From positions 1 through 48,863 of the forward strand of contig JAICIN010000002.1 of assembly GCA_025924375.1 (NCBI GenBank): a stretch of DNA of 48,863 nucleotides, written 5' to 3'. Origin of the DNA: Dermatophilaceae bacterium (GTDB lineage: Bacteria; Actinomycetota; Actinomycetes; Actinomycetales; Dermatophilaceae). The notes beneath the pieces are model-generated. The model ran no database searches, was not told the DNA's origin, and worked only from the letters and a program-made list of their open reading frames with translations. Both the position numbers and the translations under genes were made by a program. Shown here piece after piece: positions 1-48,863 of the stretch; the stretch's first letter is position 1, and each line of letters starts with the position of its first letter.

Positions 1-70
1 GAACTTTCGCCCAAGGTTCGTCCGCGCCGGGAACCTTCCCCGCCTCCGCGAAGTTTCGCCCAAGGTTCGA
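1..70. repeat. Two direct copies of GAA(C/G)TTTCGCCCAAGGTTCG (1-20 and 51-70); array cut by the window edge
   Basis: gaactttcgcccaaggttcg at 1-20 and gaagtttcgcccaaggttcg at 51-70, just 3' of the minus-strand gene ending at 140. Confidence 0.75.
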
Positions 71-139
71 GGCTGCGCCGTGGCGCGCTCGCGGTTCACG
101 GCGCCCGGTCCACGACTGCGTACCCGTGCGCCAGACCCC

Positions 140-733
140 TCAGCCGCTCGCGACCGGGCGCCCGACGATCATCGACTCGAGGATCGCCGACGGGAACGCA
201 CCGGCCGTCTCCGGGTCGAGCTGTGCACCGAGGCCGTCGAGGACGCGCGTGAAGAACGAGCGCGCCGCAGCGGCGAACACGACGTCGGCGATGTCGCCGT
301 CGGAGAGACCGGCCGCGCGGAGGCCGTCGACGTCCGACTGCTGGATCGCCGCAGCGTCGGTCGCGACCTTGCCGGCGAACTCGTAGACCGCGCGGTCCTG
401 TTCGGCCAACGAGCCACCGAGCGGGTCCTCCGCGAGCGAACGGAGGGCGGCGTCATCCCCACACACGTCCCGGAGGAACTTCGAGTGCGCGGCGGTGCAG
501 TACGTCGAGCGCAGCGCCCGGGCGGCCGCGATGGTCGCGAGCTCGAAACGCCGACGGTCCATGCCTTCGCGGATCGTCGTGTTGAGCCCGTTCCAGGCCT
601 GGGCGACGTCCGGGCGGCTGGCGAAGGCAGCTGCGTAGTTGGGCAGGAAGCCCCACGCGGCTCGCTGCTGCCGGTAGTACTCCGCGACGGCGCCCGTCGC
701 CTCACCCTCGGGGACGGCCTCGACGAACACCAT
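140..733 (-). CDS. Carboxymuconolactone decarboxylase / AhpD-like peroxidase-related protein
   Basis: Translation MVFVEAVPEGEATGAVAEYYRQQRAAWGFLPNY...ATIAAARALRSTYCTAAHSKFLRD, typical of the CMD/uncharacterised peroxidase-related family (CxxxH); ATG at 733 preferred over the longer ORF start. Confidence 0.8.
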   Translation of the reverse strand: MVFVEAVPEGEATGAVAEYYRQQRAAWGFLPNYAAAFASRPDVAQAWNGLNTTIREGMDRRRFELATIAAARALRSTYCTAAHSKFLRDVCGDDAALRSLAEDPLGGSLAEQDRAVYEFAGKVATDAAAIQQSDVDGLRAAGLSDGDIADVVFAAAARSFFTRVLDGLGAQLDPETAGAFPSAILESMIVGRPVASG

Positions 734-865
734 GCCCACCTCGCCAGTCGGCGTGCCGGCCGCCGGCGACCCGACGGCGGTCCACGACCCCACGGTATGC
801 CGGTGGGTTGCCTCCTCGCCTCCACCAGCCGGCGGATCCGCCGCCGTTGTCGGCATACTGCGAGG

Positions 866-1198
866 GTGCCGTACGACGAGGAGCTCGCGAACCGGGTCCG
901 CGAGGTCGTCCAGGACGAGCCCGGCCTCTCCGAGAAGCGCATGTTCGGTGGCCTCGCCTTCCTCGTGGGCGGCAACATGGCGGTCAGCGCCAGCGGGCAG
1001 GGAGGCCTGCTCCTGCACATCGACCCGTCCCGGGCGGAGTCGCTGGTCGACGGCGTGCACGTGCGCCGCGCCGAGATGCGCGGCCGGCTCATGGACGGCT
1101 GGCTCCGGGTCGACCCGGAGGCGCTCGAGACGGACGAGGACCTCCAGCGGTGGGTCGAGTGTGGGCTCGACCACGCCCGTTCACTGCCACCGAAGTAG
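866..1198 (+). CDS. TfoX/Sxy N-terminal domain protein
   Basis: VPYDEELANRVREVV...SEKRMFGGLAFLVGGNMAVSA...GLLLHIDP matches the TfoX_N pattern; GTG start. Confidence 0.85.
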   Translation: MPYDEELANRVREVVQDEPGLSEKRMFGGLAFLVGGNMAVSASGQGGLLLHIDPSRAESLVDGVHVRRAEMRGRLMDGWLRVDPEALETDEDLQRWVECGLDHARSLPPK

Positions 1199-1206
1199 CC
1201 GCTGCG

Positions 1207-1602
1207 TCAGAGCCGCGCCTCCGCGATGGTGGGCTGGAACAGCTCGACCGGGTTGCCCGAGGGGTCCTCGACCAGCACCTGGTGGCCGCCGACGCCGACC
1301 ACGATGTCGCTGCGGAGCCGCACGCCCGCACGCCGGAGCCGCTCCACCACCGCCTCTAGGTCGTCGACCTCGAGGGTGAACCGGTTCCAGCCGCCGGGCC
1401 GCGGGACACTGCCGTCGGGCATCGCCTGGCCGCCGCCCCCTTCGCGGCTCGGTGCGCTGAGGTTGAGCCGCAGGTCGCCGCGGCTGAGCATCGCGAACGT
1501 CGGCGCCGGGTGCATGACCTCCCGGAAGCCCAAGTGCTCACAGTAGAAGGCGATGGCGGCGTCGACGTCGTCCACGATGTACCGCACGGCCACCGTCGCC
1601 AT
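1207..1602 (-). CDS. VOC (glyoxalase/bleomycin resistance) family protein
   Basis: MATVAVRYIVDDVDAAIAFYCEHLGFREVMHP...GHQVLVEDPSGNPVELFQP. Confidence 0.9.
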   Translation of the reverse strand: MATVAVRYIVDDVDAAIAFYCEHLGFREVMHPAPTFAMLSRGDLRLNLSAPSREGGGGQAMPDGSVPRPGGWNRFTLEVDDLEAVVERLRRAGVRLRSDIVVGVGGHQVLVEDPSGNPVELFQPTIAEARL

Positions 1603-1733
1603 GACGCATCTCCCACGCTCGGATCGGACCACGATAGTCGGCTGACGCGGCTGTGGACGAGGACGGCTCGCTGTCCGACCCGGCGCGTACGGTGGTCGTC
1701 GTCCCAGCAGTTCTCGGCCAGCAGGGTGGTGCC

Positions 1734-4700
1734 ATGCCGAAGCCAAGCGCGTCGCCGCTTCCGGTTGCCGCCGCCAGGCAGGTTCCCGGCTGGGTGCTGG
1801 GGATCAGCGACGAGGACCTGCGCGAGCAGGTCGGCGAGGACACCTTCGGACGCGGTGCCGCCTACCACCGGCAGGGCAGGGTCACCTCCGTGGTGACCGG
1901 CCGGGACGGCGGCGTGCTCCTCGCCAGCGTGGTGGGCAGTGGGGGACGCACCTACCAGACGCTCGTCACCGCGGAGATGGGCGCGCCCGACGACCCCGAG
2001 CCACTGACGTCCTGGCTGGGGCGCTGCAGCTGCCCGGTGCAGGTCGACTGCAAGCACGTCGTCGCCCTCATCCTGACCGCGCGCGAGCGGCACGCCGCGA
2101 CCGGGCCCGGACGTGCCACGGACTGGGAGCAGGTGCTCGCACCGCTCGTGCGCGCGGCTCCCGAGGAGCCGAGGCCCGGCGCGCCCCTCGCCCTGCTCGT
2201 GGAGGTCACGGACCCGGCCGTGCGACGGTATGCCGTGGCCGTACCACGCGTGCGCCAGCTGAGGCTGCGCCCGCTCACCACCGGCCGGAAGGGCGGCTGG
2301 ATCCGGACCGGAGCCGGGTGGAACGACGTCGAGTACGACTACGGACGGAGCGCGCTCGACCGGGCCCAGCGACAGGTCCTCCTGGGGTTCCTCGGCGCCG
2401 CGAGGGCGCGCTCGGCCGGCTACTACTACGCCGACCAGAACGTCACCTCCGACATGCTGGGCCCCGGGCTCTGGCGACTTCTGCGCGAGGCCGAGGAGGC
2501 CGGCATACCGCTCGTCTCAGGGCCCGCCGGCTCCGCGAGCGTCACGCTCGCCGGGGAGCCGGCGGCGGTCAGCCTCGACGCGCGTCAGGACGCCGACGGC
2601 CGGCTGACGCTCAGCCCCCGGCTCAGCCTGCCCGGGGGCACGCTCGAGCTCGGCGAAGCCCTCGCGTCCACGCTCGGGTTCATCGGCGACCCGGCCCACG
2701 GCGTCGTCGTGCAGGAGCCGGATCGCGTCGTACTGGCGGCCTTCGAGCAACCTCTCGACCGGCAGCTGGGTGCGCTCCTCCGCCGCGACGAGCCGCTCCA
2801 GATCCCGGAGGCCGACGTGTCGCGCTTCCTGTCGTTCTACTACCCCGTGCTGCGCCGGCGCACGACGCTGGAGTGCTCCGACGGGAGCGTGTCCCTGCCC
2901 GAGGTCCTGCCGCCGCGGCTCGTCCTGTCCGTGCGCTTCGAGACCGGCCACGTCGCGTGGCTGCGCTGGTCCTTCTCCTACCCCGGTTCCGGCCAGGCCG
3001 TCATGGTGCCGGTCGGGGCCCGCACCGACGAGACGGGTCCGCGTGACACTGACGCCGAGTCGGCCCTGCTGGCCAGCCTCGATGTGCTCGACACGGTTCC
3101 GGGGCTGCGGAGCCAGGTCCGTGGGGAGCGCCGGCTCGTGCCGGAGGTGCGCCTGCACGGCATGGAGACTGCAACCTTCGTGGCGCAGGTGCTCCCGGTG
3201 CTGCAGCAGCGCGACGACGTCCTCCTCGAGGTCGGCGGCACCCCGGCCGACTACGCCGAGGCGCTGGAGGCGCCGCTGATCGCGGTGTCGGCGACCGACC
3301 CGGGTGACGCCGGCGGGCAGGGCAGCGACTGGTTCGACCTGGGCGTGACGGTGACCATCGCTGGCGAGGTGGTGCCGTTCATGCCCCTCTTCACCGCGCT
3401 CGCACGACGGGAGGACCACCTCCTGCTCGACAGCGGCACGTGGTTCTCCCTCGACCGCCCGGAGCTCCAGGCGCTGAGCCGGCTCATCGAGGAGGCCCGT
3501 TCCCTGCTCGACCACGAGGCGCAGGGGCTGCGGGTCACCCGCTGGCACGCCGGGCTGTGGGAAGAGCTCGTCGAGCTGGGCGTCGTGGCGCACCAGAGCG
3601 AGCGGTGGTCACGCACCGTCGGTGCCCTGCTCGACCTCGACTCGGTTCCCCGGCCCGACCCGCCGGTGGGCCTCAAGGCCGAGCTGCGCCACTACCAGCT
3701 GGAGGGCTACCACTGGCTCTCCCTGCTCTGGGACCACCAGCTCGGCGGGATCCTCGCCGACGACATGGGGCTCGGCAAGACCCTGCAGACCCTGGCCATG
3801 GCGCAGCGTGCGCTCGAGCAAGGCACGCTCGGCCCCGATGCGCCCCTGCTCATCGTGGCTCCCACGAGCGTCGTCTCCACCTGGGCCCGCGAGGCGGCGC
3901 GGTTCTGCCCCGACCTCGTGGTCACCGCGGTCACCCAGACGGAGCGCAAGCGCGGGATGAGCCTGTCCGAGCAGGCGGCCGGCGCCCACCTGGTCGTCAC
4001 CTCCTTCGCGCTGCTCCGGCTCGACGAGTCGGCCTACCGCGGGCAGACGTGGAGCGGGCTGATCCTCGACGAGGCGCAGTTCGTCAAGAACCACCAGGCG
4101 AAGACCTACCAGGTGGCCCGCCGGCTCCCGGCACCCTTCAAGCTCGCCATCACGGGCACGCCCCTCGAGAACTCGCTCATGGACCTGTGGTCCCTGTTGT
4201 CGATCGTCGCGCCCGGGCTCTGGCCGAGCCCGCAGAAGTTCACCGAGCTCTACCGCAGGCCGATCGAGGGAGGGCAGGCTCCGGAGCTGCTCGCCACGCT
4301 CCGGCGCCGGGTGCGCCCCCTCATGCTGAGGCGCACGAAGGAAGCCGTCGCCACCGACCTGCCACCCAAGGTCGAGCAGGTCCTCGGGGTCACGCTCAAC
4401 CCCGCCCACCACCGGGCCTACCAGACGCGGTTGCAGCGGGAGAGGCAGCGCATCCTCGGCATGCTCGACGACGTCGACCGCAACCGCATCGCGATCCTCC
4501 GGTCACTGACGGTGCTGCGCCAGCTCAGCCTCGATGTCTCCCTCGTGGACCCCTCCCTGGCCGGCAAGGTGCGCTCGAGCAAGATCGACGCCCTCGTCGA
4601 GACGTTGGGCGCGGTGGTCGCCGAGGGGCACCGGGCGCTGGTGTTCAGCCAGTTCACCGGCTTCCTGCGCCTCGTCCGCGAGCGCCTCGCCGAGGAGGGG

Positions 4701-5081
4701 ATCGACCACGTCTACCTCGACGGCCGCACCCGCAACCGGCCGCAGCGGATCGCGGAGTTCACCGAAGGCACCGCACCCGCCTTTCTCATCAGCCTCAAGG
4801 CCGGTGGCTCCGGCCTGACCCTCACCGAGGCCGACTACGTCTTCGTCCTCGACCCCTGGTGGAACCCGGCCGTCGAGGCGCAGGCGGTCGACCGCACGCA
4901 CCGGATCGGCCAGGACAAGACCGTGATGGTCTACCGCCTCGTGGCCGAGGGCACGATCGAGGAAAAGGTCGTGGAGCTGCAGGAGCGCAAGCGACAGCTC
5001 TTCGCGAGGGTCGTCGACGCCGACGGGGTCATGGGCGCACCACTGAGCGCCGACGACATCCGTGGCCTGCTCGAGGCCTGA
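1734..5081 (+). CDS. SNF2/DEAD-like helicase with N-terminal SWIM zinc finger
   Basis: SWIM motif CSCPVQVDCKHVVAL; helicase motifs GGILADDMGLGKTLQTLA, LDEAQFVKN, TGTPLENSLMDLWSLL, FSQFTGFL, DRTHRIGQDKTVMVYRLVAEGTIEEK. Confidence 0.95.
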   Translation: MPKPSASPLPVAAARQVPGWVLGISDEDLREQVGEDTFGRGAAYHRQGRVTSVVTGRDGGVLLASVVGSGGRTYQTLVTAEMGAPDDPEPLTSWLGRCSCPVQVDCKHVVALILTARERHAATGPGRATDWEQVLAPLVRAAPEEPRPGAPLALLVEVTDPAVRRYAVAVPRVRQLRLRPLTTGRKGGWIRTGAGWNDVEYDYGRSALDRAQRQVLLGFLGAARARSAGYYYADQNVTSDMLGPGLWRLLREAEEAGIPLVSGPAGSASVTLAGEPAAVSLDARQDADGRLTLSPRLSLPGGTLELGEALASTLGFIGDPAHGVVVQEPDRVVLAAFEQPLDRQLGALLRRDEPLQIPEADVSRFLSFYYPVLRRRTTLECSDGSVSLPEVLPPRLVLSVRFETGHVAWLRWSFSYPGSGQAVMVPVGARTDETGPRDTDAESALLASLDVLDTVPGLRSQVRGERRLVPEVRLHGMETATFVAQVLPVLQQRDDVLLEVGGTPADYAEALEAPLIAVSATDPGDAGGQGSDWFDLGVTVTIAGEVVPFMPLFTALARREDHLLLDSGTWFSLDRPELQALSRLIEEARSLLDHEAQGLRVTRWHAGLWEELVELGVVAHQSERWSRTVGALLDLDSVPRPDPPVGLKAELRHYQLEGYHWLSLLWDHQLGGILADDMGLGKTLQTLAMAQRALEQGTLGPDAPLLIVAPTSVVSTWAREAARFCPDLVVTAVTQTERKRGMSLSEQAAGAHLVVTSFALLRLDESAYRGQTWSGLILDEAQFVKNHQAKTYQVARRLPAPFKLAITGTPLENSLMDLWSLLSIVAPGLWPSPQKFTELYRRPIEGGQAPELLATLRRRVRPLMLRRTKEAVATDLPPKVEQVLGVTLNPAHHRAYQTRLQRERQRILGMLDDVDRNRIAILRSLTVLRQLSLDVSLVDPSLAGKVRSSKIDALVETLGAVVAEGHRALVFSQFTGFLRLVRERLAEEGIDHVYLDGRTRNRPQRIAEFTEGTAPAFLISLKAGGSGLTLTEADYVFVLDPWWNPAVEAQAVDRTHRIGQDKTVMVYRLVAEGTIEEKVVELQERKRQLFARVVDADGVMGAPLSADDIRGLLEA

Positions 5082-5102
5082 GCCCGACGGGTCCGGGCGG
5101 CG

Positions 5103-5378
5103 CTATCCCTGGGCGGGGATGATGACGTTCCACTCCCGCAACGTGTGTCCCGTTGTCGCACCCACGCCGGTGTAGGGGTCACCCTCGACGACTGCCCGGG
5201 CCGCCGCCTCGTCCTCGACGTCCAGGACCACCACGCCGCCGGCGTCGTCGGCCAGCGGACCGGCCAGCACGACCGTCCCCGCGTCGTTGAGGGCGGTCAT
5301 GTAGGCGAGGTGGTCCGGCCGGGCCCCGGCGCGGGCCTCCTGGTCGGCGTAGCGGTACTCGAAGAGGAAGTGCGTCAT
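5103..5378 (-). CDS. YCII-related domain protein
   Basis: MTHFLFEYRYADQEARAGARPDHLAYMTALNDAGTVVLAGPL...DPYTGVGATTGHTLREWNVII. Confidence 0.85.
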   Translation of the reverse strand: MTHFLFEYRYADQEARAGARPDHLAYMTALNDAGTVVLAGPLADDAGGVVVLDVEDEAAARAVVEGDPYTGVGATTGHTLREWNVIIPAQG

Positions 5379-5417
5379 GCCCGCCATCCTCGCAGCCGAG
5401 CGACCGGCGACGCGCTC

Positions 5418-6251
5418 CTAGAGGATGGGCCGGCCGCCGGTCACGGCGACGCGCGCGCCGGAGACGTAGCTCGCCTCGTCGGACGCGAGGAGGACGTAGA
5501 CCGGCGCCAGCTCCGCCGGCTGCCCCGGGCGGCCGAGAGGCGTGTCCTTGCCGAACGCCTCCACCTTCTCCTGCGGCATCGTCGACGGGATCAGCGGCGT
5601 CCAGATCGGCCCCGGCGCGACGCTGTTGGCACGGATGCCCTTGGGTCCCAACAGCTGCGCGAGGCTGGCCACCATGTTGGCGATCCCGGCCTTGGTCATC
5701 GCATAGGGCATGAGCGTCGGGCTCGGGCTGTCCGAGTTCACCGAGGAGCTGCCGATGATCGCCGACCCCGGCCCCATGTGCGGGACCGCCGCCTTGACGA
5801 GGTGGAAGAACGCGCTGAGGTTGGTGGCGACCGTGCGGTCCCAGTCCTCGTCGGGGATCTCCTCGACCGACTCGTAGGTCATCTGGTGGGCGGCGTTGCT
5901 CACGAGCACGTCGACTCGCCCCCACTCCCGGACTGCGCGGTCGATGACGTCGCGGCAGTGCTGGGGGTCGACCAGGTCCCCGCGGACGAGCACGGCCTTG
6001 CGGCCCGCCTTCTCGACCCAGGACTTGGTGTCCTCGGCGTCCTCGTCCTCGCTGAGGTAGGAGATGAGCACGTCCGCACCCTCACGCGCGTAGGCGATGG
6101 CGACCGCCTTGCCGATCCCGCTGTCGGCCCCTGTGACCACGGCGACCTTGCCCTCCAGGCGCCCGGAGCCCTGGTAGCTCTCCTCACCGTGGTCGGGCTT
6201 CGTCTGCATCGCCTGCTCGGTGCCAGGGGGCTGCTGGGTGGGCTCCTCCAT
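5418..6251 (-). CDS. SDR family oxidoreductase (general stress protein 39 / YghA-like)
   Basis: GKVAVVTGADSGIGKAVAIAYAREGADVLISYL...SNAAHQMTY...RANSVAPGPIWTPLIP. Confidence 0.9.
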   Translation of the reverse strand: MEEPTQQPPGTEQAMQTKPDHGEESYQGSGRLEGKVAVVTGADSGIGKAVAIAYAREGADVLISYLSEDEDAEDTKSWVEKAGRKAVLVRGDLVDPQHCRDVIDRAVREWGRVDVLVSNAAHQMTYESVEEIPDEDWDRTVATNLSAFFHLVKAAVPHMGPGSAIIGSSSVNSDSPSPTLMPYAMTKAGIANMVASLAQLLGPKGIRANSVAPGPIWTPLIPSTMPQEKVEAFGKDTPLGRPGQPAELAPVYVLLASDEASYVSGARVAVTGGRPIL

Positions 6252-6456
6252 GGGGCTTCCTTCCGTTCGTGGTCGCCGCCCTCCCTACCCGCCGTATGCC
6301 GTGCCATGCCGACCGGTCGACGGCTGCACTAGTCCTTATGTCCGCCTTTCCGCCGAATTGAGCCAGGTGATCGGCAGCCCCGCTCCCGGGGGGCCTCCCG
6401 GCAGGCCATCATGGGCCGCGTGCGCCGACGGCCGGCGCGCTCAGGAAAGGACTCAC

Positions 6457-7611
6457 GTGCGCAGGCCTCTTGCCCTTGCCGCGGCCACCGCCGCCGCGCT
6501 CGCCCTCACCCTCGCGGCCCCCTCCTCGGCGCTCGCTGACCCCGCGGAGGGCGCGGCCACGACCTCGGTGGAGTCGCTCTCCCCGGCCGGCTCCGCGACG
6601 GCGGCAGCACAGGCCCTCCTCGCCTCGCTCCCCGCGGACTGGCCGGCGCGGGTCGCGGCGGCCGAGACGGCATACGGCGTCACGACGACGCCGTGGGCGG
6701 CGCTCACGTCCCAGCAGTGCGGACCCACGGCGATGACCGACTACGCGAACGCCCAGGTCGCGTCCATCGGCGGCGGTCTCATGGGCCCCCTCAGCCAGCT
6801 CGGCGTGTTCGCCTTCCCGAGCATGGACGCCATGCTGTTCGGCACGGAGTCGAGCAGCGACCTCTTCGGCGGCTCCGCGACGACCACCCGGCAGCTTAAC
6901 CAGGAGGTGCGCGACCTACGCCGGTTCTGGGACACCCCCACCCAGGGCGTCCAGCTCGTGCCGATGCACGGCTCCGACGTGTACTCCGACCCGGCTCGCC
7001 TGGCCCGCGTCCTCGTCGCGATGGGCATGCCGCAGGACCAGGCGGCGGCCTTTGCCGCACAGCTGATCGGCATCGTCCGCAGCATCCCGGCCCTGGAAGG
7101 TGGCGCCAACCCGCTCTTCACCCTCAACGCCTTCTCGTTCACCCCACCCGCGGGCATGCCGGGCGTCACGCCCAAGATCGTCGTGGGCGACGGGCTGCTC
7201 GAGGCCTTCGACGCCGTCGGCCTCGGCGACCTCGGGCCCCGCGCGGTCCTCGCCCACGAGTTCTCGCACCAGGTGCAGGAGGCCGACGGGCTCACCCCGG
7301 CCGTCGTCACCCCCGACGCCAGCCGCGTCCTCGAGCTGCGGGCGGACGCGTTCGGCACCTACTTCCTGACGCACGCCCGTGGCGCCTCGCTCAACGCCAA
7401 GCGCCTGCTCCCCGCCGAGCAGACCTACTTCGAGCTCGGCGACTGCAACGAGCTCTCGCTGCAGCACCATGGCACCCCGGACCAGCGCCTGCGCGCGGCG
7501 GCCTGGGGTGCCGCGACCGCCGCGGACGCGCAGAAGCAGGGCCTGGTGCTGCCGTCACTGGAGCTGGAGGACCGCTTCCAGGCGGCCCTGCCCGGCATCC
7601 TGGCGGGCTGA
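6457..7611 (+). CDS. Secreted zinc metallopeptidase-like protein
   Basis: Sec signal-like N-terminus (RRPLALAAATAAALALTLAAPSSALA); HEFSH motif plus downstream ELRADAF; RBS-like aggaaagga; GTG start. Confidence 0.75.
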   Translation: MRRPLALAAATAAALALTLAAPSSALADPAEGAATTSVESLSPAGSATAAAQALLASLPADWPARVAAAETAYGVTTTPWAALTSQQCGPTAMTDYANAQVASIGGGLMGPLSQLGVFAFPSMDAMLFGTESSSDLFGGSATTTRQLNQEVRDLRRFWDTPTQGVQLVPMHGSDVYSDPARLARVLVAMGMPQDQAAAFAAQLIGIVRSIPALEGGANPLFTLNAFSFTPPAGMPGVTPKIVVGDGLLEAFDAVGLGDLGPRAVLAHEFSHQVQEADGLTPAVVTPDASRVLELRADAFGTYFLTHARGASLNAKRLLPAEQTYFELGDCNELSLQHHGTPDQRLRAAAWGAATAADAQKQGLVLPSLELEDRFQAALPGILAG

Positions 7612-7687
7612 CGGCCCGGGCCTCGCGGCACTCCGCGACCGGCGGTAGGTTCGCAAGGGACAGGACGCACCCACGAAGGAGTCACGC

Positions 7688-8128
7688 ATGCCCACGCGCA
7701 CCGCACGCACCAGCTGGTCCGGAGGCCTCCAGGACGGCTCCGGCCGGGTCGAGCTCGTGAGCTCCGGGATCGCGACCTATGACGTCTCCTTCCCGAAGCG
7801 GTCCGCGGAGAGCGCCGACGGGACGACCAGCCCGGAGGAGCTGATCGCGGCTGCCCACTCCTCCTGCTTCGCGATGCAGCTCTCCGCCCTCATCGCGGAG
7901 GCCGGTGGCACCCCGCAGACGCTCGAGGTGACCGACGACGTCTCGCTCGGCAAGGACCCGGCCGGCGGCTTCCGGATCACCGGCATCCGGGTCACCGTCC
8001 GGGGCACGGTCGACGGGCTCGACGAGGACGCGTTCCGGCAGGCCGCGGAGAAGGCGAAGGCCGGCTGCCCGGTGAGCAAGGCGCTGACCGGAGTCGACAT
8101 CACCCTGGACGCCGCGCTCGCCCACTGA
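7688..8128 (+). CDS. OsmC family peroxiredoxin
   Basis: TSPEELIAAAHSSCFAMQLSALIAEAG and AAEKAKAGCPVSKAL, typical of OsmC. Confidence 0.9.
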   Translation: MPTRTARTSWSGGLQDGSGRVELVSSGIATYDVSFPKRSAESADGTTSPEELIAAAHSSCFAMQLSALIAEAGGTPQTLEVTDDVSLGKDPAGGFRITGIRVTVRGTVDGLDEDAFRQAAEKAKAGCPVSKALTGVDITLDAALAH

Positions 8129-8134
8129 CCGCAG

Positions 8135-9025
8135 GTGCGCGCTGACCAGGTGACGGGGCCGGTGGCCCACCACGGCGAGGGACCGGTGTGGTGGGACGGC
8201 TGGGGCGGCCTGAAGTTCGTCGACATGATGGCGGGCGACGTGCTCTCGCTCCAGGCCAGCGCGGAGGTGACCCGGGTCCACGTCGGCACCGTCGCCGCGG
8301 CCCTGAGGCCCCGCTCGGGCGGCGGGGCCGTCGTCGCCACCGAGCGCGCGTTCGCCCTCGCCGCACGCGACGACCTGTCCGACGCGGTGCCGCTGCCCGA
8401 CGTCTGGTCGAGCACCTCGATCCGGTTCAACGACGGGGGCTGCGACCCGCAGGGCCGGTTCTGGTGCGGCACCATGGCCTACGACGAGGCCAAAGGGGCC
8501 GGCACGATGTACCGGCTCGAGCGCCGCGCCGGCGAAGGCGGATCCGGCTACCGCGTCGAGACGATGTGGGGTGACGTGACGATCTCCAACGGCTTCGCCT
8601 ACAGCCCCGACGGGTCGCGGGCCTACTACAACGACACCCCGACCCGCCAGGTGAGCGTGCTCGACGTGGGCCCCGACGGCGCGCTGGCCAACCGCCGGCC
8701 GTTTGCTGACCTCGCCGCGGAAGGTGGGCCGGAGACGTCCGGAAGCCCCGACGGGCTGTGTGTCGACGCCGAAGGCGGGGTGTGGGTCGCGTGCTGGGGC
8801 GCCTCGCAGGTCCACCGGTACTCGGCGCAAGGCGGCCTCGAGGCCGTGGTCGAGCTCCCCTGCAGCCACGTCACGGCGTGCACCTTCGGCGGCGACGGGC
8901 TGCGCACCCTCTACATCACCACCTCGGCGGAGGGCGTGGACCGCCGGGACGAGCCGCAGGCCGGCGCCCTGTTCGCCCTCACGCCGGGTGTCGCCGGCAC
9001 GGCGACGCTGCCGTTCGCCGGCTGA
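8135..9025 (+). CDS. SMP-30/gluconolactonase (regucalcin-like) family protein
   Basis: GEGPVWWDGWGGLKFVDMMAGDV...FNDGGCDPQGRFWCGTMAYDEAKGAGTMYRL...SNGFAYSPDGSRAYYNDT...PDGLCVDAEGGVWVACWG. Confidence 0.92.
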   Translation: MRADQVTGPVAHHGEGPVWWDGWGGLKFVDMMAGDVLSLQASAEVTRVHVGTVAAALRPRSGGGAVVATERAFALAARDDLSDAVPLPDVWSSTSIRFNDGGCDPQGRFWCGTMAYDEAKGAGTMYRLERRAGEGGSGYRVETMWGDVTISNGFAYSPDGSRAYYNDTPTRQVSVLDVGPDGALANRRPFADLAAEGGPETSGSPDGLCVDAEGGVWVACWGASQVHRYSAQGGLEAVVELPCSHVTACTFGGDGLRTLYITTSAEGVDRRDEPQAGALFALTPGVAGTATLPFAG

Positions 9026-9079
9026 GCCGCACGTCGCCGACCCCGCCGCGGCCGGCGCCCCCGGACGCCAGCAGGCCGG

Positions 9080-9607
9080 TCAGGACCCGGTCTTTCCCCC
9101 GGACTCCACGTATGCCTTCGGGTCCTTGTCCTGCGGCGTGATGCCCGTCGCGGCCTTCATCGACTCGTAGCGCAGGAACTTCACCGCGATGTCGTGGCGC
9201 AGCTGGAGGTCCGAGTTCAGCCGGAAGTCGGCGAGGTCCTGCCGCTCCTCCTCGCCCATGTGCTTGCTGTTGGCCACCCGGGCCTGGATGACCGCGCCCC
9301 ACCAGCCGTGGCTGCCGGCCTCGTGCGCACTGACCGCCGTGATCGCGTCGCGGATCTCGTTGTGGTCCTTGACGGCGTCCTCGACCTCGTCGTCCGCGCT
9401 GTCGGCGTCGGCGGCGCCCTTCCCCAGCCTCAGCAGCTCCGGGTAGTAGTACTTCTCCTCACCCTCGGCGTGGGTCTCGAGCAGGATCTCCAGCCGCTTC
9501 CACAGCGCCGCGAGCCCCTCGTGGTCGTCACGCGGGAACTCGTCGAGCATGGCGAACATCCGCCGCTGCTCCATGTGCTGGTGGAGGATGACCTCGGTGA
9601 TGTCCAT
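9080..9607 (-). CDS. Hemerythrin HHE-domain protein
   Basis: MDITEVILHQHMEQRRMFAMLDE...HAEGEEKYYYPELL...VKDHNEIRDAI; conserved H/E positions. Confidence 0.9.
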   Translation of the reverse strand: MDITEVILHQHMEQRRMFAMLDEFPRDDHEGLAALWKRLEILLETHAEGEEKYYYPELLRLGKGAADADSADDEVEDAVKDHNEIRDAITAVSAHEAGSHGWWGAVIQARVANSKHMGEEERQDLADFRLNSDLQLRHDIAVKFLRYESMKAATGITPQDKDPKAYVESGGKTGS

Positions 9608-9792
9608 CCGGCCACTGTAGGGCCGGGAGGGAAGGGCGACCCGGCCGAGAACCGCAGCGCCATCGCGCTGTCCGACCGGCCCTGCCCCGGCCGACCCTGA
9701 GGTGCCCACCCTGACCGCCACCGCGGGACCCGGGGCGAATCTAGGTACGAACCCCGATGTGCCGTGCCCCCTCATGGCACGACACTCGCGCC

Positions 9793-10911
9793 ATGGCCCT
9801 CCTCGAGCGTACCGAGCCGGCGCCCGTACGCGCAGCCGGGCCGCCGGCACACGGCTCCAGGGCAACCGCACGTGGGGCGTTCCGGCCGCGGCGCCTGGGG
9901 CGGGCCCTCGTCCCGGTCGCGCTCGCGGCCGCGCTGGTGGCCTGGGTGGTGCCGCGCGTAGCGGGCGCGGCGTGGAGTGACATCGGGGCCGCGCTCGGGC
10001 GCCTCGGCATCCTCGAGCTGGCCGCCATCACCGCGCTCTGGCTCGCCGGCCTGTGGGTCCACACCCTCGCCCTCACCGCCGCCATGCCGGGGCTGTCGAG
10101 CCGGCGGGCGTTCTTCCTCAACATCACCGGCAGCTCCGTCTCCAACATCCTCCCTCTCGGAGGGGCCGCCGGCACCGTGCTCAACTACACGATGAGCCGC
10201 TCGTGGGGCTTCACCCCCGCAGCCTTCGCGCGCTGGGCGCTCCTCACCAACATCTGGGACGTCCTCGTCAAGCTCGCCCTGCCCGGCTTGGCGCTCACGG
10301 GGCTAGCCCTCGCCCGCATCGACGCCGGGCACGATGTGAGCGTCCTCGCTGGGGCAGGCGTCGTCCTGCTGGTCGTGTTCGCCGCGGCGGCCGGACTGCT
10401 CAGCACCGGTGACTCCGGTGCGCGGGCGCTGGGGCGTGCTGCCGACTGGGTGGCGGTGCGGGTGCGCCGCCCGTGCCGGGATGCAGGCGGGTGTGCCGGG
10501 TCGGCCGTCTCGCTGCGCCGCGACAGTGCCGTCCTCATCGCCTCCGCCTGGGGCCGGCTTACCGTGGGGAAGGTCGCGTACGCGGCGCTCCAGGCGGCGC
10601 TGCTGTGGTTGTGCCTGTCCTGCGTCGGGCGGGTGCCGGCGCTCGCGGTGGTGTTCGCGGCGTTCGCCGTGGAGCGGCTGCTCTCACTGGCGGTCATCAC
10701 GCCGGGCGCCACGGGCATCGTGGAGGTCGGCATGACGGGAGTCCTCGGCGCCCTGGGGGCGGACGCGGCCTCCGCGGCCGCCGGCGTGCTGCTCTACCGG
10801 GCCTTCACGGTGGGCATGGAGATCCCCGTCGGCGGCGCCGGCCTGCTCTGGTGGAGCCTCAGGCGCTCCGCAGGCGCGCCACGCAGCGGTGCGGCTCCGC
10901 GAACGGCGTGA
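9793..10911 (+). CDS. Lysylphosphatidylglycerol synthase transmembrane (UPF0104/YbhN-like) protein
   Basis: Multi-TM protein with NITGSSVSNILPLGGAAGTVLNY and ITPGATGIVEVGMTGVLGALG motifs. Confidence 0.85.
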   Translation: MALLERTEPAPVRAAGPPAHGSRATARGAFRPRRLGRALVPVALAAALVAWVVPRVAGAAWSDIGAALGRLGILELAAITALWLAGLWVHTLALTAAMPGLSSRRAFFLNITGSSVSNILPLGGAAGTVLNYTMSRSWGFTPAAFARWALLTNIWDVLVKLALPGLALTGLALARIDAGHDVSVLAGAGVVLLVVFAAAAGLLSTGDSGARALGRAADWVAVRVRRPCRDAGGCAGSAVSLRRDSAVLIASAWGRLTVGKVAYAALQAALLWLCLSCVGRVPALAVVFAAFAVERLLSLAVITPGATGIVEVGMTGVLGALGADAASAAAGVLLYRAFTVGMEIPVGGAGLLWWSLRRSAGAPRSGAAPRTA

Positions 10912-11503
10912 GGCTCTCCACCCGCAGGGGCGCGTCGAGCTCCTCGAGCAGTCCCCTCATGAGGCCGCGGTGCACGGCGCAGACGACGCGTCCGTCGGTC
11001 TCGGCGAGCTCGAGGAACGGGCACGGCGTGATGTCGACGCGGCGGCCCTGTGTCTCCTCGACGGCCGTGGAGTCGAACCCCACCGTGGCCAGCCCGTCCA
11101 CGACGGCCTGCGCTGCGGCCTCCTCCGTCGCTGCCCCGCCACGCGAGCCGGAGGCGAGGTCGCGTCCCCACGCCGCACCGGCGGCCTCGGCGCGCTGGGC
11201 CGCCCGGGACGGCTCCCGCTCGAGGTGGCGGGTGAGTATCTGGGCGAGGACGCGGTAGCTGCGCTCGCCAACCTCGGGAGCCGAAGCCGACACGGCATAC
11301 AGCATGCGCGGGCGCCCCGGTGAGGTGCGCGCCTCCGCGCGGCGCTCGACGAGGCGCGCGCTCGCGAGCGCCTCGAGGTGGAAGCGCGCGGTGTTGCCGT
11401 GGAGCCCCACGGTCCGCGCGAGCTCGGTCGAGGTCATCGGTCGGCGCGCGTCCTGAAGGGCAGCGAGGACCCGCGTGCGTGTCGGTCCGAGACCGGTGGG
11501 CAT
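10859..11503 (-). CDS. HTH transcriptional regulator (ArsR/SufR-like, with C-terminal Cys residues)
   Basis: MPTGLGPTRTRVLAALQDARRPMTSTELARTVGLHGNTARFHLEAL...CPFLELAETDGRVVCAVHRGLMRGLLEEL...PHRC; 3' end overlaps the convergent gene by ~53 bp. Confidence 0.8.
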   Translation of the reverse strand: MPTGLGPTRTRVLAALQDARRPMTSTELARTVGLHGNTARFHLEALASARLVERRAEARTSPGRPRMLYAVSASAPEVGERSYRVLAQILTRHLEREPSRAAQRAEAAGAAWGRDLASGSRGGAATEEAAAQAVVDGLATVGFDSTAVEETQGRRVDITPCPFLELAETDGRVVCAVHRGLMRGLLEELDAPLRVESLTPFAEPHRCVARLRSA

Positions 11504-11513
11504 GGCGGCGACC

Positions 11514-12245
11514 TCAGGCGACGTGCGGCGCCGGGTAGAGGACCTGGCGACGACCGCCGCGGTCGACGGGAGGACGGCGCCCGGGGCGCGGCCACTCGAC
11601 GGGCCGGGCGGGGTCGACGTCACTCTCGGCGAGCATCGTGCCCAGGCGGTCGACGGCGTCGACGCCGAACACCGGGCCGTCGTGGAGCACCAGGACGGGT
11701 ACCACCTCGTGCTCGAGGTCGTGCCACTCACCACGCCAGTCGCGCACCAGCCGCCAGCCGGTCGTCGTCATCGGCCCACCGGTGACGTCGACCGCGTGGC
11801 CCCAGCGGCGCAGGGGGTCGCTCGTCGAAGAGCCCGACATCACCGCCTCGGCGAGCAGTGTGCGGACCGTCCTGGGGTCGGAGATGTCGACGCCGTGGCG
11901 CCAGAACGCCTCGAAGATTACCGGCGCGGCGACGTCCGCGACGTTGGCGCCGTGGCACTCGGCGTAACCGGAGATCGCCGCCCGCGTGTGCGGGACGAAC
12001 CCGGCGAGGGTGTAGGGCAGGTCCTCGTCGGGGAGCAGGTGCGAGACGACCTTGTCCATCTCGCTCTGGAGGGCGGTGAGCTCGTCGCGTCCACCGCGTG
12101 GTGAGCCCGGGTGCCACGGGTCGTGCTCGACGGCCCGCAGCTCGAACCGCTGGCCGCCGGTGCCGAGCATGGCGAGCCGGCGGTAGGACAGGTAGCTCCA
12201 CGGGCAGCTGAAGTCGCCGTAGAGCACGGCTGGTCTTCCCGTCAC
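11514..12245 (-). CDS. DsbA-family (2-hydroxychromene-2-carboxylate isomerase/FrnE-like) protein
   Basis: PAVLYGDFSCPWSYLSYRRLAML... thioredoxin-like fold start; GTG start overlapping the upstream gene by 4 bp. Confidence 0.75.
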   Translation of the reverse strand: MTGRPAVLYGDFSCPWSYLSYRRLAMLGTGGQRFELRAVEHDPWHPGSPRGGRDELTALQSEMDKVVSHLLPDEDLPYTLAGFVPHTRAAISGYAECHGANVADVAAPVIFEAFWRHGVDISDPRTVRTLLAEAVMSGSSTSDPLRRWGHAVDVTGGPMTTTGWRLVRDWRGEWHDLEHEVVPVLVLHDGPVFGVDAVDRLGTMLAESDVDPARPVEWPRPGRRPPVDRGGRRQVLYPAPHVA

Positions 12246-12475
12246 GATGCGGGCTCGGTGCGTCCGATGCGGATGCGCCAGGTCTCGGGGCCCTGCTCGA
12301 GTGGCTCCCACTCGAAGCGGCCGGGCTGCTCCGCGGCGAGCTGGTAGTAGAGCGGCTTGGGGTCGTGGTCGTTGACGAGCTCGAAGGACTCGCCCGGCTC
12401 GAGCGCCCCGTAGGTCTCGAAGATCAGCTGGTGGCGTCGGGCCGGGGCCTCGGTGCGGACGTCGAGGACGGTCAT
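12242..12475 (-). CDS. DUF2249 domain protein
   Basis: VLDVRTEAPARRHQLIFETYGALEPGESFELVNDHDPKPLYYQLAAEQPGRFEWEPLEQGPETWRIRIGR; RBS aaggag upstream. Confidence 0.9.
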   Translation of the reverse strand: MTVLDVRTEAPARRHQLIFETYGALEPGESFELVNDHDPKPLYYQLAAEQPGRFEWEPLEQGPETWRIRIGRTEPAS

Positions 12476-12502
12476 GGCATCTCCTTCACGGTGGGGACAC
12501 CA

Positions 12503-12525
12503 TTTTCACAAACTTTTGGTGAAAA
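12503..12525. promoter_or_regulatory. Inverted repeat TTTTCAC-N9-GTGAAAA, candidate operator
   Basis: ttttcacaaacttttggtgaaaa, 28-50 bp upstream of the DUF2249 start; AT-rich island in very GC-rich DNA. Confidence 0.6.
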
Positions 12526-12529
12526 CGAT

Positions 12530-12736
12530 AGTCCTCGGCCGGTTCCCGACTGCGTCAGGGGAGTCTTCGGACTCCTCGGCCGGCTCCCGCCTGCTGCAGC
12601 GGGGTCTTCGGACTCCCCGGCCGGTTCTGGTCGGTCAGTGAGTCCGAAGACTCGGCTGGGCACCGCTCTGGTCGGTCAGTGAGTCCGAAGACTCGGCTGG
12701 GCACCGCTCTGGTCGGTCAGGAAGTCCGAAGACTCG
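12530..12736. repeat. Array of five hairpins based on GAGTC-TTCG-GACTC, ~41 bp period, two in one orientation and three in the other
   Basis: Cores at 12561-12574, 12602-12615, 12640-12653, 12681-12694 and 12722-12735; 41-bp unit gagtccgaagactcggctgggcaccgctctggtcggtcagt repeated perfectly. Confidence 0.9.
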
Positions 12737-12757
12737 GCCACGTGGCAGTCGGGCCGG

Positions 12758-15046
12758 TCAGCGGGAGGGGCGGAACCCCCGCAGCCGCAGGCTGTTGGTC
12801 ACGACGAAGACCGACGAGAACGCCATCGCGGCACCGGCCAGCATCGGGTTGAGCATCCCGGCTGCCGCCAGGGGGATCGCTGCCACGTTGTAGGCGAACG
12901 CCCAGAACAGGTTGCCCTTGATGACGGCCAGCGTCCGGCGCGAGAGCCGGATCGCGTCCGCCGCGACCCGCAGGTCGCCCCGGACCAGCGTGAGGTCGCT
13001 CGCCTCGATGGCGACGTCCGTGCCGGTGCCGAGGGCGAGGCCGAGGTCCGCCTGCGCGAGCGCGGCGGCGTCGTTGACGCCGTCGCCGACCATGGCGACG
13101 ACGCGGCCCTCGCCCTGGAGGCGCCGGACGACGTCCACCTTGTCCTGCGGCATGACCTCCGCCACCACCTCGTCGATGCCCACCTCGCGGGCCACCTCGC
13201 CGGCGGCCGCGGCGTTGTCGCCGGTCAGCAGGATGGGCGTCAGCCCGAGGTCGCGCAGGTCGCGCACCGCCTCGGCGGAGGTCTCCTTGACGGTGTCCGA
13301 GACGGCCAGCACGCCACGGGCGGTACCGTCCCAGGCGACGGCGACCGCGGTGGCGCCGCGCTGTTGCGCCGACTCCAAGGCGGTTGCGAGCTCGTCGGGG
13401 AGCGCGACCGACCAGTCGGCGAGGAGCCGCGGACGACCGAGGACGACGGCGTGCCCGTCGACGACGCCGTGGACCCCCAGGCCCGCGTCGTTGGCGAAGC
13501 CCTCCGCGGGTGGCAGCGCTGCGCCCAGCCGGGACCGGGCGCCTTCGGCGACGGCCGCCGCCACCGGGTGCTCGGACGCGGCCTCGAGCGCCCCGGCGAG
13601 GCGGAGCACCTCCGCAGGGTCCTCTCCCGGAGCGGGGACCACGTCCACGAGCGACATCCGGCCCGTCGTGACCGTGCCGGTCTTGTCGAGCACGACGGTG
13701 TCGACCGCCCGGGTCGACTCGAGGACCTCGGGCCCACGGATGAGGATGCCGAGCTGCGCACCCCGGCCGGTGCCCACCATGAGGGCGGTGGGTGTGGCGA
13801 GCCCGAGGGCGCAGGGGCAGGCGACGATGAGGACGGACACGGCGGCGGTGAACGCGGCCGACCAGCCGCCGCCCGCGACGAGCCAGCCCACCAGGGTGGC
13901 CAGCGCGAGGACGATGACGACGGGCACGAAGACGCCGGAGATCCGGTCGGCGAGCCGCTGCACCTGCGCCTTGCCGCTCTGGGCCTCCTCGACCAGCCGG
14001 GCCATCTGCGCCAGCTGCGTGTCGGCGCCGACCCGCGTCGCGCGCACGACCAGCCGGCCACCGGCATTGACGGTGCCGCCCGTCACGTCATCACCGGCGC
14101 CGACCTCCACGGGCACCGACTCGCCCGTCACCATCGAGGCGTCGACCGCCGAGACGCCGTCCTCGACGACGCCGTCGGTCGCGATCCGCTCACCGGGCCG
14201 CACGACGAAGCGGTCGCCGACCACCAGGCGCTCCACCGGCACCCGCTCCTCGACCCCCGGGCCACCGTCCGGCCCGGGCCGCAGCACCGAGGCCTCCTTG
14301 GCCCCGAGCTCCAGCAGCGCACGCAGCGCCGCACCGGCGGCGCGCTTGGAGCGCGCCTCGAGGTAGCGCCCGGCGAGGAGGAAGGTCGTCACCCCGGCCG
14401 CGGCCTCGAGGTAGATGTTTCCCGCGCCGTCGCTGCGCGCGATCGTGAGCTCGAAGGGGTGCCGCATGCCCGGCATACCGGCGGTGCCGAGGAAGAGCGC
14501 GTAGAGGGACCACCCGAACGCCGCCAGGGTCCCCACCGAGACGAGGGTGTCCATCGTCGTGGCCCGGTGGCGGAGGTTGGTCCACGCCGCCCGGTGGAAC
14601 GGCAGTCCGCCCCACACCACGACGGGCGCTGCGAGCGCGAGCGAGGCCCACTGCCAGTAGCGGAACTGCAGCGCGGGGACCATCGCCATCGCGACGACCG
14701 GGGCGCTGAGCACGGCGGAGACGACCAGCCGCTCCCGCCATGCCCGGGTGCGCTCGTCCTCGGGCGACGCAGCGGCCTCCTCGGGGGTGTCGCCTCGGGG
14801 CGCGGTCGGCTCAGGTGCCGGCCTCGCGGTGTAGCCCGTGCGCGTCACCGTCTCGACCAGCTCGCCGGGCGTCACGCCGGCGGGGAAGCTGACGTGCGCC
14901 TTCTCGGTCGCGTAGTTCACGGTGGCCGTGACGCCGTCGATCTTGTTGAGCTTCTTCTCGATCCGCGCGGCGCACGAGGCGCAGGTCATGCCCCCGATGA
15001 GCAGCTCGACCTGGCCGCCGGCGTCGGCCCGGGCGCCGGCGCTCAT
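12758..15046 (-). CDS. copA: Heavy-metal (Cu+) translocating P1B-type ATPase
   Basis: HMA motif [51 protein letters not shown]. Confidence 0.96.
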
Positions 15047-15261
15047 GGCGCCAGCGCGTAGGCGCCCGCCTCGTCGAGGGCGGCCTCCACCTCTGCGCGG
15101 TCCAGCTCGCGGTCCGCCCGGACGGTCACCTGCGAGGTGCCGCCGGGCACGAGCTCGACGTCGACGTCGCTCACTCCGTCGACCGCCCGCAGCTCCTCGC
15201 TCACGGCGCTCACGCAGTGGCCGCAGGTCATGCCGGTGACGGGGAATGTCTGGGTGCTCAT
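15043..15261 (-). CDS. copZ: Heavy-metal-associated domain copper chaperone
   Basis: [30 protein letters not shown]; overlaps copA by 4 bp. Confidence 0.92.
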
Positions 15262-15338
15262 CGTGGTGTCCTCTCGTGGGTCTTGTGTATGCCGGGCGGC
15301 CGGGTGGCCGTGGCCGTCGGGTTGCCGTGGCGCGGCAT

Positions 15339-15363
15339 CGGCGAGCGCTACATCGGCTCGCCG
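15339..15363. other. Perfect 8-bp-stem hairpin between csoR and copZ
   Basis: CGGCGAGC-gctacatcg-GCTCGCCG in the intergenic gap. Confidence 0.5.
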
Positions 15364-15388
15364 GTCGGGATCCGTCTCGTCGTGGCGG

Positions 15389-15673
15389 TCACGAGCGCAC
15401 CAGGCGCGCGATCGCGTCCGAGGCCTCGCGCACCTTCTCCTGCGCCTCCGGGCCGCCGCGCCTCGCGGCGTCGACGACGCAGTGCTCGAGGTGCTCGTCG
15501 AGGAGCTCGAGCGAGAACGACTGCAGCGCCTTGGTGGCGGCCGACACCTGGGTGAGGATGTCGATGCAGTACTTGTCCTCCTCGACCATCCTCTGCAGCC
15601 CACGAACCTGTCCCTCGATGCGCCTCAGGCGCTTGAGGTGGCTGTCCTTCTTCGCCGCGTAGCCATGTGCCAT
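15389..15673 (-). CDS. csoR: CsoR-type metal-sensing transcriptional repressor
   Basis: DSHLKRLRRIEGQVRGLQRMVEEDKYCIDILTQVSAATKALQSFSLELLDEHLEHCV, with the C-(H)-C ligand arrangement. Confidence 0.92.
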   Translation of the reverse strand: MAHGYAAKKDSHLKRLRRIEGQVRGLQRMVEEDKYCIDILTQVSAATKALQSFSLELLDEHLEHCVVDAARRGGPEAQEKVREASDAIARLVRS

Positions 15674-15712
15674 CGCCCGCTCCTCCCGCTCGTCTCGTCG
15701 ACCATCACAACC

Positions 15713-15729
15713 ATACCCCCTCCCCGTAT
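15713..15729. promoter_or_regulatory. Candidate CsoR operator upstream of csoR
   Basis: ATACCCCCTCCCCGTAT: inverted ATAC/GTAT ends around a C-rich core, ~40 bp upstream of csoR. Confidence 0.5.
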
Positions 15730-15755
15730 GTTCCGCGACGGCCCCCAGGCGCGCG

Positions 15756-16709
15756 TCACGGGAGGCTGGGCTCGTCCGGGGTCGCGAGGGTGAGCACCGC
15801 CTCGGTGATGTGCGGGTCGGACTCCAGCTCGCGCTCGAGACGGCGCAGCGCGTAGGCCACCTTCGACTCCGGCTGCTCCCCGGTGAGGTCGACGCTCGCG
15901 ACCAGGAGGAGCTGGCGCGGGCCGACGTACTCCAGCCGGAGGTAGGCCACCCGCTCGACCCCCGGCAGCGACCGGAGCCGCTGGAGGGCGCCCTCCCGCA
16001 GCATCGGGTCGCTCTCCTGGCCGTTGAGGAAGTCGCGGTTGCGGTCGATGAGCACGACCGCGACCACGCCCAGCAGCAGCCCGATGGCGATCGATCCGAG
16101 CGCGTCGTAGACCGCGTTGCCGGTCACCGTGTGCAGGAAGATGCCGAGCGCGGCGATGACCAGCCCGACGAGGGCGGCCGAGTCCTCGGCGAGGACGGCC
16201 CGCAGGGTCGGGTCAGAGGTGCGCATCGCGTGCTCGAGCACGTCGCGGTGGAAGCGCTCACCCTCCTTCTTCGCCGCGCGGTAGGCCTGGGCGAAGCTCG
16301 AGCCCTCGAACACGAAGGAGACCGCGAGGACGCCGTAGCTGAGGGCCTGGTGCTCGGCCGGCGCGTGCGAGCCGAGCTGGGAGACGCCGTGCCACACCGA
16401 GACGGCCGCCCCCGCCACGAAGATGCCGAGGGCGGCGAAGAGCGACCAGACGTAGGCCTCGCGGCCGGAGCCGAGGGGCCGCGAGGGCGTCGGCCCGTGC
16501 CGTGACTTGCGCTCCGCGATGATGAGGAACACCTCGTTGCCCGCGTCGGCCCACGAGTGCGCCGCCTCCGCGACGATCGACGCCGAACCGCTGACCACGG
16601 CCGCCACCGACTTGGCGATGGCGACCGCGACGTTGGCGCAGAAGGCCAGCACGACGGTCCTGGTCGAGCTGCCCTCGTCGCTCCGTCGGGGACCGGCCAT
16701 GGTCCCCAC
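15756..16709 (-). CDS. Cation diffusion facilitator (CDF) family transporter
   Basis: VAAVVSGSASIVAEAAHSWADAGNEVFLIIAERKSRHGPTPSRPLGSGREAYVWSLFAALGIF; ATG at 16700 is an alternative start. Confidence 0.9.
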   Translation of the reverse strand: MGTMAGPRRSDEGSSTRTVVLAFCANVAVAIAKSVAAVVSGSASIVAEAAHSWADAGNEVFLIIAERKSRHGPTPSRPLGSGREAYVWSLFAALGIFVAGAAVSVWHGVSQLGSHAPAEHQALSYGVLAVSFVFEGSSFAQAYRAAKKEGERFHRDVLEHAMRTSDPTLRAVLAEDSAALVGLVIAALGIFLHTVTGNAVYDALGSIAIGLLLGVVAVVLIDRNRDFLNGQESDPMLREGALQRLRSLPGVERVAYLRLEYVGPRQLLLVASVDLTGEQPESKVAYALRRLERELESDPHITEAVLTLATPDEPSLP

Positions 16710-16758
16710 GCTAGGGCCGGCCGGCCGCGCCGTCCTCCCACGGGCTGAGAGCGCGCAC

Positions 16759-16770
16759 TCAAGATCTTGA
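16759..16770. promoter_or_regulatory. 12-bp perfect palindrome TCAAGATCTTGA upstream of fur
   Basis: tcaagatcttgactaattccagatc, ~32-43 bp upstream of the Fur-family start; AT-rich in context. Confidence 0.5.
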
Positions 16771-16801
16771 CTAATTCCAGATCAGGTGGTGGGCTGCAGT
16801 C

Positions 16802-17251
16802 ATGACCCCCGACCTCGAGCCTGCCGCGCTGCTGCGCGGTGCGGGACTCCGGGTCACCGCCCCCCGGGTCGCGGTCCTCTCCGAGGTCCACGACCACCCC
16901 CACGCCGACGCCGACACCCTCGCGTCAGCCGTGCGGAGCCGCCTCGGCTCGGTCTCGACCCAGGCCGTCTACGACGTCCTGCGGGCGTTGGCCGACGCCG
17001 GCCTCGTCCGCCGCATCGAGCCGGCAGGCTCGCCCGCGCGCTACGAGGCCAGGGTCGGCGACAACCACCACCACGTCGTCTGCCGCAGCTGCGGTGCCAT
17101 CGGCGACGTGGACTGCGCGGTGGGGGAGGCACCCTGCCTCGAGGCGAGCGACAGCCACGGCTTCGCCGTCGACGAGGCGGAGGTCACCTTCTGGGGCCTG
17201 TGCCCCGACTGCCGGACGGACCGCCGCACGGAGGTCGCGGCGTCCGCCTGA
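16802..17251 (+). CDS. Fur-family (peroxide-responsive type) regulator
   Basis: [48 protein letters not shown]...[21 protein letters not shown]; adjacent to catalase. Confidence 0.92.
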
Positions 17252-17331
17252 CCCACGGCCGGTGCGCCGGCCTCCCCGCCGGCCACCCGGCATACGAGCC
17301 CATCACCCTCACCCACGCGAAGGAGCGCCTG

Positions 17332-18831
17332 ATGACCCAGGAACCCACGAAGCTCACCACCGCGGCCGGAGCCCCGGTCGCCGACAACCAGGACTCCCTC
17401 ACCGCGGGTCCCCGCGGGCCGATGCTGCTCCAGGACGTCTGGTTCCTCGAGAAGCTCGCCCACTTCGACCGCGAGGTCATCCCCGAGCGCCGCATGCACG
17501 CCAAGGGCTCCGGCGCCTTCGGCACGTTCACCGTGACGAACGACATCACGAAGTACACGTGCGCGAAGATCTTCTCCGAGGTCGGCAAGAAGACCGAGAT
17601 GTTCGCGCGGTTCTCCACCGTCGCCGGTGAGCGCGGCGCGGCCGACGCCGAGCGCGACATCCGCGGCTTCGCGGTGAAGTTCTACACCGAGGAGGGCAAC
17701 TGGGACATCGTCGGCAACAACACCCCGGTCTTCTTCTTCCGCGACCCGCTGAAGTTCCCCGACCTCAACCACGCCGTCAAGCGCGACCCGCGCACCAACC
17801 TGCGCAACGCCGAGAACAACTGGGACTTCTGGACCAACCTCCCCGAGGCGCTCCACCAGGTCACCATCGTGATGTCGGACCGCGGCATCCCCGCGTCCTA
17901 CCGCAACATGCACGGCTTCGGATCGCACACCTACAGCTTCTACAACGAGGCGGGCGAGCGGTTCTGGGTGAAGTTCCACCACCGCACCCAGCAGGGCATC
18001 AAGAACCTCACCGACGCCGAGGCCGCCAAGCTCGTCGGCGACGACCGCGAGTCGCACCAGCGCGACCTCTACGAGTCGATCGAGAAGGGCGACTTCCCGA
18101 AGTGGAAGCTCTACGTCCAGGTCATGCCGGAGGCCGACGCGGCGACCTACAAGTACCACCCGTTCGACCTCACGAAGGTCTGGTCCAAGAAGGACTACCC
18201 GCTCATCGAGGTCGGCGAGTGGGAGCTCAACCGCAACCCCGACAACTACTTCGCCGACGTCGAGCAGGCCGCCTTCTCCCCGGCCAACATCGTGCCGGGC
18301 ATCAGCTTCTCGCCCGACCGCATGCTCCAGGGCCGGCTGTTCTCCTACGGTGACGCGCAGCGCTACCGCCTCGGCGTGAACCACCACCAGATCCCGGTGA
18401 ACTCGCCGAAGGGTGCGGCGTACGTCCACTCCTACCACCGCGACGGCCAGATGCGCGTCGACGGCAACCTCGGTGGCGAGCAGAGCATCGAGCCCAACAG
18501 CTACGGCCGCTTCCAGCAGCAGCCGCAGTACCGCGAGCCCGCGCTCGCCGTGGGTGAGGTGGCCGACCGGTTCAACTTCCGGCAGGACGACGACAACTAC
18601 TACGAGCAGCCCGGCATCCTCTTCCGCGAGAAGATGACGGCCGAGCAGCAGCAGGCGCTCTTCGAGAACACCGCCCGCGCGATCGACGGCGCCTCCGAGG
18701 CGACCATCGAGCGCCACATCGCCAACTGCACCAAGGCCGACCCGGCCTACGGCGAGGGCGTGCGCAAGGCCATCGAGGCCCTGCGCGCCGGCGCGATCTC
18801 CCCTGTGGACGTCAACTCCGACTCCGTCTGA
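17332..18831 (+). CDS. katA: Monofunctional heme catalase
   Basis: [41 protein letters not shown]...[45 protein letters not shown]. Confidence 0.97.
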
Positions 18832-18860
18832 TCCCGCGCGGGCAGAGCTGCGCCCCGGCA

Positions 18861-18898
18861 CGACGCCGCCCCGACCGTTCGTGGTCGGGGCGGCGTCG
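18861..18898. terminator. Strong bidirectional terminator-like hairpin between convergent katA and dadA
   Basis: CGACGCCGCCCCGACC-gttcgt-GGTCGGGGCGGCGTCG, perfect 16-bp stem. Confidence 0.85.
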
Positions 18899-18949
18899 GC
18901 TTCGTGTGCCGGGTGCTCAGCGGAGCGCTGCCTGCCGGCTCGCGCGTGG

Positions 18950-20218
18950 TCAGCGCAGCGGGTCGAAGGGCGCGAGCTGGGGAACGCGCTTGCCGGTGAC
19001 CATGGTCTCGGCGAGCAGGCGGCCGGTGACGGGTCCGAGCGTGATGCCCCACATCCCGTGCCCGCCGGCGGCGAACACTCGAGGGGAGCGGGTGGCGCCG
19101 ATGAGCGGCAGGCCGTCGGAGGTGCAGGGCCGCGAGCCGACCCACTCGTCCTCACGCTGGTCGAGGTCGGTGCCCACGAGCAGCGGCTTGGCGGCCTCGG
19201 CGATCGCACGGATCCGTCGCCCGTCGAGCGGGGCCTCCGGCTTGCGGAACTCCATCATCCCGGCGACCCGCAGCCGGTCGCCGATCGGCGTGCACGCGAC
19301 CCGCTGCGCGGGGAAGTACACCGGGCCGGTGGGGACGTGCTGGATCGCGACGCTGAAGCTGTAGCCGCGGCCTGCCTGCACGACCTTCCTCACCCCGAAC
19401 TGCCGGGCGAGCTGGCCGAGCCAGGTGCCGGTCGCGACGACGACCGCGTCGAACTCCTCCCGGCTGCCCTCGGCGGTGCTGACCGCGACGCCGCGGCCGG
19501 TGTCCGTGATGCCGTTCACGGTGGCGCCGGCCTGGATCTTCCCGCCGCGCTGGCGCACCGAGTCGGCGAGCGAGCTCACGAACTCGCCGGGGTTGACGAA
19601 CCGCTGGCCGTGGAGCCGGATCGCCGCGCCGACCTCCTTCGAGAGCGACGGCTCGACGGCGCGGGCCTCGTCACCGGTGAGCGCGTCGAAGGTGATGTCC
19701 TGCCCGGCGCCGTGGATGTGCTCGATCTCCTCGAGCAGGGTGGTGCGCTCCTCGGCGGTGCGGTACGCGGCGAGGAACGACTCGGCGAGGCGGGTCCTCG
19801 CGGCGACACCACCGGCGGTGAGGAGGTCGAAGCTCTCGAGGGAGAGGTCGTTGACGGGCACGAGGGAGCCCATCGCCTTCTTCCAGGCCTTCATCGTGCT
19901 GTGGCGGGTGAACCCGAGGACGAACTTGAGGAACTTCGGGTCGGCGCTCGGCGGCACGTAGACCGGCGAGTTCGGGCTGAGGACCGCACGCAGGCCGTAC
20001 TTGAGCACGGCCGGCTCCGGCAGGGGCGTCGCGATGCCGGGTGTGAGCCAGCCGGCGTTGCCCCACGACGAGCCGGCCGCGACGCCCTCGCGGTCGAGCA
20101 CCGTGACCTCGACGCCGTGCTCCTGGAGGAACCACGCGGTGGACAGGCCCACCATGCCGGCGCCGACGACGGCGACGCGCTGGGGGACGGGGAGACCGGA
20201 CGCGGTCACGGGGCTCAT
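18950..20218 (-). CDS. dadA: D-amino acid dehydrogenase (FAD-dependent)
   Basis: RVAVVGAGMVGLSTAWFLQEHGVEVTVLDREGVAAGSSWGNAGWLTP...GLPLIGATRSPRVFAAGGHGMWGITLGPVTGRLLAE. Confidence 0.88.
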   Translation of the reverse strand: MSPVTASGLPVPQRVAVVGAGMVGLSTAWFLQEHGVEVTVLDREGVAAGSSWGNAGWLTPGIATPLPEPAVLKYGLRAVLSPNSPVYVPPSADPKFLKFVLGFTRHSTMKAWKKAMGSLVPVNDLSLESFDLLTAGGVAARTRLAESFLAAYRTAEERTTLLEEIEHIHGAGQDITFDALTGDEARAVEPSLSKEVGAAIRLHGQRFVNPGEFVSSLADSVRQRGGKIQAGATVNGITDTGRGVAVSTAEGSREEFDAVVVATGTWLGQLARQFGVRKVVQAGRGYSFSVAIQHVPTGPVYFPAQRVACTPIGDRLRVAGMMEFRKPEAPLDGRRIRAIAEAAKPLLVGTDLDQREDEWVGSRPCTSDGLPLIGATRSPRVFAAGGHGMWGITLGPVTGRLLAETMVTGKRVPQLAPFDPLR

Positions 20219-20328
20219 GGGTGCCTTCCGGGAAGGGGTGTGGAGGCCGCGTGCCGGCCCTCCTCCCCATGGTGGCGCGCGGCGGTCCGCCTGCCGCGGT
20301 GGCGGCGGCCCAAATGTCGAGGCGCTCG

Positions 20329-20345
20329 TTGTGCGCTGAGCACAA
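20329..20345. promoter_or_regulatory. Inverted repeat TTGTGC-GCTGA-GCACAA in the dadA/pucR divergent promoter region
   Basis: ttgtgcgctgagcacaa, ~20 bp upstream of the PucR GTG start. Confidence 0.6.
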
Positions 20346-20364
20346 GTCAGGGGAGGATCGGGGG

Positions 20365-21906
20365 GTGACCTCCCTGACCGACCTCACCGGCTCCCTCGGC
20401 GCCGGACTGCTCACCGTCGCGGTCCCCGGCCCGCCGGGCGCACAGGTCGACGACATCACCCTCGCCGAGCCCGCCCAGGGCATCCTCGGGCAGCCCCGCG
20501 ACCTGCTCCTCGGTGTGGGCTGTGCCGACCTCGAGGCGGCCGTCGAGCTCGTCGCCCGGGCGGGGGAGCGCGGCGCCAGCGGCGTGGTGCTCCGCCGGTC
20601 CCTGGCGCGCCGCCGGGCGGTCCGCGACGGGGCGCGGCGCAGTGGCACCGCCCTCCTCGAGCTCGCCGAGCACGCCTCCTGGGCCCACATCGTCTGGCTC
20701 CTGCGGGGCGTCCTCGACCGCGCCGGCACGCGCCAGCAGCCCGGCCGTGCCGATGCCCCGGTCCACGACGACCTCTTCGCCCTCGCCGACGCCGCGGCCG
20801 CCCTGGTCGACGCGCCCGTCACCATCGAGGACGCCCAGTCCCGGGTGCTCGCCTACTCCTCCCGCCAGGACGTCACCGACCCGGCCCGGGTGTCCACGAT
20901 CGTCGGCCGCCGGGTGCCGGAAGAGGTGCTCGCGAGCCTGCGGGCCCGCGGGGTGTTCCGGCGGATGACGCGTTCGGCCGAGGCGTTCTTCGTGCCGCCG
21001 TTCCCCGAGGGCGGCACCCGCGGCCGCTTCGTCGTGCCGGTACGGGCCGGCGGCGAGTGGCTCGGCTCCATCTGGGCCGTCGTCGACGCGGCACCGCGCC
21101 AGGCGGTCGAACGGGAGCTCGTGCAGTCCGGCTCGGTCGTCGCCCTCCACCTGCTGCGGCTGCGCGCCCAGGCCGACCTGAGCCGCCGGCTCGCCGTCGA
21201 CCGGTTGCGCGGTGCCCTCACCGGGACGGCCGCGGACGCCGAGGGCTGGCTGCCCCCCGGGCCGTGGCGCGTCGTCGCGCTCGGGCCGGCCGAGGAGGGC
21301 GCGCAGGCCGTGGACCTGTGGGAGTCCGCCTGTCGGCGGCGCTCCTGGCACCAGCCGCTGCTCGCCGACCTGCACGGACGTCCGTATGCCGTCGTGCGGG
21401 CCGACGGGGCCGCCAACACCCCCGGCACGTGGGCCTGGCTGCGGGCGGTGGTCGGCGACGTCTCGACCGAGGACGGCCGGCTCACCGCGGCGGCCGGGGC
21501 GCCGGCGGCGACGCCGGCCGGGCTGCCGCGCTCGCAGGCGGAGGCGCTCGAGGCCGACAGGGCGCGCCGGCACCGGGCGAGCGCGGCGCTCGAGGAGGTC
21601 TGGGCGGAGGTGACGGTGGAGCGGGCCGCGGCCGCGCTGCAGGGCCGCGAGCCGGCGGGCCCGCTCACCGCGCTGCGGGAGCACGACGAGCTGCGCGGCA
21701 CCGACTACCTCGCCACCCTGGCCGCCTGGCTGGACCACCCCGGCGAGCCGTCACGGGCCGCCCGCGCGATTCACGTGCACCCCAACACCCTGCGCTACCG
21801 CATGCAGCGGATCTCCGGCCTGGCGGTCCTCGACCTCGACGACCCCGTGGTCCGCCTCGCCGTGAGGCTGCAGCTGCTCGCCCTGCTCGACCGCCCGGGC
21901 GAGTAG
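20365..21906 (+). CDS. PucR-family HTH transcriptional regulator
   Basis: C-terminal AARAIHVHPNTLRYRMQRISGL is the classic PucR HTH; N-terminal PucR-like domain; divergent from dadA. Confidence 0.9.
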   Translation: MTSLTDLTGSLGAGLLTVAVPGPPGAQVDDITLAEPAQGILGQPRDLLLGVGCADLEAAVELVARAGERGASGVVLRRSLARRRAVRDGARRSGTALLELAEHASWAHIVWLLRGVLDRAGTRQQPGRADAPVHDDLFALADAAAALVDAPVTIEDAQSRVLAYSSRQDVTDPARVSTIVGRRVPEEVLASLRARGVFRRMTRSAEAFFVPPFPEGGTRGRFVVPVRAGGEWLGSIWAVVDAAPRQAVERELVQSGSVVALHLLRLRAQADLSRRLAVDRLRGALTGTAADAEGWLPPGPWRVVALGPAEEGAQAVDLWESACRRRSWHQPLLADLHGRPYAVVRADGAANTPGTWAWLRAVVGDVSTEDGRLTAAAGAPAATPAGLPRSQAEALEADRARRHRASAALEEVWAEVTVERAAAALQGREPAGPLTALREHDELRGTDYLATLAAWLDHPGEPSRAARAIHVHPNTLRYRMQRISGLAVLDLDDPVVRLAVRLQLLALLDRPGE

Positions 21907-21915
21907 GTTCCGACC

Positions 21916-23115
21916 ATGACGGCAGAGGTCGCCGTGGTGGGGGCCGGCCCCGGCGGGCTCGCCGTGGCCGCGGCGCTCGAGGCGCGTGGTGTCCGGACCG
22001 TCGTCCTCGAGCGCGGTCCGTCCGTCGCCACGTCCTGGCGCGGCCACTACGACCGGCTCCGGCTCCACACCCCTCGCCGGCTCTCCGGTCTCCCCGGCAT
22101 GCCGATCCCCGCCCGGCTGGGCCGGTGGGTGCCCAGGGACGGCGTCGTCGCCTACCTCGAGGAGTACGCCGGGCGTCACGGGCTCGACGTGCGGTGCGGC
22201 GTCCACGTCCGCACGGTGGAGCGGGACGGAGCTGGCTGGCTGCTGCGCACCTCGGCCGGCGACGTCGCGGCGTCCGTGGTGGTGGTCGCCACCGGCTACA
22301 GCCACGCGCCGGTCGAGCCGTCGTGGCCGGGGGTCGAGGAGTTCACCGGAGAGGTCCTCCACGCGAGCCGCTACCGCGCAGGGGAGGCGTATGCCGGCCG
22401 CGACGTCCTCGTCGTCGGCGCCGGCAACACGGGCGCGGAGATCGCCGTGGACCTCGTCGCGGCCGGTGCCCGCCGCGTATGGCTGTCGGTCAGGACCCCG
22501 CCGCACATCGTGCGCCGCAGCATCGGCCCGTGGCCCGCGCAGGCGACGGGCATCCTGGTGCGGAGGCTGCCCGTGCCCGTCGTGGACCGGCTCGCAGCGG
22601 TCCTCGCGCGGCTGACGGTCCCCGACCTCACGGCATACGGGCTGGCGCGTCCGCCGGAAGGGCTCAAGGCGAGGGCCCTCCAGGGCGCCATCCCCGTGCA
22701 GGACGTCGGCCTCCTCGCGGCCGTGCGGGCCCGCACCGTGGTGCCGGTCCCGGCGGTGAGCCGCTTCGAGGGCCGGGACGTCGTGCTCGCCGACGGGACC
22801 CGCGTCCGGCCGGGGGCCGTCATCGCGGCCACGGGGTACCGGCCCGCCCTCGAGCCGCTCGTCGGCCACCTCGGCGTCCTCGACGCGCGGGGCCTTCCGG
22901 TGGTGCGTGGCGGCCGCACTGCGCCGGGTGCGCCCGGCCTCTACTTCACCGGCTTCACCAACCCGCTCAGCGGCATGTTCCGCGAGCTGCGGATCGACGC
23001 CCGCCGGATCGCCCGCGCGGTCGAGGCGCGCTCCGGTGGCAGGCGCCCGGCGACCGGCGTAGACAGGAGCCACCGGGCGCCGCCGGGCGCTCGTCACCGA
23101 AGGAGAGTGTCATGA
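21916..23115 (+). CDS. Flavin-containing monooxygenase-like NAD(P)/FAD oxidoreductase
   Basis: EVAVVGAGPGGLAVAAALEARGVRTVVLERGPSVATSWRGHYDRLRLHTPRRLSGLPG...VLVVGAGNTGAEIAVDL...FTGFTNPLSGMFRE. Confidence 0.9.
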   Translation: MTAEVAVVGAGPGGLAVAAALEARGVRTVVLERGPSVATSWRGHYDRLRLHTPRRLSGLPGMPIPARLGRWVPRDGVVAYLEEYAGRHGLDVRCGVHVRTVERDGAGWLLRTSAGDVAASVVVVATGYSHAPVEPSWPGVEEFTGEVLHASRYRAGEAYAGRDVLVVGAGNTGAEIAVDLVAAGARRVWLSVRTPPHIVRRSIGPWPAQATGILVRRLPVPVVDRLAAVLARLTVPDLTAYGLARPPEGLKARALQGAIPVQDVGLLAAVRARTVVPVPAVSRFEGRDVVLADGTRVRPGAVIAATGYRPALEPLVGHLGVLDARGLPVVRGGRTAPGAPGLYFTGFTNPLSGMFRELRIDARRIARAVEARSGGRRPATGVDRSHRAPPGARHRRRVS

Positions 23116-23564
23116 GCGATACCACGATGGATCCCATGGGCGACGACGACGCCGGCCAGACCGGGTCGGGCACGACCGGCTCCGGTGTCGGCGGGTCCGG
23201 CAGGAGCGGCTCCGGGGAGGGCCCGGCCGACGGGGGTGCGAACCCCGGTGGACACGACGGTGGGGCGGACGGCGGCGCCGACGGCGGTGCGGGCAGCATG
23301 GCGGGCTCCGGCGGCAGCAACGACATGAGCGGGACCGGCGCGTCCTCGGGCAGCTCCTCGGGCAGCTCGGGCTCCTCGGGGATGGGCGGCGAGGGCACGT
23401 CGGACGGTGGCGCGAACCCCGGCGGACACGACGGTGGTGCCGATGGTGGCGCGGGCGGCGGAGCGGGCGGTGGCGCCGATGGTGGCGCCGACGGCGGTGC
23501 CGACGGTGGCGCCGGCTCCGGCTCCGGTGGTGCAGCCTCCGACGAGGTCGACCGCGGCCTCTGA
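23112..23564 (+). CDS. Gly/Ala/Asp-rich low-complexity, probably disordered protein with internal repeats
   Basis: ATG overlaps the upstream stop (ATGA); duplicated block DGGANPGGHDGGADGGA at two positions; RBS aaggag upstream. Confidence 0.75.
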   Translation: MSDTTMDPMGDDDAGQTGSGTTGSGVGGSGRSGSGEGPADGGANPGGHDGGADGGADGGAGSMAGSGGSNDMSGTGASSGSSSGSSGSSGMGGEGTSDGGANPGGHDGGADGGAGGGAGGGADGGADGGADGGAGSGSGGAASDEVDRGL

Positions 23565-23576
23565 CCCCGAGCCCGC

Positions 23577-24818
23577 GTGACCGCAACCACACCGGCCAGG
23601 GTGCCCGGGGACCTCTCGGGGCACCCTGCGCTGTCGCGCCTCGTCGCCCTGCCTGTGGAGCGGTTCGCGGCGGACAGCTGGGGCGTGCGGCCCCTGCTGT
23701 CTGCTGCGGAGGACCTGCCGGCGCCCTTCACCGACCTCTTCTCCGACGACGCCGTCGACGAGCTGGTCTCCCGCCGGGCCCTGCGCACGCCCTTCCTGCG
23801 GCTCGCCAAGGACGGGGCGACGCTGCCGGAGCCGTCCTTCACGAGCGGTGGCGGCACCGGCGCCGCCGTCCCAGACCAGGTCAGCGAGGACCGCCTGCTG
23901 CAGCACTTCGCCGACGGCGCGACGATGGTGCTCCAAGGCCTCCACCGCACCTGGCCGCCGCTCGTGGCCTTCTGCCAGCAGCTCGCCGCCGACCTCGGCC
24001 ACCCGGTCCAGGCCAACGCCTACGTCACCCCGCCGCAGAGCAGGGGCTTCGGCGACCACTACGACGTCCACGACGTGTTCGTCCTCCAGGTGGCGGGCGA
24101 GAAGCAGTGGCGCATCCACGAGCCGGTGCACCCGGCCCCGCTGCCCGACCAGCCGTGGACCGACCACCGCGCCGCCGTCGAGGCCGCGGCGGCCGACCCG
24201 CCGCTGCTCGAGACGGTCCTGCGCCCCGGCGACTGCCTCTACCTCCCGCGTGGCTACCTCCACGCCGCCACGGCGCTCGGCGACGTCAGCACCCACGTCA
24301 CCCTCGGCATCCACGCCTGGACGCGTCGGCACCTCGCCGAGGAGCTGACGCGGGTGGCCCTCGCGCGTGCGAGCGAGGACCCCTCGCTCCGCGGCTCGCT
24401 GCCGCTGGGTGCCGACGTCTCCCGCGCCGACGGCCTCGGCGCCGACGTGGAGCGGGTGCGGGCCGCGCTCCTCGACGCGCTGCGCGACGCCGACACCGGG
24501 GACCTCCTCGACGGCCTCGCCGCACGCGCCCGGGCGTCCCAGCGCGCCGAGCCCCTCGCCCCGCTGGCGCAGCTCCGCGCCGCGGACGAGGTGTCACCGG
24601 ACGGGCGGGTGCGACTGCGCGCGCACCTCGCCGCCCAGCTGTCCACGCCCGTGGACGGGTATGCCGTGCTGTCCAGCCGCGCGGGCCGGTTCCGGGTCGC
24701 GGAGGCGGACCTGGCCGGGGTCACCGCGCTGCTCGAGGCGGGCCGGGCGCCGGTGTCGCTCCTCGGGACCGACCTCGCCCGCAGGCTCCTTCGCGCCGGC
24801 ATCGCCCTGCCGGCATGA
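23577..24818 (+). CDS. Cupin_4/JmjC-type (ribosomal-oxygenase-like) domain protein
   Basis: LVALPVERFAADSWGVRPLL...SRGFGDHYDVHDVFVLQVAGEKQWRIHEP...LYLPRGYLHAA, with HxD...H Fe(II) triad spacing; GTG start. Confidence 0.85.
   Translation: MTATTPARVPGDLSGHPALSRLVALPVERFAADSWGVRPLLSAAEDLPAPFTDLFSDDAVDELVSRRALRTPFLRLAKDGATLPEPSFTSGGGTGAAVPDQVSEDRLLQHFADGATMVLQGLHRTWPPLVAFCQQLAADLGHPVQANAYVTPPQSRGFGDHYDVHDVFVLQVAGEKQWRIHEPVHPAPLPDQPWTDHRAAVEAAAADPPLLETVLRPGDCLYLPRGYLHAATALGDVSTHVTLGIHAWTRRHLAEELTRVALARASEDPSLRGSLPLGADVSRADGLGADVERVRAALLDALRDADTGDLLDGLAARARASQRAEPLAPLAQLRAADEVSPDGRVRLRAHLAAQLSTPVDGYAVLSSRAGRFRVAEADLAGVTALLEAGRAPVSLLGTDLARRLLRAGIALPA
23598..23626. other. Strong hairpin over the 5' end of the cupin ORF
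   Basis: AGGGTGCCC-ggggacctctc-GGGCACCCT, perfect 9-bp stem. Confidence 0.65.
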
Positions 24819-25729
24819 CGCCGGCCGCCCGGCCGCACTGCTCCGACACCGCCCGGGCCCGGCACGACCCCATGGCCGGGACCGCCGCCCCGGCCCGCCG
24901 CTGGCTCCTGGTCGAGCACCCCGGTCCCTGGGCCACCGACGCCCTCGCGAGCCGGCCGTTCGAGCCGGCCCTGGCCCACCGGCTCGACGCGGCCGCCCGC
25001 AGCGCCGGCGGCCGGGTGCTGCTGGTGAGGCGCCACGGCCGGCGGGCTCCGGCCGGGCCGCTCGCGTGGGCCGTGGCCGACCACGACGGCGGCGTGCGCT
25101 GGTCGACGTGGCGGGACCCAGACGACCTGCTCCAGGCTGCGGCCGCACTGACCGAGGGGGCGCCCGCAGAGGCGCCCGCCGAGCCGTTGCTGCTGGTCTG
25201 CGGTCACGGGACGCACGACGTGTGCTGCGCCGTCCGGGGCCGGCCGGTCGCCACGGCGCTCAGCCACCGGTGGCCGGAGCAGACGTGGGAGTGCTCGCAC
25301 GTCGGCGGTGACCGGTTCGCGGCGAACCTGCTCCTGGTCCCCGACGGCCTCTGCTACGGCGGGCTCGACGCCGGCACCGCGGTCGAGGTCGTCGAGCGCC
25401 ACCTGCGCGGCCTCGTGACCCCGGAGCTGCTCCGTGGCCCGAGCACCGAGCCGCCGGTCGTGCAGGCGGCGGTCGTGGCCGCGCACTCGGCCCTCGGCCC
25501 CGCCGGCCCACGAGACCTCGCGGGCAGCCGGCTCGAGGAGCTCGGGCCCGCCGAGTGGTTCGTCGAGCTGACGGGCCGCGGAGCGATGCCGCCCCTGGTC
25601 TCCGCACACGTCACGCGCGGGCACCAGCCTCCCGCGGTCCTGACCTGCCGGTCGGCGGGCGCCCGCCCGGCATACACCTATGTCGTGACGGACGTGCGGG
25701 AGGTGACCGCGCCGGCGGTCAGTCGTTGA
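24815..25729 (+). CDS. Sucrase/ferredoxin-like (thioredoxin-like [2Fe-2S]) protein
   Basis: LLVCGHGTHDVCCAVRGRPVATAL...WECSHVGGDRFAANLLLVPDGLCYGGL; translationally coupled (ATGA) to the cupin gene. Confidence 0.88.
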   Translation: MTPAARPHCSDTARARHDPMAGTAAPARRWLLVEHPGPWATDALASRPFEPALAHRLDAAARSAGGRVLLVRRHGRRAPAGPLAWAVADHDGGVRWSTWRDPDDLLQAAAALTEGAPAEAPAEPLLLVCGHGTHDVCCAVRGRPVATALSHRWPEQTWECSHVGGDRFAANLLLVPDGLCYGGLDAGTAVEVVERHLRGLVTPELLRGPSTEPPVVQAAVVAAHSALGPAGPRDLAGSRLEELGPAEWFVELTGRGAMPPLVSAHVTRGHQPPAVLTCRSAGARPAYTYVVTDVREVTAPAVSR

Positions 25730-26051
25730 GCGCGACGGTGAGCAGGATCGCCGAGTCCTCGAGGGCCTCGACGCCGTGGCGCTGGGGCGGGACGGCGAGG
25801 AACTGGCCGGGTCGGGCCTCCCACGAGCGGTCCTGCGTGCTGAGCCGGATGTGGCCGGCGAGCACCTGGAGAGTGGCGGACGCGGGCGAGTCGTGCTCGT
25901 TCATCGCCGAGCCCGACGAGAGCGCGATGACGGTGGCGCGCTGGACGAGGCCGGAGAGGATCGTCTCGGCGGCCCGGCCGGCCTTGGCCGCCTTGGCGTC
26001 GTCGAGCAGGCGCGCGGCCAGCTGCGGCAGGTCGGTGATGTCGTCGCTCAT
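25719..26051 (-). CDS. Small cupin-domain protein
   Basis: MNEHDSPASATLQVLAGHIRLSTQDRSWEARPGQFLAVPPQRHGVEALEDSAILLTVA. Confidence 0.85.
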   Translation of the reverse strand: MSDDITDLPQLAARLLDDAKAAKAGRAAETILSGLVQRATVIALSSGSAMNEHDSPASATLQVLAGHIRLSTQDRSWEARPGQFLAVPPQRHGVEALEDSAILLTVALND

Positions 26052-26132
26052 CGGTGCTGCTGCCTTCCGTCGGAGGGGTGCGGCCGTGTCGATTCAAACA
26101 CCGCCTGCGTGGGCGCACGACCCGGGCGTGCC

Positions 26133-27749
26133 TCAGGGGGACGCGAGCGCCGGGACCGCCTCCGTGCTCACGCCCGTCGACGGGCTGCACGTGCGCTGCG
26201 GTGCCGCGGCCTGGCCCGCCTTGGTCGAACCGTCCTGGGCTCTCGCCGGACGGGTCTCGATCCGGGCCCCGTTGATGAGCGTGACGTCGTCGTAGGCCGG
26301 GCGCCCCTCGACCACGTTGCGGTACTGGTAGCGCGCGAGCGACGTCAGCCGGCAGTCCTGCCCGAAGGTCGCGATGTCGAACGCCGACGGCTGACCGGGC
26401 GCCTCCTCGTGGTCGGTGCCCTCGAGGAAGTGGCTGAAGGTGCCCCCGCCGGTGAAGGTGCCGATGCCGATGACGTTGCCGTCGAGCTGGGGCGTGTGCA
26501 TGTGGCCGTGCACGAGCAGGTCCGGCCGGTCGACCCCCTCGAGCGCGCCGGGCTCGTGCGAGACGACGAGGTCCGGCACGGGCCGGTCCGCGAAGGTGCG
26601 GACGAACTCGTCGCGCGCCGGCACCTGTTTCGCGGCGTTGTCGTGGTTGTCGTCGCCGAACCAGCGCGGGTCGTTGAAGCCGGCGATCCGGATCCCGGCG
26701 ACCGTCTCGACCTGGTAGGTGTCGCGGTTCGGCTGGAGGAGCACGACGTTCGGGATCTTCGCGAGCCGGGTGAGGACCTCCGGGTCCCCGGCGTAGCGGG
26801 CGTCGTGGTTGCCCCGGACGAAGAGGTAGGGGACGCCGAGCGACGCGATGCCGTCGAAGAGCCCGGCCGCCTCGCCCTCGGCGACGCTGCCGAAGTTGAG
26901 CAGGTCGCCCGCGTCGAGGACCGCGTCGATGTGCTCGTTCTTCACGATGGTGCGCATCAGCGGGTACTGCTGGCCGCCGTGGATGTCGGAGACGAGGAGG
27001 ATCTTCGCCGCGACGGGCTGGCTGAGGTTCTGGGGGGCGTACTTGTCCTGGAGCGCGGTGGAGAGCGCGAGGAGGTTCTTGAGGTAGGGCGTGGTCTGCT
27101 CGGCGCGGGTCTCCACGTCGGAGAGGAGGTCCGCATTGCGTTGCACCGCGCCGAGGACGCTGGTCGTGCGGAACGCCGTGAGCTGCTCCGGCTGGTAGGT
27201 CGCCCAGACGCTGAGCCCGGTCAGGCCGCACGCCAGCACCCAGCAGAGGGCGGCGGTCGCGACTCGCGGCGCCGGCGGTCGGCGGTGGCGCCAGACGGCA
27301 TACACGGCGAGCGCGCCGAGCGCCACGAGGAGCGAGCCGACCCCGAAACGGATGCCCAGCGCGACCGCGGCCTGCTTCGCGGCGTTCGTCAGCTCGAGGT
27401 CGCTCGGCTGCAGCGCCTTGATGGACACCTTCGGCTGGGCCAGCAGGTCGGTGATCTGCTCGCGGACCTGGACGTTGGCGAGGATGCCGGGCGCGGGCAG
27501 GATGCTGGAGAACTCGAGGTTGATGTCGCCGAAGATGGTCGGGGCGTGGATGGTCGACATGTCGACGGGGTTCACCGACAGCCGCAGCTGGGCGCTGTAG
27601 TTGATGGTGTCGGCCGTGCCGGGGAACAGCGTGGTCGCCGCGACGCCGCCCAGCGCACAGCCGGCAAGGAGGGCGACGGCGGCGGCGACGTGCCGCAGCC
27701 CCTTGAGCAGGCGGTGCCGCCGGCCCGGGGTGGCGGGGTCGCTGCTCAC
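26133..27749 (-). CDS. Membrane-anchored metallophosphoesterase
   Basis: ILLVSDIHGGQQYP...DAVLDAGDLLNFG...FVRGNHDARYAG...VHGHMHTPQLDG calcineurin-like motifs with N-terminal TM segments; GTG at 27749 preferred. Confidence 0.88.
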   Translation of the reverse strand: MSSDPATPGRRHRLLKGLRHVAAAVALLAGCALGGVAATTLFPGTADTINYSAQLRLSVNPVDMSTIHAPTIFGDINLEFSSILPAPGILANVQVREQITDLLAQPKVSIKALQPSDLELTNAAKQAAVALGIRFGVGSLLVALGALAVYAVWRHRRPPAPRVATAALCWVLACGLTGLSVWATYQPEQLTAFRTTSVLGAVQRNADLLSDVETRAEQTTPYLKNLLALSTALQDKYAPQNLSQPVAAKILLVSDIHGGQQYPLMRTIVKNEHIDAVLDAGDLLNFGSVAEGEAAGLFDGIASLGVPYLFVRGNHDARYAGDPEVLTRLAKIPNVVLLQPNRDTYQVETVAGIRIAGFNDPRWFGDDNHDNAAKQVPARDEFVRTFADRPVPDLVVSHEPGALEGVDRPDLLVHGHMHTPQLDGNVIGIGTFTGGGTFSHFLEGTDHEEAPGQPSAFDIATFGQDCRLTSLARYQYRNVVEGRPAYDDVTLINGARIETRPARAQDGSTKAGQAAAPQRTCSPSTGVSTEAVPALASP

Positions 27750-27790
27750 CCGCCCACCGTAACGGGGCCGTTCTTTCCTACCCTTGCCGT

Positions 27791-28483
27791 ATGCCGGGAT
27801 CGCGGGGCTCCTTGTCGGGTCGCCACTTCGCCGCGGTCGTCTTCGACATGGACGGCACCCTCGTCGACTCCACCCCCGCCGTGGTCCGGTCGTGGCTGCG
27901 CTGGGCGGACGAGGAGAGGGTCGACCCGGCACTGCTCAGGGGCCACCACGGCATCCCGGCATCCGGCATCGTCGCGCAGCTGCTGCCGGAGGACCGGCAG
28001 GAGGCCGCGCTCGCGCGGATCACGGCGATCGAGCTCGCCGACACCGACGGCATCGGCGTGCTGCCCGGCGCGCTGGAGGCGCTCACCGCCCTGCCGCCTG
28101 AGCAGGCGGCCATCGCGACGTCGTGCACGCGCGACCTCGCCTGGGCGCGCATCGAGGCGACGGCCCTGCCCGCGCCGAAGGTCGTCGTGACGGTCGACGA
28201 CGTCGAGCGCGGCAAGCCGAGCCCCGACCCGTTCGTCGAGGCGGCCCGGCGTCTCGGCGTCGACCCGGCCGAGTGCCTCGTCGTCGAGGACGCCCCGGGC
28301 GGGCTGACGGCCGCGCGGGCGGCGGGCTGCGCGACGCTGGCCGTGCGGACCACCACCCCTGACGGGGAGCTCGTCGCCGACCTCGTCGTGGACTCACTGG
28401 CGTCCGTGACGTTCGTCGTCAGCGGCCGGTTCGTCCGCGTGGAGGAGGCCTCCGCCGGGCCACCGGCAGCCGGTGCGCCGTGA
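27791..28483 (+). CDS. HAD-superfamily phosphatase (sugar-phosphatase-like)
   Basis: AAVVFDMDGTLVDSTPAVVRSWLRW...KPSPDPFVEAARRLGVDPAECLVVEDAPGGLTAARAAGC. Confidence 0.92.
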   Translation: MPGSRGSLSGRHFAAVVFDMDGTLVDSTPAVVRSWLRWADEERVDPALLRGHHGIPASGIVAQLLPEDRQEAALARITAIELADTDGIGVLPGALEALTALPPEQAAIATSCTRDLAWARIEATALPAPKVVVTVDDVERGKPSPDPFVEAARRLGVDPAECLVVEDAPGGLTAARAAGCATLAVRTTTPDGELVADLVVDSLASVTFVVSGRFVRVEEASAGPPAAGAP

Positions 28484-28583
28484 CGCAGCCGGCCACCCGG
28501 CATACGCGCGTGTTATCGCATCCCTAACCATGTCTTATGCTTGTGCGGTTGCCGTCTCCCCGACCCGAAAGAAGCACCGCCCC

Positions 28584-29387
28584 ATGCGCACGAGGCTGTC
28601 CCTGGTCGCCCTGATCTCCGCGATCGCACTCCTGCTCACCGCCTGCGGAGGCTCCGGCGGTTCCGGGTCGGGCAGCTCCGACCTCTCCCGCGTCAAGGAC
28701 GCCGGGGTGCTGAAGGTGGGGACCGAGGGCACCTACGCGCCGTTCTCCTACCACGACCCGAAGACCAACAAGCTCGTCGGCTACGACGTCGAGGTCGCCG
28801 CGGCCGTGGCGAAGAAGCTCGGGGTCAAGGTCGACTACGTCGAGACCCCGTGGGACTCCATCTTCGCGGGCCTCACGTCACAGCGCTTCGACGTGATCAT
28901 CAACCAGGTCACGAAGAACCCCGAGCGCGAGGGGCTCTACGGCCTCAGCACGCCCTACACCATCTCCGAGGGCGTCATCGCGACGCGCACGGACAACTCG
29001 TCCATCAGCTCGCTCAGCGACCTCAAGGGCAAGAAGACCGCGCAGAGCCTCACCAGCAACTGGGCCGAGGTCGCCAAGAAGGCCGGCGCCGACGTCGAGG
29101 GCGTCGAGGGCTTCACCCAGGCGGTCGCGCTCCTGAAGCAGAAGCGCGTCGACGCCACGGTCAACGACAGCCTCGCGGTGCTCGACTACCAGAAGTCCAC
29201 CGGTGACACCTCCATCAAGATCGCCGCGAAGACCGGCGACACCTCCGAGCAGGTAGTCGCCACCCGCAAGGGCTCCGACCTCGTGGCCGCCATCGACAAG
29301 GCGCTCTCGGAGCTCAGCGCCGACGGCACGCTGACGAAGATCTCCGAGAAGTACTTCGGCACCGACGTCTCGAAGAAGAAGGCCTAG
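28584..29387 (+). CDS. Amino-acid (cystine-type) ABC transporter substrate-binding lipoprotein
   Basis: Lipobox LLLTACGG; VLKVGTEGTYAPFSYHDPKTNKLVGYDVEVAAAVAKKLGVKVDYVETPWDSIFAGL. Confidence 0.93.
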   Translation: MRTRLSLVALISAIALLLTACGGSGGSGSGSSDLSRVKDAGVLKVGTEGTYAPFSYHDPKTNKLVGYDVEVAAAVAKKLGVKVDYVETPWDSIFAGLTSQRFDVIINQVTKNPEREGLYGLSTPYTISEGVIATRTDNSSISSLSDLKGKKTAQSLTSNWAEVAKKAGADVEGVEGFTQAVALLKQKRVDATVNDSLAVLDYQKSTGDTSIKIAAKTGDTSEQVVATRKGSDLVAAIDKALSELSADGTLTKISEKYFGTDVSKKKA

Positions 29388-30055
29388 TGGACGGCCAGCG
29401 CCTGCAGCTCGTCACCGAGTCGCTGTGGCCGCTGGCCAAGGCCCTGCTCATCGGCACCATCCCGCTGACGGCGGTGAGCTTCGTGCTCGGCCTCGTCGTG
29501 GCGCTGCTCGTCGCGCTGATGCGGCTGTCCTCGGTGCGGGCGGTGTCGTCGCTGGCGCGGGTCTACATCTCGGTCATCCGCGGCACGCCGCTGCTGCTGC
29601 AGCTGTTCATCGTCTTCTACGGCCTTCCCAACGTGGGCATCCGCTTCGACCCGTTCCCGGCGGCGGTCGTCGCGCTCACGGCCAACGTCGGCGGGTATGC
29701 CGCGGAGACGATCCGGGCGGCGATCCTGTCGGTGCCGCGGGGCCAGTGGGAGGCGGCGTCGACCATCGGCATGGGCTACGTCACGACCCTGCGACGCGTC
29801 GTGCTGCCCCAGGCGGTGCGCACGGCGATCCCGCCGCTGTCGAACACGCTCATCTCGCTGGTGAAGGACACCTCGCTCGCGTCGACCATCCTCGTCGGTG
29901 AGATCCTGCGGAAGGCCCAGGAGATCGCGGCGCCGACCTACCAGTTCTTCCTGCTCTACGGCGTCGCGGCCGTCTTCTACTGGGTGGTGTGCCAGGCGCT
30001 GTCCCTCCTGCAGAACCGGCTCGAGACCCGAGAGAACAGGTACGTCGCCGCATGA
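29387..30055 (+). CDS. Amino-acid ABC transporter permease
   Basis: VISVIRGTPLLLQLFIVFYGLPN...AAETIRAAILSVPRGQWEAASTIGM. Confidence 0.93.
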   Translation: MDGQRLQLVTESLWPLAKALLIGTIPLTAVSFVLGLVVALLVALMRLSSVRAVSSLARVYISVIRGTPLLLQLFIVFYGLPNVGIRFDPFPAAVVALTANVGGYAAETIRAAILSVPRGQWEAASTIGMGYVTTLRRVVLPQAVRTAIPPLSNTLISLVKDTSLASTILVGEILRKAQEIAAPTYQFFLLYGVAAVFYWVVCQALSLLQNRLETRENRYVAA

Positions 30056-30873
30056 CCGACCGCCAGACCCCCGATGCCGAGGACCTGAGGCACCCGCCTG
30101 CCGCGCAGGACACTCCCGCGCACCCGCTCGTCTCGGTGCGCGGCCTGGCCAAGTCCTTCGGCGACCACGAGGTGCTCAGGTCGATCGACTTCGAGGTGCA
30201 CCGCGGGACGGTGACGGTCCTCATCGGCCCCTCGGGATCCGGGAAGACGACCGTCCTGCGCTCGCTCAACGCCCTCGAGACCCCGGACGCGGGGGTCGTG
30301 CGGATCGGCGACGTGTCCGTCGACTGGTCCGCCAAGCCCGTCGCCCGCCGGGACGCCCAGCGGCTGCGCGCGCAGAGCGGCATGGTCTTCCAGTCGCACA
30401 ACCTCTTCCCCCACATGACCGTGATCGAGAACGTCATGGCCGGTCCGACACTGGTGCAGAAGCGCCCGCGTGCGGAGGCCGAGGCGGAGGCCCGCCAGCT
30501 CCTCGACGTCGTGGGACTCGCCGAGAAGGCGGACCAGTACCCCTACCAGCTCTCCGGGGGCCAGCAGCAGCGGGTCGGCATCGCGCGGGCGCTCGCGATC
30601 CGGCCGCAGCTCATGCTGTTCGACGAGCCGACGTCGGCGCTCGACCCGGAGCTCGTCGGCGAGGTGCTCGGCGCCATGAAGGACCTCGCGGCCCAGGGCT
30701 GGACGATGGTGGTCGTCACGCACGAGATCCGGTTCGCGCAGCAGGTCGCCGACCAGGCGCTCTTCATGGACGGTGGGGTCATCGTCGAGCGCGGCACCCC
30801 GGGCGAGCTGCTGGCGAACCCGCGGACCGAGCGGGCCCGCCAGTTCCTGCACCGCATCCTCGACCCGCTCTAG
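30052..30873 (+). CDS. Amino-acid ABC transporter ATP-binding protein
   Basis: Walker [16 protein letters not shown]; signature [35 protein letters not shown]. Confidence 0.95.
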
Positions 30874-30914
30874 CCTCGCTCCCGCCCGACCCTGCGGACC
30901 GTAGGGTCGGGACC

Positions 30915-32588
30915 ATGGACGCTGACGTCGTCGTCGTGGGTGCCGGGCTCTCCGGCCTGGTCGCCACCGCCGAGCTGGCCGACGCCGGGCGCCGGGTGCT
31001 CCTGCTCGACCAGGAGAGCGACGCGAACCTCGGTGGCCAGGCGCACTGGTCCTTCGGCGGCCTGTTCCTCGTCGACTCCCCCGAGCAGAGGCGGATGGGG
31101 GTGCGGGACTCGGCCGAGCTGGCGTGGCAGGACTGGCTGGGCTCGGCCGGCTTCGACCGGGTCCACGGCCCGGACGGGGAGCCGGGCGAGGACCACTGGG
31201 CGCTGGCCTGGGCGCGGGCCTACGTCGAGTTCGCGGCCGGGGAGAAGCGCTCCTGGCTGCACGGGCAGGGGATGCGGTGGTTCCCCGTCGTCGGCTGGGC
31301 CGAGCGGGGCGACGGCCGCGCCGGTGGCCACGGCAACTCGGTGCCGCGCTTCCACGTCACGTGGGGGACCGGTCCGGGCGTGGTCGAGCCCTTCGCCCGT
31401 CGGGTCATGGCGCACGTCAGGAGCGGACGGGTGGAGCTGCGGTTCCGCCACCGGGTCGACGAGCTCCTCACCGCCGGCGAAGCGGTGGCCGGCGTCCGCG
31501 GCACCGTGCTCGCACCCGACGCCGCCGGGCGTGGGCGGCCGACGAACCGCGAGCCTGCCGGCGACTTCGAGCTCGCGGCCCAGGCCGTCGTGGTCACGTC
31601 GGGCGGCATCGGCGCCGACCACGAGCTCGTGCGCGCCAGCTGGCCCAGCCGCCTCGGGAAGGCGCCGGTGCACATGCTCACCGGCGTACCGGCATACGTC
31701 GACGGCCGCATGCTCGCCACCACGGAACGCGCCGGCGGGCACCTCGTCAACCGCGACCGGATGTGGCACTACGTCGAGGGCGTCGCGAACTGGGACCCGG
31801 TCTGGCCGGGCCACGCCATCCGGATCCTGCCCGGTCCGAGCTCGATGTGGTTCGACGCGCGGGGGAACCGGCTGCCCCCGCCGCTGTTCCCCGGCTTCGA
31901 CACCCTCGGGACGCTGGCACACCTGCGCCGGACCGGACACGACCACAGCTGGTTCATCCTCACGAAGCGGATCATCGCCAAGGAGTTCGCGCTCTCGGGC
32001 TCGGAGCAGAACCCCGACCTGACCGGGAAGTCGGTCCGCGACGTGCTGGGCCGGGCGCGCGCCGACATGCCGGGGCCGGTGCGCGCGTTCCTCGACCACG
32101 GCGAGGACTTCGTCCAGGCGCAGACCCTGCCCGAGCTCGTCGCGAGGATGAACGCCCTGACGCGCGAGCCGCTCCTCGACCCGCGGCACGTCGAGAGGCA
32201 GGTGGTCGAGCGCGACCGGGAGCTCGACAACCCGTTCGGCAAGGACTTCCAGGTCACGGCGCTGCGTGCTGCCCGGCGCTACCGCGGCGACCGGCTCATC
32301 CGCACCGCGGCGCCCCACCGCATCCTCGACCCCGACGCCGGCCCGCTCATCGCCGTGCGGTTGCGGGTGCTGACCCGCAAGACCCTGGGCGGCCTGCAGA
32401 CCGACCTGCAGGGGCGCGTGCTGCGGTCCTCGGGCGTGCCGGTCCCTGGGCTGTATGCCGCCGGCGAGGCTGCCGGGTTCGGCGGCGGTGGGCTGCACGG
32501 GTACCGCTCGCTCGAGGGCACGTTCCTCGGCGGCTGTCTCTTCTCGGGACGGGTGGCCGGCCGGGCCGCCGCCGCCGCGACCGCCTGA
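30915..32588 (+). CDS. FAD-binding dehydrogenase (fumarate reductase/KstD-like flavoprotein)
   Basis: DVVVVGAGLSGLVATAELADAGRRVLLLDQESDANLGGQAHWSFGGLFLVDSPEQRRMG...AGEAAGFGGGGLHGYRSLEGTFLGGCLFSGR. Confidence 0.9.
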   Translation: MDADVVVVGAGLSGLVATAELADAGRRVLLLDQESDANLGGQAHWSFGGLFLVDSPEQRRMGVRDSAELAWQDWLGSAGFDRVHGPDGEPGEDHWALAWARAYVEFAAGEKRSWLHGQGMRWFPVVGWAERGDGRAGGHGNSVPRFHVTWGTGPGVVEPFARRVMAHVRSGRVELRFRHRVDELLTAGEAVAGVRGTVLAPDAAGRGRPTNREPAGDFELAAQAVVVTSGGIGADHELVRASWPSRLGKAPVHMLTGVPAYVDGRMLATTERAGGHLVNRDRMWHYVEGVANWDPVWPGHAIRILPGPSSMWFDARGNRLPPPLFPGFDTLGTLAHLRRTGHDHSWFILTKRIIAKEFALSGSEQNPDLTGKSVRDVLGRARADMPGPVRAFLDHGEDFVQAQTLPELVARMNALTREPLLDPRHVERQVVERDRELDNPFGKDFQVTALRAARRYRGDRLIRTAAPHRILDPDAGPLIAVRLRVLTRKTLGGLQTDLQGRVLRSSGVPVPGLYAAGEAAGFGGGGLHGYRSLEGTFLGGCLFSGRVAGRAAAAATA

Positions 32589-32613
32589 CGACCCCTCCGC
32601 TGGGGTCTTGCCG

Positions 32614-32660
32614 GGTCGAGGTGTAGACGACCGGATTCACGGACTCCTATACCTCGAATC
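32614..32660. repeat. Copy A of the ~48-nt stem-loop repeat (GGTTCGAGGTRTAG...CTATACCTCGAACC)
   Basis: ggtcgaggtgtagacgaccggattcacggactcctatacctcgaatc. Confidence 0.85.
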
Positions 32661-32705
32661 GGGGGGTCTCGACCGGCTGGGGTCTTGCCGGCTGGGGTCT
32701 TGCCG

Positions 32706-32751
32706 GGTCGAGGTATAGACGACCGGGATCACGGTCTCCTATACCTCGAAC
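32706..32751. repeat. Copy B of the ~48-nt stem-loop repeat
   Basis: ggtcgaggtatagacgaccgggatcacggtctcctatacctcgaac. Confidence 0.85.
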
Positions 32752-32803
32752 GGAGGGAGGGGGAGGGGGAGGGGTGTCGGGGGGCGAGGGCCTGGGGGGA
32801 GGG
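32752..32803 (+). other. Dense G-tract, candidate G-quadruplex-forming region
   Basis: ggagggagggggagggggaggggtgtcggggggcgagggcctggggggaggg in a convergent intergenic gap. Confidence 0.5.
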
Positions 32804-32807
32804 CGCG

Positions 32808-34460
32808 TCAGGGCAGACGGGTCCGGACGATGTCGTCGAGGACGCCCAGGGGGACGCTGCCGGAGTCGAGGACGGCGTCGTGGAACGCGGTGATGTCGAA
32901 GCGCTCGCCCTGCCGCTGCTGGGCCTCCCGCCTGATCCGCAGGATCTCGAGGCGCCCGATCATGTAGCCGCACGCCTGACCCGGCCACACGGCATACCGG
33001 TTGACCTCGGGAGTGACGCTGGAGAGGGACAACGGGCTGTTGGCGAGCATGTAGTCGATGGCCTGCTGCCGTCCCCACCCGAGGGCGTGCATCCCGGTGT
33101 CGACGACGAGGCGGCAGGCGCGCATCGAGTCCATGGTCAGCATGCCGAGCCGGTCGACCGGGGAGGAGTAGAGGCCCATCTCGTCGGCGAGCCGCTCGGT
33201 GTAGAGGCCCCAGCCCTCGGCGTAGGCGTTGAAGACCGTGTGACGGCGCAGGGCCGGCAGGTCGGTGAGCTCGGAGGCGATCGCGAGCTGGAGGTGGTGA
33301 CCGGGGATCCCCTCGTGGTAGGACAGCGCCTCGATCTCGAACCGGCCCCAGGCGCTGGGGTCCGAGGTGTTGACGTAGAAGACGCCGCCGCGGGAGCCGT
33401 CCTCCGCGGGTGGGTAGTAGAAGCCGAGCGCGCCCTGGTCGGTGGTCTTGATGGCGCAGTCGGCCTTCGGCAGCCGGTTGAACCACCGTGGCATCGCCTC
33501 GCGGGCCCGCGCGAACGCGGTGTCACAGGCCGCGAGGATCTCTGCCGGGTCGTCGTGCCGCAGTGCCGGATCGGTGCGCAGGCGCGCGTAGATCTCCTCG
33601 AGGTCCTGCGTGCCGAGGACCTCTCCGCCGAGCTGGCGGTACTCCTCCTCGAGCGCGGCGATCTGCTCGAGCCCGAGGTCGTGGACCTGTTGCGCCGTCA
33701 GCGAGGTCGTCGTGCTGGCGAGGAGCTCGGTGGCGTAGATGGCCTCCCCGTCGGGCAGCCAGGCGAGGCCGCAGTGCTCGTCGGGCCGCACGTGCGGGGC
33801 CACCACGTCGGCGAGGGTGTCGCGGAGCTCCCGGAGGGCCGGGCGGACCGAGGACTCGATCACCGCCTTGAGGCGCTCCCGCCACGCCGGCACGTCGAGT
33901 CCCTCCGGAGGTGGCGCGGTCTCCAGCAGCGGGTCGTCGTCGAGGGGCTTGGCCAGCCAGGCGTCGAGCTGCGGGATCGTCTCGCGCACGGCGAATGCCG
34001 CCGGGGTGCGGCCCGAGGCGACTCCTTCGCGGTGCCGGGCCGCGACCTGGCGCAGGTGGCGGCCGAGGCCGTCGAGCTTGGGCACCAGGGCCTCGGCGAC
34101 CTCGACGGTCGGCAGCGAGGCGTTGGCGACGGTGATGGGCGCGTCGACCTGGACGCCGAAGACGGGGTTGACCGCCAGCTCGGCGAGGCGGCAGGCCGCG
34201 ACGTCAGCGCCACTGGAGGCCTGGAACGCCACGACGTCACGCGTCACGCGGTCCTGGGCCGAGAGGCCCTCGTCGGGGATGGCTGCCGCACGTGCCGCGA
34301 ACTCCCGCGACCTCGCGATGTCGGCGTCCTCCGCCGCTCGGCTGGCGTCCTCGAACCGGTCGGCGAACCGGTAGTCGCCCAGCATGTGCGCCCACGACGG
34401 GTTCACGGACATCGTGTAGTCGTGGAAGTCGTCGGCCAGCTGCCGCACCTCGTCGCTCAT
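32808..34460 (-). CDS. DUF885 family protein
   Basis: ALSYHEGIPGHHLQLAIASELTDLPALRRHTVFNAYAEGWGLYTERLADEMGLYSSPVDRLGMLTMDSMRACRLVVDTGMHALGW, classic DUF885 motifs. Confidence 0.93.
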   Translation of the reverse strand: MSDEVRQLADDFHDYTMSVNPSWAHMLGDYRFADRFEDASRAAEDADIARSREFAARAAAIPDEGLSAQDRVTRDVVAFQASSGADVAACRLAELAVNPVFGVQVDAPITVANASLPTVEVAEALVPKLDGLGRHLRQVAARHREGVASGRTPAAFAVRETIPQLDAWLAKPLDDDPLLETAPPPEGLDVPAWRERLKAVIESSVRPALRELRDTLADVVAPHVRPDEHCGLAWLPDGEAIYATELLASTTTSLTAQQVHDLGLEQIAALEEEYRQLGGEVLGTQDLEEIYARLRTDPALRHDDPAEILAACDTAFARAREAMPRWFNRLPKADCAIKTTDQGALGFYYPPAEDGSRGGVFYVNTSDPSAWGRFEIEALSYHEGIPGHHLQLAIASELTDLPALRRHTVFNAYAEGWGLYTERLADEMGLYSSPVDRLGMLTMDSMRACRLVVDTGMHALGWGRQQAIDYMLANSPLSLSSVTPEVNRYAVWPGQACGYMIGRLEILRIRREAQQRQGERFDITAFHDAVLDSGSVPLGVLDDIVRTRLP

Positions 34461-34499
34461 GGACCGAACGCTATCTACCCTCCCCCGGCATCCTCCCCT

Positions 34500-34547
34500 G
34501 GTTCGAGGTGTAGACGACCGGGATCACGGACTCCTATACCTCGAACC
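34500..34547. repeat. Copy C of the ~48-nt stem-loop repeat, upstream of the DUF885 gene
   Basis: ggttcgaggtgtagacgaccgggatcacggactcctatacctcgaacc; 14-bp arms with one G/A difference. Confidence 0.9.
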
Positions 34548-34592
34548 GGCAGAGAGCAGGGGGCAGAGAGCAGCCGCTGCCGGGCATCACAG

Positions 34593-35171
34593 CTAGAGGT
34601 ACTGACCCGTCGGGCCACCGGGCTGCTCACCCGGAGCACCCGGCATACCGGGGTGTCCTGGTTGCGCGAGGTGACCCGGGGGCATGCCCGAGCCCGGCGG
34701 CAGCGCCCGGCGCATCTGCGCGAGCTGCTGCTGCGCCGCCATCTGCTGGGCGAAGAGGGCGGTCTGGATGCCGTGGAAGAGACCCTCCAGCCACCCGACG
34801 AGCTGGGCCTGGGCGATGCGCAGCTCGGCGTCGGTGGGGGCGCTGTCGGCGAAGGGCAGGGCGATCCGGTCGAGCTCCTCGACGAGCTCGGGCGCCAGCC
34901 CGTCCTCGAGCTCCTTGATGGAGCGCCGGTGGATCTCCGCCAGCCGGGTGCGCCCCGCCTCGTCCAGAGGGGCGTTGCGCACCTCCTCGAGGAGCTGCTT
35001 GATCATCGAGCCGATGCGCATGACCTTCGCTGGCTGCTCGACGAGGTCGGCGGGGTTGGTCGGCGCCTCGCCGTCGTCGCCCTCGGCCCGGGGGGCGACG
35101 CCCATCCCGTCCGGGGTCACGACGACGACGCGCTGCTGGTCCTGCTCCTGCTGCTCGGGCCGCTCGCTCAT
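34593..35171 (-). CDS. Bacterial proteasome activator family protein (Bpa/PafE-like)
   Basis: PAKVMRIGSMIKQLLEEVRNAPLDEAGRTRLAEIHRRSIKELEDGLAPELVEELDRIALPF...AQLVGWLEGLFHGIQTALFAQQMAAQQQL with C-terminal GQYL. Confidence 0.9.
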   Translation of the reverse strand: MSERPEQQEQDQQRVVVVTPDGMGVAPRAEGDDGEAPTNPADLVEQPAKVMRIGSMIKQLLEEVRNAPLDEAGRTRLAEIHRRSIKELEDGLAPELVEELDRIALPFADSAPTDAELRIAQAQLVGWLEGLFHGIQTALFAQQMAAQQQLAQMRRALPPGSGMPPGHLAQPGHPGMPGAPGEQPGGPTGQYL

Positions 35172-35226
35172 GCCCTCATCCTGCCCCACGGCTTCCGGGC
35201 CCATGCGAACCGGCGGCGACCACGCG

Positions 35227-36165
35227 TCAGCGTGGCATCATCCGGGCCTTGAGCGTCTCCCGCTTGTCCTCGAACCGAAGGGCCTGCTCGTCGAGCGACT
35301 CCATGAGCCCGGCGAGCTCCATGCGCGCCTGCTCCGCCTCGGCCGAGAGGCCCTCGAGGTCGAAGATGCCCCAGAAGCGCAGCACCGGCGCCACCACGTC
35401 GTCACGGTGGAGCCGCAGGTCGTAGATCCCCGCAACCGCCATCTCCACGGCCTTGCGCTGGACCCCGGGGATGTCGGCGCCGGGCATCTGGAACCCCTTG
35501 ACGACGTCACGGATCGCCATGACGGTCTGGTCGGGGGCGATGTCGATGGCTGCCTTCATGAGGTTGCGGTAGAAGATCATGTGCAGGTTCTCGTCCGCCG
35601 CGATGCGGGTGAGGAGCTGCTCGCACATCGGGTCGTCGGTGAACCGCCCGGTGTTGCGGTGCGAGACCCGGGTGGCCAGCTCCTGGAACGAGACGTAGGC
35701 GAGGGAGTGCAGCAGCTCGCCGCTGTGCGCGGACTCGTAGCCCTGCGACATGTGGGTCATCCGGAACCGCTCGAGCTCGCTGGGGTCGACGAGCCGCTTG
35801 ACCAGCATGTAGTCGCGCATGGCGATCCCGTGCCGGCCCTCCTCGGCGGTCCACCGGTGCACCCACGCGCCCCACGCGTCGTCGCGGCCGAAGATGAGCG
35901 CGATCTCGTGGTGGTAGCTCGGGAGGTTGTCCTCGGTGAGGAGGTTGACCACGAGCGCCGACCGGGCGACGTCGCTGATCGGCGCGTCGTCCGGGCTCCA
36001 CGGGTCGCCGCCCATGAGGCCGTCGAAGTTGCGTCCGTCCGACCAGGGGATGAACTCGTGTGGGAACCACTCCTTGGCCACCGAGAGGTGCCGGTTGAGG
36101 TTCTCCTCGACGACCGGGTTGAGCTCCCGGAGGAGGTCGGTCTGGGTCCACGCCGTCGAGGTCAT
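35227..36165 (-). CDS. Acyl-ACP desaturase (ferritin-like diiron)
   Basis: RNFDGLMGGDPWSPDDAPISDVARSALVVNLLTEDNLPSYHHEIALIF...WTAEEGRHGIAMRDYMLV...ADENLHMIFYRNL. Confidence 0.92.
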   Translation of the reverse strand: MTSTAWTQTDLLRELNPVVEENLNRHLSVAKEWFPHEFIPWSDGRNFDGLMGGDPWSPDDAPISDVARSALVVNLLTEDNLPSYHHEIALIFGRDDAWGAWVHRWTAEEGRHGIAMRDYMLVKRLVDPSELERFRMTHMSQGYESAHSGELLHSLAYVSFQELATRVSHRNTGRFTDDPMCEQLLTRIAADENLHMIFYRNLMKAAIDIAPDQTVMAIRDVVKGFQMPGADIPGVQRKAVEMAVAGIYDLRLHRDDVVAPVLRFWGIFDLEGLSAEAEQARMELAGLMESLDEQALRFEDKRETLKARMMPR

Positions 36166-36210
36166 GCCTCGACGTTACGGGCGCCGTCGCAGGCATGGCT
36201 AGTTACCGGG

Positions 36211-36260
36211 CGGTTCGGGTATGCCGGGTGCCCGGCGGTTCGGGTATGCCGGGTGCCCGG
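36211..36260. repeat. Perfect tandem duplication of a 25-bp unit cggttcgggtatgccgggtgcccgg
   Basis: Two adjacent identical copies (36211-36235 and 36236-36260) between the desaturase and ABC permease genes. Confidence 0.95.
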
Positions 36261-36264
36261 CCGG

Positions 36265-39108
36265 TCAGTCGGCTCGCCGCGTGACCGTGGGCGCCCTGCG
36301 GATCGCGGCCGCCGAGAGCACAGCGGCGGCCAAGGGGACGCAGAGGACCACGAGCAGCAGCGGAAGCCAGGGGATGACGGTCGTGGCCCCCGAGGTGACC
36401 TGTTGCCCGGTCACCGGGTCCCAGCCGCCCGACGAGGTCAGCGGGTGGCTCACCGCGATGCCGGGGGCGAGCCCGACCGCGACGCCGAGCAGCGCGCCGA
36501 CGAGGCTCACGACCACCGCCTGCGACGCGGCGAGCCGCCGTCGCGTGCCCCTCGTCGCCCCGACGGCGGCGAAGGTGCCCATGTCGGCCTGCTGCTCGGC
36601 CATCGAGAGGGCTGTCGAGATCAGCGTGACGACGAGGAGCAGGGCCGCGGCCACCCCGAACATCACGCGTGTCACCGTCTCGTCGTAGCGCTGGAAGCCG
36701 CGCTCGACGTAGACGCCGCCCTCGTCGCCGAGGCGCTCGTCGAGGGCCTGCTCCGTCTCCGGGGAGATGTCGCCGCCGGGGTCGCGGATGAGGATCTTCA
36801 CCTCGGTGGCGGGCCACCCCAGCCGGGTGGCGGTCGTGTCGGCAACCATCGCGCCGACGTTGTCGAGCATGCGCCCGTCGCGCATCGTCGAGGCCGGCAC
36901 GGCGACGACGGGCAGCACGGCCCGTGCCTTCTGCGTGATGTCCCTCGTGACCCCGGCCTGCGGGTCGACGACGTAGGTGCCGGAGGCCATGGTGAGCGTC
37001 GGGAGCGTGCTCAGGCTCGGTTGGGCCACGGCGATGGCGCCGTCCTCGAGCGCGGTGCGCTGGCTGGCGGTCAGCCCGAGGCGCCGGGCGATCTCGGAGG
37101 CCGGCAGGATCGCGATGTCACCACTGTTGTAGGCGTTCGAGCCCAGGAGGTGGCACTGCTCGTAGGGGACACCGTCCTGCGGGTCGCCCACGGCGTCCTG
37201 CACCGAGCACCCCCGGCCGAGGGCCGCGACGAAGGGCTGCGGGGACGACTGCGACTCCGGCGTGGGGCCGAAGAGCTCGCCGGCGTTGCGTGCGTAGCGG
37301 ACGGGCGTGCTGACCAGGCCGCCCCCGAGCTCCTCGAGTGCGGCGCGGGCGGCGAGCCGGCCCTCGGGGTCGGTGGTCGAGACCGCGCCCTCGCCGTGGA
37401 TCGCCTGTGGCCGGTAGTCGCGCATCGCCTGCCTGGTGTCGCTCGCCAGGGCGATGCTGAAGATCGTCAGGATGGAGGCGCCGGCAAGGATGGCGGCGAC
37501 GGTCGGCGTCGAGCGGGACCGGTGGCGCGCAGCGTCCCGGGTCGCCATGCGCGGGCCGACCGGCAGGTGGGAGGCGAGCCGCCCGCAGAGGACGAGGATC
37601 GCCGGCACGGTCAGCAGGGTGCCGCCCACGAGGGCAAAGGCCGCGATCGCGACGGTGTACTCCTGGCCACCCTTGGCGGTGGCCACGAGCCCGAGGCCGC
37701 CCGTCACCGCGAGCGCGAGGCCGACCGCCGGCACGAGGCGGTTGAGCCGTGGGGACACGCTCTGGCCGCGCATCACCCCGACGATGTCGAGGCGGCCCAG
37801 CCGCAGGGCCGGGATGAGTGCGGCGACCAGGGAGCTGAGCACTGCGCACGGGAGGATGATCGCCAGGGCGGTCCAGGGGATGTCGATGCCGCTGCTCGCG
37901 AAGCTGCTGCCCGGGTGGGTCCGCTGCCAGATCCGCACCCCCGACCACAGCCCGGCCACTCCGAGGATGGTCCCGCCGACGGCCGCCAGGGCGCCGAGGA
38001 GCAGGGCCTGGGCGAGCACGGAGCGCCGAAGCTGCCGGGTCTCGGCACCGTTGCTCGCCGCGAGCGCCAGCGTGCGGCGCTGCCGGGCGGCGCTCACCGC
38101 GAAGGCCGGGGCGACGAGGAGGGTCGTGACCAGGAACAGCATCACGCCGCCGATCACGGCGATCTGCTTGGCGGTGTCCTGGGCGAAGGCGTAGCCGCCG
38201 CGGACCTCGGGCGGGACCTCGCTCTCCGGCGGTGGGTGCTGGAGGACCGATGCGCTGACCACGGTGAACCCGTGGCGGTTGAGGTCGAGCACCTCGGCCC
38301 ACGTCACCGGTGAGCCGCGCGTGACGATCCACGCCTGACCACCGCCCATCGGCCCGGGGGAGGAGTCGCCAGCGCCCCAACCGGTCGGCGTGACGAAGTC
38401 GGCCCTGCCGCCCCACGCGAGCAGGGCGGTGCCGGTGCCGACAACCGTCACCTCGTGGGGCGTGCCGGCCACGGACAGGGTGGCCGTGCCCGACGTGGGC
38501 AGCCCCTTGGCCACGCCCGCCGGGGTGACGACGACCTCGTCCGCCGCAGTGGCCCAGCGAACGCCGGTGAGCTGGGCCTTGGGCCCCAGGTCCGCCTTCG
38601 ACGCGTCGAGGACGAGCCCGCTGACGCGGACGCGGCGGTCGTCCTCGAGCAGCCGGGCCTCCAGCTCCGAGACGGGGAGCGCCTGCCCACCGAGGAGGGC
38701 GCCGACCGCGGCGCTGTTGTCCCGGCCCGGTTCGAACCCGGGGACCGGGGTCGCGCCCTGCTCGCTGCTGCCCGTCGACATCGCGTCGGGTGACTGGAAG
38801 ACCGGCCCTCCCTGGGGACCCTGCACGAGGGCCTGGCCGGTGCCCATCTGGGCCTGCACGCGGTCCGCGGGGCTGGTCTGCTCGGTCGCCCCGAGGCAGG
38901 CGACCGCGACGAGGAGCCCGACCGGGACCGCAACCATGACGACGACGAGGATGCTGCGGCCCTTGTGCCGACGGACGTCGCGGCGTGCCATGCGCAGCGC
39001 GACCCGCCACGACGCCCGCCAACGGGACCAGCGCGAGAGGCGTCGCGACGGGCCGTCGGGACGGCCCGGCACACCTTCCGTCGCCTCGGGCTCCACCAGC
39101 GTGGTCAT
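36265..39108 (-). CDS. FtsX-like/MacB-type ABC transporter permease
   Basis: RMARRDVRRHKGRSILVVVMVAVPVGLLVAVACLG; two FtsX-like TM regions; upstream partner ATPase in the same operon. Confidence 0.88.
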   Translation of the reverse strand: MTTLVEPEATEGVPGRPDGPSRRLSRWSRWRASWRVALRMARRDVRRHKGRSILVVVMVAVPVGLLVAVACLGATEQTSPADRVQAQMGTGQALVQGPQGGPVFQSPDAMSTGSSEQGATPVPGFEPGRDNSAAVGALLGGQALPVSELEARLLEDDRRVRVSGLVLDASKADLGPKAQLTGVRWATAADEVVVTPAGVAKGLPTSGTATLSVAGTPHEVTVVGTGTALLAWGGRADFVTPTGWGAGDSSPGPMGGGQAWIVTRGSPVTWAEVLDLNRHGFTVVSASVLQHPPPESEVPPEVRGGYAFAQDTAKQIAVIGGVMLFLVTTLLVAPAFAVSAARQRRTLALAASNGAETRQLRRSVLAQALLLGALAAVGGTILGVAGLWSGVRIWQRTHPGSSFASSGIDIPWTALAIILPCAVLSSLVAALIPALRLGRLDIVGVMRGQSVSPRLNRLVPAVGLALAVTGGLGLVATAKGGQEYTVAIAAFALVGGTLLTVPAILVLCGRLASHLPVGPRMATRDAARHRSRSTPTVAAILAGASILTIFSIALASDTRQAMRDYRPQAIHGEGAVSTTDPEGRLAARAALEELGGGLVSTPVRYARNAGELFGPTPESQSSPQPFVAALGRGCSVQDAVGDPQDGVPYEQCHLLGSNAYNSGDIAILPASEIARRLGLTASQRTALEDGAIAVAQPSLSTLPTLTMASGTYVVDPQAGVTRDITQKARAVLPVVAVPASTMRDGRMLDNVGAMVADTTATRLGWPATEVKILIRDPGGDISPETEQALDERLGDEGGVYVERGFQRYDETVTRVMFGVAAALLLVVTLISTALSMAEQQADMGTFAAVGATRGTRRRLAASQAVVVSLVGALLGVAVGLAPGIAVSHPLTSSGGWDPVTGQQVTSGATTVIPWLPLLLVVLCVPLAAAVLSAAAIRRAPTVTRRAD

Positions 39109-39115
39109 CGTCGCG

Positions 39116-39841
39116 TCAGGCGGTCGGCTCGAGCAGCGAGTCGGCGCTCGCCGGGGTGCCGGTGCTGTCGACGACGACGCCGTCGCGCAGGAAGACGACC
39201 CGGTCGGCCCAGGCGGCATGGCGGGCCTCGTGCGTGACGAGCAGGCCGGCGGCACCGGCGTCGCAGCGCTCGCGCAGGACCCGCAGGACCTCCTCGCCCG
39301 TGTGGGAGTCGAGGGCGCCCGTCGGCTCGTCGGCGAGCACGAGCCGGCGGTCGCCCACCAGGGCCCGCGCGATGGCGACGCGCTGCTGCTGGCCGCCGGA
39401 CATCTTGTCGGGGTAGCGGTCGGCGAGCTCCTCGACGCCCACCGTCCGAAGGGCGTCGAGGGCCAGCCGCCGCGCGCGGCTCACCCGCTGGCCGTCGAGC
39501 TCCAGCGGCAGCCCGACGTTCTCCACGGCGGTGAGCGAGGGGATGAGGTTGAAGTCCTGGAAGACGAACCCCACCCGCCGGCGCCGCAGCCGGGCCAGCC
39601 GGTCGCCGGTGAGCGCCCCGATGCTCTCGCCCTCGATGCGCACCTCCCCCTCGGTCGGTGCGTCGAGGCCGCCGGCGAGGTTGAGCAGGGTGGACTTGCC
39701 CGACCCGCTCGGCCCCATGACGGCGACGAGCTCGCCGGCGTCGACCCGCATGCTCACCCCCACGAGGGCCTGGACGGCGGTCGGTCCCGCGCCGTGCACC
39801 CGGCTCACGTCGACGAGCTCGAGGATGGTCTCTGCGCTCAC
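39116..39841 (-). CDS. ABC transporter ATP-binding protein (LolD/MacB type)
   Basis: GPSGSGKSTLLNLAGGLDAPTEGEVRIEGESI...[36 protein letters not shown]. Confidence 0.95.
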   Translation of the reverse strand: MSAETILELVDVSRVHGAGPTAVQALVGVSMRVDAGELVAVMGPSGSGKSTLLNLAGGLDAPTEGEVRIEGESIGALTGDRLARLRRRRVGFVFQDFNLIPSLTAVENVGLPLELDGQRVSRARRLALDALRTVGVEELADRYPDKMSGGQQQRVAIARALVGDRRLVLADEPTGALDSHTGEEVLRVLRERCDAGAAGLLVTHEARHAAWADRVVFLRDGVVVDSTGTPASADSLLEPTA

Positions 39842-40518
39842 TGCCCTGCCCCCTTGGCGATGGTCGTCGTCGTGTCGTGCGTGGCGTCGTTGTCCCGCTG
39901 CTCCACCGGTATGCCGGGTGCCCGCCTGCGCGCGCGCCCCGCCTCGCGCGCGAGGCGGGCCTCGACGTGGTCGAGCCACCGCACCTCGGCCTCGGACGAG
40001 TAGATGAGGTTCTCGAGGACGAGCAGCCACGCCAGGTCGGCTGAGCCGTCACCGGCACCTGCGGAGCCTTGCGCGGCGTCCGTCGCACGGACCCCCGCCG
40101 CCTCGTGGCTCGTCGTCGCGCGCTGCTTCAGCCGGGTGAGGTCCTGGAGGTGGCGCAGCGTCGCGGTCCGCTGGGCCTGGACCACGCGCTGCAGGTCGAC
40201 GTCCGGCGCCGTGACGGCGAGCGCGAGCTTGATGACCAGCTCGTCGCGTGGGGTGCTCTCCCGGTCGACCGGGGTGAGCCACCAGTGCTCGACCTCCGTG
40301 CGACCGGCGCCGGTGAGCCGGTAGGCGATGCGGCCCTCGTCGTCCTCGCCGGCCGCCTCGACCAGCCCGTCACGCTCCAGCCTGGCGAGCGTGGTGTAGA
40401 CCTGCCCGACGTTGAGCGGCCAGGTGCCGCCGGTGCGCTGCTCGAACTCCGACCGCAGCCGCGCGCCGTAGGCCGGCTCCTCGGCCAGCAGCGCGAGCAG
40501 ACCCAGCCTCACCGACAT
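39838..40518 (-). CDS. PadR-family transcriptional regulator
   Basis: VRLGLLALLAEEPAYGARLRSEFEQRTGGTWPLNVGQVYTTLARLERDGLVE; 4-bp overlap with the ATPase gene. Confidence 0.93.
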   Translation of the reverse strand: MSVRLGLLALLAEEPAYGARLRSEFEQRTGGTWPLNVGQVYTTLARLERDGLVEAAGEDDEGRIAYRLTGAGRTEVEHWWLTPVDRESTPRDELVIKLALAVTAPDVDLQRVVQAQRTATLRHLQDLTRLKQRATTSHEAAGVRATDAAQGSAGAGDGSADLAWLLVLENLIYSSEAEVRWLDHVEARLAREAGRARRRAPGIPVEQRDNDATHDTTTTIAKGAGQ

Positions 40519-40541
40519 CCGCGCCCCCTGACCGTTTCCCC

Positions 40542-40584
40542 ATACCGGGTATCCCCCGGTGAGGGAGGACCGTATACCGGGTAT
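40542..40584. promoter_or_regulatory. Two identical palindromes ATACCGGGTAT upstream of padR, candidate PadR operators
   Basis: ATACCGGGTAT at 40542-40552 and 40574-40584; centres 32 bp apart. Confidence 0.75.
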
Positions 40585-40593
40585 GTAGAGGCG

Positions 40594-41871
40594 TCAAGGA
40601 CGTCGGACGAGGGCGCCCGCGTCAGGCGGGACGGCGTCCGCCACCGGCTCGGCCGAGGCAGTGCCGCGCCGGGCCACCCGCCGGAGCGGTCGCTGGGCGA
40701 GCACCGCGACGACCAGCGCCGCAGCGGCGGCGCCGACGGTGACGGAGAAGGCACCCGTGTGGCCCACGGCGTCGGCGAGCCGGCCCGCGAGCGCCGACCC
40801 CACGGCATACCCGAGGCCCGTGGCGGCGGCCAGCAGGGTCATCGCCGTGCCGACGCGCGCCAGGGGCACGGCCCTCTCACCGAGGGTGAAGACGCTGATC
40901 ATGTAGGGGGCGACGGCGAACCCGAGGACGAGCACGACCACGACGAGGTGGCCCAGGGTCGTGGTCCAGAGCAGCGGTGTGCCGAGCACCAGCAGGCCCG
41001 CCGCGGACACGAGGACCCGCACCGGGTAGCCGATCCGCTCCGGCAGCGCGGCGAACGCCAGACCGGCCACGACGCTGCCCACGCCGAGCAGGGCGTGCAC
41101 GAGCCCCGCGGCCCCGGCGTGGCCGGCCGCCGTCGCGAGCACGGTCGTCCCGGTCTGCACGGAGCCGAAGACCATCCCGATGAGCAGCTGCGCCAGCAAC
41201 AGGGCCGCGAAGGTGCCGGTGAGCAGGCGGCCGACCACCTCGGCGGACGTGCCGCTGGACCGCAGCAGGCGCGCGCTCGGGTGCAGCGCGAAACCGACCC
41301 CGAAGACGAGGAGCATGGCCGCGGCGAACAGCAGCCCCGCAGCGGGGTTGGCGATGACCGCGAGGAGCCCGAGCAGGGCGGGTCCGAGGACGAACGAGGC
41401 CTCGTCGGCGGCGCCCTCGTAGGAGAACGCGGTCTCGAGCAGCCGCTCCTGCCGGTGGCCGGTCCGGTCGGTGAGGGGCCGCCAACGGACACGTGCCAGC
41501 GGCCCGATCTGGGGCAGGAAGGCGCCGGCGACCGCGGATGCCGCCACGACCACACCGACCGGTGACCCGGAGACCGTCAGCGCGACGAGGACCCCGAGGG
41601 CCAGGCCGCCGGCCAGGGACTGCAGGAGGACCACCGGTCGCTGGCCCCGGCGGTCGGCGAGTGCCCCGGCGACCGGGGAGCAGACCGCGTTGGCGACGGC
41701 GAGTGCACCCGCCGACAGGCCACCGGCGGCGTAGGAGCCGGTCGCGCCGGCCACCAGGAGCAGGGCGCCCATCTGGCTCATGGCCAGGGGCAGGCGGCCG
41801 AGGAAGGCGACGAGGACGTAGAGCGGACCGGCCAGGCTGAACAGCCGGCGGTAGGAGGCAAGGGGCGACAC
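40594..41871 (-). CDS. MFS transporter
   Basis: 12-TM-like hydrophobic protein, LFSLAGPLYVLVAFLGRLPLAMSQMGALLLVAGATGSYAAGGLSAGALAVANAVCSPVAGALADRRGQRPVVL; GTG start. Confidence 0.88.
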   Translation of the reverse strand: MSPLASYRRLFSLAGPLYVLVAFLGRLPLAMSQMGALLLVAGATGSYAAGGLSAGALAVANAVCSPVAGALADRRGQRPVVLLQSLAGGLALGVLVALTVSGSPVGVVVAASAVAGAFLPQIGPLARVRWRPLTDRTGHRQERLLETAFSYEGAADEASFVLGPALLGLLAVIANPAAGLLFAAAMLLVFGVGFALHPSARLLRSSGTSAEVVGRLLTGTFAALLLAQLLIGMVFGSVQTGTTVLATAAGHAGAAGLVHALLGVGSVVAGLAFAALPERIGYPVRVLVSAAGLLVLGTPLLWTTTLGHLVVVVLVLGFAVAPYMISVFTLGERAVPLARVGTAMTLLAAATGLGYAVGSALAGRLADAVGHTGAFSVTVGAAAAALVVAVLAQRPLRRVARRGTASAEPVADAVPPDAGALVRRP

Positions 41872-41974
41872 GGTCTCTCCGGTACGACGAAGCGGCTGTG
41901 CGCCCAACCCACCACCAAGGCGCACTCGAGGTCCCTGTGCTCACGCCATCCTACGGGCCGGGAGCCGGGGGTCC

Positions 41975-43525
41975 CTACGGCAGCAGGAGGATCTTGCCGA
42001 CGTGGCCGCTCGCCTCGAGCTCGCGGTGGGCTGCGCCCGCGTCGGCGAGCGGGTGGCGGGACTGGATGACCGGCCGCACCCGACCGTCCTCGAGCAGCGG
42101 CCAGACGTGCTCGCGCACCGCCGCGACGATCGTGGCCTTCTCCGCCTCGGGACGCGCTCGCAGCGACGTGGCGATGACCGCGGCGCGCTTGCGCAGGAGG
42201 GTGTTCAGGTCGAGCTCCGCCGTCGTCCCGCCCTGGAGGCCGATGACGACGAGGCGGCCGTTGACGGCGAGGGCCTCCACGTTGCGTGCGAGGTACTTCG
42301 CCCCGACGACGTCGAGGATGACGTCGGCTCCCGCGCCGTCGGTGGCCCGCCGGACCTCCTCCACGAAGTCCTGCTCGCGGTAGTTGACGAGGATCTCCGC
42401 GCCGAGCTCCAGGCACGCCTGCAGCTTCTCGGCGCTGCCCGCGGTGACCGCGACCCGCGCGCCCACCTCGCGCGCGAGCTGGATCGCCATCGTGCCGATG
42501 CCGGACGAGCCGCCGTGGACGAGCAGCGTCTGCCCCGGGAGGAGGTTGGCGGTCATGAAGACGTTGGACCACACGGTGCAGACGACCTCCGGCAGGCCGG
42601 CCGCGTCCTCGAGGCTCACCCCGCGCGGCACGGGCAGCACCTGGGCCGCCGGCACGCACACGGCCTCGGCGTAGCCCCCGCCCACCAGCAGCGCACACAC
42701 CTCGTCGCCGACCGACCAGGCGTCAACCCCGGGGCCGAGCGCGTCGACGGTGCCGCTCACCTCCAGGCCGGGGTAGTCGGAGCCGCCGGGCGGCGGCGGG
42801 TAGAACCCCTTGCGCTGCATGACATCGGCACGGTTGACACCGGCGGCGGCGACCTGGATGCGGACCTCGCCGGCGCGCGGCTCGGGGGTCGGGACGTCGG
42901 CGACGACGAGGGCGTCGGCGTCGCCCGGCTCCGGGATGGTGACGGCCTTCATGCCGCCGAGCCTATGGCGGGCCCGCTCGAGGTCGGGTGGGGTGTCCAC
43001 GTCGGTGCTCGCGTCCGTGGGCACACGGATGCCGAAAGCCGTTGCGGCGTCGAGGAGCTGGCGCGCCGGCGTACCCGCAGGGCGGGCCGGCACTGCTGAC
43101 CTCAGCGCCTCCGTGCGGAAGGCGGCGAGGAGGGGCTGCAGCCTCCCGTCGGCGTCGGCCGCCGCGACCGCGCCGTGTGCCGGGTGCTCGCCGAGGTGCC
43201 GCGCGAGCGCCGCCGCCGGCCGGCCGGCATACGGCATGTCGCCCGCGACGAGGACCGTCACGGCCGTGTCGAGCAGGGGCAGCGCGGCGGCGATCCCGGC
43301 AACCGGGCCGCCGCCCGGTGGCTCCTCACGGACCCACGCGAGGCCGGCGCGCCGGGTGGGCCGCTGCGGCCCCACGCACACGACCGCCCAGTCCCGCGGC
43401 AGGGCGTCGAGCAGGTGGTCCAGGACTGTCGCGTCGCCGAGGCGGGCTCGCGTCTTGTCGCTCCCGAAGCGGCTGCTCGCGCCGCCGCAGAGGACCACCG
43501 CGGTGACGCCGCCGGAGCCGGTCAC
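41975..43525 (-). CDS. Continuous ORF: N-terminal MobA-like nucleotidyltransferase plus C-terminal NAD(P)H:quinone oxidoreductase (or two in-frame genes split at ATG 42952)
   Basis: N-term TAVVLCGGASSRFGSDKTRARLGDATVLDHLLDAL; C-term MKAVTIPEPGDADALVVADVPTPEPRAGEVRIQVAAAGVNRADVMQRKGFYPPPPGGSDYPGLEVSG; no stop between them. Confidence 0.8.
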   Translation of the reverse strand: MTGSGGVTAVVLCGGASSRFGSDKTRARLGDATVLDHLLDALPRDWAVVCVGPQRPTRRAGLAWVREEPPGGGPVAGIAAALPLLDTAVTVLVAGDMPYAGRPAAALARHLGEHPAHGAVAAADADGRLQPLLAAFRTEALRSAVPARPAGTPARQLLDAATAFGIRVPTDASTDVDTPPDLERARHRLGGMKAVTIPEPGDADALVVADVPTPEPRAGEVRIQVAAAGVNRADVMQRKGFYPPPPGGSDYPGLEVSGTVDALGPGVDAWSVGDEVCALLVGGGYAEAVCVPAAQVLPVPRGVSLEDAAGLPEVVCTVWSNVFMTANLLPGQTLLVHGGSSGIGTMAIQLAREVGARVAVTAGSAEKLQACLELGAEILVNYREQDFVEEVRRATDGAGADVILDVVGAKYLARNVEALAVNGRLVVIGLQGGTTAELDLNTLLRKRAAVIATSLRARPEAEKATIVAAVREHVWPLLEDGRVRPVIQSRHPLADAGAAHRELEASGHVGKILLLP

Positions 43526-44283
43526 GCCTTGGCGCCCAGGCGGACCGAGAGCGTGCGCGCCGTCCTGCCGACCGCCGTGACCAGCCGGTCGCGCTCGGCG
43601 TCGCCGACCTCCCCGTCGCGGTAGGTCACGGCGACGCCCGCCACCGGGTGGCCGGTGTGGTCGAGCACCGGCCGCGCCACGGAGGACAGCCCCTCGCTGA
43701 CCGAGCCGTGCTCGACGGCGTAGCCGCGCTGCCGGACGTCGGTGAGGAGCCGTCGCAGCTCGCTCACCGTCGTGGGGCCGTGGCCGTTGCGCTGGACCAG
43801 GCTGTCGCGGTGCGGGAAGAGCGCGCGGACCTGGGCGGCCGGGAGCTCGGCGAGCATCGCCAGCCCGGAGGCGGTGAGGCTCGCGGGCAGCCGCACCCCG
43901 ACGTCGGTGACGAGCAGCGGCCGGCCGGCGGCGCGCTCCTCGATGACGTAGAGGACGTCGCGGCCGTGGAGGATCGCGAGGTGCGCGTTGTGCGTCGTCT
44001 GGTCGACGAGACGGCCGAGCAGCGGGCGGGCGATCCGCTGGAGGGGCGCCTGCCGCTGGTAGGCCGAGCCGAGCTCGAACGCGGCGACCCCGAGCCCGTA
44101 GCGCCGCTCCTCGGGCAGGTGCGTCACGAAGCCGTGCTCGCGCAGGACGGTCAGCAGGTGGTAGGTGCTCGAGCGCGGGATGCCGAGGGCGCGGCTGATG
44201 GAGCCCGCCGGGAGCGGCTCGGTGTGCCGGGCGAGCAGGGAGAGGACCGCGAGGGCCTGCCCGGCGGCGGGTGCGTTCGCCAC
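43522..44283 (-). CDS. IclR-family transcriptional regulator
   Basis: ALAVLSLLARHTEPLPAGSISRALGIPRSSTYHLLTVLREHGFVTHLPEERRYGLGVAAFELGSAY; GTG start, 4-bp overlap with the next gene. Confidence 0.92.
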   Translation of the reverse strand: MANAPAAGQALAVLSLLARHTEPLPAGSISRALGIPRSSTYHLLTVLREHGFVTHLPEERRYGLGVAAFELGSAYQRQAPLQRIARPLLGRLVDQTTHNAHLAILHGRDVLYVIEERAAGRPLLVTDVGVRLPASLTASGLAMLAELPAAQVRALFPHRDSLVQRNGHGPTTVSELRRLLTDVRQRGYAVEHGSVSEGLSSVARPVLDHTGHPVAGVAVTYRDGEVGDAERDRLVTAVGRTARTLSVRLGAKA

Positions 44284-44355
44284 GCGCCGAGTCTGGCACG
44301 GCGGTATGCCGGGCGGGCGAGGGCCGCGCCTGGCGCCGGGGGTGGGCGACCCCGG

Positions 44356-44482
44356 GAACTTTCGGCCACTCGCCCGAGAGTTCCGGGCGGGGGTCGGGCG
44401 CGGGCGTGAACTTTCGGCCACTCGCCCGAGACTTCCGGTCGGGGGGCGAGCGCGGGCGGCAACTTTCGGCCACTCGCCCGAG
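44356..44482. repeat. Tandem repeat of GAACTTTCGGCCACTCGCCCGAG, 2.5 copies, 52-53 bp unit, hairpin-forming
   Basis: Cores at 44356-44378, 44408-44430 and 44461-44482; GGAACTTTCGG pairs with CCGAGAGTTCC. Confidence 0.9.
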
Positions 44483-44513
44483 CGTTGGCGAGTCCTTGCC
44501 GCCGTGGGCCGGT

Positions 44514-45194
44514 TCAGCCGCCCCAGCGGTAGCGGCGCTCCGGTCGCCCGGTCGAGCCGTAGCGCAGCGCCACCTGGGCCCGGCCGGTGCGGACGAGGTG
44601 CTCCAGGTAGCGCCGGGCGCTCACCCGGGAGAGGCCCACCGCCTCGGCGCACTCCGTGGCCGAGAGCGTCCCACCACTGGACCGGAGGCTGGAGGCCACG
44701 AGCTGCGCGGTCTCCGGGCTCAGACCCTTCGGCAGCCGCTCGTCCTCCGGGCCGGCCGTCGACGCCCGGCGGGCGAGGACCTTGTCGATGTCCGCCTGGC
44801 CGGACACCTCGGTGACGTGCAGGAGGTCCTGCTGCACGGCATACCGCTCCAGGCGCTCGCGGAGGTCGTCGAACCCGAACGGCTTGAGGACGTAGTCGAC
44901 GACGCCCCGGCGCATCGCACCGCGGACGGAGTCGACCTCCTTGGCCGCGGTGATGACCATGACGTCGCAGTCCTGGCCGGCGGTGCGCAGCGCGGCGAGG
45001 ACGTCGAGGCCGAACATGTCTGGCAGGTAGAGGTCGAGCAGGACCAGGTCGGGCTGCAGGCGCTCCACCGCCTCCAGCGCGGCCGCTCCGGTGTGGCACG
45101 AGCCGACCACCCGGAACCCGTCGACGCGTCCCACGAAGCCGGTGTGGATCCGCGCCACCATGAAGTCGTCGTCGACGACGAGCACGTCGATCAC
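44514..45194 (-). CDS. Response regulator of CitB/DpiA/DctR type
   Basis: IDVLVVDDDFMVARIHTGFVGRVDGFRVVGSCHTGAAALEAVERLQPDLVLLDLYLPDMFGLDVLAALR; C-terminal HTH. Confidence 0.93.
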   Translation of the reverse strand: MIDVLVVDDDFMVARIHTGFVGRVDGFRVVGSCHTGAAALEAVERLQPDLVLLDLYLPDMFGLDVLAALRTAGQDCDVMVITAAKEVDSVRGAMRRGVVDYVLKPFGFDDLRERLERYAVQQDLLHVTEVSGQADIDKVLARRASTAGPEDERLPKGLSPETAQLVASSLRSSGGTLSATECAEAVGLSRVSARRYLEHLVRTGRAQVALRYGSTGRPERRYRWGG

Positions 45195-46906
45195 GACGCC
45201 GCCGTCTCAGGGACGGGTGCCACGGTGAGGGTGGCGGTGAACATCGCCCCGGACTCGGTGGTGCTCACCGACACCTCGCCGCCGCGGCGGCGGCAGATCA
45301 GCCGGGTGAGGGCCAGGCCGATGCCGCGCTCGCCCGAGGCGGCCGCCTTGGTCGTGAAGCCGTGGGCGAAGACCTCCTGCGCAAGCTCGGGCGCGACGCC
45401 GGGGCCGGAGTCGCGGACGACGACCTCGAGGGTCGAGGCGTCCTGGTGCAGGGCGACCTCCACCCAGTGGTCCTCCTCGCTGCCGTGGACGGCGGCGTCC
45501 ACGGCGTTGTCGAGCAGGTTGCCGACGATGGTGGCGACGTCGGCGGAGTCGGTGGACTCGAGCCGCTCGAGGTGGGTGTCGTCGGCGATCCGCAGCTCGA
45601 CCCGGCGCTCGGCGGCCAGCGAGGACTTGGCCATGAGCAGCGCGGCGACGGCCGGGTCGCGGACCTTGCTGTTGGTCGTGACGTCGAGCGAGGCGCGGTG
45701 GGCGCTGAGGGCGTCGACGTAGCGCACGACCTCGTCGTGGTCGCCGATCTGGATCAGGCCACTGATGATGTGGAGCTGGTTGGCGAACTCGTGCGCCTGC
45801 GCCCGGAGCAGCTGCGTGGAGGAGCGGAAGGACCCGAGCTGCCGCTCGAGCTGGGCGAGCTCGGTGCGGTCGCGCAGGGTGGTGACGGTGCCGAGGTACC
45901 GGCCGTCCTTGGTCACGTGCATCCGGTTCATGACCAGCACCCGTCCGCGCCGGATGACGACCTCGTCGCGTGGCTCCGCGCCTGGCTCCGGGTCACGCTC
46001 CCCGTCACGCTCCGCGTCACGCTCCCCGCCGCGGCTGGTCGCCTCGGCTCGCGGCTCGTCCACCCCGCTCTCGGTGGCACCGACGAGGACCTCGTAGAGC
46101 CGGCCCCCGATCCGCAGGTCCGACAGCGAGACGCCCACCGCGTGCTCGGGGAGGTCGAGCAGGCGCCGGGCCATGTCGTTGACGAGGGTGATGCGGTGCT
46201 GCGGGTCGAGGGCGATGACGCCTTCGGCGATGCCGTAGAGGAGGGCCTCACGGTGCTCGGCCAGCCCGGTGATCTCGTGGGGCTCGAGGCCGAGCGTCTG
46301 GCGTTTGATCCGGCGGGCGAGCAGCCAGGAGCCGAGGCCGCCGAGGATCGAGGCGATGCTGAGGTAGATGAGCAGGTTGGAGGAGGCGCCGCGCAGCCGC
46401 TGCCAGACCGACGGCGACACCTCGCCGACCATGACGGTGCCGAGGAGGCGGCCGACCCGGTCGCGCTCGTCGCTGAGGACCGGGATCTGCGCCACCAGCT
46501 CGCGCGTTCCGTCGATCGCGAGGGTGCCCGACCAGCTCTTCCCCTCGGCCACGGCCGGGCTGCCGAGGGGGAGGTCGCTGTCGAGCAGGGCGGCGTTGGT
46601 GGAGGCCCGGACGCTGCCTTCGACGTCGGCGATGGTGACGTCCTGGACGCCGGACTGGGTGGAGACGCTGTGCACGAGCGTCGCCAGGTCGCCGCGGACG
46701 CCGGGCTCGGCCAGCCGCGCGCGGACCAGGGAGGTCGCCGCGAGCTGCTCGGCGAGTGCCGACACGCGGCGGCCCTCGACCCGGTTGAACGTCGCGCTCG
46801 ACTCCGACACCGACAGCGCGGCGACGATGACGAGGACGGCCACGACGATGGCGAACTGCAGCGTCAGCAGCTGCCCCGCGAGCGTCGTCCGCCGCAGCGC
46901 ACGCAT
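45191..46906 (-). CDS. CitA/DcuS-family sensor histidine kinase
   Basis: N-terminal TM, extracytoplasmic domain, PAS, QLLRAQAHEFANQLHIISGLIQIGDHDEVVRYV, GNLLDNAVDAA; start 46906 (or 46930). Confidence 0.92.
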   Translation of the reverse strand: MRALRRTTLAGQLLTLQFAIVVAVLVIVAALSVSESSATFNRVEGRRVSALAEQLAATSLVRARLAEPGVRGDLATLVHSVSTQSGVQDVTIADVEGSVRASTNAALLDSDLPLGSPAVAEGKSWSGTLAIDGTRELVAQIPVLSDERDRVGRLLGTVMVGEVSPSVWQRLRGASSNLLIYLSIASILGGLGSWLLARRIKRQTLGLEPHEITGLAEHREALLYGIAEGVIALDPQHRITLVNDMARRLLDLPEHAVGVSLSDLRIGGRLYEVLVGATESGVDEPRAEATSRGGERDAERDGERDPEPGAEPRDEVVIRRGRVLVMNRMHVTKDGRYLGTVTTLRDRTELAQLERQLGSFRSSTQLLRAQAHEFANQLHIISGLIQIGDHDEVVRYVDALSAHRASLDVTTNSKVRDPAVAALLMAKSSLAAERRVELRIADDTHLERLESTDSADVATIVGNLLDNAVDAAVHGSEEDHWVEVALHQDASTLEVVVRDSGPGVAPELAQEVFAHGFTTKAAASGERGIGLALTRLICRRRGGEVSVSTTESGAMFTATLTVAPVPETAAS

Positions 46907-47012
46907 GACCACTATGAACTCAACCTTCATTGGTGACACAAGCGCGACGGGCGGCGCGCCTCGGCACATGATCATGCCTGCCCCCTCCCCGACCACGAAA
47001 GAGGTCCCCACG

Positions 47013-48029
47013 ATGCGAGCCCGTTCCACCGGACTCCTCGGCGCCCTGGCCGTCACCGCAGTCCTCGCCGTCAGCGCCTGCGGCGCGACGGCCGACAAGT
47101 CCACGTCCGACGCCGGCGCGACCAAGGCGGACGCCAAGCCCGCCACCGGCCTGCAGCTCATGGTGCCCAACTCGCCCGGCGGAGGCTACGACACGACCGC
47201 CCGCACCGCGGCGAAGGTCATGGAGGGCGAGAAGGTCACCGGCCAGATCCAGGTCTTCAACCTCCCCGGCGCCGGTGGCACGGTGGGCCTGCAGCGCATC
47301 GTCAACGAGAAGAGCAACGGCAAGCTCGCCATGCAGATGGGCCTGGGCGTCGTCGGCGCGGCCTACACGCAGAAGTCGAAGGCGACGCTCAACGACACCA
47401 CCCCGATCGCCAAGCTGATCGAGGAGGCCGGCGCGATCGTCGTGCCGAAGGACTCGCCCTACAAGGACATCAACCAGCTCGTCGACGCCTGGAAGAAGAA
47501 CCCCAAGGGCCTCGCCGTCGGCGGCGGCTCCTCCCCGGGCGGCCCCGACCACCTCCTCCCGATGCAGCTCGCCAAGGCCGTGGGCATCGACCCCAAGACG
47601 GTCAGCTACGTGTCCTACGACGGTGGTGGCGAGCTCCTGCCGGCCCTGCTCGGCAACAAGATCGCCTTCGGCGCCAGCGGCTTCGGCGAGTTCCTCGACC
47701 AGGTGGAGGCCGGCGACGTCCGCGTCCTCGCCGTGACGAGCGAGAAGCCGATCGACGCCCTGAAGGACGTGCCGACCCTCAAGGACAAGGGCATCGACCT
47801 CGTCTTCACCAACTGGCGCGGCATCGTGGCTCCCCCCGGCATCTCGGACGCCGACAAGAAGGTCTGGATCGACGCCTTCACCAAGATGCACGACACCAAG
47901 GCGTGGAAGGACGAGGAGGCCAAGCGCGGCTGGACCGACGCCTTCCAGACCGGTGACGAGTTCGCGACGTTCCTCAAGCAGCAGGACAGCGACGTCGCCG
48001 AGATCCTCAAGGGCCTCGGCCTCGCATGA
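47013..48029 (+). CDS. tctC: Tripartite tricarboxylate transporter substrate-binding protein
   Basis: Lipobox-like LAVSACG; LQLMVPNSPGGGYDTTARTAAKVMEG...GLAVGGGSSPGGPDHLLPMQLAKAVGIDPKTVSYVSYDGGGE. Confidence 0.93.
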   Translation: MRARSTGLLGALAVTAVLAVSACGATADKSTSDAGATKADAKPATGLQLMVPNSPGGGYDTTARTAAKVMEGEKVTGQIQVFNLPGAGGTVGLQRIVNEKSNGKLAMQMGLGVVGAAYTQKSKATLNDTTPIAKLIEEAGAIVVPKDSPYKDINQLVDAWKKNPKGLAVGGGSSPGGPDHLLPMQLAKAVGIDPKTVSYVSYDGGGELLPALLGNKIAFGASGFGEFLDQVEAGDVRVLAVTSEKPIDALKDVPTLKDKGIDLVFTNWRGIVAPPGISDADKKVWIDAFTKMHDTKAWKDEEAKRGWTDAFQTGDEFATFLKQQDSDVAEILKGLGLA

Positions 48030-48541
48030 GCCATCTCGGCTTGGGCGGCCGCCCGGAGGTCAGGGACCGCGCACAGTACGGCCTGTGCGCGGCCCTGGCC
48101 CTCCTGGGCGCCCTCGCCATCGTGGACGCCTCTCGTCTCCACCACCTGGCGACGAGCAACGACCCGGTCGGCCCGAAGCCGGTGCCGGTCATCCTCGGCA
48201 GCCTGCTCATCCTCGTCTCGATCCTGTACTCCCTGGACGTCGCCCGGGGCGGGCAGGGCGAGGCCGAGGAGGGTGAGGACGTCGACCTGAGCTCCGGCTC
48301 GGACTGGCGGACGCTGGCCCTCCTGGTCGCCGCCTTCGTCGCCAACGCACTGCTCATCCAGCCGCTCGGCTGGGTCATCAGCGGCACGGTCCTCTTCTGG
48401 GGGTCGGCCTTCGCGCTCGGCAACCGTCACCACCTCCGCGGCCTGCTCTTCGGGCTCGCCCTCTCCCTCGGCACGTTCTACGCCTTCGCGATCGGCCTCG
48501 GCATCAACCTGCCCGCCGGCATCCTCCAGGGGATCCTCTGA
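48026..48541 (+). CDS. tctB: Tripartite tricarboxylate transporter TctB
   Basis: Small 4-TM protein between tctC and tct[21 protein letters not shown]...[28 protein letters not shown]. Confidence 0.9.
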
Positions 48542-48863
48542 TGGACAACCTCAACCACCTGATCGAGGGCTTCGGCGACGTCCTGACGCCGCTGAACCTG
48601 CTCATGGCGCTCGTCGGCGTCATCGTCGGCACCGCCGTCGGCGTCCTGCCCGGCATCGGCCCGGCCATGACGGTGGCGCTGCTCCTGCCGATCACCTACG
48701 GCATGGAGCCGGCGCAGGCGCTCATCCTCTTCGCCGGCATCTTCTACGGCGGCATGTACGGCGGCTCGACCACCTCGATCCTGCTCAACACCCCCGGTGA
48801 GTCGTCGTCGGTCGTCACCGCGATCGAGGGCAACAAGATGGCCAAGGCGGGCCGAGCCGCACA
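48541..48863 (+). CDS. tctA: Tripartite tricarboxylate transporter TctA, truncated by window end
   Basis: [87 protein letters not shown]. Confidence 0.93.

Follow-up and report, generated by a model that had tools for sequence, protein, structure and literature searches.

The array of inverted repeats at the 3' end of copA is one locally multiplied copy out of a dispersed palindrome family, whose members are 48 bp long and consist of two inverted 23-bp half-sites with a 3-4 nt centre. It lies in the window, i.e. the whole stretch of 48,863 bases that was analysed, between copA (P-type ATPase, 12758-15046, minus strand, Pfam E1-E2_ATPase, Hydrolase and HMA) and the first gene downstream of the array, a DUF2249 gene (12242-12475, minus strand, PF10006, E 2.6e-30). 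The five cores of the original prediction were recovered at the positions and spacings it gave: GTCTTCGGAC starts at 12563(+), 12604(+), 12642(-), 12683(-) and 12724(-), with start-to-start distances of 41, 38, 41 and 41 bp. These are the only matches in the window, far above the chance expectation of 0.23, and no shuffle reaches five. TRF and a repeat finder resolve the region into two arrays of 41-bp period, at 12532-12624 and 12626-12738, and the orientation changes from one to the other. Note that the repeated core is longer than first noted, i.e. (A)GTCTTCGGAC-N6/7-RCCGGT (21-23 bp; the spacing between GGA and CCGG is constant), and that the 38-bp step, the apparent orientation switch, is the centre of one single 48-bp inverted repeat. 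This central palindrome, GTCTTCGGACTCCCCGGCCGGTTCTGGTCGGTCAGTGAGTCCGAAGAC (12604-12651, no strand assigned), is a founder-type element, and its geometry recurs at 10 other places of the source genome and in a related genus, g32. The covariance-model matches at 12595-12660 and 12600-12655 fall on it, the copy having been part of the training set.

The left arm of the central palindrome constitutes a half-site at 12603-12625 (plus strand, 0 mismatches to GTCTTCGGA-N7-RCCGG), and the right arm one at 12630-12652 (minus strand, 1 mismatch). Outside 12604-12651 there are one further left-hand and two further right-hand arm copies in 41-bp steps. The left-hand one, at 12562-12584 (plus strand, 0 mismatches), combines the A motif GTCTTCGGAC with the B motif GGCCGG; the right-hand ones are at 12671-12693 (minus strand, 1 mismatch, 41 bp from the right arm) and at 12712-12734 (minus strand, 1 mismatch, a further 41 bp away). 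The 41-bp register continues into CCGG half-motifs on both sides, with CGGCCGG near 12535-12541 and GGGCCGGTCAG, which ends at the stop codon of copA. These motifs belong to outermost partial half-sites that have the B motif only, at 12532-12545 (plus strand, direct-repeat family D3, spacing 41) and at 12749-12761 (minus strand; it overlaps the stop codon of copA and is the third member of direct-repeat family D1, which ends at 12761), and the repeats begin and end in register at 12532 and 12761.

The predicted fold of the array is more stable than that of shuffled sequences for either strand (z = -4.7 for the copA strand, -6.0 for the opposite one). The C(UUCG)G tetraloop, at first thought to be the conserved unit, did not survive closer inspection: in the predicted fold of the 48-bp palindrome the TTCG is within the stem, and the loop is approximately CAGG. 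The corresponding position in g32 is usually TTTG, and several left-arm units of sister arrays (e.g. C157, C127) are without the 5-bp stem and close at most a 3-bp TTCG hairpin, so both the tetraloop unit and a UUCG hairpin per unit were rejected. A CRISPR array was rejected as well, since here the spacers repeat within the array and the orientation reverses, whereas CRISPR arrays have identical direct repeats with unique spacers. Several other features of the window may be mentioned in passing. An inverted repeat TTTTCAC-N9-GTGAAAA (12503-12525) lies just left of the array and upstream of the DUF2249 gene, and might be an operator or a promoter element. A second family of dispersed repeats has three 52-bp units with GAACTTTCGGCCACTCGCCCGAGAGTTC-like inverted repeats at 44353-44486 and further copies on contigs C142, C102, C1, C111, C16, C14 and C4. 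There is also an Rfam ASdes match (RF01781, 35774-35841, 54.8 bits, well above the gathering score) and a perfect 25-bp tandem duplication, GGCGGTTCGGGTATGCCGGGTGCCC, at 36209-36261.

BLAST, pattern search and the covariance model located 11 palindromes in ten clusters on nine contigs of the 2.44-Mb source assembly, and all but a few of the further half-sites also fall in these ten clusters. Other copies of the repeat are thus present in the source genome, which removes one half of what was to speak against the original prediction, and its idea of a repeat family expanded in tandem stands, in a different form from the tetraloop reading. The clusters follow a common plan: n forward half-sites, one fixed centre and m reverse half-sites. 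E. coli BIMEs are mosaics of palindromic units in alternating orientation; the arrays are likewise mosaics of palindromic units, but here the units point one way per side, towards one fixed palindromic centre. By our own count 21 of 27 outward steps in the source-genome arrays are 40-42 bp long, and the 18-20 bp spacers between half-sites are alike within an array and unlike between arrays. Exact source-type half-sites number 27 in the source genome, and none of 149 family genomes has more than two. Simple slippage, one of the mechanisms suggested at the outset, does not on its own account for the fixed 48-bp centre, the 40-42 bp period in unrelated arrays and the species-specific arms. A broader version of this idea is that old palindromes, functionless or structural, were homogenised by gene conversion or break repair, while replication slippage produced the tandem half-sites. 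The spacer pattern would agree with this, the outward steps of constant size in independent arrays would not, and for this and further reasons given below we regard the explanation as improbable.

The strict source-type palindrome pattern was not found in any other relative from the family or the order, and across 85,462 named species it gave one isolated match (an Anaerotruncus contig) that we take as chance; plasmids and phages searched for the palindrome gave no match. The covariance model matched hyuA of g32 at the same linker as in the source genome, with other arms and the same geometry. A generic pattern, GTCTT-N14-GGTCAGGACC-N14-AAGAC, occurs only in the source genome and g32 among 189 family genomes (the reversed control gave zero). 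A combined model, R2, detected single 48-bp palindromes in 10 of 11 g32 species (3 to 44 both-strand matches), and outside the source genome and g32 it gave only three single matches in an order sample of 395 genomes. For g32, 80 loci with 85 copies were fetched. The copA orthologue of one g32 genome, G154 (77% protein identity), is followed by a single 48-bp palindrome that starts about 3 bp after the stop codon. The hyuA linker site is common to the source genome, G031, G094, G147 and G204; in all five it is inside the open reading frame, and hyuA linkers with a palindrome are longer than those of most relatives without one. The Rickettsia palindromic elements, which are among the CGTC repeats (PMC3733652), are a comparable case of palindromes in protein-coding genes (48 bp correspond to 16 codons here), although the bacteria and the sequences are unrelated and the palindromes described here are mostly intergenic. 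The HyuA tree did not resolve whether the source genome and g32 are sisters, therefore common descent of the shared sites is not proven. Two g32 loci, L231 (about 1949-2013) and L204 (about 2008-2065), possibly represent the onset of half-site duplication beside single palindromes, and three loci of G120 (L207, L208 and L248) carry a divergent subfamily, intermediate between the g32 and the source types, whose ends are GTGTTCGG or TTGTTCGG.

The conserved features of the palindromes are the ends GTCTTTG/CAAAGAC, more generally (G/A)GTCTT(T/C)G ... C(A/G)AAGAC(T/C), the CAGG-like centre, the 48-bp length and the complementarity of the arms; the outer 10-11 bp are the most conserved part of each arm. 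Across species 13 of 22 pairs changed on both sides, a kind of count that relatedness inflates, and the covariation score is 0.428 as compared to 0.205 for shuffled data. In g32, on average 11.6 of the 13 variable pairs are Watson-Crick pairs, and this number drops to 9.2 if arms are swapped within species and to 6.6 if they are swapped between species. Among the 11 palindromes of the source genome itself no covariation above shuffles was detected, and extended pairing of their flanks is weak (p 0.04 in register, 0.28 as duplex energy). The folds also look stabler on one contig strand; this strand polarity was dropped because orientation and arm type disagree in C2.

In some species both arms were replaced in concert at fixed sites. 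Copies within a species are close to each other in G147, G154 and G031, where their mean distance is 5-8 of 48. For G154, most comparisons with an orthologous copy give a distance of 15-21, as large as for non-orthologous copies. The DNA that flanks the orthologous sites still aligns at about 75-90%, yet the arms are fully replaced. The replacement is not uniform: in G094, G204 and G120 orthologues are often closer (7-13) and the families are mixed. Palindromes are break-prone sequences, and this, together with the full replacement of arms between similar flanks, is what gene conversion or break repair would lead one to expect. The same process would hardly keep the 48-bp length and the GTCTT(T/C)G ends constant across copies whose arms are otherwise different, nor would it explain why the same gene family is repeatedly flanked by palindromes (see below).

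Most copies are found at gene ends. By our reading of the open reading frames, the source-genome clusters lie between five convergent gene pairs and two co-directional ones (copA/DUF2249 and C29c), in one divergent gap (C29a/b) and upstream of a response regulator (C127), and C95 is a single palindrome within the hyuA reading frame. In g32, according to our gene caller, 33 copies are in convergent, 35 in co-directional and 10 in divergent gaps, and 7 are inside genes; the background gaps of the same loci are 12 convergent, 62 co-directional and 37 divergent. Convergent gaps are thus favoured (33 of 78 intergenic copies vs 12 of 111 background gaps, Fisher p 7.5e-7) and divergent gaps avoided (10 of 78 vs 37 of 111, p 0.001). 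The median distance of the g32 copies from stop codons is 20-24 bp, and in 27 of 35 co-directional pairs it is the stop codon of the upstream gene that is nearer. The REP-like position behind genes that had been suggested for the array is supported by this placement.

Such a distribution could be that of a bidirectional terminator or an mRNA 3'-end hairpin, in which the folded palindrome stops the polymerase or blocks 3' exonucleases and extra arms add strength. A rho-independent terminator would have a stable hairpin at the 3' end of the transcript; here a predicted hairpin lies at the 3' position of genes, and the single palindromes have very stable predicted folds (-27 to -50 kcal/mol), as does the array with its low z-scores. 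The terminator part of the original prediction agrees with the 3'-end bias in this respect, but no T-tract follows any g32 copy examined (168 of 170 sides have at most 3 T in 8 nt), no terminator-like site was found within the array of the window, and the copies in hyuA are inside an open gene in the source genome, G031, G094, G147 and G204. Some copies, including C29a/b in the source genome, lie between divergent genes. A terminator would moreover not need a common genome-wide arm sequence, yet the arms are homogenised within species. The palindrome is not a canonical intrinsic terminator, and we consider a primary role in termination or 3'-end protection rather unlikely. For copA itself, an additional role of the array as a strong 3' hairpin is probable, which would be a side effect.

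A gene that is repeatedly associated with the palindromes offers another clue. Four genomes have an AbiEi-like gene with a palindrome or array on either side, the two lying about 1.1 kb from each other: the source genome (arrays C29a/b and C29c), G094, G147 and G206, with spacings of 1.08 and 1.12 kb in G094 and G147 and of 1.10 kb in G206. No other listed pair of g32 palindromes is closer than 3 kb. The orthologues of G094 and G147 have the same neighbours on their two sides, which we read as an inositol-monophosphatase-like gene and a glycosyltransferase; in G206 the gene and its palindromes sit between other genes, one of them radical-SAM-like. In all four genomes a palindrome is upstream of the gene, while most family members are elsewhere. 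The protein matches AbiEi_4 and, weakly, AbiEi_1, DUF559 and REase_MTES_1575, and PADLOC gives an AbiEi match (E 3e-20). It has an AbiEi winged helix and a nuclease-like C-terminus, to which the weak DUF559/REase_MTES_1575 matches belong at a score below the Pfam cut-off, and it has an invariant C-terminal segment, EVDGRLGHE...DRV.D..RDR, with ExD and DxxRD residues. A separate observation in the source genome is that two complete palindromes are present 187 bp apart on the same side of the gene (L023 5115-5410, G000:C29:16114-16409).

It is instructive to compare the palindromes with the REPs and REPINs that form REPtrons with RAYT genes (PMC3116915, PMC3733652). Both are short, dispersed, mainly extragenic inverted doublets that can form long hairpins, with compensatory changes in the arms, species-specific sequences, a bias to gene ends in convergent and co-directional placement, occasional copies within genes and a linked gene with copies on both sides. 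A miniature mobile element of the REP/REPIN type, moved in trans by a RAYT/IS200-type Y1 transposase, would share all of these traits. The ends, however, have no GTAG or CGTC tag, Y1_Tnp (PF01797) was not found in the source genome (84% complete), the copy number is about 10-22 per genome as opposed to over 100, and the flanking gene is AbiEi-like, not a RAYT. The palindromes are a variant of dispersed palindromic repeats and are not REPs by tags or transposase; movement by a transposase of this type seems to us a poor prospect.

The likeness to the operator of the AbiE type IV toxin-antitoxin system is of a different kind. The AbiEi operator consists of two inverted 23-bp sites 3 bp apart, each bound by one protein; AbiEi is thought to be monomeric, with its winged helix on the outer ~11 bp of each half-site (PMC3985639). 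The layout here is about 23-4-23 as compared to 23-3-23, the outer ~11 bp are the most conserved, a palindrome lies upstream of an AbiEi-like gene, and half-sites appear usable singly. Unlike the AbiEi box, the palindromes are scattered, with about 10-22 copies in a genome, for the most part at gene ends and also downstream of the gene, and their G+C-rich sequence is specific to the species. In the protein a nuclease-like tail takes the place of the normal AbiEi tail, and the neighbours seen are not the AbiEii toxin. AbiEi proteins normally act at promoters and not at gene ends, which counts against a direct transfer of the AbiEi model. So does the absence of the gene from the fetched loci of five genomes that carry the palindrome family (G154, G031, G204, G120 and G137), although the gene was seen only in loci fetched for palindromes and unflanked homologues would be missed.

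The AbiEi-like layout (23-4-23 with conserved outer 10-11 bp) and the single tandem half-sites, which would suit a protein that binds one half-site at a time, lead us to favour AbiEi-like binding sites. We therefore propose, tentatively and at something short of an even chance, that the dispersed palindromes are candidate binding sites of the AbiEi-like protein, spread and homogenised with its help, and that half-sites were later multiplied. Each 23-bp half-site would be one half of an AbiEi-box-like operator for a winged-helix protein with a nuclease-like C-terminus, and sharing this trans-acting partner would be the reason why the palindromes of a genome are retained and homogenised. The gene and its two flanking palindromes might move together as a small unit, much like a REPtron but lacking a tyrosine transposase. 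In the source lineage single half-sites would then have multiplied outward in 41-bp steps, a period that about four helical turns could explain. A more far-reaching version, which we think possible and on balance doubtful, is a selfish system in which the AbiEi-like winged-helix protein with its DUF559/Vsr-like nuclease recognises the palindromes and cuts non-matching ones, so that matching copies overwrite them, the gene with its two palindromes being an autonomous mobile unit. If this were true, the arms of all copies in a genome would change in step, and the copies would keep their sites.

Until now, dispersed palindromes of bacteria have been linked to RAYT transposases or have remained without a partner. 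The present family combines strict complementarity of the arms, a turnover that is concerted within species while the sites are conserved, and linkage to a gene with relatives that bind inverted pairs of 23-bp sites, therefore the question of how such repeats are homogenised can be tested with one protein and a handful of sites. The outcome would also have a bearing on those AbiEi-like proteins that have no obvious toxin partner.
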